From the NCBI GenBank assembly GCA_022560615.1, contig JADFSR010000026.1, positions 1 through 59,214 on the forward strand: 59,214 bases of DNA, read 5' to 3'. The stretch comes from Gemmatimonadota bacterium (GTDB lineage Bacteria; Gemmatimonadota; Gemmatimonadetes; Longimicrobiales; Gaopeijiaceae). A model generated the notes under the pieces. That model saw only the letters and a program-made list of their open reading frames with translations. It ran no database searches and had not been told where the DNA came from. A program made the translations under genes and the position numbers. Below are positions 1 through 59,214 of this stretch, piece after piece (position 1 is the first letter of the stretch; every line of letters starts with the position of its first letter).

Positions 1-798
1 GCAGAGCGGAGCGACCAGCAGCGCGGCGAGCGAAGCCGCGGGCCAGCCGTACGAGCGCCACCCGACAACCGGAACGATGAATGCGACCAACAGCATCATG
101 AGATACTCGACCTGCGAGCCGCGCGTGCCGAGCCGCACTGCGAGCGTGCGCTTGCCCACTTTCGCGTCGGTCTCGATGTCACGCAAGTTGTTCGCCACCA
201 GAATCGCGGTGTTCAGCGCGCCCAGCGCCATACCTGCGAGAACAACGTCCGGCGGCCACGACAGGCCTTGCACGTAGTAGGTCCCAGTGACCGCGACGAG
301 TCCGAAGAAGACGAAGACGAAGACGTCGCCGAGTCCGTGGTACGCGAGCGGGAATGGTCCACCCGTGTACAGCACGGCGCACGCGAGGGAGGACAGTCCG
401 ATCCACACGATCGGCCAACCGCCGACCCAGACCAGATAGCTGCCGACGAGCATCGCCGCGCCGAGCACGGTCCACATGCCGCGTTTCACGGTCTCCGGCG
501 CCAGGATTCCGGCTTGAGTGACGCGCGGCGGCCCGACACGATCCGCGGCATCACCTCCGCGCACGAAATCATAGTAGTCGTTCGCGAAGTTGGTCCCGAC
601 CTGGATCAGAGTCGCGCCGATGAGCGCGGCGAACGCCGGCAACGGGGCGAGCACCCCGTCGTGAGTGGCCAAGGCGGTCCCGACCACCACGGGGGCCAGC
701 GCCGCTGTCAGCGTCTTCGGTCGAGCCGCCAGTAACCAGGCCTGTGCCCTGGTGACCTCAGGGGCGGCCGATAACGGCCCCCCTACCAGGGCAACCAC
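1..798 (-). CDS. menA: 1,4-dihydroxy-2-naphthoate polyprenyltransferase MenA (partial, C-terminus beyond window)
   Basis: Integral membrane UbiA-family prenyltransferase that joins a polyprenyl chain to dihydroxynaphthoate, the step before the final methylation of menaquinone. The frame is open from about 798 to the window edge. It shows the first Asp-rich motif as [11 protein letters not shown] and the second as [18 protein letters not shown], with several hydrophobic helices between them. No ATG lies in frame. A GTG at 798-796, inside the end of menB, is the most upstream plausible start, so the genes would overlap by 16 bases; no clear ribosome-binding site marks it. It is the last visible gene of the men operon. 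Family assignment is secure, the start is not. Confidence 0.88.
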
Positions 799-1622
799 GG
801 ATATTTCCGGAACTCGGGCTTTCGCTTCTCTAGATATGCCCGCCTTCCTTCCTGCCCCTGCTCGGTCATGTAGAAGAGCAGCGTCGCGTTGCCCGCGAGC
901 TCTTGAAGCCCGGCCTGGCCGTCGAGGTCAGCGTTGAACGCACTCTTGAGCAAGCGGATCGCGAGCGGACTCTTCTCCAGAATCTCCTGGGCCCACGCCC
1001 AGCCCTCGTCCTCGAGCTGTTCGAGCGGCACGACCTTGTTCACCATGCCCATCTCGTACGCCTCCGCCGCCGAGTACTGGCGGCAGAGATACCAGATCTC
1101 GCGGGCTCGTTTCTGGCCCACCATGCGTGCGAGAAACGAGGTGCCGAAGCCCCCGTCGAACGAGCCCACCATCGGTCCGGTCTGGCCGAACACCGCGTTG
1201 TCCGCAGCCAGCGTCAGGTCGCATACTACGTGTAGGACGTGGCCGCCCCCGATCGCGTAGCCGGCAACGAGCGCGATCACCGGCTTGGGCATCGAGCGCA
1301 TGTAGCGCTGCAGCTCCAGCACGTTGAGACGGGGCACTCCGCTCTTGCCGACGTATCCGGCTTCGCCACGTACCCTCTGGTCGCCACCTGCGCAGAACGC
1401 CCACTTGCCGTCCTTCGACGGCCCGTTGCCCGTCATCAGCACGACCCCGATCTCCGGGTCCTCGCCGGCGTCGCGAAACGCCTCCTGCATCTCGAGCAGC
1501 GTATCCGGGCGGAACGCGTTCCGCACCTCGGGCCGGTTGAACGCGATGCGCGCTACGCCGTCGCACTTGTGGTAGGTGATGTCCTCGTACTGCTTGACCT
1601 CTTTCCAGTCGGGCTTGCTCAT
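783..1622 (-). CDS. menB: 1,4-dihydroxy-2-naphthoyl-CoA synthase MenB
   Basis: Crotonase-superfamily enzyme that closes the second ring of menaquinone by converting o-succinylbenzoyl-CoA to dihydroxynaphthoyl-CoA in the cytoplasm. The 279-residue product has the usual MenB length and hallmarks: the N-terminal [12 protein letters not shown] segment, a [10 protein letters not shown] oxyanion-hole segment, [12 protein letters not shown], and [14 protein letters not shown], ending in the family's KYPWLPW tail. The ATG overlaps the menD stop as ATGA, indicating translational coupling in the order menF-menD-menB-menA. No menC, menE or menH is in the window, so those steps must be encoded elsewhere or upstream of the edge. 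Confidence 0.96.
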
Positions 1623-3400
1623 GGGCGGCGTGGTGTCAGAGGTATCGTGAGCGCCTTGCGGACGGCCTTGGTCACCGCATCCGAGACTTCCCGATGTCGA
1701 CGCATGTTCGTCTCTCGGTCCGTCGGTACCCGCACGATACGCGTGTGGCCCGATTCGAGCGCAACGGCGAGCGCCGTGTCGAGCCCGTCGATCTCTGCGT
1801 CGCAGAAAACGATGTGGTGCATCTCGGCGACGTGACGGAAGTCCAGGCCGTGAGGCGTAGCAAAGTACTTCGTGAACGCCGGATCGTGCTCGGCGATCGG
1901 GAGCATGTGGAAGATGCCACCCCCGTCGTTGTCGATCAGGACGAACACGACCTGCGCATCGGGCTCACGACTCCAGAGCAGGCCGTTCTGGTCGTGGAAC
2001 AAAGCGACGTCACCAATCACGCACACGGTCGGTCGCCCGGTCGCCGCCGCGACACCGAACGCCGTCGAGGCGATTCCATCGATGCCGCTCGCTCCGCGGT
2101 TGCCGAAGACGCGCACGGTCTCGTCGCGAGGAACGCCGAATGCGTCGAGGTCGCGAATCGGCATCGAGCTCGAGACGAAGAGGTTGGCTCCCTCGGGGAC
2201 CGCCGCCGACACCGTCGCAAGCACGTCTCCCTCGTGCGGCTCGCCTCGCGCCGACTGGAGCGCTACCCGGACCGCCGACTCCGCCGATATCCACAGCTCC
2301 CGCCAGTCGTCGCCTGCGCTGGGGCCTGCGCGCTCGGCCAACGCAGCCAGCGTATCGGCCGCATCGGCATGCACGTAGTCGGTCGCAGTGGCGCCGTGGT
2401 CTTTCCAGCGCCCTCCCCCGTCGATCACGATGTGCCGCACACCGTTGTTGTGGAGCAGCCAAGCCAGCAGCGCCGTGGAGGTGGGCGACGCGCCCACGCG
2501 TAGCACGAGAGATGGAGCGAGTGCCGCTTGCACGTCGGGGTCCCGCAAGAGCAGATCGTAGCCGGCGACAACGTGCGCCCCGCGCGACGGAGCGAATCGG
2601 GCCCCGGAAAGCGGGTCCGCCAAGAGAGGGAAGCCGGTCGCGGCCGCGAGGCGTAGCACGGCCTCACCGCTCTTCACCGGATCCGAGCTCGGCCCGGCCA
2701 CGATCACACCACGAGACGTGTCCAGCGCGCCGACCAACGCGTCCAGCGCCTCGGGAGACGCCTGGTGCCGACCCGAGTCGACCCGCACGAACGGTTCCCC
2801 GCTCGACCTCCCAGCCCCCGCCAAAGGGTTCTTCTCGAGAAAGTCCCGATGCCCCTCGATCGGCTCGAACGGCCTATCGAGCGGGAAGTTCACGTGCACA
2901 GGCCCCGGGGGAGCGCCCCTCGCGGCCGCGACCGCGCGCGCCGCGAGAGTGCGGAGATGCCGTAGCGCGGGACCTTCCACGGCGGGCGGCGCGACCTCGA
3001 AAAAAGCCCTTGGGTACGGACCGAACAGTCGCAGTTGGTCGATCGCCTGGTTCGCGTCCGAGTCGCGCAAGTGGTGCGGCCGATCGGCTGTGAGCACGAG
3101 CAGCGGCGCTTCGCTCTGCGCGGCTTCGATCACTGCGGGAAAAGCGTTCGCTGTCGCGGTGCCCGAGGTCGTCACAAGCACGGCGGGCAGCCCCGAAGCT
3201 TTGCCGATGCCGAGCGCGAAGAAGGCGGCTGATCGCTCGTCGAGATGGACCCGCACGGTGAAGCGGTCGTCTGCGTCGAACGCCAGCACTAACGGGGTAG
3301 AACGCGAGCCCGGTGCTACCACGACTTCGTATACGCCCGCACGCGCCAACTCGTCGCAGAAGGCCCGAATCCAGAGGGTGGTGTCGGCGCCGCTACTCAT
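1619..3400 (-). CDS. menD: SEPHCHC synthase MenD
   Basis: Thiamine-diphosphate enzyme condensing 2-oxoglutarate with isochorismate, the first committed step of menaquinone synthesis. The ATG at 3400 (product starts [10 protein letters not shown], 593 residues) is chosen because it overlaps the menF stop by 8 bases and fits the family length; a longer frame to 3721 would only read through menF. Visible motifs are APGSRSTPL with the cofactor-activating region near the N-terminus, [11 protein letters not shown] around residue 110, and a thiamine-diphosphate/Mg site [13 protein letters not shown] near residue 465. The residues expected for activity appear to be present. It is coupled to menB by an ATGA overlap. 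Confidence 0.96.
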
Positions 3401-4811
3401 GACCGGTGCCGGGCACCTCCACGGCGGACTCGATGCCTCTGTCCCGACCCAACTCGGCGCCGCTCGACTCGAGCGCGCCGAGCATCGGCTCGAACTTGAT
3501 GGCGGTCTCGTCCCACTCGAGCGTGGGAACCGATCCCTCGACGATGCCCGCCCCTGCGAAGAGACGCCAACCGTGCCCTGCCGAGACACCCGACCGGAGC
3601 GCCGGGGCGAAGATCCCGTTCCCCTCCGCGTCGAACCAACCGACGGGTCCCGAATACCACCCACGGTCGAACGGTTCCTCGTCCGCCAGAAGAGCCATCG
3701 CGGCATCACGGGGTAGGCCACACACCGCAGGTGTGGGGTGCAGAAGCCGAAGCAGGTCCAGGACCCCGACAGTCGCTGGCACGCTCGCGCGTATCTCGGT
3801 CTCGAGATGCTGGATGCGGGCCAACGTCAGCACGTGGGGCTGTGGGTCCGCGCGGATCTGATGGCCAACCGTCTCGAGCCGCGCGATCATGTCATCCAGC
3901 GAGATGCGCTGTTCAACCCGGTCCTTTTCGCTCGCCAGGAGTTGGGTCGCCAGTTCCGCCTGCTCGCGTGGGGTCGAACCGCGTCGGATCGAGCCGGCAA
4001 CGGCGGTCGCATGGAAGACCCCGTCCCGTAGCGTCGCGACAGTCTCCGGGGCTGCACCCACCAGCGCCGACTTCGGCTCCGGCTCGAACATGAAGACGTG
4101 GCTTCCGCGGTTGGAGTCCCACAGATGCGACACGACGTCGACCGCATCGATCGGTTCGTCGAGATCGACGTCCACAGTACGCGCGAGTACGACCTTCGAG
4201 ACACGCCGCTCGCGGATCGCCTCGAGCGCTTCTTCGACCGAGCGCTCCCAATCGCCGCGGTCGGTCATGGTGCGCCGGCCGGGCACCGAGCTCGGCACGG
4301 GCGCCCGCGTGTCCATGAGCGTGGTCAGCTCAGCGCGGAGCGCCTCCGCGCGGTGACGGAGCCGCACAAAGACATCGTCCGATTCGTCGTACGAGACGAA
4401 CGAACGAACGCGCAGCCAGGCATCACCCGATCCGTCGCCCTCGAGCTCGAAGACCGGGACGTGGAACAGCCAAGCTGGAAACGCCTGCCAGACCCCCTCC
4501 TGGGAGTGGTCTGCCCGAAACGAAAAACCCCCGTAGAAGCGGATCCGAGGTGCTCTTGGCGCCCCGGGCGGGAGAAGCGGGTCCAACGCGACCTCGTGCG
4601 CCAACGCGGCGACCAGTCCGTAGCGGTCCGTACCTGTCCGGGCGTCGGGTCTGAGCTCGGCAGCCACTCCCCGATGCGCCACCCACCTATCGCCGCGCGC
4701 CCAAAACCCGCGGGCCTCTCCAGACGCGTGCCGGAGAAAGTGGTCAGGACGCAGATCCGGCGCGGGAATCGTCACGGTGGCGAGGCGACGGGCGCCCGGC
4801 GTTTGCTTCAC
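3393..4811 (-). CDS. menF: isochorismate synthase MenF
   Basis: Converts chorismate to isochorismate for menaquinone; a member of the chorismate-binding (anthranilate synthase component I) family. The C-terminal half carries the family signatures KVVLARTVDVDL, FMFEPEPKSALVGAAPE, HLETEIRASVP, HPTPAVCGLPRD and GWYSGPVGWFD. The start is set at the GTG at 4811, preceded by GGAG at a suitable distance (472 residues). The frame stays open to an ATG at 4931, but that stretch crosses a likely promoter element and has an unlikely composition. First gene of the men operon; its stop overlaps menD. Confidence 0.92.
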   Translation of the reverse strand: MKQTPGARRLATVTIPAPDLRPDHFLRHASGEARGFWARGDRWVAHRGVAAELRPDARTGTDRYGLVAALAHEVALDPLLPPGAPRAPRIRFYGGFSFRADHSQEGVWQAFPAWLFHVPVFELEGDGSGDAWLRVRSFVSYDESDDVFVRLRHRAEALRAELTTLMDTRAPVPSSVPGRRTMTDRGDWERSVEEALEAIRERRVSKVVLARTVDVDLDEPIDAVDVVSHLWDSNRGSHVFMFEPEPKSALVGAAPETVATLRDGVFHATAVAGSIRRGSTPREQAELATQLLASEKDRVEQRISLDDMIARLETVGHQIRADPQPHVLTLARIQHLETEIRASVPATVGVLDLLRLLHPTPAVCGLPRDAAMALLADEEPFDRGWYSGPVGWFDAEGNGIFAPALRSGVSAGHGWRLFAGAGIVEGSVPTLEWDETAIKFEPMLGALESSGAELGRDRGIESAVEVPGTGHE

Positions 4812-4858
4812 AGGGGCTCCAAGGCGAGCGGACTCAACGGTTTGCAGACCGAGCCCGC

Positions 4859-4864
4859 AATATA
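4859..4864 (-). promoter_or_regulatory. possible -10 element of the men operon
   Basis: TATATT on the minus strand lies in the 67-base gap between the M56 peptidase stop and the menF start, about 47 bases upstream of the chosen GTG. It is AT-rich in an otherwise GC-rich region, but no convincing -35 hexamer is present, so support is weak. Confidence 0.3.
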
Positions 4865-4878
4865 GCAACCCGTGGCGC

Positions 4879-6189
4879 CTACGACCCTGAGTTGACGCCC
4901 TCCCGTTCGAATCGCGACATGAGAATCGCATCCTCGTGAGTCCCGTTCCCTGCTTGGACCACCCGGTCTATCACCGCCACCTGCTCGACGAAGATCACCG
5001 CGTGACGAACGACAGGGCCCGGCACGCTCGGCAGCAACATCAGCGGAAGCAGTAGCGCCGAGCCAGCAAAGACGCGACGGATTCGCGAGGCCGGCTCACG
5101 GACGTCACGACCCGAGAGGATCCTCCTGATACGGCCCGACAGCGTGCGACCGTCGCCACCCGCCATCCCGACGACACCTTCGATGGGAGTCCGCGGGGAC
5201 AGCGCCCACTCCGCGACACGCAAGATAGAACGGGCCAGCCCGAGCGGCTGACGAGTGCGGGTCACCGCCCAGTCGTCGCACACGAGCTCGGCCGCATCCA
5301 CGAAGCCCTTGAGCGCCACTCGGTTGAGCGGCTGCAGCCACAGAATGGCGGCGACCAGCCGGAGTCCGGCAAGCCAGATCACGTCTGAGCGGCAAACATG
5401 AGCCACTTCATGCGCCAACACGGCGCGAAGCTCGTCGTGCGGAAGCTCTCGGTCACACCGGTCGGGCAGTGCGATGGTGTCATAGCCGATCACGCACGGC
5501 GCATCCAGCGCCGCGGAGACGCGAAGTGTGGGGCGCACGTCTGTGCCACGCACGACGGCGGCCAATGCCTGGTCCGCGCAGACCGAAGCCGACACTAGCG
5601 ATCGACGCAACTCGGCCAGATCCCGGCGTCGTCGCCAATGGACGAGCAGTCCAAGGCCGGCGCCGGCGCCCCAAAGAAGCATCAAGACATGGTACCAGGC
5701 GATGGTGGGGCTATCTCCGCAGGCGGTCCTGAGGCGGTCGACCCAGCCCGTTCCCGCGCCCGGACCTGAGCGAAGCGCTGCTCGGCACTCGGGCGACGGT
5801 CCAGCGACGTCGCCCCTCATCGCGAACAGCTCTGTGTTCGCGCCCCCGTACAGCCGTAGGACGCGCATGCCTTCAACAGGGGATCGCCCGATATCGAACC
5901 CCTCAGTGCCGAGCTTCGACATCTCGGGGCGCGCGAGCTCGGCTATGCGATCGAATCTTGCGGTCACCTGGATCTCTTGAGGGGCAGACCGCGGCAGTAC
6001 CGCCGCGGTCGCGGTCACGATCCCGGCGAGCGCCGTGAACTTCCAGAGCAGATCCTGAGATACCGGGGCGCGTACACGACCGGTGCGCACCGCCAACCAG
6101 GCGGCCGCGATCAGGACCGAGCTGTGGACCAGGTAGGTGAGAAGCCACTCGGTGCCCAGCGCGGCGACGCCTCCCACGGCCTCAAGCAT
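4879..6189 (-). CDS. M56-family (BlaR1/MecR1-like) membrane sensor peptidase
   Basis: Zinc metallopeptidase of the BlaR1 type, normally embedded in the inner membrane and paired with a BlaI repressor that it inactivates on signal. The 436-residue product has hydrophobic segments at the N-terminus (SSVLIAAAWLAV), around residue 45-60, and near residue 175. The zinc-binding HEVAH motif is in AVLAHEVAHV near residue 260, followed by another hydrophobic segment and a late one at LLLPLMLLPSVPG. There is no recognisable penicillin-binding sensor domain after the last segment, only a short C-terminal tail, so the signal is unknown. Its start overlaps the repressor gene by 8 bases. Confidence 0.88.
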   Translation of the reverse strand: MLEAVGGVAALGTEWLLTYLVHSSVLIAAAWLAVRTGRVRAPVSQDLLWKFTALAGIVTATAAVLPRSAPQEIQVTARFDRIAELARPEMSKLGTEGFDIGRSPVEGMRVLRLYGGANTELFAMRGDVAGPSPECRAALRSGPGAGTGWVDRLRTACGDSPTIAWYHVLMLLWGAGAGLGLLVHWRRRRDLAELRRSLVSASVCADQALAAVVRGTDVRPTLRVSAALDAPCVIGYDTIALPDRCDRELPHDELRAVLAHEVAHVCRSDVIWLAGLRLVAAILWLQPLNRVALKGFVDAAELVCDDWAVTRTRQPLGLARSILRVAEWALSPRTPIEGVVGMAGGDGRTLSGRIRRILSGRDVREPASRIRRVFAGSALLLPLMLLPSVPGPVVRHAVIFVEQVAVIDRVVQAGNGTHEDAILMSRFEREGVNSGS

Positions 6190-6577
6190 CGCGGCCCCCG
6201 TTCTGGCTCACCGCCGCGTCGATCAGCTCTCTGATGCGCTCGAGCTCGTCCGCCTCCACGTCGTCCGCCCGCACCAGATGACTCAGTAGCGCTGTCGCGT
6301 CGCCTCCGAACAGTGTTGCGGTGAGATCACGAACCTTGGAGCGGCGCACTTCCGATTGCGTAACCGTCGCACGATAGACGTACTGGCGCCCTTCCCTTCG
6401 GTGGATCAACACCGACTTCCGCTCGAGCCGGGAGAGCAACGTCGCAACGGTCGTCCTCGCGAGCTTGCGCTCACGGTTGAGGTGCTCCCACACCTCCTGG
6501 GTCGTCGCCTCCCCGCGGTCCCACAGCACGTCGAGGATCGATAGCTGAAGACCGGTAAGATCTACGGTATCATGCAC
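6182..6577 (-). CDS. BlaI/MecI/CopY-family transcriptional repressor
   Basis: Winged-helix repressor of 131 residues, the usual length. The N-terminal half gives the typical LTGLQLSILDVLWDRGEATTQEV helix pattern (quoted in part), then TTVATLLSRLERKSVLIHR as recognition helix and wing; the C-terminal half is the helical dimerisation and cleavage region. It is first in a two-gene unit with the M56 peptidase, overlapping it by 8 bases, the standard arrangement of BlaI-BlaR1-like systems in many phyla. A weak dyad (TAC-7-GTA, 6612-6624) lies 35 bases upstream of its start and might be the operator. Confidence 0.93.
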   Translation of the reverse strand: MHDTVDLTGLQLSILDVLWDRGEATTQEVWEHLNRERKLARTTVATLLSRLERKSVLIHRREGRQYVYRATVTQSEVRRSKVRDLTATLFGGDATALLSHLVRADDVEADELERIRELIDAAVSQNGGRDA

Positions 6578-6611
6578 GGGTCGCTCCGTTTTCCACGTCG
6601 TCGTCGCCCCG

Positions 6612-6624
6612 TACGACGCCTGTA
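6612..6624. promoter_or_regulatory. weak candidate operator for the BlaI-like repressor
   Basis: The minus strand reads TACAGGCGTCGTA, a half-conserved dyad (TAC...GTA) of the kind bound by BlaI-family repressors, 35 bases before the repressor start. The arms are only three bases, so this is a suggestion based mainly on location. Confidence 0.2.
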
Positions 6625-6660
6625 GCCGGTCCTGCGGTTGCCTCTTCCGTGAATCCGCGA

Positions 6661-7152
6661 CTAGGAAATCGGTTGCACGGCTTCGGTCACCGTGAAGCCG
6701 AGCTCTTCGTCAATAGTGTTCTGGGAGTAGTCGATCCAGAAGTCGACCGGGACGCCGAGTTGAGGGTCGTAGGTTGCGCGAATCTCGTATGCGCCCTCAT
6801 CGAACGCATCTCGCAGGACCGCGAAAAGGCCGTCGACCGAGGGAAACCAACCTGCGGCCGCGGCGTCGACCGTCCGGCCGTCGCCATAGAACTGCGAGAC
6901 GACGATCTCTCCGTCGACCGTCACGCGGACCGGCCCCCGAGCGTCCTCCGTGCAGAAACATTGGCGCTGGATCGTGTACACGTATCGGAGGGGGCGCTGG
7001 GACCGCCACAGCTCCTGGGCCTCTTCGAGCTCATCGACTTGGCTCTTCGGGCCCAAGTCGAAACAAGCCGCCGACGCAAGGGTCATTGCCACCGCGAGCG
7101 CGGCCTGCGGGAACCCGGAGACGAAGCGGAGGGTCAAGGCACGCCTGCTCAC
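6661..7152 (-). CDS. DUF6174-like lipoprotein
   Basis: Predicted lipoprotein of 163 residues. The signal sequence ends in a lipobox (LASAAC) near residue 30. The mature part has the pattern YVYTIQRQCFC followed by VRVTVDGEIV and a C-terminal stretch VPVDFWIDYSQN, which resembles the DUF6174 family of small secreted proteins of unknown function. The start ATG overlaps the stop of the upstream, apparently frameshifted, small lipoprotein gene (7149-7420), so the two were probably one operon. No catalytic role can be proposed. Confidence 0.75.
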   Translation of the reverse strand: MSRRALTLRFVSGFPQAALAVAMTLASAACFDLGPKSQVDELEEAQELWRSQRPLRYVYTIQRQCFCTEDARGPVRVTVDGEIVVSQFYGDGRTVDAAAAGWFPSVDGLFAVLRDAFDEGAYEIRATYDPQLGVPVDFWIDYSQNTIDEELGFTVTEAVQPIS

Positions 7153-7420
7153 GAAGCCCTCTCGAATCTGTAGACGTACCCGTCGCAGCAGCCATCGCTC
7201 AAGACCAGCACATCCTGTTTCACGCTGAGCCCCTGGGAATCGAATCCGAAGATCGCTTGTGCGTACTCGATGATCGTCGTTGTACCGTCATCGGACGACC
7301 GGAGTTGGTACGTCGTGGCACTCTCCAGCAATTCCCGCGTGGCCGGTGCGATCGGGGCATGCAACCCATCGGGCCGACCATCGCCAAGATTCCCAGCGTC
7401 TTCCACACGGTGCTGCGCAC
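7149..7420 (-). pseudogene. small lipoprotein gene split by a one-base deletion
   Basis: Two frames together make one plausible lipoprotein. From a GTG at 7420, preceded by a strong ribosome-binding site (GGGGGAGG), the frame encodes a signal ending LAMVGPMGC, a fair lipobox, and then becomes nonsense. The overlapping frame from about 7356 down to 7149 encodes a sensible C-terminal part (ATRELLESATTYQLRSS ... DGCCDGYVYRFERAS). Adding one C to the run of four at 7354-7357 (GGGG on the plus strand) joins them perfectly. The alternative, an 85-residue protein from a GTG at 7406, would lack any export signal. Function unknown; stop overlaps the DUF6174-like gene by four bases. Confidence 0.6.
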
Positions 7421-7559
7421 GCCGCCTCCCCCCCTGATTCCCGTTGCCACCTCATATAACGAATGGAGGCGCACGGAAGTGACATCACGTCGACGTCCGC
7501 CCCCAGGCGCGCCACAGCAGGGCTTTCGCCCTGCGCCACTCCTGGCCCATCTTGCTTGT

Positions 7560-8546
7560 ATGATGAGCAACGCCGATGCCACGCCGCCGGGCTCGCGGCC
7601 GACACCGCGCCCCCTGCCCTGGTCTCCCGTGCGCTTCGTCTCGGCATTCGCCGTAGCGCTGGGGCTCGCCGCGTGTGGTTCGGACGCGCCTCCTGAATCC
7701 CGGTCTTCCGGGCCGTTGCCCCCCGGCCCGCCGGGTACCGACATCTGGCTCGCGACCCTGACCAGCACGCCGGAGGGCATGCCGAGTATCGGCAGGCCCG
7801 AGAACGTCACGGAACGTCCGGGCTACGACAACCAGCCGTACTTCTTGCCCGACGGCTCGGGATTCTGGTTCACGGCGGTCGACGACCACTCGGGTCAGGC
7901 AGACATCTGGCGGTACGACATCGCGTCGGCCGGCGTGGCCCAAGTCACGCAGTCGGCGCCGGAGAGTGAGTACTCAGCGACACCGCTACCGGATGGGTCC
8001 GGAATTTCGGTCATTCGCGTCGAGGCCGACTCGACCCAGCGTCTGTGGCGCTTCGACGCCGACGGACGGAACGCCGCGGTTCTCATTCCGGACGTTGCCG
8101 GAGTCGGCTACCACAAATGGGCTGACGACCGCACGGTTGTGATGTTCGTGCTCGGCGATCCCGCGACGCTGCAGATCTGGAACGAGAACCTGGGCCTGCT
8201 CCCGGTCGCTGCCCACAACGTCGGTCGCTCCATCCAGCCCATCCCGGGCTCGCGTGACGTGAGCTACGTCCAGCGACACGAGGACGGTACTTCGTCCATC
8301 ATGCGACTCCGTCCGGGCACCGGGGAGTCGGAACTGCTCATCGCCACACTGGATGGCGGAGACTTCCACGCGTGGACGCCGGACGGCGTCCTGCTCATGG
8401 GCCACCGTTCTTCGCTGGTGGCTTGGAAACCGGGCTCGGGCTCCGAATGGACGGAAGTCGCGAACTTCGCCGACATCGGAATGACGATTTCACGTCTCGC
8501 AGTGAGTCCCAATGGGGCTCACATTGCGATCGTCGCAGAATTCTAG
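7560..8546 (+). CDS. lipoprotein with TolB/PD40-like beta-propeller
   Basis: Predicted 328-residue lipoprotein. The N-terminus has a signal sequence with lipobox LGLAAC near residue 38. The mature part is built of short repeats with the pattern 'PDGSGFWF', 'LPDGSGISV', 'WTPDGVLL', 'SPNGAHIAI', typical of WD40-like PD40/TolB propeller blades. Such proteins usually bind partners at the outer membrane or periplasm; no enzyme motif is seen. The start is either of two adjacent ATGs (7560 or 7563); the frame remains open far upstream but that part has no gene-like features. It is followed 28 bases later by the LVIVD-repeat protein. Confidence 0.75.
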   Translation: MMSNADATPPGSRPTPRPLPWSPVRFVSAFAVALGLAACGSDAPPESRSSGPLPPGPPGTDIWLATLTSTPEGMPSIGRPENVTERPGYDNQPYFLPDGSGFWFTAVDDHSGQADIWRYDIASAGVAQVTQSAPESEYSATPLPDGSGISVIRVEADSTQRLWRFDADGRNAAVLIPDVAGVGYHKWADDRTVVMFVLGDPATLQIWNENLGLLPVAAHNVGRSIQPIPGSRDVSYVQRHEDGTSSIMRLRPGTGESELLIATLDGGDFHAWTPDGVLLMGHRSSLVAWKPGSGSEWTEVANFADIGMTISRLAVSPNGAHIAIVAEF

Positions 8547-8574
8547 ACCCACGCATACACATCCGGACCGAACC

Positions 8575-10623
8575 ATGCCGCGCAGCCTCGTCACACCCGT
8601 CCTACCTCTCCTGATTGCCTTCGGGACAGTCCCCCTCGCCGCGCAGCAGGACGCGACCACGGTCACCCGGTTGGTAGCGAGCGCCGCGGAACTCACCGTC
8701 GCCAGGGGCGATCAAGTGCCATTCACGGTACAGGCGCTGGACGCGAGCGGTGCAGTCGTACGCGTGGAGCTTCGCATCACAGGCCCGCGGAATTCGATCG
8801 AAATCGGGGACGGCGTCGTGACCGGGATCGTGCCAGGCGAGTATACCATCAACGTCAGCGTGGTGATGCCGGCGGGCTCGACCGCGCGCCCCCCGTCCCT
8901 CAGCGTGCCCATCGTCGTCACGTGGCCCGCCGTGGACCGAGTGCTGATCGAGCCCGCGGCGACGCTCTACGCCGGCACGACCGTTTCCCATTCGGCTCGA
9001 GCGTTCAGCGTGGACGGTTCGGCGCGGCCGGACCCGATCTTCATCTGGACTTCGTCCGATGCATCGATCGCCACGGTCGATGCGTACGGGGGCGTGAGCG
9101 CACACGCTGAGGGGATCGTCACGATCAGCGCCTCGTTCGAGGGCGTGACCAGCTCCCTCATACACGAGGTGGCCACGTTCCCCGGCACCGACATCGAGCT
9201 GCTCGGTGGACCCGACGGTTCAGTGCGAACCGGTGACGTGCTCCGTTTCGAGGCGGTAGTACGTGACGCTACGGGTGCGATCGTCGAGGACGCCCCTGTG
9301 AACTGGTCGCACGCGTACACGGCGACGGACGGGATGCTCGGCATCCCAGCCACTGGCCAAATGAGGCTCGGAGCCTTCGTGGCGGACGTCCCGGGCATTC
9401 ACACCGTGACGGCGGCCGCCGGCCCGCTTTCGGCTCGCTGGTCGTTCGAAGCTAGGCCACGGGATGTCGTGCAGGAGCTCGAGGTCGTCGGTCACGGACT
9501 CGAGGACTGGTACCGAACGACGGACCTATGGGTCTTCGAAGGAGTGGACGGACGCGACTACGCGATCACGGGGTCGAAGGTCTCAGGCGGCTTCGCGTTT
9601 TTCTACGACGTCACCGACCCGGCTGTGATCACCAAGATCGACTCGATCCAGGTCGACGCTCGCACCATCAACGACGTCAAGGCGTCACCCGACGGTCGCT
9701 ACGCGGTGCTCTCCCGCGAAGGCGCGACGAACCGGCGCGACGGGCTCGTCATCCTCGACATGGCCGACCCGAGGCACCCGACCATCGCGGCACTGTACGA
9801 TGACGGCATCACGGGCGGCGTGCACAACATGTTCGCGGAGAACGACTACCTGTACGCGCTCTCGAACGGAGACAAGTACGTCATCATCGATGTCACCGAC
9901 ATCTACAACCCGAAGTACGTCTCGGAGTACAACCATCCGGACAGCCGTCTGCACGACGTGTGGGTCCACAACGGCCTGGCGTATTCCTCGGAGTGGGGTA
10001 CCGGCGTGGTGGTGGTCGATGTCGGGGACGGCCGCTGGGGCGGCTCACCTGAGAATCCCGTCTTCGTGACGTCGTACGCCACGCCCTCCGGACGCACTCA
10101 CGCCACGTTTCCCTACTTCCAGGAGTCGACAGGAAAGACATACCTATTCCTCGGTGACGAGATCATGAACCGCCGGGGGTTGGCTTGGGCCGGCTACCCG
10201 CAATCGTGGGGTTCCTACCAGCGACAGTACGACCCCGAGACGGGCACGGGCGGATTCCCGCTCGTAACACGTGGCTATGTCCAGATTGTGGACTTCACCG
10301 ATCCCGAAAACCCGGAGATGGTGGCTCGCTACGAGGTACCCGAGTTCGGCACGCACAACCTGTGGGTCGAGGACGACAAGCTGTACCAGTCGTATTACGA
10401 AGGCGGCATGCGCGTCGTCGACATCAGCGGCGAGTTGATGGGCAACCTCTATACCCAGGGCCGAGAAATCGCGGTCTTCAAGTCGGCGTCTCCGATAGGC
10501 TACACAGCGAACGCCACCATGGTGTGGGGCACGCAACCGTTCAAAGGCCACGTCTTCTTCAGCGACACCAACTCGGGTCTCTGGAGCGTGAAGCTGTTAC
10601 CCAGACAGCGACCCATCTCGTAG
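8575..10623 (+). CDS. secreted protein with Ig-like (BIG2) domains and LVIVD repeats
   Basis: Exported protein of 682 residues with an N-terminal signal peptide ending in PLAAQQ. The first half (residues about 30-300) contains Ig-like domains with the BIG2 signature pattern (for example IATVDAYGGVSAHAEG). The second half contains LVIVD-type propeller repeats such as DGLVILDMADPRHP, KYVIIDVTDIYNPKYV, GYVQIVDFTDPENPEMV and GGMRVVDISGEL. The combination suggests a cell-surface or periplasmic adhesion or scaffold protein, but no substrate is evident. The ATG at 8575 is chosen because the signal peptide begins there. It probably shares a transcript with the preceding propeller lipoprotein. Confidence 0.82.
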   Translation: MPRSLVTPVLPLLIAFGTVPLAAQQDATTVTRLVASAAELTVARGDQVPFTVQALDASGAVVRVELRITGPRNSIEIGDGVVTGIVPGEYTINVSVVMPAGSTARPPSLSVPIVVTWPAVDRVLIEPAATLYAGTTVSHSARAFSVDGSARPDPIFIWTSSDASIATVDAYGGVSAHAEGIVTISASFEGVTSSLIHEVATFPGTDIELLGGPDGSVRTGDVLRFEAVVRDATGAIVEDAPVNWSHAYTATDGMLGIPATGQMRLGAFVADVPGIHTVTAAAGPLSARWSFEARPRDVVQELEVVGHGLEDWYRTTDLWVFEGVDGRDYAITGSKVSGGFAFFYDVTDPAVITKIDSIQVDARTINDVKASPDGRYAVLSREGATNRRDGLVILDMADPRHPTIAALYDDGITGGVHNMFAENDYLYALSNGDKYVIIDVTDIYNPKYVSEYNHPDSRLHDVWVHNGLAYSSEWGTGVVVVDVGDGRWGGSPENPVFVTSYATPSGRTHATFPYFQESTGKTYLFLGDEIMNRRGLAWAGYPQSWGSYQRQYDPETGTGGFPLVTRGYVQIVDFTDPENPEMVARYEVPEFGTHNLWVEDDKLYQSYYEGGMRVVDISGELMGNLYTQGREIAVFKSASPIGYTANATMVWGTQPFKGHVFFSDTNSGLWSVKLLPRQRPIS

Positions 10624-10671
10624 GTTGGCGCCCGTAAGCCGACTCGTAGCGACCAACTCCGGATGGATGAT

Positions 10672-11488
10672 ATGAGATTCCGCGGCCCGATCCTCGTTGC
10701 GCTGGCGATCGCGTTTGCGGGTTGTGAGCAATCGACCGGCCCGACGCTGGACGCCGTCGACGACGCCTCGCTTGCCCAATTCGCCGAAGCAGGTCTCCGA
10801 GGCGAGCGACGTCCGGCTGCCTTCCCTTGGCGCGCTGCTGCGCGCGTCCCGTGAGGCGATCCACGCAACGGACGAGGGGAACACGACCGCGGTCCGTTAT
10901 TTCCACGCCGCGCGTCGGTTCGCGATGGCCGCGGAAGACTCGCTGGAAGCCGGGAACGAAGACGCCGCCAGGCGGCTCTCCAACCGAAGCTACGGTCACA
11001 CGCTCCAAGGCATCATGGCCGCACTCGGACCCGACGTCGCCGCAGAAGCGGTGGCGGGTTCAGCGGCCGGACTGGCTCGCATCCAGGGACATCTCGACGG
11101 CCGCGACGTTTCCGAGCGCATCGCCGCGCAGGTGGCGCGCATCGCGGAGCGCGTAGCGACGGCAGAGGCGAAGCTCGACGCGGGCGAAGCGATTGCGGCA
11201 CTGCATCACGCGCTGGCTGCAGCGGAGGCCCTGCGACACCTCTCGCCGCGATACGTGGCCGGGAAGTGGATCCATCACGCGGTGCGGTCGTTGCGCGCCG
11301 GGATCCAGGCCGTGGGCGACGCACCGACCGAGGAGGAGGCACAGGCGCTGCGGCGTGCTCGGCGGCTACTGAACGTTGCGAAGCACGAGTTGGAGGCCGG
11401 CCATCCCAGGCGCGCCGTCGAGGCCGCCGCCCGGTCGGTCCAGTTGTCGGCGGGAGTGATCAGGGGTCGCTCCACCGATTCCGGCTGA
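10672..11488 (+). pseudogene. helical lipoprotein gene interrupted by a one-base insertion
   Basis: An ATG at 10672 opens a clear lipoprotein signal (ILVALAIAFAGC) and continues to about 10790 before running out at a stop at 10852-10854. A second frame, open to 11488, carries an alanine- and leucine-rich, almost entirely helical body (for example RRFAMAAEDSLEAGNEDA and KHELEAGHPRRAVEAAARS). Removing one G at 10792-10793 joins them into a protein of about 271 residues with no composition break. No family is recognised; the helices resemble tandem TPR-like or coiled repeats. It follows the LVIVD protein by 48 bases. It could be intact in the real genome if the extra base is an assembly error. 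Confidence 0.6.
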
Positions 11489-11605
11489 GCCACAGGTCGT
11501 CCGCCCCGTGCGGTGGGACTCGCCGATTGAGGCGCGCGGCTCCATCCGCCTGAACTCCCGGTAGCACCCCGCGAGGAAAGCTTGCGGAGCCTCTCCTGCA
11601 CACGT

Positions 11606-11659
11606 ATATAAAGAGTGTCGATATAAAGACAGACGATACGTAGACGCTCTGAACGTCTG
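11606..11659. promoter_or_regulatory. promoter/operator region of the PadR unit
   Basis: A direct repeat ATATAAAGA occurs at 11606-11614 and 11621-11629 (15-base period), an AT-rich island in GC-rich DNA. It is followed by an inverted repeat CAGACG (11630-11635) and CGTCTG (11654-11659) with a nested AGACG/CGTCT pair. The block ends 19 bases before the PadR start, a fitting place for promoter and autoregulatory operator. Confidence 0.45.
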
Positions 11660-11677
11660 TGACGTGAGGGGGACGAC

Positions 11678-12031
11678 GTGACCAGGGAAGACTTCGACGT
11701 CCAGGGATTCGCCCGGGACATCAACGAGCTGCTGATCCTGTCGACGCTCCGAGCCGGCGCGAAGCACGGCTATCAGATCGCGTTGGACGTCGAGGCCGAG
11801 AGCAACGGTCTTTTTCGATTCCGACACGGTACGCTGTACCCGATCCTGCATCGCCTCGAGGAAGAGGGTCTCATCAAGGGCTCCTGGACGAAGGAAGGCG
11901 GTCGGCGCCGCAAGGTGTACAAGCTCACCGGGACCGGGGAGCGGCATCTCAGCGGTGAAACGGACCGTGTGCAGGAGATCGTGTCGCGACTCATGGTCGT
12001 GCTGCGTCGCCCCGGGGAGGCACCAGCATGA
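11678..12031 (+). CDS. PadR-family transcriptional regulator
   Basis: Winged-helix regulator of 117 residues. It shows the PadR signature LLILSTLRAGAKHGYQIALDV, then GTLYPILHRLEEEGLIKG and the wing RRRKVYKLTGTGERHL (each quoted in part), followed by a short C-terminal helix as in the small PadR-s2 class. The start is GTG at 11678 with GGGGGA upstream. Its stop overlaps the next gene's ATG by four bases (ATGA), so regulator and membrane protein are translated together. The AT-rich direct and inverted repeats just upstream are likely its own operator. Confidence 0.93.
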   Translation: MTREDFDVQGFARDINELLILSTLRAGAKHGYQIALDVEAESNGLFRFRHGTLYPILHRLEEEGLIKGSWTKEGGRRRKVYKLTGTGERHLSGETDRVQEIVSRLMVVLRRPGEAPA

Positions 12032-12813
12032 CAGCGCGGGGGGGTGGCGCTTTCACACAGGTGCTACGGGAAGTCGGAAGTGGTCTCGCGGTGCCGCTCC
12101 CGGCACGCGTGCTCATCCTGCGTGAGCTGGCGTACGACCTCGAAGCGCTGAGCGAGCGTTTCGTCGCCGAAGGCCTGCCGATGGACGAGGCTCGGCGGCG
12201 CGCGTCCGAGGCGCTCGTCCCCGACGCAGGCGCGCTCCATGCGCTTGAGCGGGTCCACGCACCGCTGTACGAGCGGTTCACGGCGCACATCACGCCGGAG
12301 CGGTTGAAGGTCGGGGAGCGTTGGGCGCTCGTGCTCGCTACCTCCACCGTCTTGCTCATGGGCGGGGTCGCGCTGCTACAGGCCGATCTTCTGGATGAGG
12401 CGTCTCCGTTCCTGTGGCCGGTGCTAGCGCAGGGTGCGCTCCTGCTCGCGGCCATGCTGGCCAAAGCGTTTCAACTCTGGATCAAGCGGGACCACGCGGT
12501 CCCGTGGCGAGGTCTGAACGCGATCCTGGCTCTGGCGTGCACGACGGTGCTGACCGGCTTCGTGGGGCTCAATTTGGACCTTTACCGGCTCGCTTCCACG
12601 CTCGAGTCTTCGCCGGAACTCGCGAGCACGCTGACTCCGGTCTGGCTAGTTCGAGACGCGGCCCTGTCGGCGGCGTCACTCATGATCGCACTCACCGGCG
12701 TCATGGGCTGGTTCATCCTGCGGCGATGGCTCGCGGTCGCCGAAGGCGATCAGAGGGAAGTACTCGGAATCGACAATACGACCCACAAACTGGGGAGGAA
12801 GGACGATGTATGA
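12028..12813 (+). CDS. four-helix membrane protein with permease-prefix-like N-terminus
   Basis: Product of 261 residues. Residues about 20-95 form a soluble helical region with the pattern LRELAYDLEALSERFVAEG and EARRRASEAL, much like the prefix domain found in PadR-linked membrane proteins. Four hydrophobic segments follow: ALVLATSTVLLMGGVALL, LWPVLAQGALLLAAMLAK, ILALACTTVLTGFVGL and SLMIALTGVMGWFIL. There is no ATPase or transporter signature. It overlaps PadR upstream (4 bases) and the ExbB-like gene downstream (8 bases), so it is part of one operon. Likely a membrane sensor or effector under PadR control; this is inference from context. Confidence 0.65.
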   Translation: MTARGGGAFTQVLREVGSGLAVPLPARVLILRELAYDLEALSERFVAEGLPMDEARRRASEALVPDAGALHALERVHAPLYERFTAHITPERLKVGERWALVLATSTVLLMGGVALLQADLLDEASPFLWPVLAQGALLLAAMLAKAFQLWIKRDHAVPWRGLNAILALACTTVLTGFVGLNLDLYRLASTLESSPELASTLTPVWLVRDAALSAASLMIALTGVMGWFILRRWLAVAEGDQREVLGIDNTTHKLGRKDDV

Positions 12814-13210
12814 GCTGTGGGTAAGCATGGGCTTCATGGGGTATCCGCTCGCATTCACTTGCTTCGTGATTTTTGCACTCACGTCCTACTCCAGCGTGCG
12901 GCTGTTCAGGCCGAGCGCGTGGGCGGATCTGAAGAGCAAGGTGTTCATCGACGCCATCCTCTTTGGCGGTGGCTTCGCCGCGATCATCGGCGTGCTAGGG
13001 ACGCTGATCGGAGTCGTGGTCGCCGCTCAATCGATCGAAGTGGCGGGTGGCGTCTCGACGACGCTCGCCTGGGGCGGTATCAAGCTCGCGCTGCTGACCT
13101 CCGTGTTCGGGGTCCTGATTCTCGCCGGCTCGTCACTGGTGTGGTTCGCCTTGCAGCTCAGGTGGCGTTTGCTCGAGGCGTCGGCGGCACCGGAGGAGCT
13201 CGCAGCATGA
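12806..13210 (+). CDS. mini MotA/TolQ/ExbB-like membrane protein, copy 1
   Basis: Small membrane protein of 134 residues with three hydrophobic segments: near residues 10-28, 50-70 (AAIIGVLGTLIGVVVAAQS) and 90-115 (LALLTSVFGVLILAGSS). The GVLGTLIGV segment and the following GGIKLALLTSVFG match the core of the MotA/TolQ/ExbB proton-channel family, but full-length ExbB/TolQ are over 200 residues. No ExbD/TolR/TonB gene is near. It is followed 42 bases later by a homologue of the same size. It may form a stripped-down channel or a structural pair; ion conduction is not proven by sequence. Confidence 0.65.
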   Translation: MYELWVSMGFMGYPLAFTCFVIFALTSYSSVRLFRPSAWADLKSKVFIDAILFGGGFAAIIGVLGTLIGVVVAAQSIEVAGGVSTTLAWGGIKLALLTSVFGVLILAGSSLVWFALQLRWRLLEASAAPEELAA

Positions 13211-13252
13211 GAGGCGGCCCCGTACGGCGCAACGCGGACAGGAGGCATCGTA

Positions 13253-13663
13253 ATGGTCGACATGTTCGGTGAAATCGGCTTCGCTCGGTGGCCGCTCGTG
13301 TTCTCATCTGCGGCCGTTGTCGGCCTGGCGTCCTACTCGGCAGCGCGGCTCTTCGGGCGCGGAGCGCTCGCGGATCCGATGAGCAAGGCCGTAGTCGACG
13401 CAATCCTCCTATGGGGCGCCTTCGCAACGGTCGCTGGCGTGCTCAGCACCTTGGTGGGGATCGTGACCGCCACGCGCTTGGCCCAGGCCGCCGCCGTCTC
13501 CGCCAGCGTGCTCTGGGGAGGCGTCCGGGTCTCGATGCTGGGCGTGACGTTCGGCGTGCTGATCTTGGCTGGCTCGTCCTTGGCCTGGTTTGTTCTGCAG
13601 TTCAGGTGGCGCCTGCTGGAGGCTGCTGAAGCGCAGGCAGCAGACCCCGGCCCTCTCGACTAG
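13253..13663 (+). CDS. mini MotA/TolQ/ExbB-like membrane protein, copy 2
   Basis: Paralogue of the preceding gene, 136 residues, sharing the order of segments: N-terminal SYSAARLFGRGALADPMSK, core TVAGVLSTLVGIVTATR, and GGVRVSMLGVTFGVLILAGSSLAWF, ending with RWRLLEA in both. The two clearly arose by tandem duplication and have diverged. In the core, GTLIG of copy 1 is STLVG here. The start ATG is 42 bases after copy 1's stop. The stop TAG shares four bases (CTAG) with the stop of the convergent AHSA1-like gene. Confidence 0.65.
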   Translation: MVDMFGEIGFARWPLVFSSAAVVGLASYSAARLFGRGALADPMSKAVVDAILLWGAFATVAGVLSTLVGIVTATRLAQAAAVSASVLWGGVRVSMLGVTFGVLILAGSSLAWFVLQFRWRLLEAAEAQAADPGPLD

Positions 13664-13944
13664 TCGAAGAGCCCCTCGAAGCGCATGATGCACGCACCCC
13701 AACCCTGCTCGTGGGACTCCTTCGCTTCGACAGCCGGGAAGCCGCTGTGCACCAGCACGACTTCGGTCGAATCGCCCTTGGCCAGGAAGTCGACCGTGAC
13801 GACCGTCTCGCCCATCGCGGTCTCGGGGTCTTCCCAGTCCCACGTGTAGACGATCCGGTCCGCCTTGATGGTGCGGGTCATTCGTAACTCGTTCGATGTT
13901 CCTACGCTCATCAGGTGTCTCCTGTCTCGATTGGCAACGCTCAT
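13660..13944 (-). pseudogene. AHSA1/SRPBCC-domain protein with an internal deletion
   Basis: The C-terminal half of an AHSA1-type START-like domain is clear: DRIVYTWDWEDPE, TVVTVDFLAKGDSTEVVLVHSGF and HEQGWGACIMRFEGLFD. The N-terminus also begins as in the family (NELRMTRTIKA). The roughly 60 residues that normally lie between the two, including the AWTDPE..RWW segment, are missing, so the product is only 83-94 residues against about 150. The join is in frame. It starts either at 13944, overlapping the ArsR stop by four bases, or at 13911 with a better ribosome-binding site. In intact genomes ArsR and AHSA1 genes are commonly paired, as here. Confidence 0.6.
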
Positions 13945-14268
13945 CCCCTCCCTTTCGCCTGTTCCAAATAGGCTGCCAGCGAGTCCAGCCGCTGCTGCCA
14001 ATACCGTCGGTGCATCTCGATCCAATCGCTCGCGATACCGATTGAGTCCGGATCGTACCAGCACCGATGCACGCGGCCGTCCTTTTCCCGCCGGATGAGC
14101 CCCGCTTCTTCCATGACCCTCAAGTGCTTCGAGACGGCCATGAGCGAGACGTCGAACGGCTGTGCCAGCTCCGCTCACCGAGGCGGACTCTCCCTGCACG
14201 AGGCGCGTCAGGATCGCACGCCGAATCGGGTGCGCCGTCCGTGGCCGCGCACGTCTCGCAGACGACAT
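13941..14268 (-). pseudogene. ArsR-family regulator gene with a one-base insertion
   Basis: From an ATG at 14268 one frame gives the first helices of an ArsR repressor (HPIRRAILTRLVQGE then ASVS). From about 14170 a second frame gives the rest: ELAQPFDVSLMAVSKHLRVM, GLIRREKDGRVHRCWYD, and WIEMHRRYWQQRLDSLAAYL. Deleting one of two bases at 14171-14172 joins them as SVSELAQPFDVS, the family consensus. The whole would be about 108 residues, normal for the class paired with AHSA1 proteins. Otherwise only a 66-residue fragment beginning MAVSKHL could be made, lacking half of the DNA-binding fold. Confidence 0.7.
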
Positions 14269-14365
14269 TGGGTCGCGGCCCTGACTCGGCTACCCGACGA
14301 AAGACCCGCGACCCCTGAGTCGAAGAGGCGTGCGCGGCCGCGGGCTGCTAGGGGCCGAGGGCACG

Positions 14366-14713
14366 CTACTTCGCCACCCACTCCTTCCATGTCGCCTCAG
14401 CGGACCCTACGGTCAGGTCATTCCCCCTGCGCACGAGCGGCATTCGCAGGATCAGCGGCTCTTCGCAGGCGATCTCGAGCCAGCGATCGTCACCGTAGTA
14501 GGCCGTTTGCAGCCCCAACGCCTTGAAGCGTTTCGCGTCTCGATCGATGAGCTGTTCCTCGCCGAACTTCTGGAAGAAACGGCGGAGCTCTCCCTTGGAT
14601 GGCAAGCGCTGCTTGAAGTCCATGAAGTGGACTCCTGCTCGGCGCTCTTTGAAGAAGCGCTGTGCCTTGCGCACGTCGGCGTTGTTGTTCACGCCGAAGA
14701 TCTGGACGTCCAT
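14366..14713 (-). CDS. ArsC/Spx-like thioredoxin-fold protein lacking the catalytic cysteine
   Basis: Product of 115 residues of the ArsC/YffB/Spx family: it opens DVQIFGVNNNADVRKAQRFF, continues with KERRAGVHFMDFKQRLPSKGEL and the cis-Pro segment ILRMPLVRRGNDLTVG (all in part). In relatives such as YffB the N-terminal loop is NCDTxKKA with the catalytic or structural cysteine; here Asn11 occupies that place and there is no other cysteine nearby. An arsenate-reducing role is therefore unlikely. The ATG at 14713 is preceded by a -10-like TATTTT and exactly seven bases, suggesting a leaderless message. It is divergent from the DUF72 gene. Confidence 0.75.
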   Translation of the reverse strand: MDVQIFGVNNNADVRKAQRFFKERRAGVHFMDFKQRLPSKGELRRFFQKFGEEQLIDRDAKRFKALGLQTAYYGDDRWLEIACEEPLILRMPLVRRGNDLTVGSAEATWKEWVAK

Positions 14714-14720
14714 GACCGCC

Positions 14721-14726
14721 AAAATA
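14721..14726 (-). promoter_or_regulatory. -10-like element giving a leaderless ArsC-like transcript
   Basis: TATTTT on the minus strand is followed by seven bases (GGCGGTC) and then the ATG at 14713. A transcript starting about seven bases after the hexamer would begin at the start codon. No ribosome-binding site is present. Confidence 0.4.
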
Positions 14727-14880
14727 TGACGGCGGCGGCACGCCAGGAACCGCGAGGAGGAGCAACGCAGCCAGGGTGGATACATCGGTGCCCGAATGCC
14801 CGCGAACTTCTGGGACGGGACACTGGTAGGTGAGCGGAGTAATCCCTGCCCTCGCCGGCCTCCCCTATGAAAGTCGTAGA

Positions 14881-14886
14881 TATATT
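14881..14886 (+). promoter_or_regulatory. -10-like element giving a leaderless DUF72 transcript
   Basis: TATATT is followed by seven bases (GGGGGCC) and the ATG at 14894, the same geometry as the divergent ArsC-like gene. The G-run could act as a ribosome-binding site instead, but it is too close to the ATG to be typical. Confidence 0.4.
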
Positions 14887-14893
14887 GGGGGCC

Positions 14894-15892
14894 ATGGATC
14901 TACAGCTCGGCCTCTTCCCCGACGAAGCGCCGCGGTTAGCGTCGGCGCCGGTCGCCGCCGTCGATCACTCCCAGCGACAGTCCGAGATCGCGAACAAGCT
15001 GCCAGTCGAGTTGCGATTAGGCACGTCGTCTTGGAGCTTTCCGGGCTGGGAGGGAATCGTCTATGACCGGCGGGTGTCCCAGCAGACGCTTGCCAGTCAC
15101 GGGCTTGCGGCATACGCGCAGCACCCGCTCCTACGCACCGTCGGTGTCGATCGAACCTTCTACCGCCCGATCACTTCCGACGCGTTCCGCGCCTACGCGG
15201 ACGCGGTACCGGAGGACTTCAGGTTCCTCGTGAAAGCGGATCGGTTGCTCACCTCGCCCACCGACCCGGAAGGATATGGCGTTCGAGGGCCCAACCCTCG
15301 TTTCCTGGACCCGCAGTACGCGGCGAACGAGGTGATCGGGCCGATGATGGAGGGGCTCGGGAACAAAGCGGGTCCCCTGCTCTTTCAGTTCCCACCGATC
15401 CCTCCCAACCTCGTCGGTGGACGCGGCCCCTTCATGGAACGGCTGCACGGGTTTCTCGACGCCCTGCCGAAGGGTCCGCTATACGCGGTCGAGCTGCGCA
15501 CCGCGGCGTTCCTGACCGATTCGTATTCGACGGCGCTTCTGGCCACTGGTGCGGCGCACTGTTATTCGGTGCACCCCGCGATGGCTTCGCTCGAGCGGCA
15601 ACTGGACTCGGTGCAGGCGTATCGACAACCGGCCCTCCTCGTGCGCTGGATGTTGCGCTCGGGCCTGCGCTACGAGGTCGCCAAGGAACGCTACGAACCC
15701 TTCGACGCCATCGTCGATGAGGACGCGGAGACACGAGAGCGTATCGCGATCGCCGCGTTGGACGCGCTCATCGCCGAGAAAGAGGTGTTCGTGATCGCCA
15801 ACAACAAGGCGGAGGGCTCGGCGCCCCTCTCCATCTTCCGACTCGCGGAGCGCATCGCCGAGTGGGATACCCGCTCCGAGGGCGGCGCCTAG
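14894..15892 (+). CDS. DUF72-family protein
   Basis: Cytoplasmic TIM-barrel-like protein of 332 residues. DUF72 marks are LGTSSWSFPGWEGIVYDRR near residue 50, VGVDRTFYRPIT, DFRFLVKADR and LLFQFPP, and the late FVIANNKAEGSAPLS (quoted in part). Family function is unknown. The ATG at 14894 gives a normal N-terminus (MDLQLGLFPDE); an earlier ATG at 14867 lies upstream of the likely -10 element. Its stop overlaps by four bases the stop of the convergent propeller lipoprotein. Confidence 0.9.
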   Translation: MDLQLGLFPDEAPRLASAPVAAVDHSQRQSEIANKLPVELRLGTSSWSFPGWEGIVYDRRVSQQTLASHGLAAYAQHPLLRTVGVDRTFYRPITSDAFRAYADAVPEDFRFLVKADRLLTSPTDPEGYGVRGPNPRFLDPQYAANEVIGPMMEGLGNKAGPLLFQFPPIPPNLVGGRGPFMERLHGFLDALPKGPLYAVELRTAAFLTDSYSTALLATGAAHCYSVHPAMASLERQLDSVQAYRQPALLVRWMLRSGLRYEVAKERYEPFDAIVDEDAETRERIAIAALDALIAEKEVFVIANNKAEGSAPLSIFRLAERIAEWDTRSEGGA

Positions 15893-16800
15893 CGCGTCAG
15901 CCGCCGCTCGACACCGGTCTCGAGATCTAGCACGTACAGCGCGGAAATGGGCCATTCGCCCCGGACGAAGGCCAGCCAACGACCATCCGGAGACGGCCTG
16001 GGAGCGAAGCCGTCCGCAAGCACCAGACGTATTGACCCCGTGCTCGCACGCGTGACCAGCAGGGAGTCGTTTCGGGTGAGGTAGATGTCGTCGCCGTTCG
16101 GCGCCCACGCGGGGAACGTGCCCGCCTTGACGCGCCCCCACCCCCCGGCGGGGGTCGCCAAATACACGTACTCGCCGTCCTCCATGGTGACCTGAACCGC
16201 CAGACGCGTCCCGTCTGGAGACCACGCCGGCGCATGATGCCCGGTACCGGGACCGCTTCCGACCACCCGCACGTTCGAACCGTCCGCGTCCATGATATGA
16301 AGCCGGGGGGCGCCGTCAGTCCGGTCCGAGATGAAAGCGAGGCTCCGACCGTCGGGAGAAAACGCGGGATGCGCATCTTCGGCCGGGTCGTCGGTGAGCC
16401 GCTCGACCTGCATGCCGTCGGGCCGCATTCGGTAAATCTCCGACTGGCCGTCGCGCGAGGAGCTGAACGCAACCCAAAGCCCATCCCTCGACCATGTAGG
16501 CCAGAGGTCGGGTCCGTCAGATACACGCAAGCCCGAGCCTGGCTCGAGCGCCGAGCCCGTCGTATCCGGACCGAGCACACCGTACAGCCGGTACCGGCCT
16601 CCCTGGTGCCACGCCGCTAGAAGCCGGTCCCCGCTCGGCGACCAAACCGCCTCCTGGATGAAGTCGACCTCGGGCCCCTCGGGCTCCGTCTGAGCGGGCT
16701 GTATCTCCGACTCACCTCCGCAGCCCGACACCACGAGGCCCACACACGTCGCCAGGGGCCCGATCCAGCGAGGACCAGCTACGTACGACGAACGACGCAT
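15889..16800 (-). CDS. lipoprotein with TolB/PD40-like beta-propeller
   Basis: Predicted 303-residue lipoprotein with signal ending GLVVSGC near residue 27. The mature part contains about six PD40 blades: WSPSGDRLLAAW, WSRDGLWVAFSSSRDG, FSPDGRSLAFISDRTDG, WSPDGTRLAVQ, WAPNGDDIYLTR and PSPDGRWLAFVRG. The blades resemble those of TolB. The ATG at 16800 is chosen because the signal peptide starts there and GGAAAGGG lies upstream. It is 20 bases downstream of the M19 dipeptidase-like gene and probably in its operon. Confidence 0.85.
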   Translation of the reverse strand: MRRSSYVAGPRWIGPLATCVGLVVSGCGGESEIQPAQTEPEGPEVDFIQEAVWSPSGDRLLAAWHQGGRYRLYGVLGPDTTGSALEPGSGLRVSDGPDLWPTWSRDGLWVAFSSSRDGQSEIYRMRPDGMQVERLTDDPAEDAHPAFSPDGRSLAFISDRTDGAPRLHIMDADGSNVRVVGSGPGTGHHAPAWSPDGTRLAVQVTMEDGEYVYLATPAGGWGRVKAGTFPAWAPNGDDIYLTRNDSLLVTRASTGSIRLVLADGFAPRPSPDGRWLAFVRGEWPISALYVLDLETGVERRLTR

Positions 16801-16820
16801 CGAATTCCCTTTCCCCGGTC

Positions 16821-17930
16821 CTATCGGATCACCTCTGCGTAGAGGCGATACAAATTCTGGCCCATGATCCTCTCGACCTGATCCTCGGAATACCCTCGAC
16901 TCACGAGTCCGTCCCAGATCACCTCCATGCGGCGTGGTCCGTTCAAGTCGTGGATGAACCAGGGCATCTCGTTGACATCGATGTTGCCCTCCTCCGAGCG
17001 CAGTTCCGCGAGGTACTCTTCGGTCAGCTCGATGACCCGATGATCGCGGTCGCTGCCGATGCACACATGTTCGATGCCGGCTACCTGAACCGCGTGCCGG
17101 ATATGGTCGAAGTACGCATGCAGGTTGTCCTCCTTTTTCGTCGTCAGGAACGGGCGTAGCTGACAGATGCCCACCACGCCGCCACGGTCCGCGAGCGAGC
17201 GCATGTTCTCGTCGGTGGTATTGCGCACGTGGGTATGTACCGCGGCGCATGCGGTATGCGAGACGATGACGGGAACGCGAGAGTAGTCGACCACGTCCGC
17301 CATCGTCCGCATGTTGGCGTGGGAAAGGTCGACGAGCATACCGAGCGCGTTCATGCGGTCGATCAACTCCCTGCCGAAGTCGGTCAGGCCGCCGTCGTCC
17401 CCGTCCTCCTGGCACCCGACCCCCGCCCGGTTGCGGGTATTGTACGTGACCTGACAGCTCGTGAGGCCCAGACGATAGAACATCTCGACGCGGTCCAGAT
17501 CGTCCCCGAACTGTTCGGAGTTCTGATACAAGTAGAAGACCGCCATGCGGCCCGACCGGCGCGCTTCGTCGATGTCCTTCACAGACAACGCCTTCACGAA
17601 CAGCTCGGGATTCTCCCGGAGGTAGCGGTCGTACTCCATGAGCCCATCGACAGCGACATCCAGCGCCTCCGCGCCGAGGAACTTCGGGTCGCAGAGCGTG
17701 ACCGTGATAGAATCAATGCCGCTCGCGAGCATCTCACGTACGAGCGGCGGCTCGTAGACCGGACGCAGCTCGCCCATCGCGTCCATGATGAGCGCTCGAG
17801 GATCGCGGCGAGAGGTTGTGCTCACGCGGTCTCCCGCTCCAGGGCGCTTCGCAGCCGCGAGCACGTCCGGCGCCGTTGCTCCCGAGAGCACGGCGACAGC
17901 GCTCGACCTCAGGAATCGCCTTCGGTCCAT
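16821..17930 (-). CDS. membrane dipeptidase-like protein (M19 family), first metal pair missing
   Basis: Exported 369-residue protein; the N-terminus MDRRRFLRSSAV is a Tat-type signal. M19 features are YLYQNSEQFGDDLDRV, VDLSHAN, VIVSHTACAAVHTHVRNTTDE, GGVVGI, and CIGSDRDH, giving the glutamate and two histidines that ligate zinc in renal dipeptidase. The N-terminal HxD pair that completes the metal site is absent: the equivalent stretch reads LIMDAMGELRP. It may use one metal or another residue set, or bind without cleaving. It precedes the propeller lipoprotein by 20 bases. Confidence 0.82.
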   Translation of the reverse strand: MDRRRFLRSSAVAVLSGATAPDVLAAAKRPGAGDRVSTTSRRDPRALIMDAMGELRPVYEPPLVREMLASGIDSITVTLCDPKFLGAEALDVAVDGLMEYDRYLRENPELFVKALSVKDIDEARRSGRMAVFYLYQNSEQFGDDLDRVEMFYRLGLTSCQVTYNTRNRAGVGCQEDGDDGGLTDFGRELIDRMNALGMLVDLSHANMRTMADVVDYSRVPVIVSHTACAAVHTHVRNTTDENMRSLADRGGVVGICQLRPFLTTKKEDNLHAYFDHIRHAVQVAGIEHVCIGSDRDHRVIELTEEYLAELRSEEGNIDVNEMPWFIHDLNGPRRMEVIWDGLVSRGYSEDQVERIMGQNLYRLYAEVIR

Positions 17931-18052
17931 GGGTTACCCTCCGGTGGTCGTCCTCGGCTCAACTTGCGTCGGGGTTTCCGACCGGCAAGGGTACGTCTTG
18001 GCGAGGACCCGATTCCAACGACTCGCTTCATGTCTCTGGCTGGAGGAACCAC

Positions 18053-18271
18053 ATGAAGAGACTCACGATCGTTACCATCGCGCTGCTCGCTGGTGGTGCT
18101 TGCGGGAGCGGTTCTGGCGACGCGCTAACCGCTTCTGATACGCTCACCCAGGCGCAGAAGGACAGCATCGTCGGGAACCTGCCGGTTCCTGGAGCGAGCG
18201 GCGTGAGAGGCGCACTGTCAGTCGCGGAGAAAGCGAAAGCCCGCGCGGAGCAGCACGACACGATGCGTTGA
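18053..18271 (+). CDS. small lipoprotein, unknown function
   Basis: A 72-residue product with a signal sequence and lipobox (ALLAGGAC) near residue 16, then a short polar, Ala/Ser-rich tail ending AEKAKARAEQHDTMR. The ATG at 18053 follows GGAGGAACCAC, a good ribosome-binding site. No family is recognised. It stands alone between the divergent M19 gene and the amidohydrolase. Confidence 0.6.
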   Translation: MKRLTIVTIALLAGGACGSGSGDALTASDTLTQAQKDSIVGNLPVPGASGVRGALSVAEKAKARAEQHDTMR

Positions 18272-18426
18272 GTAGAAGCGATGGTTCAACTGCTCAGCCG
18301 CTGGACCCGGGAGGCCGACACTCCCGCGTAGGCGTCAGATCGCCGGTCCCGAGCGAGCAGTGATTTGGGCGATTTGCCCGACGTGTTGTAGCTTGGTAGC
18401 CAATCCAGCACATCTGCGGCGCACGA

Positions 18427-19821
18427 ATGAAGCTTACGCCCAAAGACACCGTCGGCCTACTCCTGGTCGCCGGCACGCTCGGTGTCCTGTACGTCCACAT
18501 CGGACCGGACGGGCATGCCTCCAAGCACCCGAGTTCGGTCGCCGACGGTGGAGGCTCCGTCACCACGGCGGTCGAGAGCAGCGCGGTGGCGTTCGTGAAC
18601 GTGAACGTCCTACCTATGGATCGGGACCGGGTCCTCCAGAATCAGATCGTGATCGTCGAGGGCGGCTTCGTTCGGAGTATAGGTCCAGTCGGGCAAATCG
18701 AGCCCCCGCCCGGCGCGCTCATCATCCCGGGCGACGGCAGCAAGTACCTGATGCCCGGACTCACCGACGCGCACGTGCACTTGGAAGAGGATGCGGAGCA
18801 GTGGCTTGAGCTCTTCGTTGCGAACGGCGTCACGACGGTCTTCAACCTGGAGGGCGAGCCACGCCACCTCGAGCTCCGTGACCGGATCCGCTCCGAAGAG
18901 GTGTTGGGCCCGACGATGTACACGTCCGGTCCCTTCACCAACGAGCCAAGGGTAGAAACGCCGCAGCAGGCCGAAGATGAGGTACGGAAGCAGGCCCGGC
19001 TCGGGTACGACTTCGTGAAGATTCACGGCAACCTCTCCGCGGACGCGTACAAGCGGCTCACCGAGGTCGGTGAAGAGGTACGGATCCCGATCGTCGGACA
19101 CGCGCCGAGGAACCTGTCGCTGCGCGAGGTGCTCGAGAGCGGTCAGGCGTCCATTGTGCACGCCGAAGAGCTGATCTATGCGAGCTTCCCTACGCTCGAT
19201 CCGTCGGACCTCGAGCGCGTCGCATCGGAGATCGCGGCAGCGGGCACGTGGGTAACGCCTACGATTTCGACCTTCGCCAACAACGAGACGCAGTGGGGCT
19301 CGATCGCGGGGCTCGAGACGAGACTCGCCTCCCGAGCCGTGAGGTACGCCCCACAATCTTTGAGGGACCGGTGGGCGGGCCCGAACCCCTATACGGACAA
19401 GGATTCCTCAGAGCGCCCCCGGATCCGCGCGATGTTGGACTTCCACCCGCAGATGCTTCGCGCGCTCGCCCGTGCGGGCGTCCCGATGCTCGCAGGCACG
19501 GACGCTGGGAAGCCCGTCATGGTTCCAGGCTTCTCTCTTCATGACGAGATCGACGCGTTGGCCAGAGCCGGCCTGACGAGCTTCGACGCGCTCGAGGCCG
19601 CGACGAGCAACGCGGGGCGTTTCGTGCAGGAGTTCGTTGACGAGAATGCGAACTTCGGCACTGTGACGCGCGACGCGAGAGCAGACTTGATCCTGCTCGA
19701 CGAGAATCCCTTGCTGGATCTCTCGCAACTTCGGCGGCCCGTGGGCGTGATGCTTCGTGGCCAATGGTACGACCGCGATGCGCTAGACCGGATGCTGGAA
19801 GAGGTGGCCGGCAACCGTTAG
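18427..19821 (+). CDS. membrane-anchored amidohydrolase (metal-dependent hydrolase superfamily)
   Basis: Product of 464 residues with one N-terminal hydrophobic segment (VGLLLVAGTLGVLYV) that probably anchors it outside the membrane. The metal site of the imidazolonepropionase/prolidase-like amidohydrolases is present: MPGLTDAHVHL, the lysine in DFVKIHG, PIVGHAPR, IVHAEE and the aspartate in MLAGTDAGKP, then the C-terminal RADLILLDENPL. Substrate cannot be told; relatives include dipeptidases and Xaa-Pro peptidases. It is followed after 136 bases by the DUF411 lipoprotein. Confidence 0.87.
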   Translation: MKLTPKDTVGLLLVAGTLGVLYVHIGPDGHASKHPSSVADGGGSVTTAVESSAVAFVNVNVLPMDRDRVLQNQIVIVEGGFVRSIGPVGQIEPPPGALIIPGDGSKYLMPGLTDAHVHLEEDAEQWLELFVANGVTTVFNLEGEPRHLELRDRIRSEEVLGPTMYTSGPFTNEPRVETPQQAEDEVRKQARLGYDFVKIHGNLSADAYKRLTEVGEEVRIPIVGHAPRNLSLREVLESGQASIVHAEELIYASFPTLDPSDLERVASEIAAAGTWVTPTISTFANNETQWGSIAGLETRLASRAVRYAPQSLRDRWAGPNPYTDKDSSERPRIRAMLDFHPQMLRALARAGVPMLAGTDAGKPVMVPGFSLHDEIDALARAGLTSFDALEAATSNAGRFVQEFVDENANFGTVTRDARADLILLDENPLLDLSQLRRPVGVMLRGQWYDRDALDRMLEEVAGNR

Positions 19822-19957
19822 CGGGTTGGGAGGTCGCACAACCCTACGGCATGACCAGCGGACCGTTTCAAGGGCTCGCACCACATGGCATCGTCGGCGG
19901 ATTGCAATAACTTGAATGCGTCAGATCCTCGTCCCTACCGCGATGGAAGATTGCTCG

Positions 19958-20458
19958 ATGAAGCTCTTGAGACCGGTCCTACTGACCTGCACGCTCATTG
20001 CCGCGGCGTGTGGCGGTACAGAAACCGCCGAATCCGCGGAACCGCTCCCACTTCTCGCCGAAGCATCTTCGGACCTCCCCTCCGTGCTCGTCTACAAGAC
20101 GCCGACGTGTGGATGCTGCAACGCGTGGATCGAGCATCTGAGAGCGGCCGGCTTTACGGTCGATGCGCGCAATACGACGGACCTCATGACGATCAAGATC
20201 GACGCCGGGGTACCGACGGCGATGTCGTCCTGCCATACGGCGCTCGTGGACGGGTATGTGGTCGAGGGGCACGTGCCGGCCGAGCAGATGAAGCGACTGC
20301 TCACTGAGCGCCCGGATCTCGTCGGTATCGCGGTCGCGGGGATGCCGGCCGGATCACCCGGCATGGAGAGTCGCAACCCGCAGCCGTATCAGATTCTCTC
20401 CTTCGACAGCCAAGGCAACGCCGCCGTCTTTGCGGAGATCGATCCAGGCAGCCCGTGA
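19958..20458 (+). CDS. DUF411 lipoprotein (CxCC metal-binding-like)
   Basis: Predicted 166-residue lipoprotein; signal and lipobox TLIAAAC near residue 17. The mature domain is a DUF411 protein: YKTPTCGCCNAW supplies the conserved cysteines, then GVPTAMSSCHTALVDGYVVEGHVP, and IAVAGMPAGSPGM. Such domains are often found near copper or other metal handling genes, but none is adjacent here. The ATG at 19958 is chosen because the signal peptide begins there, with GGAAGA upstream. Confidence 0.87.
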   Translation: MKLLRPVLLTCTLIAAACGGTETAESAEPLPLLAEASSDLPSVLVYKTPTCGCCNAWIEHLRAAGFTVDARNTTDLMTIKIDAGVPTAMSSCHTALVDGYVVEGHVPAEQMKRLLTERPDLVGIAVAGMPAGSPGMESRNPQPYQILSFDSQGNAAVFAEIDPGSP

Positions 20459-20459
20459 T

Positions 20460-20716
20460 TGAGGTCCCGCTGGCCGCCATGCGTCGGCAACGGCGTCCCG
20501 TGGGTGCGAGCGGGTGTCGGTGCGGTCGCCACGCAGGCGTCCACGCGCACGGCATACGGCGACGAGCTCCTCGACATGCTCGAGCAAGGAGTTGAGCCCC
20601 CGGGAGACGCTGGAGCGCGCGACGGCCGCGGACGAGTACGCCGAGCGACGCCAGGTGGGGGTCATTGCCTGAACGGTTCATCGGCACAACACACCGGTGC
20701 GGGACCTGGCTTCTGA
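20460..20716 (+). pseudogene. DUF1028 protein remnant
   Basis: The family core is recognisable in fragments. The main frame gives VGNGVPWVRAGVGAVATQAS and ELLDMLEQGVEP. From the C-run at 20597-20601 the next frame gives RETLERATAADEYAERRQVGVI, and then the first frame resumes with LNGSSAQHTGAG before a stop. One extra base and one compensating indel account for the switch. Both the N-terminal leader (TFSI..) and the large C-terminal part of DUF1028 proteins are missing, so this is a decayed piece rather than a gene. The 63 bases after it hold nothing recognisable. Confidence 0.65.
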
Positions 20717-20779
20717 GCAGGGCACCGGTCCGGCGGTAGGACTCGCCCGGCTGGAAAGAGCGCCCCTTCCGACGTGTTG

Positions 20780-21448
20780 TCAGCGCACGATAACTGGAGT
20801 CGTCACCTTACGGTCACCCACTACCAAAGTCAGCGACGACGTGCCCCGGTTCCGGCCAAAAACGCTATTGGATATGCCGGTAATCACCTCCTGCCCGCCG
20901 ACCATGATGAAGACCTGGATGTCACCGATCCTCCATGATGCCCGAAAGCCGGTTGCCGGCACCTCGTTGCCCTCGAGATCCACGAGCACCCCTCTCACCG
21001 TCACCCTGCCCGATTGGTAGTCCACTTCCACCGGCGATGGCTCGATGCGGATCTCCGAGAGCTCAACCGGTTCGACGTAGACCGCTCCGATCCCCGACCC
21101 GCGCCCCAACTCGACGCGAACGAAGGTTGCGCCTGGTGTGATCGCCGTGACCGTCGCGCCCGTTTCCGTCGTCTCGAGCGTGGCCACTCCGGGGTTGCTC
21201 ACAAGCCACTCGACGCGGCTCGCGCGGTCGGGCAGAGGGTTGTCGTTCTGATCCATGGGAACCACACGGAAACTGCTGGACTCCCCGGGCACCAGATAGA
21301 TCGAGTCGGGTTCCAGCCTCAAGCTGTCCACCCACTGGACACCGGTCGTCTCCTGGCAGGCGAGCATCACGAGCGCGACGAGGAGCGCAACGCCCAAGGC
21401 GCTCGAGCCCCAACGGCGCCCTGCACGAATCTCGACTCTCGCCGTCAT
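20780..21448 (-). CDS. lipoprotein with Ig-like domains
   Basis: Predicted 222-residue lipoprotein; signal LLVALVMLAC near residue 30. The mature part has two Ig-like/BIG2-type units, the first with VEWLVSNPGVATLET and AITPGATFVRVE, the second with FRASWRIGD and NRGTSSLTLVVGD. It starts one base after the stop of the TonB-dependent receptor, so it is the receptor's partner in an operon and probably sits at the outer membrane. No SusD/RagB signature is seen, so it is not the usual lipoprotein partner. Confidence 0.75.
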   Translation of the reverse strand: MTARVEIRAGRRWGSSALGVALLVALVMLACQETTGVQWVDSLRLEPDSIYLVPGESSSFRVVPMDQNDNPLPDRASRVEWLVSNPGVATLETTETGATVTAITPGATFVRVELGRGSGIGAVYVEPVELSEIRIEPSPVEVDYQSGRVTVRGVLVDLEGNEVPATGFRASWRIGDIQVFIMVGGQEVITGISNSVFGRNRGTSSLTLVVGDRKVTTPVIVR

Positions 21449-21449
21449 G

Positions 21450-24400
21450 TCAGCGATTCCCCCCGAAAGTGACGCGCATCCCGAACTGCATCTGCCACTG
21501 AGAGTCCGGGGTCACCGTGGTCCATGGATCGGGCGACCGCAACGCGCCCGAGTCGTCGCGGGTCGGCAACACCGCAGCACCCCATCTCGCCGGTAGCGGG
21601 CCGTCGCAACCGACCTCGCACAGGTCGAGCAGCGGCACGACGGGGCTCACGGTTTCCACCTGGCCCCAGGAAGAGTTCACGAGGTTGAGCACGTTGATCA
21701 AGTCGCCTTCGAAGCGGATATCGCGCCCGCCGAAGCTCACCGTGTGCGCCAGCCGCAGATCCAACCGATGCTCCCACGGCGCCCTGCATCCGTTCCGGGG
21801 CACGAGCGTGCCCTGGTAGTCCGACAAGCATTTGTTGTTTTTGATCGCGTCGATCATGAGGATCTTGGTGATGAGCGAGAGCGGTGCTTGTGTCGGGTTC
21901 TCCGGCACGTGGATGAGGTCATTCGTCCGATCCAGCGCTCCGCCGACGCCCGGATATCCGTCTCCGTTCACGTCGCCGTTGTAGACGTAGGAGAACGGCA
22001 AGCCCGACTGGCCGGTGTACAGCAGCGACATCTCGGTGTCGGGCAAGCCCGGGAACGGCGAGCCGAAGACCGTCGCCACGATCTTGTGCGGCCTGTCGAA
22101 GTTCGAGGTGCGAAGCGGCGGCCGGTTCACGTCGAACTCACTCGGGTTGAAGCCGAAGTTCGAGTGCATGTCCTGGAATACCAGGCTCATCCGGTCCCAC
22201 GACCTGGCCAACGCGTACCCGAGCTGATAGCTGAGCCGGTCGCCGATCTGGCCGCGAAGCTCAGCGCTGATCGACGTGGCCCAGTCCTCTCCCTCGTTGG
22301 TGACGAGCAGTACCTGCTCGAAATCGCTTCCGAGCCGGTGGTAGTAACGGCGCTCGGTGCCACCGAGCTCGGCCAGGTTGGTGTTGCCGCCCTCGATGTT
22401 GAGCTCCTGTAACCCGATCTGGTTCAGCGCTTTGTTGAAGAGGAAGCCGATCGTGAAGTTCGTACGGTTGCTGAACTCGTGGTCGACGGCGGCGGAGAAC
22501 TTCAGGTCCTGCGGATACCTGAAGCCGGGCTCGAAGACGACGACGCTGCGCAGCTCGTTGAAGCTCGGCTGCACTTCCAGATCCGGGCGGTAGCAGGACG
22601 TGGGCGGCGTCCCGGTGCTGAACGGCGGAGCGGGACGGGCGGGTGCCGGCTCGATATAGTACCGGCCCTCACACGTGTACGTCACCGAACGCAGACCGTC
22701 GTTGTGAAAGGCGTTCGCCAGCCACACGTACGGAACCTGCCCCGAGAACCAGCCGAAACCACCCCGGACCTGCGTAATGCGCGCGCCCTCGCTCTGCCAG
22801 TTGAAGCCGAAGCGCGGGGAGATGAGGAAGTTGCCCGACGGCAGCTTCGACGTGTCGTAACCGAAGTAGTCGAGCACGCCAGTATTCTGCGGCGGCGCGC
22901 CCATCACGTACGGCACGTCCACGCGCAGACCGAAACGCATGGTCAGTCCACTGCCGGCGTTTATCTGGTGCTGAACGAACGCGCCCAACTCGGCCACCTC
23001 GAATCGCACTGCGGGATCCTGCCCCTCGGCGAGCACCGTCCGCTGATAGCGGTGCGGCGCGTTGCGCTCGAGATCGCCGAAGCTCGGGAAGTAGTACTCC
23101 CCCCCGGCACCGGGCAGGAAGGTGTGCGCAATGTCGTAGTAGGAGCCGGTCACGCCGAGCGTCACGACGTCGTCGCCCGCGCTGCGGATGTCCAGAGAGT
23201 TCGTGATGCGCAGGCTCTTCTGATCGAGCGCGTTCTGCTGCGCGAAGAACTGACCGCCCACGCGCACGGGGCGCCGGAATCCGACACCGTCCACTGAGCT
23301 CGCCACGTCGACTTCCAGCTGCGGCCACTCGACCGCGGGCCTGGTCACGTCCGAGCTGACCTGGAGCGTCACGTCCAATTCGTTGGCGTAGCGATCACCG
23401 AACCCGGAGAAAAGCTGGAAGGACGTGATGTTGTTCGTCGAGCTCCGGAACACGGCGTTGGAGCCCAGCTCGTACGGCAGGAACGCGGAACGATTGGGAG
23501 ACTCGTCGTTCTTCGCGTTGGAGAAGACGTTGCGGATCGTGAGACGATCACCGCCCCCGAGATTCCAGTCCGAACGAGCGAAGATATTGGAGAGCTGCCG
23601 TCCCAGTGAATAGATCCCGGCCGACCCGGTGTCGACGCCGAACTGGTCGTGCATCAACGTGCTGAACAAGTCCATGCTCTCTTCGGAGACCCGCACGAGC
23701 GACGCGGGGTCCCGGAAGAGGTTGTAACCCATCGGGGGTTGTTTCCGGCGCTCGAATTCGCCCGCAACGAAGAAGTGTCCCTTGTCCTCGATGATCGGCC
23801 CACCGACGGAAAACGCAACGAGGCTCCGGTTCACGCCCGACGCCTCGACCGGACCCGTCGGCAGCGACAGATCACCCATGAGAGCTTCCGCCCGGTGGAC
23901 GGCCCCCACACGGATGCGCCAGTCGTTGGTACCCGCCCGGGTGACCGCGTTCATCACCCCGCCGGTGAAGCCCGAGAGCCGCACGTCGAACGGCGCGATC
24001 AGCACCTCGTACTGTGCCACCGCATCGATTGGGATCAGCTTAGCGCCCGCCTGACCTCCCGGCACACCGCCGGCGGTCAGCCCGAACATGTCCTTGCTCA
24101 CCAGCCCGTCGATCAGGATGGCGTTGTAGCGGTCGTTCTGTCCAGCCACCGAGAAGCCGCCGCCCTCGGTCGTCCTCACGAGCGGCGAGAGAACCGCCAG
24201 CTGCGTCACGTCTCGGGAAAGGATGGGCATGGCGTCGATGAGCCGTTGGGTCAGTCTGGTGGCCGGACCCACCTGCGTCGGCGTGAAGATCGTAGCCCTG
24301 TCGACTGCGACGTCGATGCCCGCGAGCTCCACCGCCTGTTCCTCGAGGTACATCTCCATAGTGAACGTCTCACCCACGGGAAGCACGAGTTGCTCGACTC

Positions 24401-24680
24401 GGCTCTCCGCGTACCCGAGGATCCGGACGGTCACCGTGTACGGGCCGCCCGGTGCGAGCAGCAGGATCAGGAAAGCACCCTGCCGGTTCGTAAACCCTGT
24501 GCGCTCAGCGCCGGTGTCGACCTGTCGCACCGAGACCGTGGCGCCCACCAACGGCACTTCATTGGCCCCGTACACAAATCCACGGATCGCGGCGGTGGTG
24601 CGAGACTGCGCGTGCACGGAGGACGGGGCGACTGCGGCGAGCGCCGCGAAAGCGGTGAATGCGAGAAGAGATCTACGCAT
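21450..24680 (-). CDS. TonB-dependent outer-membrane receptor with carboxypeptidase-like N-terminal domain
   Basis: Large outer-membrane protein of 1,076 residues. A signal peptide ends at SVHAQ. Residues about 30-110 form a carboxypeptidase-regulatory-like domain (AIRGFVYGANEVPLVGATVSV), followed by a plug domain (FSVAGQNDRYNAILIDGL) and a long beta-barrel with aromatic-rich strands. The N-terminal domain and size place it among the OmpA-related/SusC-like receptors that import large substrates by energised transport, but no SusD follows, only an Ig-like lipoprotein. The ATG at 24680 is chosen for the signal peptide. It is divergent from the amidase gene. Confidence 0.9.
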   Translation of the reverse strand: MRRSLLAFTAFAALAAVAPSSVHAQSRTTAAIRGFVYGANEVPLVGATVSVRQVDTGAERTGFTNRQGAFLILLLAPGGPYTVTVRILGYAESRVEQLVLPVGETFTMEMYLEEQAVELAGIDVAVDRATIFTPTQVGPATRLTQRLIDAMPILSRDVTQLAVLSPLVRTTEGGGFSVAGQNDRYNAILIDGLVSKDMFGLTAGGVPGGQAGAKLIPIDAVAQYEVLIAPFDVRLSGFTGGVMNAVTRAGTNDWRIRVGAVHRAEALMGDLSLPTGPVEASGVNRSLVAFSVGGPIIEDKGHFFVAGEFERRKQPPMGYNLFRDPASLVRVSEESMDLFSTLMHDQFGVDTGSAGIYSLGRQLSNIFARSDWNLGGGDRLTIRNVFSNAKNDESPNRSAFLPYELGSNAVFRSSTNNITSFQLFSGFGDRYANELDVTLQVSSDVTRPAVEWPQLEVDVASSVDGVGFRRPVRVGGQFFAQQNALDQKSLRITNSLDIRSAGDDVVTLGVTGSYYDIAHTFLPGAGGEYYFPSFGDLERNAPHRYQRTVLAEGQDPAVRFEVAELGAFVQHQINAGSGLTMRFGLRVDVPYVMGAPPQNTGVLDYFGYDTSKLPSGNFLISPRFGFNWQSEGARITQVRGGFGWFSGQVPYVWLANAFHNDGLRSVTYTCEGRYYIEPAPARPAPPFSTGTPPTSCYRPDLEVQPSFNELRSVVVFEPGFRYPQDLKFSAAVDHEFSNRTNFTIGFLFNKALNQIGLQELNIEGGNTNLAELGGTERRYYHRLGSDFEQVLLVTNEGEDWATSISAELRGQIGDRLSYQLGYALARSWDRMSLVFQDMHSNFGFNPSEFDVNRPPLRTSNFDRPHKIVATVFGSPFPGLPDTEMSLLYTGQSGLPFSYVYNGDVNGDGYPGVGGALDRTNDLIHVPENPTQAPLSLITKILMIDAIKNNKCLSDYQGTLVPRNGCRAPWEHRLDLRLAHTVSFGGRDIRFEGDLINVLNLVNSSWGQVETVSPVVPLLDLCEVGCDGPLPARWGAAVLPTRDDSGALRSPDPWTTVTPDSQWQMQFGMRVTFGGNR

Positions 24681-24770
24681 ATTGCGTCGGAGTGGCCTAC
24701 GTTGCAGGGGAAAGCGCGGTCGTCGTCTACCTATCTGTTCGGGGACGCAAACGCCAGGTAAGCTCCGAAC

Positions 24771-26180
24771 ATGACCGATTTCATCGAGCAGCCTCTTGCT
24801 AGGATCGCCGAGGCGCTCCTGAAACGAGAGATCTCCAGCGCGGAGCTCGTGGATGACGCCCTCTCGCGACATGAGCGTCGGGGTGCCGGACTACACGCCT
24901 ACAAGCATGTAGACGCGCCAGCCGCAAAGAGTGCTGCGCGCCTCGCCGATGACCTGCTCGCGAGCGGGTCGGGTGGACCGCTCTGCGGTATCCCCGTGTC
25001 CGTCAAGGACCTCTTTGGGGTTGAGGGCATGCCGACCTTCGCGGGCACCACGCGCCGGCTGCCGCCTTCGTGGGAGAGGGACGCGTGGCTGGTCGCCCAA
25101 CTGCGGGGACAGGGCGCAGTATTCGTGGGCAAGACCCACACCGTCGAGCTCGCGTACGGCGCAGTCGGCATCAACCCGCACTGGGGCACGCCCCGAAACC
25201 CGTGGGATGCCGAAAAAGCTCGCATTCCAGGAGGGTCGTCATGTGGAGCGGGCGTGAGCCTCTGGGAGGGCTCAGCCCTGGTCGCGCTCGGTAGCGACAC
25301 AGGCGGCTCGATCCGTATCCCGGCGTCCATGACCGGGACGGTCGGCCACAAGCCTACGCACGACCGTTGGTCAGTGGCCGGGGTCGTGCCGCTGAGTACG
25401 TCGCTCGACAGCGTCGGCGGACTGACGCGCACCGTGGAGGACAGCGTCTACTTCTTCGGAGCGATCGACCCCGCGTGGGGCGAAGCAAACGCGCTGCTTC
25501 GACATCTCTCCACGTTGGCCCCCGCTGGCCACCGCATTGCCGTGCCGAAATGTGACATCTGGGCCGACTGCCAGACCGACATCGCCGACGTCCTGGAGCG
25601 TGCGCTCGATGACCTCGATGCGCACGGATGGAGTCACCTGGTCGTGGACGGCTCGCTGCTCGACGAAGCGCAGAGGCTGTACCTGACCGGTGGAATCGCC
25701 GGAGCGGAGTGTCGGGCCTTCCTGGAGCGAGACCTGCCGGGTTGGTTGGAGATCCTCCACCCGACGGTGGGCTCGCGCCTCGCCGACGCGCCCGCACACG
25801 ACTCGGAGCGGTACGCCACATCGATAGCCGAGCGCAAGCAGTTGATGGGCCGTGCGAAAACGCTCTTCGACGGTGCCGATCTGCTCGCGCTGCCTACCGC
25901 GATCATCACGCCCCCGCTCGTCTCGGATTTGCACGACCTCGATCGGTACGGAGAGACGAACAACGCGGCGCTCCGGCCCACATGTCCGGTCAGCATGCTC
26001 GGCTTGTGCGCGATCACACTTCCCGTAGGGCTCGACCAGGCCAATATGCCGGTGGGTTTGCAGTTGGTCGCGCCGGCAGGTCAGGACGAGATGCTGCTGG
26101 GAGCTGCGCTCGCGGTCGAACGAGTGCTCGGGACCGCTGAGGTCCGGCTCGGACGGCCGCCCTACCTCGCCGCAGGCTGA
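24771..26180 (+). CDS. amidase-signature family hydrolase
   Basis: Cytoplasmic amidase of 469 residues with the Ser-cisSer-Lys triad: the lysine in IPVSVKDLFG near residue 82, the cis-serine in IPGGSSCGAG, and the nucleophile in GSDTGGSIRIPA. The C-terminal half has the family's LALPTAIITPP and LPVGLDQANMPVGLQLVAPAG (in part). It could hydrolyse small amides; relation to GatA is not indicated because no gatB or gatC is adjacent. It runs toward the fatty-acid-like operon, separated from it by a 98-base gap that contains a strong hairpin. Confidence 0.9.
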   Translation: MTDFIEQPLARIAEALLKREISSAELVDDALSRHERRGAGLHAYKHVDAPAAKSAARLADDLLASGSGGPLCGIPVSVKDLFGVEGMPTFAGTTRRLPPSWERDAWLVAQLRGQGAVFVGKTHTVELAYGAVGINPHWGTPRNPWDAEKARIPGGSSCGAGVSLWEGSALVALGSDTGGSIRIPASMTGTVGHKPTHDRWSVAGVVPLSTSLDSVGGLTRTVEDSVYFFGAIDPAWGEANALLRHLSTLAPAGHRIAVPKCDIWADCQTDIADVLERALDDLDAHGWSHLVVDGSLLDEAQRLYLTGGIAGAECRAFLERDLPGWLEILHPTVGSRLADAPAHDSERYATSIAERKQLMGRAKTLFDGADLLALPTAIITPPLVSDLHDLDRYGETNNAALRPTCPVSMLGLCAITLPVGLDQANMPVGLQLVAPAGQDEMLLGAALAVERVLGTAEVRLGRPPYLAAG

Positions 26181-26201
26181 CGCGCCTGCGCCCTGATTGC
26201 T

Positions 26202-26217
26202 AGCCCGAGATCGGGCT
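26202..26217. terminator. hairpin between amidase and fatty-acid-like operon
   Basis: AGCCCG-AGAT-CGGGCT forms a perfect six-base stem with a four-base loop, 21 bases after the amidase stop. No T-run follows, so termination is uncertain; it could also be an mRNA-stabilising or attenuating stem at the start of the next operon. Confidence 0.35.
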
Positions 26218-26278
26218 CTTGGGTATCGTTGTAGGCTCTATCAAAAACCGTCTGGGGACAGGGGAACACGCCCGCCTG

Positions 26279-27229
26279 ATGTCGACCACACACTCCAATT
26301 CGCACGACTGGGCCTTGATCCTCGGAGGCTCGAGCGGATTCGGCCTCGCCACGGCGCACAAGCTCTCTCGGCACGGCTTCAACCTCTGTGTCGTGCATCG
26401 CGATCGCCGGGGCGCCATGAAGCGCATAGAGCCGGAATTCGAAGCGATACGCGGAAGAGGCGTCTCACTACTCACGTTCAACGCAGACGCGCTGAACGCG
26501 GAAAAACGCGACGAGATCCTGGAAGGCCTCGCGGAGGCGCTCGGAGCCGCTGGCGAAGTACGCCTGATGTTGCACTCCATCGCCTTCGGCAACCTCAAGC
26601 TGATAGGCCCGGAAAGCGCTTCCGACAACGACGCGCGGGAGCGTTTGGCTTCCGCGATGGACGTCGACCCCCCACAGCTCGCGGAGACCGTCGACGAACT
26701 CTTCGAGCAGGACGTGTATGGCCTGCAGGGCATCAGCACCGCACCGGTGTACTCCGCTGATGCGTTCATCGAGGAAGAAGACATGGCGCGCACCATCCAC
26801 TCGATGGGCACGAGCTTGCTCGGCTGGACTCAGCGGCTTCGCGAACGCGGCATGTTCGCGGACGACGCGCGCGTGCTCGGACTCACCAGCGAGGGCAACA
26901 CCGTTGCGTGGAAGGGGTATGCGGCGGTCGCCGCGGCCAAAGCCGCGCTGGAGTCCGTGTCCCGATCCATCGCAGTAGAAATGGCGCACTTCGGGATAAG
27001 GTCGAACATCATCCAAGCGGGCGTCACGGATACGCCCGCGCTACGCATGATCCCCGGAAGCGGGCACCTGAAAGCGCAGGCGGTGACGCGGAACCCCTTC
27101 GGCCGACTCACCACACCCGAGGATGTCGCCAACGTGATCTATCTCCTGTCCCGGCCCGAGGCCGCATGGATCAATGGCGAGATCATTCGCGTAGATGGCG
27201 GCGAAGCGATTTCGGGGCTGTCACGATGA
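26279..27229 (+). CDS. enoyl-ACP reductase-like short-chain dehydrogenase (FabI type)
   Basis: NAD(P)-dependent short-chain dehydrogenase of 316 residues. The cofactor motif GGSSGFGLA is near residue 16. The catalytic pair has FabI spacing, Tyr214-x6-Lys221 in GYAAVAAAKAALE, rather than the YxxxK of ordinary ketoreductases, and MLHSIAFGN matches the FabI HSIAFA segment. It therefore probably reduces enoyl-ACP double bonds. The ATG at 26279 is chosen over one at 26219 that lies next to the hairpin. First gene of the eight-gene operon; its stop overlaps the KAS III start as ATGA. Confidence 0.8.
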   Translation: MSTTHSNSHDWALILGGSSGFGLATAHKLSRHGFNLCVVHRDRRGAMKRIEPEFEAIRGRGVSLLTFNADALNAEKRDEILEGLAEALGAAGEVRLMLHSIAFGNLKLIGPESASDNDARERLASAMDVDPPQLAETVDELFEQDVYGLQGISTAPVYSADAFIEEEDMARTIHSMGTSLLGWTQRLRERGMFADDARVLGLTSEGNTVAWKGYAAVAAAKAALESVSRSIAVEMAHFGIRSNIIQAGVTDTPALRMIPGSGHLKAQAVTRNPFGRLTTPEDVANVIYLLSRPEAAWINGEIIRVDGGEAISGLSR

Positions 27230-28221
27230 GCATGTACCTGCACGGGCTCGGGCACTTCCACCCCGAGAACGAGATCACCAACGAGTTCCTCACCGATCTG
27301 GACATCGGCACCAACGCCGAGTGGATCGAAGAGCGCGTCGGCATCCAGTCGCGCCGTACCGTGATGTCGCTCGACTACATCAAGGAGACGCTGAACCGCG
27401 ACTTCAGCCAGGCCGCCGAAGCGTCCGCCTACACGCACGCCGAGACCGGCAGGCTCGCCTCGGAGATGGCGCTCCAGCGTGCAGGGCTTCGGGCGAGCGA
27501 CATTGGGATGGTCATCGCCGGAAGCTGCATGCCCGACTTCATGTCCCCTGCCGACGCGTGCACGATCGCGGGGCAGCTCGGCATCGAGGCGCCGTCGTTC
27601 GACATCAACTCGGCATGCACGAGCTTCCACGTCGCGCTCTATACGCTGGGCATGATGAGGCCCGAGGCGCTTCCAGAGTTCGTGCTCGTGGTGACGCCGG
27701 AGACGGTGACGTGCTCGGTCGACTACTCGGATCGGGCTGGAGCGGTGCTCTGGGGAGACGGCACGACAGCGGCGATCATCTCGACCAAGGTGCGTTCCCG
27801 CATCGAGATCCTCGGCAACTCGCTCGAGTCGAGTCCGGCCGGGTGGGACAAGGTCACCATCGGGTCCAACGAGCATTTTCGCCAGAAGGGCCGGACCGTC
27901 CAGATGTTCGCCATCAAGAAGACGGTGCGCGTGCTCAAGAGGCTGCAGCGGGAGTTTTCCGACCCCGGCCGGCGCCTCCACTTCGTGGGGCACCAGGCCA
28001 ACCTGAGGATGCTCGACGCCGTATGTCAGCGGTGCGAGATCTCCGAGGAACTCCACCACAGCAATGTCGTGGACTTCGGAAATACGGGCGCGGCCGGCGC
28101 CCCGGGCGTGGTCTCGATGCGTTGGGAGGAGTGGCAGCCAGGCGACGACGTGGCCTTAGTTGGCGTCGGTTCGGGCCTCACCTGGTCGGGGCACCTCTAT
28201 CGCTTCGGGGAGGCTTCGTGA
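27226..28221 (+). CDS. 3-oxoacyl-ACP synthase III-like (FabH/KAS III) enzyme
   Basis: Thiolase-fold condensing enzyme of 331 residues that would start chains from an acyl-CoA primer. The catalytic cysteine is in NSACTSFH near residue 130, the histidine in FVGHQANLRM and the asparagine in DFGNTGAAGAP. It is divergent from housekeeping FabH, for example in MVIAGSCMPDFMSPADA. Overlaps at both ends (ATGA with the reductase, GTGA with the FabA-like gene) show coupling. Substrate could be acetyl-CoA or another primer; sequence alone does not say. Confidence 0.88.
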   Translation: MSMYLHGLGHFHPENEITNEFLTDLDIGTNAEWIEERVGIQSRRTVMSLDYIKETLNRDFSQAAEASAYTHAETGRLASEMALQRAGLRASDIGMVIAGSCMPDFMSPADACTIAGQLGIEAPSFDINSACTSFHVALYTLGMMRPEALPEFVLVVTPETVTCSVDYSDRAGAVLWGDGTTAAIISTKVRSRIEILGNSLESSPAGWDKVTIGSNEHFRQKGRTVQMFAIKKTVRVLKRLQREFSDPGRRLHFVGHQANLRMLDAVCQRCEISEELHHSNVVDFGNTGAAGAPGVVSMRWEEWQPGDDVALVGVGSGLTWSGHLYRFGEAS

Positions 28222-28811
28222 CCTACGAGGACTTTCTGGCTCGGCCATATCTCACGCATGAAGAGATTCTGGCCATGTCCTACGGACGTCTGATCGACGA
28301 CCCGCCCGAGAACTTCAAGACCCGCCTTCCCGCGCCCCCTATGCTCATGGTCGACCGTGTGGTCGAGATGACCCAGAACGGGCGCAAAGGTCGTATCGTG
28401 GGCGAGAAAGACATCCGCCTGGACGACTGGTTCTTCCAGTGTCACTTCACCGCCGACCCCGTGCAGCCCGGCTGCCTCGGGGTCGACGCGGTATGGCAGC
28501 TCATCGGCCTCTACTGCACGTGGCGGGGAGCGATGGGTACGGGACGCGCGCTCGGCGCCGGCGAGATCGAGTTCTTCGGGCAGATCCGCCCGCACGACAA
28601 AGTCGTGCGCTACGAGGTCGACATCGTCCGCTACCAGGCCCTACCCAAATCCGGCTCCGCGATCGCCATCGGCGACGCCCGCGTGATGGTAGACGGCGAG
28701 GAGATCTACACGATCAAGCGCGCCAAAGTCGGGGCCTTCCTCGACATCGACTATCCCGACTATCCGTACCCGAGCGAGCGCTCGCGCGGCGGCAAGATGG
28801 AACACGAATGA
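28218..28811 (+). CDS. FabA-like 3-hydroxyacyl-ACP dehydratase
   Basis: Hot-dog fold dehydratase/isomerase of 197 residues. The active-site histidine and the FabA signature are in CHFTADPVQPGCLGVDAVW (residues about 75-95), matching CHFxGDPVMPGCLGLDALW of FabA. The start is GTG, sharing GTGA with the KAS III stop. The N-terminal 30 residues extend beyond E. coli FabA. Having both FabA-type and FabZ-type dehydratases in one operon suggests that some double bonds are isomerised or left in the chain. Confidence 0.88.
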   Translation: MTYEDFLARPYLTHEEILAMSYGRLIDDPPENFKTRLPAPPMLMVDRVVEMTQNGRKGRIVGEKDIRLDDWFFQCHFTADPVQPGCLGVDAVWQLIGLYCTWRGAMGTGRALGAGEIEFFGQIRPHDKVVRYEVDIVRYQALPKSGSAIAIGDARVMVDGEEIYTIKRAKVGAFLDIDYPDYPYPSERSRGGKMEHE

Positions 28812-29281
28812 GCGACGATTGCACAGGCGTCGTACTCACGCCCCGGGAGGTGCTCGAGCTGCTCCCACAGAAAGACCCCTTCCTCTTCGTGGACGAGGTC
28901 CTGGAAGTCTCGTACGACCACATCGTCGCCCGCTTCACGTTCCGCCATGATCACGACTTCTATCGTGGCCACTTCCCCCATCGCCCGGTGACCCCGGGCG
29001 TGATCCTGCTCGAGAGCCTCGCTCAGGTCGGCGTTGTCGCACTCGGCCTGTACCTGATCGCGTGGGATCAGGGCCGCGACGCAGTACTCAACGCGTTGGC
29101 GCTCTTCACCGACGCCAACGTCGAGTTCACCGGTCTCGTGAGCCCGGGTGACCGCGTGACCATCCGCGCGACGAAGGTCTTCTTCCGGCGGGGAAAGATC
29201 CGCTCGAAGGCCGAAATGACGCTCGACGACGGCACCGTCGTCTGCTCAGGAACAATCTCTGGCATGGGAGTGCCCCGGTAG
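28808..29281 (+). CDS. FabZ-like 3-hydroxyacyl-ACP dehydratase
   Basis: Hot-dog dehydratase of 157 residues. It has LLPQKDPFLFVDEVLE, the catalytic FYRGHFPHRPVTPGVILLES (in part), and TDANVEFTGLVSPGDRV, all close to FabZ. The start ATG overlaps the FabA-like stop (ATGA) and its stop shares one base with the KAS II GTG. It would dehydrate the 3-hydroxyacyl-ACP produced in each cycle; no ketoreductase gene is in the operon, so FabG must come from elsewhere. Confidence 0.9.
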   Translation: MSDDCTGVVLTPREVLELLPQKDPFLFVDEVLEVSYDHIVARFTFRHDHDFYRGHFPHRPVTPGVILLESLAQVGVVALGLYLIAWDQGRDAVLNALALFTDANVEFTGLVSPGDRVTIRATKVFFRRGKIRSKAEMTLDDGTVVCSGTISGMGVPR

Positions 29282-30558
29282 TGAATCGACGTGTGGTCAT
29301 CACAGGCTTGGGCGTCGTCGCCCCGAACGGCAATGGACTCGAGGCCTACGAAGCCGCGCTGCGCGCGGGCGCTTCGGGGATCCGTCACCTTCCTCTTCTG
29401 GAGGAGCTCAACTTTGGCTGCACCGCCGCTGGTGTGCCCCAGGAAACGGACGCGATCGCCGAAGCGTACTTCGACGAGGACGAGCTGCTCGCAATGAACT
29501 CCAATCACCGCTTCGGCTGCATCGCGGCGGTGGATGCGTGGACCGACGCCGGATTCGAGCGACCGGCGCACGGAGACGATCACGTCTACTGGGAGGCCGG
29601 CGCGGTGATCGGCACCGGCATCGGCGGGCTCGATACCGCGGGCGCGAAGCTGATCCCCCTGACGGATGCCGCAAAGGTGCGCCGCCTCGGCAGCACGATC
29701 GTCGAGCAGATCATGGGCAGCGGAGTCTCGGCCCGCGTTTCTGGCTTGCTTGCGCTCGGCAACCAGGTCACGTCCAACTCGAGCGCGTGCAGCACGGGTG
29801 CTGAGGCGATCGTGGGAGGGTACCAGCGCATCCAGAGCGGTCTCGCTGACCGCATGTTGTGCGGCGGGAGCGAGGGGTCGAGCCACTACATCTGGGCGGG
29901 CTTCGACGCGATGCGTGTGCTCTCCCGAAAATTCAACGACGAGCCAGAGAAGGCTTCTCGACCGCTCTCCGCCTCTGCCGCCGGTTTCGTGCCGGGCAGC
30001 GGTGCCGGAATCGTCCACCTCGAGAGCCTCGAGAGCGCCCAGGCGCGAGGTGCGAGGATCTACGCCGAAGTGCTGGGCGCCTCGCTGAATTGCGGCGGAC
30101 ACCGGCAGGGCGGCAGCATGACGGCGCCGAACCAAACGAGCGTGCGGCGCTGTATCCGACAGGCGGTCGAGGATGCGGGTATCGAGTCTGACGAGATCGA
30201 CGCCATTAACGGCCACCTCACGGCCACGGGAGCCGACCCATACGAGGTCGAGTCCTGGGCGGTCGCGCTCGAACGCACGCCGGAGAACTTGCCGCTCATC
30301 TGCTCGACGAAATCCATGATCGGGCACGGCCTGGGAGCCGCCGGAGCGATGGAATCAGTGGCATGCATCCTCATGCTGCACGGTGGCTTCGTGCACCCGT
30401 CGATCAACTGCGAGGATGTGCACCCCGAGATCGAGCCGTACGCCGCCTCGATCCCCCACGAGGTCGCGGAAACGCCCGAGTTACGCACGATCATCAAGGC
30501 CGGCTTCGGCTTCGGCGACGTGAACGTATGCGTGCTCTTCCGTAAGTGGTCCGACTGA
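29281..30558 (+). CDS. 3-oxoacyl-ACP synthase II-like (FabF/KAS II) enzyme
   Basis: Elongating condensing enzyme of 425 residues starting with GTG (VVITGLGVVAPNGNG). The cysteine is in SSACSTGAEAI near residue 170 and the second histidine in KSMIGHGLGAAGAMESV. The first histidine sits in an unusual INGHLTATGADP instead of NAHGTxT, so the active site is a variant. It is not a cysteine-less chain-length factor, so it should condense. It overlaps FabZ by one base, followed by a 49-base gap before ACP. Confidence 0.88.
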   Translation: MNRRVVITGLGVVAPNGNGLEAYEAALRAGASGIRHLPLLEELNFGCTAAGVPQETDAIAEAYFDEDELLAMNSNHRFGCIAAVDAWTDAGFERPAHGDDHVYWEAGAVIGTGIGGLDTAGAKLIPLTDAAKVRRLGSTIVEQIMGSGVSARVSGLLALGNQVTSNSSACSTGAEAIVGGYQRIQSGLADRMLCGGSEGSSHYIWAGFDAMRVLSRKFNDEPEKASRPLSASAAGFVPGSGAGIVHLESLESAQARGARIYAEVLGASLNCGGHRQGGSMTAPNQTSVRRCIRQAVEDAGIESDEIDAINGHLTATGADPYEVESWAVALERTPENLPLICSTKSMIGHGLGAAGAMESVACILMLHGGFVHPSINCEDVHPEIEPYAASIPHEVAETPELRTIIKAGFGFGDVNVCVLFRKWSD

Positions 30559-30607
30559 CCTTAGTCTTTACGACCCCAATATCGAACTCACAGGAGCTAC
30601 CACGCCC

Positions 30608-30853
30608 ATGGATCAGAGTGAGATCCGCGCTAAGATCGTTGAAATCATCGCCGTCTATGCCAAAGACAAAGACGCCTTGGCGTCGGCGACCGACGAAACG
30701 AACATCCTTCAGGACCTGAAGGTGAACTCGGCGCGGCTGGTAGACGTCATCCTCGACTTCGAGGACGCCTTCGACATCGAGGTCGAAGACGAAGACGCCG
30801 ACAATGTGAATACCATTGGGGACGCCGTCTCCCTCATCGCGGCCAAGCTCTGA
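30608..30853 (+). CDS. acyl carrier protein with variant DSL motif
   Basis: An acidic 81-residue carrier protein, the normal ACP length. The phosphopantetheine serine should be Ser41 in LKVNSARLVDVI, where ordinary ACPs have DSLxxVEL; the Asp before Ser is Asn and the following Leu is Ala. This suggests a dedicated ACP with its own partner set. The ATG follows GGAGCTACC. It sits in the middle of the operon between KAS II and the acyltransferase. Confidence 0.88.
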   Translation: MDQSEIRAKIVEIIAVYAKDKDALASATDETNILQDLKVNSARLVDVILDFEDAFDIEVEDEDADNVNTIGDAVSLIAAKL

Positions 30854-30861
30854 GCGTCGAG

Positions 30862-31617
30862 ATGAGTCTGCCTGCCGCAACGCGCTTCAACCTCTTCTTG
30901 CAACGAGAGGTCGGGAGGCTGTGGTCGGTCGTCTGGGTTCCTTCGGCCATCTTCGTGCTCAGCGTCGTCATGCGGTATCGCATTCGAGACGTCAGGGAGC
31001 TTCGCCGACGCTTCCGCAGGCTCGTCAAGGAGACCGACAAGCCGATCCTGATCTGCCCCAACCATCTGACCATGGTCGATTCGGCTTTGGTGACGTGGGC
31101 GCTCGGCGGGCCCTGGTGGTTGGTGTTCCACTACCGCTGGGTGCCGTGGAACCTACCCGAGTACCACAACTTCGCCTCGGTGTGGATCAGCCGAATGGCC
31201 GCGTGGGCGACCAAGTGCATCCCGATCGTGCGCGGCGGTGAGCGCGCACAGGTCTCGAAGGTGCTCAAGCGCATCCAGCACGTCGTTTCGCGCGGCGACA
31301 CGGCAATCATCTTCGCGGAGGGTGGTCGCAGCCGGACCGGCCGCATCCAGATGGAGACGATCGCACACGGTATGGGCAGGATCGTGAATTCCATCCCCGA
31401 CTGTCACGCCCTATGCGTGTATCTGCGTGGCGACCGGCAGGACAGGTGGTCGACGATCCCGAAGCGGGGCGATTCGTTCTACGTGGACTTCGAAGTGTTC
31501 CGCCCCGAGTCCGAGAATTCCGGCATGCGCCGCTCGCGTGACTTCGCGATCCAGATCGCAGACCGCCTGGTGCAGCTAGAGGAGAAGTACTTCGCACGAC
31601 AGCGGGCGACGGTCTAG
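30862..31617 (+). CDS. PlsC-like 1-acyltransferase
   Basis: Membrane-associated acyltransferase of 251 residues. Motif I (Hx4D) is NHLTMVDSALV and motif III is FAEGGRSRTGR; an N-terminal hydrophobic segment (VVWVPSAIFVLSVVMR) anchors it. It resembles 1-acyl-glycerol-phosphate acyltransferases and so may move the operon's acyl chain from ACP to a hydroxyl or amine. It follows ACP by 8 bases and precedes the aminotransferase by 20. Confidence 0.85.
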   Translation: MSLPAATRFNLFLQREVGRLWSVVWVPSAIFVLSVVMRYRIRDVRELRRRFRRLVKETDKPILICPNHLTMVDSALVTWALGGPWWLVFHYRWVPWNLPEYHNFASVWISRMAAWATKCIPIVRGGERAQVSKVLKRIQHVVSRGDTAIIFAEGGRSRTGRIQMETIAHGMGRIVNSIPDCHALCVYLRGDRQDRWSTIPKRGDSFYVDFEVFRPESENSGMRRSRDFAIQIADRLVQLEEKYFARQRATV

Positions 31618-31637
31618 ACGCCGTCGGAGGGGCACCC

Positions 31638-32843
31638 GTGATGTGGCCGTGTAAGGGCCTCGACTTCAGTTGGGAAGACTGGTTCTTCGCGCTCGAGTCT
31701 TCGCTCACCCCTCCTCGCCGCCAGACCGTGCGTGCCCGGGTCGAGCGGCTCTGGTCCGAAGAGGGTGACGCGATCGCCTGCCTCACCGTGCGCTCCGCGT
31801 TCGACCTCTTCCTGCGATCGATGCAGTGGGACGCGGGCGACGACATCATCTTCTCGGCCGTCACGGTACCCGACATGCCGGTCCTCGCCCACCACCATGG
31901 TCTGCGCACTGTGCCGTTGGACATCGACCCGCTCACAACAGTGTGGGACGTCGCTGAGCTCGAGGCACTGATCGGTCCACGCACGCGGGCCGTGGTGCTC
32001 ACACATCTCTATGGAGCCCGACTCGACATCGAGCCCGCCGTCGAGGTCGCTCGGCGTCACGGGATCATGGTGATCGAGGACTGCGCCGAGGCATACGCGG
32101 GCCCGGAGTGGACCGGGCACGCCGAAGCGGACCTCAACCTCTTTTCCTTCGGCCCCCTGAAGACGGCGACCGCGGTCGGAGGAGGGATCGTGCGCGTGAG
32201 GGATGTGGAGGTACGAGAACGAATGCGCTCGCTGCTGGAGAGTGATCCGGTACAACCCACTCGCGAGTACCTAGGGCGGCTGATGACGTACGGCGCCCTC
32301 AAGGCTTCCACCAATCCTCATCTGTTCGGCATGTTCATCGCGGCGCTGGGCGCACTGCGGATCGACCACGAGGAGCTCATTCACGGGCTCACACGCAGCG
32401 TGAGGAACGAAGATCTGCTCACCACAATCCGTCGCCAGCCGTGCGCGGCATTGCTGGCGCTGCTCGAGCGACGCCTCTGCGAAGGGAACGCGGCGATCTC
32501 GAGACGCACCGAGCTGGGCCGCACGCTCTGCGCGGCGTTGGGACCGGAAGTCGACCTACCCACGCGCGACGCCGACGTCCACAGCTATTGGTTGTTGCCG
32601 GTCCTCACCTCCGACCGCGACGCGCTGGCTCGAGAGCTTCGCAGCGAGGGTTTTTACCCGATGTCCGGCCGTCTCGACGTGGTCACGGACGGCGCCGACG
32701 CGGATGCCGCGCCACTGGGCGCGAAGAGACTCGTCACCGAGAGCGTGTATCTCCCCTTCGATCCTCAGATGCCCGCGCACGAGCTGCGGCGCCTGGGAAG
32801 GATCGTGACCGCTGTGGCGAAGACGGCATCCATTCCAGCCTAG
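31638..32843 (+). CDS. DegT/DnrJ/EryC1-family PLP aminotransferase
   Basis: PLP enzyme of 401 residues. The cofactor lysine is in FSFGPLKTATAVGGG, preceded by IVFTHLYGA-like VVLTHLYGARLDI and VIEDCAEAYAG, all typical of the DegT fold. These enzymes usually aminate sugar nucleotides or cyclitols, and some serve natural-product pathways; partnership with a fatty-acid-like operon is not usual. The first codon is GTG at 31638 (or ATG at 31641) after GGAGGGG. Last gene of the operon; 99 bases separate it from the BNR protein. Confidence 0.82.
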   Translation: MMWPCKGLDFSWEDWFFALESSLTPPRRQTVRARVERLWSEEGDAIACLTVRSAFDLFLRSMQWDAGDDIIFSAVTVPDMPVLAHHHGLRTVPLDIDPLTTVWDVAELEALIGPRTRAVVLTHLYGARLDIEPAVEVARRHGIMVIEDCAEAYAGPEWTGHAEADLNLFSFGPLKTATAVGGGIVRVRDVEVRERMRSLLESDPVQPTREYLGRLMTYGALKASTNPHLFGMFIAALGALRIDHEELIHGLTRSVRNEDLLTTIRRQPCAALLALLERRLCEGNAAISRRTELGRTLCAALGPEVDLPTRDADVHSYWLLPVLTSDRDALARELRSEGFYPMSGRLDVVTDGADADAAPLGAKRLVTESVYLPFDPQMPAHELRRLGRIVTAVAKTASIPA

Positions 32844-32942
32844 GCTGTTGGCTTTCTCGCCCCGTTCCCTTGCGTCTCCCTCGGTGATCCCGAATGGTGT
32901 GCCACCTCACACTGCGACTTACTCCTCCCCGTGGAGAGATCG

Positions 32943-35900
32943 ATGTTCCGGACACCCCGGCTGTTGTGGTTCGCTCTGGTCCTGGTCGGGATCCCTGAGC
33001 CCGCGAGGACACAGGGAACCGAGCCCGTAGTGGACCCCTCCGTCTTCCAGGAGATGGAGTGGCGCTCGATCGGCCCATTCCGGGGTGGTCGTTCGGTGGC
33101 GTCGGTGGGCGTGGCGTCGGAGCCGATGACGTACTACATGGGCACAGTGGGCGGTGGAGTGTGGAAGACGACCGACGCGGGCATCACCTGGGACAACGTT
33201 TCCGACGGCCAGCTCGCAACCTCCTCGGTCGGTGCGATCGCGGTCGCGGAGTCCGACCCGAACGTCGTCTACGTCGGGATGGGCGAGCACGCGATCCGTG
33301 GTGTGATGACGTCCCACGGAGACGGCGTCTACCGCTCGACGGACGCCGGCCGGACCTGGACCCACGCGGGACTCGATCGCACACGGGCAATCTCACGAAT
33401 ACGCGTCCACCCCACCAATCCCGACCTCGTGTACGTGGCGGCGCAGGGCGCGCCGTACGGCGCGAACGAGGAGCGCGGCATCTATCGTTCGGAAGATGGT
33501 GGGGGGACGTGGGAGAAGATTCTCTACGTCGACGAGAACTCAGGCGCGTCCGACCTCTCCATGGACATGAGCAATCCGCGTATCCTGTACGCCGCGTTCT
33601 GGGAGCATCGTCGGCTACCCTGGCAGGTGCAGAGCGGCGGCCCGGGCAGCGGTTTTTGGAAGTCGACGGACGGTGGAGACACCTGGAATCGAATCGAGAA
33701 CGGTATGCCCGAGCTGATGGGCAAGACCTCGATCGACGTGTCGCGAGCGAACCCCGACCGGGTGTTCGCCATCGTCGAGGCCGATCCGGGCGGTGGCATC
33801 TTCCGCTCGGACGATGGAGGCGAGTCGTGGGAACTCGTCAGTGACAACTGGTCGGCGCGCGCCCGCGCGTGGTACTACATCGAGATCTTCGCCGATCCGC
33901 TGGACCAAGAGACTGTCTACGTGCTCAACGCCCCGATGATGCGATCCATCGACGGCGGTCGGAACTTCACCGTCGTCGGTGTGCCGCACGGCGACACGCA
34001 CGATCTGTGGATCAATCCGAACGACAGCGAGACCATGATCAACGCCAACGACGGCGGCGCCAACGTCTCCTTCAACGGCGGAGACTCTTGGTCCACGCAA
34101 CGGAATCAACCGACCGCGCAGTTCTACCGCGTCAACGTGGACAACCGTTTCCCCTACCACGTTTACGGCGGCCAGCAAGACAACAGCTCGGTCGCGATCG
34201 CGAGCATGGGCAACGGCGGCATCACGTGGAAGGACTGGTACCCGGTGGGAGGGTGTGAGAGCGCCTACACGGCCTTCGATCCCGACGACCCGCGCTTCGT
34301 TTATGCAGGATGCTACATGGGCATCATCAGTGAGTACGACCACCGAACCACCGGTTCCAGGGATGTCGGCGTGTATCCGGTGGTGCCCGCGGCCCTCCAG
34401 AGCCGCGAGATGAGATACCGGTACAACTGGAACGCGCCCATCGTCGCGTCGCCGCACGACTACAGCACGATCTACCACGCGTCGAACCACCTCGTGCGCA
34501 CGCGCGACCGCGGCATGACGTGGGAGGAGATCAGCCCGGACCTGACCCGCGACGAGGACGACAAGCAGGGATATGGCGGTGGCCCGATTACGGGCGAGGG
34601 CGCCGGGGGCGAGATCTACGGGACGATCTACTACATGATCGAGTCCGAGCACGAGCGCGGTACGATCTGGACGGGCAGCGACGACGGGCTGATCCACCTG
34701 ACCCGCGACGACGGCGCGACCTGGACCGACGTAACCCCGGAGGGGCTCGACGAGGGCCAGATCAACGCCATCGAAGTCTCACCGCACGATCCCGCGACGG
34801 CGTACGTCGCGTACACGCGGTACAAGTTCAACGACTTCACGCCGCACGTGCTGGTCACCAACGACTACGGAGAGAACTGGGACGACCGCACGAACGGGAT
34901 CGCTGAGGAAGATTGGGTGAAGGTCGTTCGCGAAGACCCGGTGAGGCCCGGTTTGTTGTACCTAGGAACCGAGACGGGGATCTACGTATCGTGGGACAGT
35001 GGGGAGCAGTGGCAGTCTCTGCGACTCAACCTGCCAAATACGCCCATCAACGACCTCATCATCCAGCGTCGCGAGAACGACCTCGTGGCAGCAACGTCCG
35101 GCCGGGGCTTCTGGATCCTGGACGACCTGACCCCTTTGCAGACCGCGCTGGACGTCCAGCCGAGCGAGACGCATCTGCTGCCGCCGCGCCACGCCTATCG
35201 CCTGGCGAGCGGTGGCTCCGGTGGTTCCGCGAACAACGTCGGGCAGAATCCGCCGAACGGCGCAGTGCTGAACTTCCACCTGGCAGAAGAACCCGCGGAG
35301 GGCGACACCGTCGCCGTCGAGATCCTCGGCACCGGCGGGGACGTCATTCGAACCTACTCGACACATCCCGACGATGACCTCAGCCCGGGTGCCGAGCCCA
35401 TGTCGCTGAGCGCCGGACACAACCGAGTCGTATGGAATCTCCGCCACGAGCAGATCCCGAACATCCCGGGTGCGTACGTCTTCGGATCACTCGCCGGCAG
35501 GCGCGTGGTGCCAGGCACCTACCAGGTCCGGCTCACCGCAGGCGACGTCACGATGACCCAGCCACTCGAGGTGCGCATGGATCCACGCGTCGACACAGAC
35601 CTGGCCGAGTTCATCGAGCAGGACGAGTTCGTCGCGCAGGTCGCCGCCGAGCTGACCGAGATCCACCGCTCCGCCATGGACGTGAACGACGTAGAGGAGC
35701 AGATCGGCACGCTGGTCGGCCGTATCGAGGGCCGGGAAGGCGCCGACGTAGTCGGGGAAGCCGCGGACGAACTCACCGCCGATCTGGAAGCCGTCGCAGA
35801 CTCGCTCTACCAGGCACGGGTCGTAGACGGACAGACCGTGATCAACTTCCCATCTCGCCTCAAGTTCCAGTACATCGTATTGCACGGAAACGCCGAGCGC

Positions 35901-36086
35901 GCGGAGGCGGGCGTGACGCGAGGCTCGCACGACGTGCTCGGGGACCTACGCATACGGTGGACTCGGCACCGTTCGACGGTGCAAGACCTGCTCGGACCGA
36001 GGCTCGATGCGTTCAACGATCTGCTCGGGCAGTACGGCTTCGGAGCGATCATCGGACCGCTCGAGCGCCGCGGGCCGATCAGTTGA
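32943..36086 (+). CDS. sortilin/BNR-repeat (VPS10-like) exported protein 1
   Basis: Exported 1,047-residue protein with an N-terminal signal (ending PARTQG). The first 700 residues are BNR/Asp-box propeller blades, repeatedly showing SxDxGxTW-type loops ([50 protein letters not shown]). The C-terminal 300 residues form a beta-rich then helical domain. Such paired 'glycosyl hydrolase, BNR' proteins are often annotated as sialidase-like, but no catalytic Tyr/Glu pair can be assigned. It has a homologue on the opposite strand at 45505-48816. Its stop overlaps the stop of the downstream minus-strand gene by eight bases. Confidence 0.85.
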
Positions 36087-36339
36087 GGGGAACGTAGTCA
36101 GCGCACCACCACCGGCGCGACGGCCCGAGCTCATCCCCCGAGATGGGGATACCGCTTTCGCCCACGGTCCGACCCCAGGTGCCGTACTCCTCGGCCAGAC
36201 TCTGGTCGGCTCGGAACTCGGGCCCTTCCCAGAGCAGAAGCATGTACCGCTCATCGACCGGCACGCCCCGACCGATCTGCGCCGTGCCCCATCCAGACAC
36301 GAACAGCACTACAGCGGCAGCCGCCTGGAGCATCCTCAT
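36079..36339 (-). CDS. small membrane protein with YCII-like segment; possible truncated anti-sigma factor
   Basis: From ATG at 36339 the product has 86 residues: one hydrophobic segment ([18 protein letters not shown]) and then a short segment [13 protein letters not shown] ... [21 protein letters not shown] that resembles the start of YCII-related domains. The frame is open further upstream to a TTG at 36384, overlapping the sigma-factor gene out of frame. In related loci a zinc-finger anti-sigma N-terminus would come before the membrane segment; here it is missing. It may therefore be the remains of a sigma/anti-sigma pair fused by deletion. Confidence 0.45.
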
Positions 36340-36793
36340 CCGCAGCGTCGTGTTGGATCGGTGGAGCGCGCCACGCCCCCTCAACCCGTACCGTCCGATA
36401 CCCGGACGGCATCGCTTCGAATGCGCGCTCGAGGTCGAGCTTGCTTGCCATGTCGTGCGAGTCTGGAGACGGCGGCAGCTCCTCCGGTAGTGCCTCTCCG
36501 TCCCGCTGCTCCCACCGAATCCGCTCCAGCGCGCAACGCACCACGATCGACGACAGCCAGGTGCGCAGAGACGACCGAGCCTCGAACGACTTCAGACCGC
36601 GTACGGCTCGCCACCACCCCTCCTGCAGCACGTCCTCCGCAGCGGACTCCGAACCGCCGGTCATGCGCAGCGCGAGCCGGAAGAGCGCGGGCGAATGCTC
36701 CCGGTACATCTGCCGGAACGCCTGCTCGCTGCCGCGCACGACTTCCCGAATCAGCGCCGCCTCGTCGACCCCCTCGACGTCGGCGACGCTCAC
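36251..36793 (-). pseudogene. ECF sigma factor lacking region 4
   Basis: Region 2 of an extracytoplasmic-function sigma factor is intact: AFRQMYREHSPALFRLALRM, SAAEDVLQEGWWRAVRGLKSF and SSLRTWLSSIVVRCALERIR (in part). Region 4 begins LERAFEAMPSGYRTV and then stops making sense; the helix-turn-helix that contacts the -35 element is missing and the reading frame runs over the neighbouring membrane-protein gene. A deletion that removed region 4 and the start of the anti-sigma gene explains the arrangement. The start is GTG at 36793. It cannot act as a normal sigma factor. Confidence 0.65.
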
Positions 36794-36825
36794 GACAGCA
36801 ACCCCCGCTCACCATGCGCCGCACG

Positions 36826-37482
36826 TCATCGACGCACGGTGCTTTCGGCTGTCACGGTCGCAAAGTCGTCCACTACCACGAGGATGTTCGAGAGGGGCGT
36901 CCCAGGGTCCACGATCATCGCTGCCTCGGGAGACGGCGGCCCACTCAGCCCAATCGCCTCTTCGGTCAGGTACGGGAAGTAGATCATGAGATGGGGCCGC
37001 CAGGCTCCGGCTGGCTGGCCTTCATCGCTGATCAGCTCCTGTCCGGCCGACATCATGTAGGAGATCACGGGGCGGCTCGGCAGCCGAAATTCGCCGGTCC
37101 TCAGACCCTCGGCGACTACCGCCTCGATTTCCTCGCCGCTCTTGCCTTGGTCCCAGAGCTCCATCTGCCGAAGGTGGATCGGCAGGATCGTGCGCGCACC
37201 TTCTTCGTCGAAGCAATGCGGCTCCAGGCTGTCTGGCCAACTGCGCGCGACGTAGCACGTCACGCCGTTCGAGCCCTCGTGGCCCACGTCGAAGCCGTTA
37301 CCGTTCCACAGCAGAACGGTGGCCTCCTGTGAAACCGTCGGAGGAGCGGCGCTCCGTGCCAGATCCATCTCCAGGGTGCGCGGAAGTACTTCGCGCGCGC
37401 CCGCTCGACCGCTCTCCACACTCTGCGCGGAAAGCGTACCCGCCGTTGTCAGCATGACCGCAAGCATCCCGATCGTCCGCAT
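36826..37482 (-). CDS. exported protein of unknown function
   Basis: Secreted 218-residue protein; signal peptide MLAVMLTTAGTLSAQS. The mature part has two cysteines (TCYVARSW and PHCFDEEG) and an aromatic stretch PHLMIYFPYLTEEA near the C-terminus. No family is recognised. The ATG at 37482 is chosen because the signal starts there; the frame stays open to 37548 through a low-complexity stretch. It lies between the broken sigma gene and the creatininase gene, all on the minus strand. Confidence 0.65.
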   Translation of the reverse strand: MRTIGMLAVMLTTAGTLSAQSVESGRAGAREVLPRTLEMDLARSAAPPTVSQEATVLLWNGNGFDVGHEGSNGVTCYVARSWPDSLEPHCFDEEGARTILPIHLRQMELWDQGKSGEEIEAVVAEGLRTGEFRLPSRPVISYMMSAGQELISDEGQPAGAWRPHLMIYFPYLTEEAIGLSGPPSPEAAMIVDPGTPLSNILVVVDDFATVTAESTVRR

Positions 37483-37573
37483 CGCACCCCCCCCCGTGCC
37501 GTGTGCTCGTGTGCTGCACAGTGACACAGGGGGGTGATAGGGTTGCATGCCCCCGTCGGGCTACGGGATACCG

Positions 37574-39364
37574 TTACCGCGTGCGCTCCCGGATCAGATC
37601 CGCGGTACGTGCCGCGCGCGCCTCGGAGATCTCACGGCCCAGCATGAGAGCGCGCTCCAGGTCCTCGAGCGAAAAGCCATCGATTATTGCCTGGCCCGTC
37701 TCCATGCGTTCGGCCCACCGGACCGACGCGGGATCGGAGGCCATCATGTTGAGGGTGATCCCTGGGCCGTCGTGCAGCCCATCATCGGGCATGGCGTCGG
37801 TGACCAGACCCCTCTCACGCAGGACATTCCGCGAACCTTCGGGCGCACGGTAGTACTCGGGGATGTGAATCGCCTTGGCTTCACCCGCCCATTGGGCGGT
37901 CAGCGTCTCTGCGACGTTGTTCATGCCGGAGCGGTTACCACCTGAGTCGCCGATGAAGATGATGTTCTCGAAGCCGTGCACTTTGAGGCTGTGCGCGATA
38001 TCGGTCAGCAGAGCCTCGAAGGTCTCCTGACGAAGGCTGATCGTGCCCGGGCTGCGCATGTGGCCCGATTGGGGTTCGATATCGCCCTCAGGAACCCACT
38101 TCACGATCGGGGCGCAGAGCGCATTGCCCAGATTGCGCGCGATCGCCTCGCAGTTGGCGTCGAGCACGTAGTTGTGCTTACCGGTGACGAGCCAGGGACC
38201 GTTCGGCTCCATGCCACCGGTCGCGATGATCGCAGTGGTCTTTCCAGCGGCGAGCGCGTCGCGGATATCCATCCACGTCATTTCCCCGAGCCACACCGTG
38301 TTGGTTTCGGGCAACGGGTTCGGCGTGTCCGAACAGTTGTACGTGTTCTGACGGCAGTCCCCACCACCCATCGTGCGCGGATCGGGCGCCGGGCGCTGGC
38401 CTCGACCGCCCCGACCACCAGCCGCACCCCGGCCGCCACCGCCCGCTCGCTGGGGGCGAACAGGAGGAGGCACCGTCCCTCCGTTTTCGATCGCAGCGTT
38501 GATCGCGCTCACGGTATGGCTCGCCCGGAACGCGACGAGCGCGCGGGCCAGCTCCAGATTTTTCACGCGATCGGCCATCGAGACGCCGTTGATCGTGGCG
38601 AGGCCAGCCTCCACGCGCTCGGCCCAGCGGATCGAGCTCGGGTCGTCGATGAACATGTTGAGCGAGATGATCGGGTCGTCGTGCAGATTGTCCGCTTCAC
38701 CCCAAATCACGCCGTGCTCTTCCTCCATGTACCGCGTCACGCTCGCGTAGTCGTAATACTCCTGGACGTGGGCCACGACCGGATTGCCACCCCACCGCTC
38801 CGTGAGCCGGTCCGCCACCGCGCGTTGGCCGCCTTGATTCCCGCCGGAGTCGCCGAAGAAGATGATCTTTTTGAAGCCGTGCATCCTGAAGGAGTGCGCG
38901 ACATCGGTGAGCACGGCCTCGAACGTCTCCTGGCGGGTGCTGATCGTGCCCGGGCTCCTCATGTGACCGCTCGGGGGTTCGATGTCGCCTTCCGGCACGA
39001 ACGGGATGATGGGAGCGCACAGGGCGTCGCCGAGCCGGCGGGCGATCGCCTCGCAGTTGGTATGCAGCACGTAGTTGTGCTTCCCGGTGGCCAACCACGG
39101 ACCGTTCGGCTCCATGCCGCCCGTCGGGATCAGCACCGTCGTCTTCCCGGCGGCCAGAGCGTCGCGCACATCCATCCACGTCATTTCCTCCACCCAAACC
39201 GTCGTCGCCGTGGGCAGTGGGTTCGGGGTGTCCGCGCAGTTGTAGACGTTGGCTTCACACCGCCCACCACCCAGGTCGCGGGGGTCGGGAGCCCGCCGCT
39301 GCTGTGCGAGAACAGGCGTGCTCAGCACGAGCGCGAAGCTGACGGTCAAGAGGAGGGTCTTCAT
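37574..39364 (-). CDS. exported protein with two creatininase-like domains
   Basis: Exported 596-residue protein (signal ending TPVLAQ) with the same creatininase-like domain twice. Each copy has VWVEEMTWMDVRDALAAGKT or its twin, GGMEPNGPWLxTGKHNYVL, VPEGDIEPxSGHMRSPGTIS, and a late GDSGGN. Domain 1 lies at residues about 45-300 and domain 2 at about 345-590, joined by an Ala/Arg/Gly-rich linker near residues 300-330. In creatininase the metal site uses E, H and D in ExHGPHLPLxTD plus NGHGGN; here these read EPNGP, TGKHN and GDSGGN, so the metal site is changed. Possibly an amidase with another metal, or a binding protein. Confidence 0.8.
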   Translation of the reverse strand: MKTLLLTVSFALVLSTPVLAQQRRAPDPRDLGGGRCEANVYNCADTPNPLPTATTVWVEEMTWMDVRDALAAGKTTVLIPTGGMEPNGPWLATGKHNYVLHTNCEAIARRLGDALCAPIIPFVPEGDIEPPSGHMRSPGTISTRQETFEAVLTDVAHSFRMHGFKKIIFFGDSGGNQGGQRAVADRLTERWGGNPVVAHVQEYYDYASVTRYMEEEHGVIWGEADNLHDDPIISLNMFIDDPSSIRWAERVEAGLATINGVSMADRVKNLELARALVAFRASHTVSAINAAIENGGTVPPPVRPQRAGGGGRGAAGGRGGRGQRPAPDPRTMGGGDCRQNTYNCSDTPNPLPETNTVWLGEMTWMDIRDALAAGKTTAIIATGGMEPNGPWLVTGKHNYVLDANCEAIARNLGNALCAPIVKWVPEGDIEPQSGHMRSPGTISLRQETFEALLTDIAHSLKVHGFENIIFIGDSGGNRSGMNNVAETLTAQWAGEAKAIHIPEYYRAPEGSRNVLRERGLVTDAMPDDGLHDGPGITLNMMASDPASVRWAERMETGQAIIDGFSLEDLERALMLGREISEARAARTADLIRERTR

Positions 39365-39416
39365 GGTCGTCTCCGGGAGGTCGGTCTTTGACGCTCCAGA
39401 CAGGTGTGGTTACGAA

Positions 39417-39450
39417 GCTGTTGAGTATTCAGCGCTGTTGAGTATTCAGC
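39417..39450. repeat. perfect tandem repeat of a 17-base unit
   Basis: GCTGTTGAGTATTCAGC occurs at 39417-39433 and again, directly adjoining, at 39434-39450. Each unit begins GCTG and ends CAGC, so it can also pair with itself. The block lies about 55 bases upstream of the creatininase ATG, in its 5' region on the minus strand. Confidence 0.85.
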
Positions 39451-39462
39451 CTTTGGGCTGAA
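39445..39462. terminator. hairpin after the transporter genes
   Basis: TTCAGCC (39445-39451) and GGCTGAA (39456-39462) form a perfect seven-base stem with loop TTTG. It lies downstream of the minus-strand transporter unit and overlaps the tandem repeat, so it could end that transcript or belong to the creatininase leader. No T-run is seen. Confidence 0.35.
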
Positions 39463-39504
39463 CGGGCAAACGCGGGGTCGCGGACGAGCAACGCCGCTCT
39501 CGCC

Positions 39505-39612
39505 CTACTCCCCCCCGTCCGGCGTCCTCAAAACCTTCCAATAACACCACCCCACCAGACCCCACACGAAGCTCAGCGAGCCAACCATCAGAATCCATCC
39601 ACCGATCGTCAT
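39505..39612 (-). CDS. MetS-like small subunit of the NSS transporter
   Basis: A 35-residue single-pass membrane protein starting at ATG 39612, which overlaps the transporter's stop as ATGA. The sequence has a hydrophobic stretch (WILMVGSLSFVWGLVGW) followed by a positively charged YWKVLRT and a short tail. Very small proteins of this layout, with a VWG/IWG motif in the membrane segment, are the known partners of NSS-family amino-acid importers such as MetPS. Size, overlap and motif make this assignment good even though the peptide is tiny. Confidence 0.75.
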   Translation of the reverse strand: MTIGGWILMVGSLSFVWGLVGWCYWKVLRTPDGGE

Positions 39613-41243
39613 TCTACCGCCTCCCTGGCCGCGGCCTCTGGTGTCCACTCAGGCAACATCTCCTTGCCATCCAAATCGAGTCCGGCCGCCTTCCAGCGCT
39701 TCTCGCCGACCCTCACGCAGGCCACGAGCACGATCATCGTCACCGCGATGAGCGCGAGCGCGAGCTGTGCCAATGGCTGCTCACCGATCTGGCCGATCGA
39801 CGCCGGCAGGTCGGTGATGCAGAACATGACGAGCACCACCAGCAGATATACCGGCGCGACGTACTTCATGATGAAGCGGAAGACCGCCGGAATCCGGATC
39901 TGAGCGCCGTGATGGATCTCGTCCCACCCGATGTCGATCCCGAAGATCCAGCTGAAGCAGATGATCTCGACCAGCGCCATGATCAAGATCAGGAAGGTGC
40001 CTACCCAAAAGTCGATCGTGCTCCAGAAGACCGCGCCCTCCGTGAAGTAGATGACCATGAAGGAGCCAACGAGGCAGAGCCCGACCATGTAGAGCGTGCC
40101 GCGCTTCCGGTCCACGCCGAGGGACTCCTGAAGGAAGGCGACCGCCGGCTGATACATCGACAACGAGCTCGTCACCGCGGCCAAGAAGAGCATGAAGAAC
40201 CAAACGGCGCCCACCGCCGGGCCGATCGTGCCCATCTGGGCGAAGACCACAGGCAGGGTCTGGAAACCGAGGCCGAACGTGCCCGTCTGCACGGCCGCGA
40301 CCGTGCCGGTCAGGCCGAGAAAGACAAACGAAGCCGTGAGTGTGATCAGGCCGCCGAAGCCGACCTCGAACGCCTCGTTGGTCGCAGCCGCCGTGAGCCC
40401 GGACAGCGCCACATCGTCGTTGCGCTTCAGGTACGACGCGTAGTTGATGATGATGCCGAAGCCCACCGAGATGCTGAAGAAGATCTGCCCCGCCGCGGCG
40501 AGCCACGTCCGCGGGCGGAGCAGCGCACCGAAGTCGGGATTCCACATGTAGGCGAGGCCAGCCATCACGTTCTGATCCGGCAGCTCCGGGTTTGGCGTGC
40601 CGAGTGTCAGCACTCGGATCAGCACGATAAGCGCACACACGGCCATGATCGGCATCGCGAACGAAACGAACTTCTCGATACCCTTCGAGAGTCCACGTAG
40701 GATGAGGTAGACGTTCAGCCCGAACGTCAGAACCCAAAAGACGATCGTCGGCACGCGGCCCGCGCCGAACATGAGCCCGTTGCCGGCGGTACCGGTGAAG
40801 TCGTTGTAGAACCGTGTCGAGGCGGACGTCTGCTCCGCCAAAGCCATCGTGCCGTCGATGCCGATCGTGCCCGTCACGTAAGCGTAGAAGTAACCCAAGC
40901 ACCAGGCGGCGATGAACGTGTAGTAGAACGAGACCGCGAGCGGAATCATGACGCCGGTCACGCCCAGGTACCGAGCGATTCGGCCCTTGCCGATCACGCC
41001 GAGGATCGCGGGCGCGGAGTGGAAGCCCTTTTGGCCGCCATACCGTCCCATGGCCCACTCGGCCCAGCAGATCGGGATGCCGAGGAAGATCAGCGCGCAG
41101 AAGTACGGGATGAGGAACGCGCCTCCCCCGTTGGCGGCGGCCTGCCCCGGAAAGCGCAGGAAGTTCCCGAGCCCGACCGCCGAGCCCGAGACCGCCAGGA
41201 TGACGCCCAATCGGGACCCCCACCGCTCCTTCTTTCCCGTCAT
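39609..41243 (-). CDS. neurotransmitter:sodium symporter (NSS/SLC6) family transporter
   Basis: Polytopic inner-membrane transporter of 544 residues that would take up an amino acid or related solute with sodium. The N-terminus has the SLC6 signature WGSRLGVILAVSGSAVGLGNFLRFP (quoted in part), with the unwound first helix of the LeuT fold. Further marks are GGGAFLIPYF, the helix 3 tyrosine segment SFYYTFIAAWCLGY and the helix 6 region QIFFSISVGFGI. About 11-12 hydrophobic segments are visible. It is followed by, and overlaps, the 35-residue small subunit. Confidence 0.92.
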   Translation of the reverse strand: MTGKKERWGSRLGVILAVSGSAVGLGNFLRFPGQAAANGGGAFLIPYFCALIFLGIPICWAEWAMGRYGGQKGFHSAPAILGVIGKGRIARYLGVTGVMIPLAVSFYYTFIAAWCLGYFYAYVTGTIGIDGTMALAEQTSASTRFYNDFTGTAGNGLMFGAGRVPTIVFWVLTFGLNVYLILRGLSKGIEKFVSFAMPIMAVCALIVLIRVLTLGTPNPELPDQNVMAGLAYMWNPDFGALLRPRTWLAAAGQIFFSISVGFGIIINYASYLKRNDDVALSGLTAAATNEAFEVGFGGLITLTASFVFLGLTGTVAAVQTGTFGLGFQTLPVVFAQMGTIGPAVGAVWFFMLFLAAVTSSLSMYQPAVAFLQESLGVDRKRGTLYMVGLCLVGSFMVIYFTEGAVFWSTIDFWVGTFLILIMALVEIICFSWIFGIDIGWDEIHHGAQIRIPAVFRFIMKYVAPVYLLVVLVMFCITDLPASIGQIGEQPLAQLALALIAVTMIVLVACVRVGEKRWKAAGLDLDGKEMLPEWTPEAAAREAVE

Positions 41244-41354
41244 TCGCCTCTCCGTGACTGGGTGTTCTTCTCTCGGTGTCCGCAGCGCCAGACCGAGCGA
41301 CGCGGATGATCCACTTCCCCGGCGGGTCGGGCAAGGGGAAGACGCGGTCGCCCG

Positions 41355-41768
41355 CTAGTCGGAGATCAACACGAAACCGGCCGTAGCGAAGTGCTGGTCG
41401 AGGGCCAACGCTTCACGGATCCCCAACTCAGCCATGACGACGAAGCTCACCGCGTCTGTAAGCGAGAAGCGCTGGTCGCTGAACCGTTCCAACCAGTTGC
41501 TGAGTGCCGCCTCTTCGCGCTCGGCCGTGCTGTACTCCACAGAGTTGGGAGGCTGTCGCACGGTACGCGCGAACGTGAGCGCTATGTCCCGACCAGCCCG
41601 GCGCAAGAGCAGCGCGTGCGTCTCCGCGAGCACCAGGTTCGTTGTCACGATCCGTGCCCCCGCATGCACCCGCGCCCGCAGAGCGGCCGCGAGCAGTTCA
41701 TGGTCCGAGTGCAAGGAGTCGGCCAAGGGATACCAAGCGCTCGTGTCGACGAAAAGTGGGCCCCTCAT
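41355..41768 (-). CDS. PIN-domain toxin of a VapBC-like pair
   Basis: PIN-fold RNase-like toxin of 137 residues. The acidic residues that bind metal are visible: Asp in LFVDTSAWYPL (near residue 8), Glu in NLVLAETHALLL, and two Asp in FSLTDAVSFV and EALALDQHF. Such toxins cut tRNA or other RNA and are held by the partner antitoxin. The start ATG overlaps the antitoxin stop by four bases. The upstream operator repeat at 42072-42102 should control both genes. Confidence 0.88.
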   Translation of the reverse strand: MRGPLFVDTSAWYPLADSLHSDHELLAAALRARVHAGARIVTTNLVLAETHALLLRRAGRDIALTFARTVRQPPNSVEYSTAEREEAALSNWLERFSDQRFSLTDAVSFVVMAELGIREALALDQHFATAGFVLISD

Positions 41769-42091
41769 TGATCCTCGGCTCCAGCCGAACGCCAGGATGC
41801 CTCCTCATCGTCCGCCAGCACGCGGTCGTGCTCTCGAGCCTCATCTACTCCACCTGCCCGGACTGCCGAGGAGGGTCCGACGATTCCGATGACGCAGAGC
41901 GCGGGATGTTGTTCCGGATCGGTCATCTGTCGCTCGAGCGCCTCGAGCCCACGGCGCAGCACATCGGACTTCGTCGTGTCCAACTCCTTGGTGAGCCGGG
42001 CGAGGCGCTCCCGTTCCTCCGAACGCAAGTACACCTGCACCGGTTCGGCCGCCCGTGGAGGACGGGACTTGGAATCATGATAGTGCTTCAT
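41765..42091 (-). CDS. ribbon-helix-helix antitoxin (VapB-like)
   Basis: Antitoxin of 108 residues. The N-terminal ribbon-helix-helix is PVQVYLRSEERERLARL followed by ELDTTKSDVLRRGLEALE; the C-terminal part is acidic and poorly ordered, as expected for a toxin-neutralising tail. It starts at ATG 42091, and its first codons lie inside one half of the operator. Translationally coupled with the PIN toxin (ATGA). Confidence 0.8.
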   Translation of the reverse strand: MKHYHDSKSRPPRAAEPVQVYLRSEERERLARLTKELDTTKSDVLRRGLEALERQMTDPEQHPALCVIGIVGPSSAVRAGGVDEAREHDRVLADDEEASWRSAGAEDQ

Positions 42092-42102
42092 GAATCATGA
42101 TA
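42072..42102. promoter_or_regulatory. operator repeat of the first toxin-antitoxin pair
   Basis: GAATCATGATA is present twice, at 42072-42082 and 42092-42102, with a 20-base period (two helical turns). TCATGA in each unit is palindromic and a further TTCATGAA lies between them. One copy covers codons 4-7 of the antitoxin and the other its upstream region, the usual position for ribbon-helix-helix autoregulation. Confidence 0.65.
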
Positions 42103-42237
42103 CGTGATCAGTGTATCCAGTCAAGGCCAGCGCTGGTCTTCCACGTGTGCCCGTCAACCGTTGCGACGACGGGTGTGCGGCCCCAGCCTTCCGTGACGGA
42201 GGGACCACTTGCTGGACCACCCTGTGTGGAGGAATCG

Positions 42238-44496
42238 ATGCCCCGCGTTCACGTACGTCTCAGCCTGGCTGTCCTGACCGGCGTCGCCACGCTCGCGTTC
42301 ACTCCCACCCAGAGCGCCGACGACACGCTACTGGGCTTCACCGCCGAGAGCACACGCGTGCAGCGCGATCTCGAGGCGCGCTTCGACGCGCAACTCGACG
42401 CCGACAACCTTCGAGACTGGATGCGGCAGCTCAGCCGCCATCCCACCCACGTCGGGTCGCCGGGCGCAAAAGCCAACGCCGAGTGGATCGCCGAGCAGTT
42501 CCGGTCCTGGGGCTTCGACACACGGATCGACGAGTATCAGGTCCTCTTCCCCACGCCCCGGGAGCGTATGGTGGAGCTTGTGGCTCCCACACGCTACATG
42601 CTCAGGCTCGCCGAGCCCGTGCTGGAAGCCGACGCCACGTCGGGTGTGACCCAGGACCGGCTGCCCCCGTACAACGCTTATTCCGCGGATGGCGACGTCG
42701 AGGCGGAAGTGGTCTACGTGAACTACGGAATTCCCGGCGACTACGAGGAGCTCGAGCGCCGCGGGATCGACGTTCGCGGCAAGATCGTACTCGCGCGCTA
42801 CGGCGGATCATGGCGCGGCATCAAGCCGAAGGTGGCGGCAGATCGGGGCGCCATCGCCACGCTCATCTACTCCGACCCCCGCGATGACGGATACTTCCAG
42901 GGCGATGTGTATCCCGACGGCCCCTATCGCATGGAGCACGGTGTCCAGCGAGGCTCGGTCGAGGACATGCCCCAATATCCCGGGGATCCGCTCACCCCCG
43001 GCGTAGGCGCCACTGCCGATGCCGAGCGGTACACCGTGGAGGAGTCCCCCACGATCATGAAGATCCCGGTGCTCCCCATCTCCTACGGCGACGCCAAGCC
43101 AATCCTGGAGGCCTTGGAGGGTCCGGTCGCGCCCGCGTCGTGGCGGGGGGCTCTGCCCCTCACCTATCACCTCGGTCCAGGCCCCGCACGGGTTCACATG
43201 AGGGTGGCGTTCAACTGGGACCTGACGCCCGCCTATGACGTGATCGCCGTCCTACGTGGGTCGGAGTACCCCGATCAGTGGGTCATCCGTGGAAACCACT
43301 TCGACGGATGGGTGTTCGGCGCTGGGGATCCCTTGAGCGGCATGGTCGCCCTCCTGGAGGAAGCCCGCGTGGTCGGAGAGCTGGCGCGATCGGGATGGAG
43401 GCCGAAGCGAACCATCGTGTACACAGCGTGGGATGCTGAGGAGCCCGGACTTCTGGGGTCGACCGAATGGGCCGAGCACCACCGGGACGAGTTGCAGGAC
43501 AAGGCCGTGGCGTACATCAATACTGACGGGAACGGCCGCGGCTTCTTGGGCGTCGGTGGGTCTCACACACTGGAACGCTTCGTAAACCAGATCGGCCCCG
43601 ACGTGCAGGACCCACAGACTGGCGTCTCGGTGCGAGAGCGGCTGAGGGCCCGGATTCTGGTGAGCGATGACAGCGAAGCGGCCGCTCGCACCGACCTTCC
43701 TATCTCTCCGCTCGGGTCGGGGTCGGACTACACTCCATTCCTCCAGCACCTGGGTATCGCATCGTTGAACATCGGGTACGGCGGTGAGAACGGAGGCGGA
43801 TCGTACCATTCCATCTTCGACTCCTTCGATCACTACACGCGCTTCGGCGATCCCACGTTCGAGTATGGAGTCGCGCTCGCCGAGACGGCCGGGCGGGCCA
43901 CACTGCGCCTGGCCAACGCGGACGTGATCCCGCTGCGATTCGGCAACTTCGCCGACAACGTGCGCACGTACCTGAACGAAGTGGAGCAGTTGGCCGAGAC
44001 CATGCGGACCGAAACGGTACGCCATAACCGCCTGGTAGACGAAGGGGCCTTCGTCCTGGCCGCCGACCCCACCAAGACCTACGTGCCCCCCGACAGGAAG
44101 GAGCCCGTACCTTACCTGAACTTCGCTCCCCTCCAGAACGCCATCACGCGTCTGGAAGGGGCGGCCGCCCAGTACGACGAACGACTCGCTTCGACGATGG
44201 GCCACTGGGGCCAAAGCGGCGTGGACAGGGACGTGGCCGACCGGTTGAATGACATCCTGCAGGGAATGGAGCAGCGCATGACGCGCCGCGAGGGGCTGCC
44301 GCGGCGCCCCTGGTACCGCCACATGATCTACGCGCCGGGCTTCTGGACCGGGTATGGCGTGAAGACGCTTCCTGGCGTGCGGGAGGGCATCGAGGAGCGG
44401 GAGTGGGAGGAGGTGCGGCTCTTCGTACGGGAGATCGCCGCGGCGTTGGACCGGGTGAGCGATGGGCTGGAGGAGGCGGTGGAGGTGCTCGGCTAG
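42238..44496 (+). CDS. M28 peptidase of the PSMA/transferrin-receptor-like class
   Basis: Exported 752-residue zinc carboxypeptidase-like protein (signal ending TPTQSAD). It has a PA (protease-associated) insertion, GKIVLARYGGSWRGIK near residue 190. The zinc ligands are H and D in GNHFDGWVFGAGDPLSG near residue 351-360, the base EE in DAEEPGLLG near 400, D in INTDGNG, and H in SYHSIFDSFDHY. A C-terminal helical domain (dimerisation type) follows. The ATG at 42238 has GGAGGAATCG upstream. It probably digests peptides outside the cytoplasm. It is bracketed by two toxin-antitoxin pairs on the other strand. Confidence 0.9.
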   Translation: MPRVHVRLSLAVLTGVATLAFTPTQSADDTLLGFTAESTRVQRDLEARFDAQLDADNLRDWMRQLSRHPTHVGSPGAKANAEWIAEQFRSWGFDTRIDEYQVLFPTPRERMVELVAPTRYMLRLAEPVLEADATSGVTQDRLPPYNAYSADGDVEAEVVYVNYGIPGDYEELERRGIDVRGKIVLARYGGSWRGIKPKVAADRGAIATLIYSDPRDDGYFQGDVYPDGPYRMEHGVQRGSVEDMPQYPGDPLTPGVGATADAERYTVEESPTIMKIPVLPISYGDAKPILEALEGPVAPASWRGALPLTYHLGPGPARVHMRVAFNWDLTPAYDVIAVLRGSEYPDQWVIRGNHFDGWVFGAGDPLSGMVALLEEARVVGELARSGWRPKRTIVYTAWDAEEPGLLGSTEWAEHHRDELQDKAVAYINTDGNGRGFLGVGGSHTLERFVNQIGPDVQDPQTGVSVRERLRARILVSDDSEAAARTDLPISPLGSGSDYTPFLQHLGIASLNIGYGGENGGGSYHSIFDSFDHYTRFGDPTFEYGVALAETAGRATLRLANADVIPLRFGNFADNVRTYLNEVEQLAETMRTETVRHNRLVDEGAFVLAADPTKTYVPPDRKEPVPYLNFAPLQNAITRLEGAAAQYDERLASTMGHWGQSGVDRDVADRLNDILQGMEQRMTRREGLPRRPWYRHMIYAPGFWTGYGVKTLPGVREGIEEREWEEVRLFVREIAAALDRVSDGLEEAVEVLG

Positions 44497-44528
44497 GGCT
44501 CAACTACGGGGTGGATCGCGAGCGGAAC

Positions 44529-44936
44529 TCACACCTCTGCGACCTGGACCCCCGTGTGTTCGCGGACGGCGCGGGCGAGCTGTGCATCGGCCGTGTGGAA
44601 CGGCGCCTCGAAGGCGTCCGCCAGCGCCACGTACACGGCATCATATGCGGAGAAGTTGTCGCGCATCTCGAACACGCGGTCGAGAAACGGGAGGTGAGAG
44701 AGGCGCTCGATCGGGAGCTCCATATAATGACGAAGGGCGGCTCGTGCCCGGTCGGCATCCGCTAGCCGACGGCGGACGACACTGCGTAGGGCCAAAACAA
44801 TCTCGAGATCACAGACATGCGGTACGAGAATCTCGCAAGCCTCGTTCTCGACCATCTCCACCACCAGCGGGTGACTGGGTGGGTCCAAGATGAATCCGAC
44901 GATGGCTGAGGCATCGAAGACGACCGCCTGCATCAT
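44529..44936 (-). CDS. PIN-domain toxin of a FitB/VapC-like pair
   Basis: PIN-fold toxin of 135 residues. Metal-binding acids are Asp in VVFDASAIVGF, Glu in CDLEIVLAL, Asp in NFSAYDAVYVALA and Asp in FHTADAQLA. It differs from the first toxin in this window and lies on the same strand, 33 bases past the stop of the convergent M28 gene. The start overlaps the antitoxin's stop (ATGA). Confidence 0.88.
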   Translation of the reverse strand: MMQAVVFDASAIVGFILDPPSHPLVVEMVENEACEILVPHVCDLEIVLALRSVVRRRLADADRARAALRHYMELPIERLSHLPFLDRVFEMRDNFSAYDAVYVALADAFEAPFHTADAQLARAVREHTGVQVAEV

Positions 44937-45169
44937 CCCGAGCGCGCGTCACGTTCTTCCCGGATCAGGTCCGAGATCGGCAGATCGAGCTTGACGGGCT
45001 CCAGCTCCATGATTCGCCGCACGACTTCCGCGCGAGGCGGCCGACGGACTTCGCGTTCCAGAATCTGCTGGACGTACGCGGTCAAGCTCTGACCGCGTAG
45101 GCTCGCCCTGCGCACCAACTCGCGGTGGAGAGGCTCAGGGACATTTCTAACCTGGATCATCACAGACAT
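44933..45169 (-). CDS. ribbon-helix-helix antitoxin (FitA-like)
   Basis: Antitoxin of 78 residues from ATG 45169; a GTG at 45184 is in frame but sits inside the operator, so the later start is favoured. It opens with VMIQVRNVPEPLHREL and RASLRGQSLTAYVQQILE, a FitA-type ribbon-helix-helix, and ends with a short tail. Coupled to the PIN toxin. Confidence 0.82.
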   Translation of the reverse strand: MSVMIQVRNVPEPLHRELVRRASLRGQSLTAYVQQILEREVRRPPRAEVVRRIMELEPVKLDLPISDLIREERDARSG

Positions 45170-45175
45170 GCTCGA

Positions 45176-45206
45176 GGCTTGCACATGCGCGACACATGTG
45201 CAAGCC
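45176..45206. promoter_or_regulatory. 12-base inverted-repeat operator of the second toxin-antitoxin pair
   Basis: GGCTTGCACATG (45176-45187) and CATGTGCAAGCC (45195-45206) are exact reverse complements separated by seven bases. The site begins seven bases upstream of the antitoxin ATG, a textbook place for FitAB-type autorepression. Confidence 0.75.
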
Positions 45207-45217
45207 GCCGGCTAGCG

Positions 45218-45436
45218 TTAGGCGTCCCACGGCAGTCCCGTGTCATCGTCAGCCGCGGAGACAGGCTCGTCGCCGGTCTCGTCGGACTCGTCGAGCATGG
45301 AACGGATCTCCTCCGTGAAGAGGACGCGGTTGATGGCCTCGTCTACCGCCTCCCAGTCGCTCTCCATTTCGACGACCTCCTTGAGGCGATCGAGCTTGAA
45401 CTCCTGGATCTTCACGTTCCTCCAACGAACGGTCAC
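45218..45436 (-). CDS. small acidic protein, unknown function
   Basis: From a GTG at 45436, preceded by GGGGAG, the product has 72 residues: a basic start VRWRNVKIQEFKLDRLKEVV, a helical middle WEAVDEAINRVLFTEEIRSM and an acidic tail (DESDETGDEPVSAADDD). The composition is that of a small regulatory or antitoxin-like protein, but no partner or family is recognised. It lies just beyond the operator of the second toxin-antitoxin pair and before the convergent-side BNR gene, on the same strand as both. Confidence 0.45.
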   Translation of the reverse strand: MTVRWRNVKIQEFKLDRLKEVVEMESDWEAVDEAINRVLFTEEIRSMLDESDETGDEPVSAADDDTGLPWDA

Positions 45437-45504
45437 GAGCGTCTCCCCTTCTCTCCCGGCACCGGTGACTAGGGCGGTCGGCCCGCCGCAGCCTCCGGGC
45501 GTGG

Positions 45505-48500
45505 TCAAGGAAGAATGATACGCGGTCGGGGGAGCGAGCGGATGGCTAAATGAGCCCCCGGCGTCCAAGGCGCTCCCGACTCCGCCAACGCCTCTTCCAC
45601 TGCCAACAACCTCCCGTCGATGAGCTCGATGAGCTCCAGCTCCAGCACCGCGAAGTCCCGCTGGGCGATCTCGATGTTCATCCGTTGCGTCGCGGTGGGG
45701 TTCTGGCGCGTCGACCAGTGCCCTCCGATCACGTTTCCGACCCGGTTGGAGATCGTAGGCACGCTCGACTCGTTGAGCGATCCGCGAATCGGGTCGTCCT
45801 GGAGCCGCAGCGACAGACCATCCAGCGTCCGCCCGATCTCGTCCATGCGACCGAACAGTGCGGGATCCGCGCGCGGGGTCTGAACCAGCGCGGCCCGCAT
45901 GTAGCGCAGGCGCTCCCGCACGCGTGTAATCTCACCGCCTGCCGCACTCACCCGACGGGACAGCTCGCTCGTCTGGTATTGGAAGTCCGCTACGGCCACG
46001 AAGTCCGTGCCCGGAGGCGCGTTTGGCACGGGCTTCACCTCGAAGCTCTGCACGCCACCGATCTCCTCGACGCCATCGGCGGAAACCAACACCATTTGCA
46101 CCGAGTACGTGCCTGGAGCTGTTAGGGGACCAAAGGGGTCGGTCACCCACGGCGGCGTGAAGCTCGGTGTGGAGAGGTCGATCGGATTCGGCGCGGGACG
46201 CCTGAGGTCCCACGTGACACGGTGCAAGCCGGCGCGGGCAGGGCCTTCGACCCAACGCACGGGATCGCCTGCCGCATCGGAAACTTGAAGCAGCACCCTG
46301 GCCCCGCTCTCCGCCGCCTCCGCACGGAGCACTTCGTAGCCAGGGAACGGCGCATCGCCGCCCCGTTCCCTCAGCTCGCGCTCCGTGGTCTCCCGCATGT
46401 CGCTCGGGTTCTGGCTTGCCTCCTTCAGGTAGTACGTGAAGGTCGCCCCGAAGTCGGGGTTAGGCGCGGCGTAGGCGGTACTGCCCAGCGTGGGTCGCCC
46501 CTGGGCCTGGTTGGTCGCATACGGCACGTACCACCAGGCATCGCGCACGGGCATGACGCCACCTTCGCCCTCGAGCGCGCCGTTCGCGATCTCCCGAAGC
46601 GGGCTGTAGTCGTCCAGGATATAGAAGCCACGCCCGAAGGTGGCGCCGACCAGGTCGTCGTCGCGGCGGTGAATCTTGATATCGCGGAACGCGATCGTCG
46701 GGGCTCCGGCCGACAGCATGTGCCAATTCTCACCCCGGTTCGGTGAGAAGTAGATGCCGTATTCAGCCGCCAGAAAGAGCAGATCGGGGATCACATGATC
46801 CTGCTGGATGGCCCAGAGGATCGTGCCGTCCGGCAAATCCCCCCGGATCGACGTCCAGCTCGCCCCGTTGTCCGTGCTCTCGAACACGTAGGGGCTGTAG
46901 TCGCCCTGTTTGTGCGCGTCGGCAAGCGCGAAGACCGTGCCCGACGAATGCAGGTCCGCCTCGACCTTGTTGATGAACGAGCGCTCGGGCACCCCGGGAA
47001 GCGGCGCAGCGCGGGTCCACGTCTGCCCACCGTCAGTGGAGGCGTGGATCAGGCCGTCGTCCGAGCCCGTATAGAGCAGACCCTCTGTGATGGGCGACTC
47101 CGAGATCGTCGTCACCGTGGCGTACTGCGACATCGCGCCGTTGTCGTGCATCGCGTCCAGCTCCCAGACGCGGCCCATATACGGTAGCTCGTATCGATTG
47201 GTGTTCGTGGTCAGGTCACCGCTGACAGCAGTCCATGAGTCGCCCCGATCGGAGCTGCGCCAGAGTCGCTGCGAGGCGAAGTAGAGCCGGTCGGAGTCAT
47301 GCGGGCTGATCATGATCGGCGAATCCCAATTCCAACGCTCCGGCGGATCGCCAGGGGCTGGCTGCGGCTGGATCCGGATCGACTCCTCACTTCTGCGATC
47401 GGTGCGGTACAGGTTCCCCTGCTGCGTCATGAGATAGAGGACGTCCGGATCCGACGGATCGATCTGGACGCCGTAGCCGTCGGCGCCCATGGGGAAGTGC
47501 CAGTCCGAGTTGCGCACGCCCTCGGTGTTCATCGTGCGCGCCGGGCCCCAGAGCGTGCCCAGGTCCTGCGCCCCACCCAGGATCTCGTAAAACGGCTCCG
47601 AGTTGGAGAGAGCGACCTTGTAGAACTGCGAGATGGGCATGTTCGGGAAGTGCCGCCAGGTCGTGCCCTGATCGAAGGTCTCGTAGAGCCCCGCGTCGGT
47701 GCCCGCAAGCATGTGCTGCGTGTTGTCCGGATCGATCCAGAGCGCGTGGTTGTCCGAGTGCTTCTCGCGCCCCGTGCCCAGGTTGTCGAAGGTCGTCCCG
47801 CCGTCGCGCGTGATCTGGAAGAAGACGTCCATCTGGATCACGAGGTCGGGGTCGGTGGGCGACGCCTCGATCTCCTGGTAGTAGTGGGGGCCCGTGCCTC
47901 CGGAGATGTAGCCGTTCCGGCGCTGCCAGCTCTCACCCTTGTCCGTCGAGCGATAGAAGCCGCGCTCGGCGTCGTCCGCCTCGATGGTGGCGTACACGAG
48001 GTCCGGGTCGGCCAGCGTCACGGCAAGGCCGATCTTACCCATATCACCCTTCGGGAGTCCGGTTGTCACCTCTCGCCAACTGTCCCCGCCATCGGTCGAC
48101 TTGTAGATGCCCGAGCTCTCGCCCCCGGACATCAGGCCCCAGACGTGCCTGCGCCGCTGGTATGCCGCGGCGTACACGACGGCGGGATCGCTCGGGTCGA
48201 ACTCGAGGTCCGTGACCCCCGTGTTCTCGTCGATGTCGAGCACGTGGCTCCACGTCTCCCCGCCATCGCTCGTCTTGAAGACGCCCCGCTCTCCTCCGGA
48301 TGCCCACAGCGGGCCCTCGGCGGCGACCAGCACGGTACTCCCATCACCCGGGTGGATGAGGATCTTGCCGATGTGCTCGGAGGATTCCAGGCCGACGTTC
48401 TGCCAGGTCGCGCCGCCATCTCTACTTCTGTAGACACCTGATCCCCAGCCCACGTGGCGACCGCTGACGTTCTCGCCCGTGCCGACCCAGACCACCTCAG

Positions 48501-48816
48501 GGTTCGTGGGGTCGATCGCAACGGTGCCGATCGAATAGCTCGGCTGATCGTCGAAGACGGGGGTCCACGTCGTGCCAGCGTTGGTGGTCTTCCAGAGACC
48601 TCCGGAGCCAACGGCGACGTACCAGACGGACGTGTTCTCCGGGTCGACCTTGATGTCGGCGATGCGGCCTCCGGCGACGGCGGGGCCAACCTCACGGAGT
48701 TTCAGAGAATCGAGGGCGTCCGCAATCTGGGCGGTGGCCTGAGCCGCGGCAGCGGCCGGGACGATCGCCGTGGCGGCCAGCGCGCCGAGGACGACGGTCT
48801 GGGCGAGGAAACGCAT
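45505..48816 (-). CDS. sortilin/BNR-repeat (VPS10-like) exported protein 2
   Basis: Exported 1,103-residue protein (signal ending AAAAQATAQ). It has the same layout as the protein at 32943-36086: Asp-box blades such as LWKTTNAGTTWTPV, VYRSRDGGATWQN, VFKTSDGGETWSH, IYKSTDGGDSWRE and FYRSTDKGESWQR, then a C-terminal domain with RRPAPNPIDL and a helical tail. It differs at most positions, so it is an old paralogue. The role is unknown; a secreted binding or glycan-active function is possible. Confidence 0.85.
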   Translation of the reverse strand: MRFLAQTVVLGALAATAIVPAAAAAQATAQIADALDSLKLREVGPAVAGGRIADIKVDPENTSVWYVAVGSGGLWKTTNAGTTWTPVFDDQPSYSIGTVAIDPTNPEVVWVGTGENVSGRHVGWGSGVYRSRDGGATWQNVGLESSEHIGKILIHPGDGSTVLVAAEGPLWASGGERGVFKTSDGGETWSHVLDIDENTGVTDLEFDPSDPAVVYAAAYQRRRHVWGLMSGGESSGIYKSTDGGDSWREVTTGLPKGDMGKIGLAVTLADPDLVYATIEADDAERGFYRSTDKGESWQRRNGYISGGTGPHYYQEIEASPTDPDLVIQMDVFFQITRDGGTTFDNLGTGREKHSDNHALWIDPDNTQHMLAGTDAGLYETFDQGTTWRHFPNMPISQFYKVALSNSEPFYEILGGAQDLGTLWGPARTMNTEGVRNSDWHFPMGADGYGVQIDPSDPDVLYLMTQQGNLYRTDRRSEESIRIQPQPAPGDPPERWNWDSPIMISPHDSDRLYFASQRLWRSSDRGDSWTAVSGDLTTNTNRYELPYMGRVWELDAMHDNGAMSQYATVTTISESPITEGLLYTGSDDGLIHASTDGGQTWTRAAPLPGVPERSFINKVEADLHSSGTVFALADAHKQGDYSPYVFESTDNGASWTSIRGDLPDGTILWAIQQDHVIPDLLFLAAEYGIYFSPNRGENWHMLSAGAPTIAFRDIKIHRRDDDLVGATFGRGFYILDDYSPLREIANGALEGEGGVMPVRDAWWYVPYATNQAQGRPTLGSTAYAAPNPDFGATFTYYLKEASQNPSDMRETTERELRERGGDAPFPGYEVLRAEAAESGARVLLQVSDAAGDPVRWVEGPARAGLHRVTWDLRRPAPNPIDLSTPSFTPPWVTDPFGPLTAPGTYSVQMVLVSADGVEEIGGVQSFEVKPVPNAPPGTDFVAVADFQYQTSELSRRVSAAGGEITRVRERLRYMRAALVQTPRADPALFGRMDEIGRTLDGLSLRLQDDPIRGSLNESSVPTISNRVGNVIGGHWSTRQNPTATQRMNIEIAQRDFAVLELELIELIDGRLLAVEEALAESGAPWTPGAHLAIRSLPRPRIILP

Positions 48817-48897
48817 GGGCTACCTACTTCTGGACAGGGAGGCGTGGATCCCAGGGACCATGCTCAGCGCTACGCGGGTCGGCAAGGGCCCGAAGCG

Positions 48898-50277
48898 CTA
48901 GGGCTTCTTCTCCCTCAGTCCTTGCAACGGTGGCCGCCAATCGCCTTCGGGAACGCCGGGACCACGGCGACCCCAGACCCCACTGTGACTGGGCCCCGGC
49001 TGACCGGCCTCTCCCTTCAGGTGACACACGACGAGCTTCTCGACGACGTTCATGGCGGGCAGCATCGAATGAAGGCTCACGCTCTTGCCGAAGGCACCTC
49101 GCTCAAGTAGTCGATCTCTGAGCTCCCAATAGCCGAAGTCGTCATCGGTGACGCACACCAGGTCCTCGGCACGAAGGAACGACGGAAGCGCCGACTCATA
49201 GGGCACGGTTCCGTCGCCGGTGTCGACTGGTCTCGCTGTAATGAAGCCATTGTCGTCCTTGGAGCCATTGGGGTAGCCCTGCTTCCGCCCCACCGAGCCC
49301 AGATCGAATCGCGGAACGCCGTCGTCACTCTCGATATGGAGGTTGACCCGGGTCTTCTCTCCCACACCCACGACCGCCATCCAGTCGCTTCGCGTCATCC
49401 CGCACCGAGCCAGACTCAGTCGACCCACGCGGGCGCGATGGGCCGACGCCTCCGACAGCAACCGTTGGAACAAGTCCGTGGCCATGGCGGTCAGCTCGTC
49501 CGCGGCTCGGTCCTGACCCTGAAGTCCATGCAGCCGGATGTACTCGGAGATCGTCTGGACAACCGACGGCTGCCAAGCTCGGTGACGGAAGAGATCTCGG
49601 ATCAGGCCGGGATCCGCGGTGACGGCCTGGCGGAAGCGGGGGAGTAGGTAGTGCAAGGCGGGCGTAAGCCTGGCGACCTCTCGCTCACGGCTTGCCGAGC
49701 TCCCCAGCTCGCTCAGCCCCGTCGCCATCTTCATGACCGCTTCGAAGGAACCCCGAAACGGCGCCCCGAGCGTCGAAACTCTTCTGACCCGTGCACCTCG
49801 AGTGGCTTCGACGTAGCCGGCGATCAAGACTCCGCCCATCGAGTGACCCACGAGATCGACCGTCCCGTTTGCGCGCGTGTACCCTGCCGCGTGGTAGTGC
49901 CGAAGCAGGGCTGTGCGAGCGACGACCTCAGTAACGAAGTCGCCCAGCTCCTGTTCGGTCACGGACAGCGACTGCCGCCAGTCGTACGGAAAAGCGAACA
50001 CTGGGACGGGCCGGTCCGCGGTAGGCGAGAGGTCGTGCCGGAGATCCTCGATGAAGTCGCCGTAAGGAAAGCCGAACACTTTGTCGACTACGACGCGCGC
50101 GGGCTCCCTCAACTCGTAGCGGGTGTCGTCCGGGTGTAGTTCCACACGCTCCCAAGACTTCCGGAGCATTCCCCAGACCCCCTCGGTACCCACCGGATAC
50201 TCATCGCGCAAGCTGGTCGCGGTAATACCGGGCACGACGACGACGGGGGGTTGCAGCTGGGCCATGAGATTTCCCAT
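48898..50277 (-). CDS. LCAT-like alpha/beta-hydrolase (lipase/acyltransferase fold)
   Basis: Product of 459 residues. The oxyanion region is VVVPGITATSLRDEYP near residue 15, the nucleophile elbow is DLVGHSMGGVLIAGY near residue 145, then DTGDGTVPYESALP supplies an acid and SLHSMLPAMN the histidine. Together this is the lecithin:cholesterol acyltransferase-like fold. No signal peptide is seen, so it may act in the cytoplasm. A second ATG at 50265 is possible. It could hydrolyse lipid esters; substrate unknown. Confidence 0.78.
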   Translation of the reverse strand: MGNLMAQLQPPVVVVPGITATSLRDEYPVGTEGVWGMLRKSWERVELHPDDTRYELREPARVVVDKVFGFPYGDFIEDLRHDLSPTADRPVPVFAFPYDWRQSLSVTEQELGDFVTEVVARTALLRHYHAAGYTRANGTVDLVGHSMGGVLIAGYVEATRGARVRRVSTLGAPFRGSFEAVMKMATGLSELGSSASREREVARLTPALHYLLPRFRQAVTADPGLIRDLFRHRAWQPSVVQTISEYIRLHGLQGQDRAADELTAMATDLFQRLLSEASAHRARVGRLSLARCGMTRSDWMAVVGVGEKTRVNLHIESDDGVPRFDLGSVGRKQGYPNGSKDDNGFITARPVDTGDGTVPYESALPSFLRAEDLVCVTDDDFGYWELRDRLLERGAFGKSVSLHSMLPAMNVVEKLVVCHLKGEAGQPGPSHSGVWGRRGPGVPEGDWRPPLQGLREKKP

Positions 50278-50391
50278 CTAGAATAGCGCGACTGGCCCCC
50301 AGGGGGCAGAGCAGATAGGATACGCGCTGTCCCGGTGGCGGGCAACCCGAAGAGGTGTCGAAGGTCGGTGAGTGCCGCGTGTTCGCCCGCC

Positions 50392-50679
50392 TTACCTCCC
50401 TCTCACCTCGATGTCCGGCGCGATGCCCTCGCCCTCGACGGCCCACTCGCCGTTCACGTCGAAGAAGCCGCCCCGGGGAGCCACGAACCCCCCACCATCG
50501 ATCAGCGGTGGCGTATCCCAAGTGCCAACGAGGCCTCCCCAGGTCCTAGTCCCCACCAGCGGACCGACTTCCTTGAAGCGGAACAGGTAAGGCATCAGGT
50601 CTCCCCCCGACCCCGCCCTCTCGTTGATGATCATCACCTTCGGCCCCCACAGCCCTGCCATCGGCTGCGTGAAGGCCAT
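50392..50679 (-). pseudogene. fragment of a tricorn-like S41 protease
   Basis: About 95 residues match the catalytic-core end of tricorn proteases: GPKVMIINERAGSGGDLMPY (nucleophile serine in AGSGGD), GPLVGTRTWGGLVG, PPLIDGGGFVAPR, and NGEWAVEGEGIAPDIEV. The N-terminal propellers, PDZ and the remaining catalytic residues are absent, and translation ends soon after IEV. It lies beside another remnant (50768-50953), in a non-coding stretch of about 700 bases, so it is a leftover of a lost gene. Confidence 0.7.
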
Positions 50680-50767
50680 CGTGTATCGGGCCTTCGTCGT
50701 GGAGGGCGTCGGCCGCAGCCTCGGTCGCCAGGACCCTGTGCGCCCGTGCCGGCAATGACGCACGCCG

Positions 50768-50953
50768 TCAGCGCGACCGCCTCGGGGGCGGCTGGTCGCT
50801 ATTCGAGATATTCGTGTGCAGGCGCCAATCTCCGTCTCGACGGCGCCAAACGCCGACGAACTTTCCGATCTGCACTTCGGCTGGACGGAGAGTATCAGCC
50901 GTGAATCGATACGAGCCTCGCACGACTGAGAGATAATGCGTCGCTACGTCCTC
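50768..50953 (-). pseudogene. fragment of a DUF4440/SnoaL-like protein
   Basis: Sixty-one residues with a family-like ending: ATHYLSVVRGSYRF, then EVQIGKFVGVWRRRDGDWRLHTNISNSD. An in-frame stop (50954-50956) closes the frame upstream and no start codon makes sense. Nothing recognisable lies in the remaining bases up to the GAF protein stop at 51068. Confidence 0.45.
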
Positions 50954-51067
50954 CTACAGCGTTCTCGTTCCGGTCGAGGGAGGTACGAACCGGGAGCCGA
51001 TCTCGATCCGAGTCGATCGCGGGAACGTGCGCAGCAACGACTGCCGCCTGTTCGGCGACCAGCCCGG

Positions 51068-53473
51068 CTAAGCCTGGTCCGCGGCAAGAACCCTCTCGAT
51101 CTCCCTGGCCGAGGGTCGAGCCCGCGGGACCGGCTCACCGCTCTCGCTTGTGCTCTCGCTGGCGATGGTGACTCGCAGCGCCTTGAGCCCGGAGATGCCG
51201 GGCAGGTCCTCCAGTTCAAGCTCGTCCAGCCCCGGGGCGAAGTAGCCCTTATTCTGGAGGAAATCGACGTACCGCCTGTACTCGGCGCCCTCACTGGCCG
51301 TGGAATACACGATGGTGAGCCGGCCCGGCTGGGTTACGCGCTCCTTTGTCCCTCGCACGAGGGCCTTGTCGATCCTCTTCTTGACGATCTCGTATCGGAT
51401 GTCGTGCGCCCCGTCTACGTCGAAGCGCTTCTCATCGACGCGGAACCGGATCGAGAGCGGCTGATGCTGCACGAGGACGAGGTGGGTCGCCTCGAGAGGC
51501 ACGGGCAAGTCGCCCTTCATACGGGCAAGCTCCCACTCGATCCGGCATGTCGTCATGAGCTGCCAGATCCGGAGATTGCGCAGATAGAGCTCATCGAAGA
51601 GTCCGTCCTCGCGGAGCTGGGCGCCGACGTAGATGTTGTGGTCCACTCCGTCCGTCCTGAACTTCTCGAAGAAGTGAGGGAACATGGCCTGGGCACGTTC
51701 CTCCTCCGCATCGAGCGTTGCCGAGATAGCGTCGTTTATGGCCGCCACGCTCAGCTCGAAATCCTTGCGACGCCGGTAGACGATGTTCAGGTCATCGTCC
51801 AGCGCCTCGCGATAGGCGGCGACGCGCTCGGCCACATCACTCCCGTAGGTCTCGATTTCTCCAAAGAGCGGCTCTACATCACGCCGGAGGAGCTCCAAGA
51901 CGCCCGATTCGTCGTCCGACCGGAGGTCGGATTCGATCTGGTCGAGATGCTGCGTCAGTAAGTATCCGACTTCCTCGAGTGCGGGCAGCGGTTGGATCTG
52001 CCCCGCCGCATTGATTACGTCCAACGCCAGCTGGAGCTGCTCCCTCAAGTCTTCCCGAATGGCCTCGTTGCGTATCCGCGACGAGCCGCGAATGTCGGCC
52101 AGACCGTAGAGTGGATACACGTCGTTGAATACGATCTGATCGAGCTCGGGGCTCACCTCCCCGCGCTCCCCTTGCTCCAGGTAGTTCAGCGCGGCTTCCC
52201 GGAAACGCCATTCAACGGCCGGGTGGATCGCCGTGTACTTCCGCTTGATCAGGGCCTGCACACGATCGTCGAGCTCGTCCAGGTTGCGCTTGAGCGTGGT
52301 GGCGAAAAGGGGAACGACGTCCACCAGTCTTCGAGCGTTGAAGGCGTTGAGGTCTCCCGGCCTCGGGGAGGCGAGCTCCATGAGGCCGACCAGCTTGCCC
52401 TCGACGTGAAGCGGATAGATGAGCAGGCTACGGTGTCCATGCTTCCGAAGGTGGTGCTCGTAGCCGGTGCGTACTCTCGACTTCTTCAGATCCTGCACGA
52501 TGACCGGGTCGGTACCGCGAAAGACGGCTGCATAATGGGAACTGGCCCGGTTTGGGCACGTGGGGGCGCACTCGTCACAGAGGAGCAGGCTCCTGCCCAC
52601 CGCCCTCGCACCGTCGATGGCATCAACGTCCGCTCGCCGGTCGAAGGCGATAAGACCGAGGCTGAGCTCCGGGCGACCCAGGAGGTTGCGAATGCGACGC
52701 TGGAGCCGATCGACCTTTTCGGGCGACGCCATCGAATCCTTCTCGATGAGGTCGTTCTTGAGTCGCGAAATCACCTCGTGCGGTGTCACGTCCACGGCGG
52801 TGATCACCGTCATCCCATCGAACTCGAAGGCGTCTGGAGGGAGAGTCTCAGTCCACAGGTCGACGTCGGTCGGCTCGGCCAGCAGGCGTGCTATGACCTC
52901 CGAAGACGGCTTTTCGATATCCCGAACGAGCCGGACCGAAACGAACCGTGGATCGATGCTCAACGAGAAGTGCCTGTCCAGCCCAACCTCCTCATCGCGG
53001 ACGGTCATGACCATCGCGTATTGGAGGTCTGCCTCGACTCCGACCCACTCCTCGAGCAGGAATTCGTAGGCCCACATGAGCTTCCCGAAGAGCAATTGGT
53101 CCGGCGGGATGTTCAGGTGCTCGTGGAAGCGCTCACTCTCGCCGAACCCGAGTCGTCGCCAACCCGGTGACTCGTAGAAGGGGACGGTCCCAAAGGGCTC
53201 GACGGCTATGGCGTAGTAATCGTCGTCCCGACCGGCCGGGACCATGGCGGTCATTAGGAGGTCGATAAGCTCCCGGTGCGTCTCCAGCACCGAGCGATCG
53301 TCAATGATCTGCCGCAGCTCGGGAGCCTCGCTGAGCCTCTCTACGATCACGCGAGCCGAGGGCGCATGGAGGGAACTCGGGTCCCCAGCCTGTCGCTCCC
53401 AGAAGTCGATCAGGTGCGACAAGCTCAGGCGTGTCCCGAACGGAAACTCCTCGATCAGCGAAGGGCTGGACAT
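51068..53473 (-). CDS. large GAF-domain protein with cysteine cluster
   Basis: Cytoplasmic protein of 801 residues. Residues about 270-400 resemble a GAF domain (HGHRSLLIYPLHVEGKLVGLMELASPRPG in part) that includes a four-cysteine-containing stretch LLLCDECAPTCPN near 296. The N-terminal 250 residues and the helical 450-700 region have no recognised domain; the C-terminus has VEGSDTGP-free acidic stretches and ends RVLAADQA. It has no histidine-kinase, GGDEF or helix-turn-helix part, so any output is unclear. It stands alone on the minus strand between the remnants and the DUF4396 fragment. Confidence 0.6.
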   Translation of the reverse strand: MSSPSLIEEFPFGTRLSLSHLIDFWERQAGDPSSLHAPSARVIVERLSEAPELRQIIDDRSVLETHRELIDLLMTAMVPAGRDDDYYAIAVEPFGTVPFYESPGWRRLGFGESERFHEHLNIPPDQLLFGKLMWAYEFLLEEWVGVEADLQYAMVMTVRDEEVGLDRHFSLSIDPRFVSVRLVRDIEKPSSEVIARLLAEPTDVDLWTETLPPDAFEFDGMTVITAVDVTPHEVISRLKNDLIEKDSMASPEKVDRLQRRIRNLLGRPELSLGLIAFDRRADVDAIDGARAVGRSLLLCDECAPTCPNRASSHYAAVFRGTDPVIVQDLKKSRVRTGYEHHLRKHGHRSLLIYPLHVEGKLVGLMELASPRPGDLNAFNARRLVDVVPLFATTLKRNLDELDDRVQALIKRKYTAIHPAVEWRFREAALNYLEQGERGEVSPELDQIVFNDVYPLYGLADIRGSSRIRNEAIREDLREQLQLALDVINAAGQIQPLPALEEVGYLLTQHLDQIESDLRSDDESGVLELLRRDVEPLFGEIETYGSDVAERVAAYREALDDDLNIVYRRRKDFELSVAAINDAISATLDAEEERAQAMFPHFFEKFRTDGVDHNIYVGAQLREDGLFDELYLRNLRIWQLMTTCRIEWELARMKGDLPVPLEATHLVLVQHQPLSIRFRVDEKRFDVDGAHDIRYEIVKKRIDKALVRGTKERVTQPGRLTIVYSTASEGAEYRRYVDFLQNKGYFAPGLDELELEDLPGISGLKALRVTIASESTSESGEPVPRARPSAREIERVLAADQA

Positions 53474-53578
53474 GATCGGCCGATACCTCCCAGCGTGGGG
53501 CCGCGGGTTTCACCGCGAACAACCCAATACCCCGACGGAGCCCGAGGATCCCGCGACTCCACCCCCGCTCGCGATCCA

Positions 53579-53850
53579 CTAGTGTATATGCCGGATGCCC
53601 TTCCCCACCAGCCAATAGTTCACAGGCCAAGCCGCGATGAAGCCGGCCAAGAGGGCCAGACCCATGCCCAGCCAGAAGATGGGGCTGCTCAATCCTGCGC
53701 CCATCACTCCGGGCGTATAGAGCTCCACCAGCACTTCGGTCGCCTCCATCACGGCGATGCTCAGCCCCTCCGCAGGGAGCTTGCGACCCGCCTGGGCAAC
53801 GTTGACCTTCGCATATCTGAAAACGCAGGAGGGACGTCCATGCTCGACAC
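53579..53850 (-). pseudogene. C-terminal fragment of a DUF4396 membrane protein
   Basis: The frame encodes RYAKVNVAQAGRKLPAEGLS, then two membrane segments ending FWLGMGLALLAGFIAAWPVNYWLVGKG (in part) and IRHIH, the typical ending of DUF4396 proteins. The N-terminal half of that family is missing. The frame is cut off at its upstream side by the start of the divergent outer-membrane barrel gene at 53840, so it may mark a rearrangement junction. Confidence 0.6.
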
Positions 53851-56446
53851 CTCTCGCATGAGTGCAGATGGGAAGCGACGCGCCGTGCCACCACGGGCGG
53901 CTGGGACGGTACGGACACTGCTTGCGGTCATCGGCCTAGTCACGTGCTTCGCACACTCGTTGCTTGCACAGGCCGCCGACCATGGAGAAGTGGTGGCCGC
54001 AGGCGAGCGCTATCGCGCCGGGCCCCTCCATCGGTGGATCCTGGGTCGGCACTACCGCGATGTGTGGACCCAGATCATCCAGGTGGAGCTGCTCGACCTG
54101 TCGTCGTTCGCCGGGGGACTCGAGCCACTTCGGACGGGGGGAGGGCTACAGACGAGATCCTTGAGGTTCATGGGCGCGGACGGCCGGGAGTACAGCTTCC
54201 GCTCCGTCGACAAGGATCCCTCGGCCGTGCTCGACCCACTTCTTCGTGGGACGGTCGTCAACGAGCTCGTTCAGGACGGGATCAGCGCGGCCCACCCCTA
54301 TGGCGCGCTGGTCGCTGCGCCACTCCTGGAAGCGGCGGGAGTCCTGCACGTGGAGCCCCAGCTCAGGCTCATGCCGGACGATCCTGCGCTCGGAGAGTTC
54401 AGGGAGGAGTTCGCCGGCGTTCTGGGACTCATCGAGGAACGTCCCGACGAGAATCAGGGTGACCGCACATCGTTTGCAGGGACTGCCCGCGTGATCGCCA
54501 GTGAGACGTTGACCGAGCGCCTCGATCGGGGCCCCAGTGACCTGGTCGACAGCGGAGCGTTTCTCACTGCTCGACTCGTCGATGTCTTTCTCGGCGACTG
54601 GGATAGGCACCGGGGACAGTGGCGGTGGGCGACCTACAGCGAGGCGGAGCCCAGGACATGGCTACCCGTGCCGACCGATCGCGACCAGGCGTTCTCCAAG
54701 TTCGACGGCGCTGCGACTCGAATCGTGAGCTTGTACATGCCGCAGTTCGTTCGCTTCGAGGAAAGCTACCCGAACATCACGCGATTGCACTGGAACGCGC
54801 GGGCCTTGGACCGGTGGTTCTTGTCCGGGCTCGAGCGACAGGTGTGGGACTCAGTGGGGACCGCACTGCAGGCGCGACTCACGGACGAGGTGATCGAGGA
54901 AGCCGTGCGACAGCTGCCGCCCGAGATCCACGCGCTCGGCGGTGAGGAACTCGCCCGCACGCTGCGAGTGAGGAGGGACCTGCTCAATGAGGCGTGGGAC
55001 GAGTTCTACCGACTGCTCGCCGACAAGGTCGACATCCACGCCACCAACGCCGACGAAGTAGTCGTGGTCGATCGCTCGGAGTCGGGTCGCGTCGGAGTGA
55101 CGATCACCGCGCCCGATCATCTGGAAGCAGCGTATTTTCAGCGTCGCTTCGACGCCACGGAAACGGACGAGATCAGGATCTACTTAGGGGGCGGCGATGA
55201 CCAGGTAGTGGTGCGGGGAGGCGCCTGGTCGAATATCACGATCCGGATCATCGGCGGGGCAGGAGACGACCGCTATGAATTCGGGTCGGATGGACAGCGA
55301 GTGCGACTCTACGATCACGAGGGCGTCAACCAGGTATCGGGCAGCGGATCTCAGCCGATCGACGACAAGGAGTTCGACGAGTGGGTCTGGACGGAAGAGG
55401 ACCGAGATCAGCCCCGCGATTGGGGCAGCAGTACGCTGCCGATCTTCTGGTCGTTGTACTCGTCCGATCTCGGACTCTTCCTGGGGGGTGGAGCCCACTT
55501 CGAGCGCTACGGCTTCCGGAAGCCACCGTACGCATCGGCGTTCGACGTCCGAGGCGGGTACACGCCAACCCTCCGTAAAGGACGGGTCGAGATCGAGGGA
55601 CGCCTGAACCAAGAGAACTCCCGCCTCTTCTGGACGTTGGGGGGCCGTATCTCACGGCTGGACGTCCTCCACTATTTCGGGCTTGGTAACACGACGCCCA
55701 CCGGTGCACAGTCGTTCCATAAGGTCGACCAGACAGCAGCCTCTTTCGCGCTCGGGCTCGGGGTCTCGCCGAGCTCCCGGTTCGTGTTGTCGGGTGGCCT
55801 GGCGCTCGAGCGGTTCAGCACAGGCGAGAACACCGGGCGCTTCTACAATACTTTGGACTCGATCTACGGGAACGGCCAGTTCATCCAGCTCGGTGCCACG
55901 GCTAGCCTCGTCATAGACCCGTTCATCGATTCCGAGACCACCGGCAACCGTATCCGCGTCTCGCTCATCGGCACGGCCTTCCCGGACCTGCTCGACGTCG
56001 AGCGGACGTTCGGCAGGGCCGGCGCCGAGGTATCCACTCTGTTGGCGCCCTCTCTCGACCCCTGGATTTCGCTCGCTCTGCGGGCGGGTGGTGAGCAGGT
56101 CTGGGGTCGATTCCCGTGGTATGAAGCAGCCTTCCTCGGGGGTAATTCGACGATCCGCGGATGGGCCGACCAGCGCTTCGCCGGAGATGCCGCCGCATTC
56201 GCCAGCGCCGAGCTCCGGCTCCGGTTCTGGCGTCCGCAGGTCCTGGTGCCCGTCGGGACAGGGGTGTTCGGCTTTGCCGACGCGGGACGCGTGTCCCTTG
56301 CTGGGTCCTCACCCGGAGGATGGCATACCAGCCTTGGCGGAGGTCTCTGGTTTCAACCAGTCCGTCAGCCCTACATCGTTCGCGCGGGAATCGGAGTCAG
56401 TGACGAATCCACGAAGTTCTTCGTCATTCTCGGGCTGCCGTACTAG
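53840..56446 (+). CDS. outer-membrane beta-barrel protein (Omp85/D15-like) with kinase-like motif
   Basis: Exported 868-residue protein; the ATG at 53840 follows AGGAGG and the signal ends AHSLLAQA. Residues about 230-300 carry LVDVFLGDWDRHRGQWRW and then PTDRDQAFSKFDG, resembling the GNxDRHxxN and DxG motifs of FAM20/HipA-type kinases. From about 530 the sequence is aromatic-rich strands (GLFLGGGAHFERYGFRKPPY and later AELRLRFWRPQVLVP, GFADAGRVSLAG, PYIVRAGIGV) typical of surface-antigen/Omp85-type barrels. It is therefore a soluble domain fused to a barrel. No POTRA repeats are recognised. Confidence 0.7.
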   Translation: MLDTSRMSADGKRRAVPPRAAGTVRTLLAVIGLVTCFAHSLLAQAADHGEVVAAGERYRAGPLHRWILGRHYRDVWTQIIQVELLDLSSFAGGLEPLRTGGGLQTRSLRFMGADGREYSFRSVDKDPSAVLDPLLRGTVVNELVQDGISAAHPYGALVAAPLLEAAGVLHVEPQLRLMPDDPALGEFREEFAGVLGLIEERPDENQGDRTSFAGTARVIASETLTERLDRGPSDLVDSGAFLTARLVDVFLGDWDRHRGQWRWATYSEAEPRTWLPVPTDRDQAFSKFDGAATRIVSLYMPQFVRFEESYPNITRLHWNARALDRWFLSGLERQVWDSVGTALQARLTDEVIEEAVRQLPPEIHALGGEELARTLRVRRDLLNEAWDEFYRLLADKVDIHATNADEVVVVDRSESGRVGVTITAPDHLEAAYFQRRFDATETDEIRIYLGGGDDQVVVRGGAWSNITIRIIGGAGDDRYEFGSDGQRVRLYDHEGVNQVSGSGSQPIDDKEFDEWVWTEEDRDQPRDWGSSTLPIFWSLYSSDLGLFLGGGAHFERYGFRKPPYASAFDVRGGYTPTLRKGRVEIEGRLNQENSRLFWTLGGRISRLDVLHYFGLGNTTPTGAQSFHKVDQTAASFALGLGVSPSSRFVLSGGLALERFSTGENTGRFYNTLDSIYGNGQFIQLGATASLVIDPFIDSETTGNRIRVSLIGTAFPDLLDVERTFGRAGAEVSTLLAPSLDPWISLALRAGGEQVWGRFPWYEAAFLGGNSTIRGWADQRFAGDAAAFASAELRLRFWRPQVLVPVGTGVFGFADAGRVSLAGSSPGGWHTSLGGGLWFQPVRQPYIVRAGIGVSDESTKFFVILGLPY

Positions 56447-56487
56447 ACAGCGACGAGACATAGCAGGGCGACGCGTGTTGACCGGGG

Positions 56488-57069
56488 CTATGACGGAGCG
56501 AATATGGGTTCCCGAAGTCCCCCGACGCCCCACCAAAGGCAGACTAATAGCCAAGCGATGGCCAACGCGCCGTGGAACGCCCGATCGTCGCTGCGTCTCC
56601 CGATGGCAAACGCCACGGCAAACACCACGAGAGAAGCCAGGCGGAGCGGGTCCCAATCGGAGCCGAGCGCCCGCTGCTGCAACACAGCGTTCGCGAAATC
56701 GACCGCCTGAAACACCAGCCATACCATGAAGAACCGAGATCGATTACTCTCGAAGTGAGCGCGGAAGTCGATGATCTCCGCACCTCTCACTGGGTAGAGC
56801 AGTCCGCTCATCAGGTACAGGACCACGGAGTACGCCACGAGGTCCAGGAAGTGGAGCAGCGTCCACACTTGGACGTCGGTGAGGCTGAAGTTGAACCACC
56901 AGACCAAGAGCGTCGTAATGAACACGTTGGCCGTCCACACAGCATGAATCCAATCGACTCGTTCGCGGACCCTCGTGTCCAGGATCAGCGAGACGCCGCT
57001 AAGGAGGTGAACGACGGCGAGGCCAAGTATCACTGAGACGAAGACGGTCAGATACTCGTATGGATCCAT
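56488..57069 (-). CDS. multi-pass membrane protein, unknown function
   Basis: Product of 193 residues with about six hydrophobic segments, beginning MDPYEYLTVFVSVILGLAVVHLL (in part), then VWTANVFITTLLVWWF, LLHFLDLVAYSVVLYLMSGLL, FFMVWLVFQAVDFANAV and ALAIAWLLVCLWWGVGGL. No motif is recognised. It is convergent with the barrel gene, 41 bases apart. The region 57070-57275 after it on the plus-strand side holds no recognisable gene. Confidence 0.6.
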   Translation of the reverse strand: MDPYEYLTVFVSVILGLAVVHLLSGVSLILDTRVRERVDWIHAVWTANVFITTLLVWWFNFSLTDVQVWTLLHFLDLVAYSVVLYLMSGLLYPVRGAEIIDFRAHFESNRSRFFMVWLVFQAVDFANAVLQQRALGSDWDPLRLASLVVFAVAFAIGRRSDDRAFHGALAIAWLLVCLWWGVGGLREPIFAPS

Positions 57070-57275
57070 GATCAGCTAGCTCCGGGATTGGCGTCCTCGG
57101 CGAGATGCCGACCCGAGTGATGTGGGGCCGAATGCCAAGAGTGGCGCAACGCTGAGAGGCACTCAACCCCCCGGGTTCCGCTCAAGATCCGGGAACTCCG
57201 ACTCGAAGGCGTGGAACCACGGCACGTCGTTCGGCCGTAGCGTAGAGTGGGTCAGCGACTCGAACAGAGCCCGGA

Positions 57276-57765
57276 GGCCCACTACCGCTGATCGCCGGCG
57301 GCATCGGGATCACACCGATCCTGGCCATGCTGAGGACGCTGGTCGCGAGCGGCGCGGACACGGAGGTGCACTATGCAGCCGCCGCTCCCGAACGCATGGC
57401 GTACAGAGACGACGTGGTCCAGCTCGCGGGAGATCACGCCCTGTGTTACACGGGCGGCCGGTCTTCCGAGACGGGCATGGTCTGCGGCGTGTGCTCGGGC
57501 GATAGCCCGATTCGCGTGGAGGTCGCCCGATCCGGAATGACCACCGACGTGCCGGCGGACACCACGATTCTCGACGCGATGCTCGAGGCGGGCGTGTGGA
57601 CATCGTACGAGTGCCGGCGAGGCGAGTGCGGGTCCTGCACGGCCACCGTACGTCGAGGGCGAGCCGGACCACAGGGACGTGTGCCTGACCGCGGCCGACC
57701 GCGCGCGATTCATGTGCCCCCGCGTTTCGAGAGCGAAGGGCGAACGCCTGGTGCTCGATCTCTGA
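57276..57765 (+). pseudogene. remnant of a PDR/VanB-type dioxygenase reductase
   Basis: The NAD-binding end and the 2Fe-2S domain of an oxygenase reductase are present: LPLIAGGIGITPILAMLRTL, HYAAAAPERMAY, CYTGGRSSETG, and the cluster ligands YECRRGECGSC. After this the frame changes: removing one C at 57651 gives TVVEGEPDHRDVCLTAADRA and an ending GERLVLDL, the normal family end with the last cysteine. The flavin-binding N-terminal domain is missing. It lies 72 bases upstream of the disulfide-reductase gene. Confidence 0.65.
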
Positions 57766-57837
57766 CGGCGGCGCGAGTTGACAGCACCCGTGGGCGACAG
57801 AATTCTTGACCAGTCTCCAGCAGAAAAGGAGCGGGAC

Positions 57838-59214
57838 ATGCCAGCGTACGACTACGACGTCCTGGTCGTGGGGGCCGGACAGGGTGGACTTCCGGCTGCC
57901 CACATGGCGGCTAACCTGGGAGCCAAGGTCGCATTGATCGAGGAGCACGAGGTCGGCGGCACCTGAGTCAACGAAGGGTGCGTACCCACCAAGGCCCTAC
58001 TCCGTTCGGCCGAGGTCATGCACCTGGTTGCCCGGCGGGCAGCTGAATTCGGAGTCGAGGTCGAGGGCCAAGTTCGCTTCCGCTTGGATCAGGCCGTTGC
58101 CCGCAAGGACTCGATCGTCAAAGGCATCCACAAGTCGATCTACGGCGCCCTCGACCGGCGAAAGGAAGCGATTGACTTCCTGCGAGGGGAAGCTCGTTTC
58201 CTGAACGAGCATGAGATCGAAACGGGAGATGGCCGCTTGAGCTTCGAGAAGGCCATCGTGGCCACCGGGGCGCGTCGAGTCGTACCGCCCATTCCCGGCC
58301 TCGAGGACGTCGAGTTTCTCACCAACCGAACCGCCCTCGAGTTGAATGATCTGCCCTCCAGCATGATCATCGTGGGCGGCGGCTATGTCGGCATCGAGTT
58401 CGCCCAGATGTACGGTCGTTTCGGCACTCGAGTGACTCTCCTCGGCCGTAACAGCCGGCTGGCGCCCACGGAGGATCCGGATCTGGCGCAGCTCCTGGCT
58501 GGGTATCTTCGAGAAGAGGACATCCAAGTGTATACGAATGCTCCCGTCACCTCGCTGCGCAAAGATGGGCATGAGTCGGTGGCCTCGGCTATGGTAGATG
58601 GAGAAGAGAAGGAGTTTCGCGCTGAGGTCGTGCTGCTGGCGGCCGGTCGCGTCGGCAACACCGACCGACTCGACCTAGAGGCGGCAGGAGTAGCGACCCT
58701 GGCGAAGGGCTTCGTCCAGGTAGATGATCGGCTGACCACCAGCCAGCCCAACATCTCTGCCATCGGAGACGTGAAGGGTGGGTGGATGTTTACCCACGTG
58801 GCGACCTACGACGGACCCATCGCCGCTCTCAATGCAGTAAAGGGGGCAGGGCGCAGCGTCGACTATCGGGTGGTGCCACGCGTCATCTTCAGCGATCCGG
58901 CGCTCGCCGCCGTAGGTCTGACGGAGACCGAGGCGAGCGAGCAGGGCTACGACGTGGCGGTGGGGAGCGTCCCCGTCCAGGGTGCCAGGTCCCTTGCGAT
59001 CGGTGATGGCCGCGGCCGGCTCAAGGCCGTGGTGAATCGAGCCGATGGCGAAATTCTCGGATTTCACATCCTGGCCCCTCACGGGGACGACCTGCTCCAC
59101 GAGGTCGTGGCGGCCATGCACGACCACGGCCGCATCGAGCGCATCGGGAAGTCCGTCCACGCCCATCCAACGTTGAGCGAGATGGTGAAGGCAGCTGCCA
59201 AGGCAGCGAACTGA
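57838..59214 (+). CDS. class I pyridine-nucleotide disulfide oxidoreductase with in-frame TGA at the first redox cysteine (possible selenoprotein)
   Basis: FAD/NAD(P)-dependent enzyme of the dihydrolipoamide dehydrogenase/mercuric reductase class, 458 residues. From ATG 57838 (AAGGAG upstream) it opens DVLVVGAGQGGLPAA, then EEHEVGGT-TGA-VNEGCVPTK. Relatives have GGTCxNxGCxPTK, so the TGA at 57964-57966 replaces Cys43 of the redox pair with Cys48. All else is intact: NAD-site IIVGGGYVGIEFAQMYGRFG (in part), AIGDVKGGWMFTHVA, and the C-terminal catalytic HAHPTLSEM ending at 59214. An annotation starting at 58018 would lose the FAD site and this motif. Selenocysteine, nonsense mutation and base error all remain possible. 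Confidence 0.8.
57976..57987 (+). promoter_or_regulatory. short hairpin just after the in-frame TGA
   Basis: GGGT-GCGT-ACCC can form a four-base stem with a four-base loop starting 13 bases after the TGA. An alternative four-base stem GGTG/CACC has a six-base loop. Bacterial SECIS hairpins usually place the loop about 16-37 bases downstream, so this is a weak candidate. Confidence 0.2.

Follow-up and report, generated by a model that had tools for sequence, protein, structure and literature searches.

A predicted protein-kinase-like domain joined to an Omp85-type outer-membrane barrel in a patchily distributed bacterial protein family

Results

One gene in the window (the whole stretch of 59,214 nucleotides that was analysed) encodes a protein in which a domain with a predicted kinase fold stands ahead of a TamA-type outer-membrane barrel. 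A kinase-like domain on such a barrel had been proposed in the original prediction, and the structural models bear this out. We slightly favor the reading that the protein is an atypical kinase, anchored in the outer membrane, facing the periplasm and paired with a phosphoesterase. The fold, the conservation of the motifs, the order of the domains and the pairing of genes are shown here by prediction and comparison.

The gene occupies positions 53840–56446 of the forward strand, on which all features given below lie, and is one uninterrupted frame of 868 amino acids plus a stop codon. According to the open frame and the full-length model (pLDDT 86.0, pTM 0.84), it comprises a signal-peptide-like start, the kinase-fold domain, a beta linker and the Omp85-type barrel. 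Residues 1–44 (53840–53971) resemble a signal peptide in their hydropathy, with a basic stretch, a hydrophobic core at about residues 25–42 and the sequence A-Q-A before residue 45, where the cleavage site was placed by eye; the mean hydropathy of residues 28–42 is 2.13. The ATG at 53858 (residue 7) may instead be the true start. The conserved N-terminal domain spans residues 50–415 (53987–55084), as delimited by an alignment of 141 rows and by a model of the domain alone. It is followed by a linker at residues 396–501 (55025–55342) that is beta-rich by DSSP on the full-length model and carries two repeats, GGGDD (450) and GGAGDD (472), which by eye look RTX-like. This linker occupies the place of the POTRA domains of other Omp85 proteins; Pfam found no POTRA match in the window protein.

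An Omp85/D15-type barrel had been expected behind the domain, and residues 530–868 of the model (55427–56443) matched TamA (8us3) with a Z of 25.0 and an rmsd of 3.1 over 290 residues. In sequence, the NCBIfam Omp85_fam model matched residues 736–865 (E 2.6e-18, under the model's curated cut-off), and the Pfam Omp85 match to the window protein (E 0.00079) was likewise under its cut-off, although six of nine relatives scanned were above it. The last residue of the barrel is Tyr, and 33 of the 37 full-length rows end in F or Y. These results indicate a C-terminal barrel of the Omp85 superfamily, as judged from the model. Copies of the domain without a barrel also occur (L106 and L144, which have no Omp85 match, L036 and L319–L321).

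The fold search placed the barrel nearest to TamA and BamA, and an earlier survey proposed biogenesis roles for related Omp85 groups (PMC4104836). Both points would fit a factor for outer-membrane protein assembly or lipid transport, with the kinase fold as a mere scaffold replacing POTRA domains. A pure scaffold, however, would need neither the five invariant charged motif residues described below nor a phosphoesterase partner, and the existence of barrel-less copies also speaks against this explanation, which we consider quite improbable.

The N-terminal domain was modelled separately because the barrel filled the match list of the full-length fold search. The model of residues 50–415 (pLDDT 95.0, pTM 0.93) was compared with known structures by Foldseek and by VIA-align, which re-ranks the hits of Foldseek itself. 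The best VIA-align match was CotH (5jd9; Z 15.0, rmsd 4.0, 250 residues), followed by PI4K-II (Z 14.8) and CtkA (Z 14.4), and all 50 VIA-align matches listed were kinase-superfamily entries (Z 10.6–15.0). The comparison with FAM20C and HipA that had been suggested likewise yielded a kinase-like core (HipA, Z 11.5; DrFam20C1, 5yh0, Z 11.0). In Foldseek, CtkA (3akk) was best at E 2.6e-5, CotH reached E 1.3e-4, and the likeness was distant (TM-scores of the top hit 0.42/0.50, 12% identity). Both programs thus point to a predicted two-lobed kinase-like core, placed at about residues 81–391 (54080–55012) from the range aligned to CotH 5jd9, residues 32–342 in the numbering of the model, and from Foldseek matches to CtkA, CotH, HipA and DrFam20C1. 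These data support the assignment of the modelled domain to the protein-kinase-like fold superfamily, within the CotH/HipA/FAM20/PI4K branch; its closest structures by modelling are CotH, PI4K-II and CtkA, not FAM20C.

Sequence profiles gave fainter signals of the same kind. In the window protein the N-terminal domain matched no Pfam family, and neither there nor in the relatives scanned did the HipA_C, Fam20C or PI4K families match; none of 121 genomes contained PF00454 (PI3/PI4 kinase). Across 35 family members the best Pfam match was CotH, in a single member (E 0.0017). A PDB sequence search with the family profile returned CtkA as best match, only at E 0.29 and aligned on the DRH motif, and a PDB search with one CotH relative returned no match. 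In HHalign the family matched HipA with P 3.1e-4 (probability 39.6, which is low), compared with P 0.25–0.78 for eight unrelated neighbour profiles used as a control. A first CotH alignment, which extended past the CotH domain, gave no HHalign match; when repeated using the Pfam-matched regions only, CotH gave P 0.022 (probability 2.2, also low), with the catalytic-loop and WD-type motifs aligned.

CotH (PF08757), a spore-coat Ser/Thr kinase, is the best VIA-align match and its motifs align, but the Pfam CotH family does not match the window domain; CotH is not known to have an outer-membrane barrel. CtkA and HipA (PF07804), which are soluble proteins, provided the best Foldseek and PDB sequence matches and the HHalign score above, but no HipA_C match was found in the window protein. 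FAM20C and PI4K-II, which in eukaryotes act in the secretory pathway and at membranes, share the fold branch but not a Pfam match. In PMC7821199, CotH itself is described as an atypical protein-kinase-like fold and a distant relative of Fam20C.

The active-site motifs were examined in the 141-row alignment, which covers several phyla and includes the window protein. A motif similar to GNxDRHxxN had been noticed near residue 250; it corresponds to LGDWDRHRGQWRW at residues 251–263 (54590–54628), a catalytic-loop-like motif that is kept across phyla and that HHalign places onto the HipA N-x-D-x-H. The segment DRDQAFSKFDG, proposed to lie where a metal-binding Asp would be, is found at residues 280–290 (54677–54709), and its putative metal-binding role is consistent with its conservation and with a low-scoring HHalign match onto the CotH WD motif. 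An N-lobe signature runs from GGGLQT (100–105) to FRSVDK (120–125) (54137–54214). R121, K125, D253, D280 and D282 are identical in 141/141 rows, G290 is kept in 140/141 and Q104 in 133/141. Position 255 is Asp in 130 rows and Gly in 11, position 256 Arg in 133 and Lys in 8, position 257 His in 133, Gly in 6 and Ser in 2, and position 260 Gln in 128 and Asn in 13. Conservation of the DRH residues thus held across phyla for DxDRH and DRD as motifs, but not for every row, with Gly at D255 in 11/141 and Gly or Ser at H257 in 8/141. A six-frame scan of the 59 kb window finds a single match to the strict pattern [GA][DN]xDRHxx[NQ]. The DRH-type motif is not a chance occurrence, because of the invariant residues and the near-invariant D255, R256, H257 and Q260 across the 141 rows, and the five never-varying residues point to strong constraint on the putative active-site motifs.

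In HHalign, the HipA Asp pairs with D255 and the HipA Asn with Q260. D255 is the presumed catalytic Asp, with D253 as a candidate alternative base. The place of the beta-3 lysine is unclear: R121 lies within strand 117–122 of the full-length model and K125 right after it, both are invariant and both are candidates, and an N-lobe-only HHalign gave no confident register for this place. This uncertainty, together with Gly at D255 in 11/141 rows and the predominance of Gln at position 260, would suit a pseudokinase or sensor that has kept the fold and binds nucleotide, phosphate or polyphosphate without transfer, regulating the phosphoesterase or the barrel. A compartment poor in ATP and a phosphoesterase as partner would also suit such a protein. 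Against it stands the invariance of R121, K125, D253, D280 and D282 over 141 rows from several phyla. This is the main rival to an active kinase, and we regard it as rather unlikely.

The family is large yet patchy, being present in 43 of the 150 genomes sampled from the window's phylum (107 without a match) and in 54 of 148 from Larkinella's phylum (94 without). Gene neighbourhoods were counted in partly overlapping sets (L084 = L290, L099 = L297). One comprised the best 80 of 586 confirmed loci by score. A second comprised 40 hand-picked places, drawn from 40 of the 54 genomes of Larkinella's phylum that matched, and left out the other 14, several of which had more than one match or weak matches. 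L319–L323 stand outside the counts.

In 43 of 51 Bacteroidota loci among the best 80 of 586, and in 27 of 40 places of the second set, the domain is preceded in the same chain by a fused calcineurin-like phosphoesterase; a fusion was counted only where the domains share one frame. L033–L035 and L038 were rejected as fusions, the phosphoesterase there sitting in a separate overlapping frame. At 16 of 80 Gemmatimonadota places it is instead the adjoining upstream gene on the same strand. PF00149 and Omp85 both exceed the Pfam cut-off in one chain in relatives L103 and L110, and PF00149 is present under the cut-off in the chain of L118; Pfam did not find it in the window protein itself.

In 48 of 160 places a gene for the polyphosphate kinase PPK1 is found no farther than 8 kb away; flanks were often shorter than 8 kb, and absences are therefore lower bounds. 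It was near in 26/80 and 4/11 Gemmatimonadota places, in 7/11 Ignavibacteriota places and in 11/51 Bacteroidota loci (among the best 80 of 586), but in just 2/40 of the second, less biased set. The PPK1 link is thus strong in Gemmatimonadota and Ignavibacteriota and weak in Bacteroidota. The uncounted locus L322 also has PPK1 nearby. The window's contig holds neither a phosphoesterase of this kind nor PPK1, and a paralogue in the same genome abuts PPK1. With flanks of 1.5 kb, the phosphoesterase was near 12/48 family loci and PPK1 near 7/48, as against 0/55 CotH/HipA control loci for each; the control loci were shorter on average (3650 vs 4582 bases) and came partly from other genomes.

Discussion

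The domain order recalls PlpD (type Vd), whose enzyme domain is N-terminal to a 16-strand Omp85 barrel and periplasmic (PMC11116518). PlpD has a patatin phospholipase and one POTRA, where the window protein has a kinase fold and an RTX-like linker, and Pfam found no patatin match in the latter. An enzyme domain on an Omp85 barrel was first named type Vd secretion (PMC11116518), and this layout would suit a type V-like passenger, carried across the outer membrane to act at the surface of the cell or on its neighbours. The enzyme domain of PlpD, the prototype, is nonetheless described there as exclusively periplasmic, and the window domain is compactly folded in the model; we think a passenger very unlikely. 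By analogy with PlpD, the kinase-fold domain would lie on the periplasmic side.

For the favored periplasmic kinase, the protein would leave the cytoplasm through Sec and anchor its C-terminal Omp85-type barrel in the outer membrane, with the kinase-fold domain hanging in the periplasm from the beta-rich linker, like the enzyme domain of PlpD. D280 and D282 with the D253-x-D255-R-H loop may bind phosphoryl donor and metal, and an envelope target would be phosphorylated. In relatives, the fused or preceding calcineurin-like phosphoesterase may undo this phosphorylation or remove phosphate products. Catalysis and the functional pairing with the phosphoesterase are what we infer from these features.

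The periplasm normally contains no ATP. Candidate donors are ATP, some other nucleotide, or polyphosphate supplied by the linked PPK1 pathway; the proximity of polyphosphate kinase genes might offer a way around the scarcity of ATP at the outer membrane. It is conceivable, if distinctly unlikely, that a widespread kinase–phosphatase pair works on the periplasmic side of the outer membrane, the kinase-fold domain modifying an envelope target with polyphosphate or a product of the linked PPK1 and exopolyphosphatase genes, in place of ATP, as donor and the calcineurin-like domain dephosphorylating it. Such a polyphosphate-fed pair would amount to reversible phosphorylation in an ATP-free compartment.

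The combination of PF00149 and barrel seen in the fused relatives is also that of the 'Metallo' Omp85 subfamily (Heinz and Lithgow 2014, PMC4104836), a likeness in domain layout; PF00149 is absent from the window protein. That paper terms PF00149 a metalloprotease domain, although in Pfam it is a calcineurin-like phosphoesterase, and its main text contains no word starting with kinase, phosphatase or phosphoesterase. A search by title and abstract, reaching little of the subscription literature, found no published account of a kinase fold on such Omp85 proteins. If active, these proteins would make up a large kinase family, so far unannotated, at the outer-membrane side of the envelope; the phosphate donor, the phosphorylated target and the reason for the phosphoesterase fusion would become testable questions, and the 'Metallo' group, metalloproteases according to the 2014 paper, would gain a different biochemical reading. 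The gene and its relatives hint that a phosphate-transfer enzyme outside the cytoplasm has so far gone unrecognised.

A predicted kinase-like fold joined to an Omp85-type barrel

The gene at window:53840-56446 (+ strand) is an uninterrupted open reading frame of 868 aa, and the N-terminus of its product looks like a signal peptide, with a mean hydropathy of 2.13 over residues 28-42 and A-Q-A preceding residue 45 (site placed by eye). The original prediction had placed two kinase-type motifs ahead of an outer-membrane barrel. Both motifs were found (residues 251-263 and 280-290), and the strict motif occurs a single time among the six frames of the whole window. In the full-length model (pLDDT 86.0, pTM 0.84), residues 530-868 matched TamA (8us3; Z 25.0, rmsd 3.1, 290 residues) and also BamA, confirming the barrel. 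When residues 50-415 were modelled alone (pLDDT 95.0, pTM 0.93), Foldseek returned CtkA (E 2.6e-5), CotH (1.3e-4), HipA (1.6e-4) and DrFam20C1 (1.4e-3), modest matches with TM-scores of 0.42/0.50 for CtkA and an identity of about 12%. VIA-align re-ranks the Foldseek matches and is not independent of them; the 50 rows it listed were all from the kinase superfamily, including CotH (Z 15.0, rmsd 4.0, 250 residues), PI4K-II (14.8), CtkA (14.4), HipA (11.5) and DrFam20C1 (11.0). The FAM20/HipA likeness proposed from the motifs reappeared in the predicted structure as a kinase-like core, and the domain almost certainly adopts a kinase fold.

Sequence comparisons gave weaker matches. A Pfam scan of the window protein detected the barrel alone, with ShlB and Omp85 both under cut-off; NCBIfam Omp85_fam matched at E 2.6e-18, yet also under its cut-off, and a PDB search with the protein gave one match, which was not meaningful (E 2.2). 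The top PDB match of the domain profile was CtkA, weak at E 0.29 and aligned over the DRH stretch. HHalign of this profile gave P 3.1e-4 (probability 39.6) against HipA and P 0.022 (probability 2.2) against CotH, and P 0.25-0.78 against eight unrelated profiles. Among 35 members scanned with Pfam, the top match overall was CotH in one member (E 0.0017), and the window domain had no match. These profile matches to CtkA, HipA and CotH are weak alone, but they agree in direction with the fold. D255 lies opposite the Asp of N-x-D-x-H in the HipA alignment, and Q260 opposite the Asn; in that with CotH, whose D228Q and D251A variants are described as inactive (PMC7821199), the WD motif lies opposite D280.

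Between domain and barrel, the linker (window:55025-55342) has a pair of RTX-like GG(A)GDD repeats, which could bind calcium; the family consensus likewise has GGDD and GGGGDD stretches. Omp85 topology and the analogy of PlpD, whose Omp85-linked enzyme domain is described as remaining periplasmic (PMC11116518), make it very probable that the domain faces the periplasm.

Conservation and distribution of the domain

Across 141 aligned rows, R121, K125, D253, D280 and D282 were invariant. The Asp and His of the motif were largely conserved in homologues, with exceptions: residue 255 was Asp in 130 rows and Gly in 11, and residue 257 was His in 133. Residue 256 was Arg in 133 and Lys in eight, and residue 260 was Gln in 128 rows and Asn in the other 13. 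On the 141-domain tree, two changes were required for the 255 label and four for the 257 label. Gly replaces the presumed catalytic D255 in loci L120, L124, L125, L130, L133, L135, L145, L154, L156, L158 and L160; nine of these 11 rows are Hymenobacter, and ten have Asn260, where most rows have Gln.

Thirty of the 59 genomes searched matched, including the window's own genome with two copies. The domain profile matched 43 of 150 genomes of the window's phylum and, in the phylum to which a Larkinella genome belongs, 54 of 148; the remainder did not match, so the family is patchily distributed. Scanning named genomes gave at least 586 confirmed loci, the best 80 of which were analysed (named set); these came from Gemmatimonadota, Bacteroidota, Ignavibacteriota, Chlorobiota, Rhodothermota, Calditrichota, Acidobacteriota and Myxococcota, with one locus unplaced. 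Tree rows clustered largely by phylum (21 label changes vs 66.8 when shuffled). The rows nearest to the window were Gemmatimonadota (L081, L002, L056, L003, L062), and the tree held no well-supported small group containing the window domain.

Phosphoesterase fusions and domain-only copies

In fused relatives of about 1240 aa, Metallophos (PF00149) precedes the kinase-fold domain, which is followed by the Omp85 barrel. The PF00149 and Omp85 models both exceeded the Pfam cut-off in L103 and L110, and PF00149 was under it in L118. Within the named set (best 80 of 586), 43 of the 51 Bacteroidota loci had this fusion, as did 27 of 40 places in a second set, drawn from 40 of the 54 matching genomes of the Larkinella phylum. 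In locus L087, a separate PF00149 gene (5741-6910) is followed, after one stop codon, by the kinase-barrel frame (6914-9535). A same-strand phosphoesterase gene lies directly upstream at 16/80 Gemmatimonadota genome places and at 4/11 Gemmatimonadota loci among the best 80 of 586.

Domain-only copies at L106:1703-3337 and L144:6776-8434 had no Omp85 match, and the frames at L036:4613-5902, L319:4364-5650, L320:4942-6219 and L321:4321-5607, which span 426-430 aa and have a hydrophobic stretch near the N-terminus, are too short for a barrel. Three adjoining short-frame copies occur at L323:7129-12148, two of them having a cysteine judged lipobox-like by eye. At L029:1210-2106 (L043 is the same place), in a one-contig genome, a 299-aa frame joins the domain's first part to the barrel end, as if the middle were absent.

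A literature search of titles and abstract beginnings found no published description of a kinase fold joined to an Omp85 barrel. In the 2014 survey by Heinz and Lithgow (PMC4104836), one Omp85 group, 'Metallo', carries PF00149, which is termed a metalloprotease there, whereas Pfam describes a calcineurin-like phosphoesterase. Their 'noNterm' group has barrels akin to those of the 'Metallo' group and may correspond to kinase-fold-barrel proteins without the phosphoesterase. A Legionella survey reports new bacterial families close to the FAM20/CotH group (PMC9758233), so this branch is known to include members not yet described.

Gene neighbourhood and predicted function

The contig ends 2.8 kb past the window gene, and neither polyphosphate kinase 1 (PPK1) nor a phosphoesterase of the PF00149 kind was found on it. 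A short, seemingly broken-off frame with a 2Fe-2S ferredoxin-like (Fer2) stretch lies at window:57327-57809, followed by a pyridine nucleotide-disulphide oxidoreductase (window:58018-59214). The own-genome paralogue on contig C24 (L031:3126-8116) is 39% identical to the window gene; it abuts a PPK1 gene in convergent orientation, one of two in this genome.

PPK1 lay within 8 kb of the domain at 48 of 160 places, against a chance expectation of about 1 by our own estimate (one or two PPK1 genes per ~4.5 Mb), although the loci are mutually related. These comprised 26/80 Gemmatimonadota genome places and, among the best 80 of 586, 4/11 Gemmatimonadota, 7/11 Ignavibacteriota, 11/51 Bacteroidota and 0/7 other loci. 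Within 1.5 kb flanks, PPK1 occurred at 7/48 loci of the kinase-fold-barrel family vs 0/55 CotH and HipA loci. The second set had PPK1 nearby in 2/40; its neighbours included an HD-PycTM protein (23/40), an adenylate-cyclase-type protein (15/40) and an SdiA-regulated-type protein (12/40). An HD-domain protein with PycTM (Pycsar effector) and a Fer2 plus adenylate-cyclase protein each recur near the family in Bacteroidota and Ignavibacteriota, e.g. at L087, L129 and L137.

The predicted function of the domain is phosphate transfer, which we regard as somewhat favoured. The gene neighbourhood allows, rather than demonstrates, the speculation that polyphosphate may serve as the phosphate donor.
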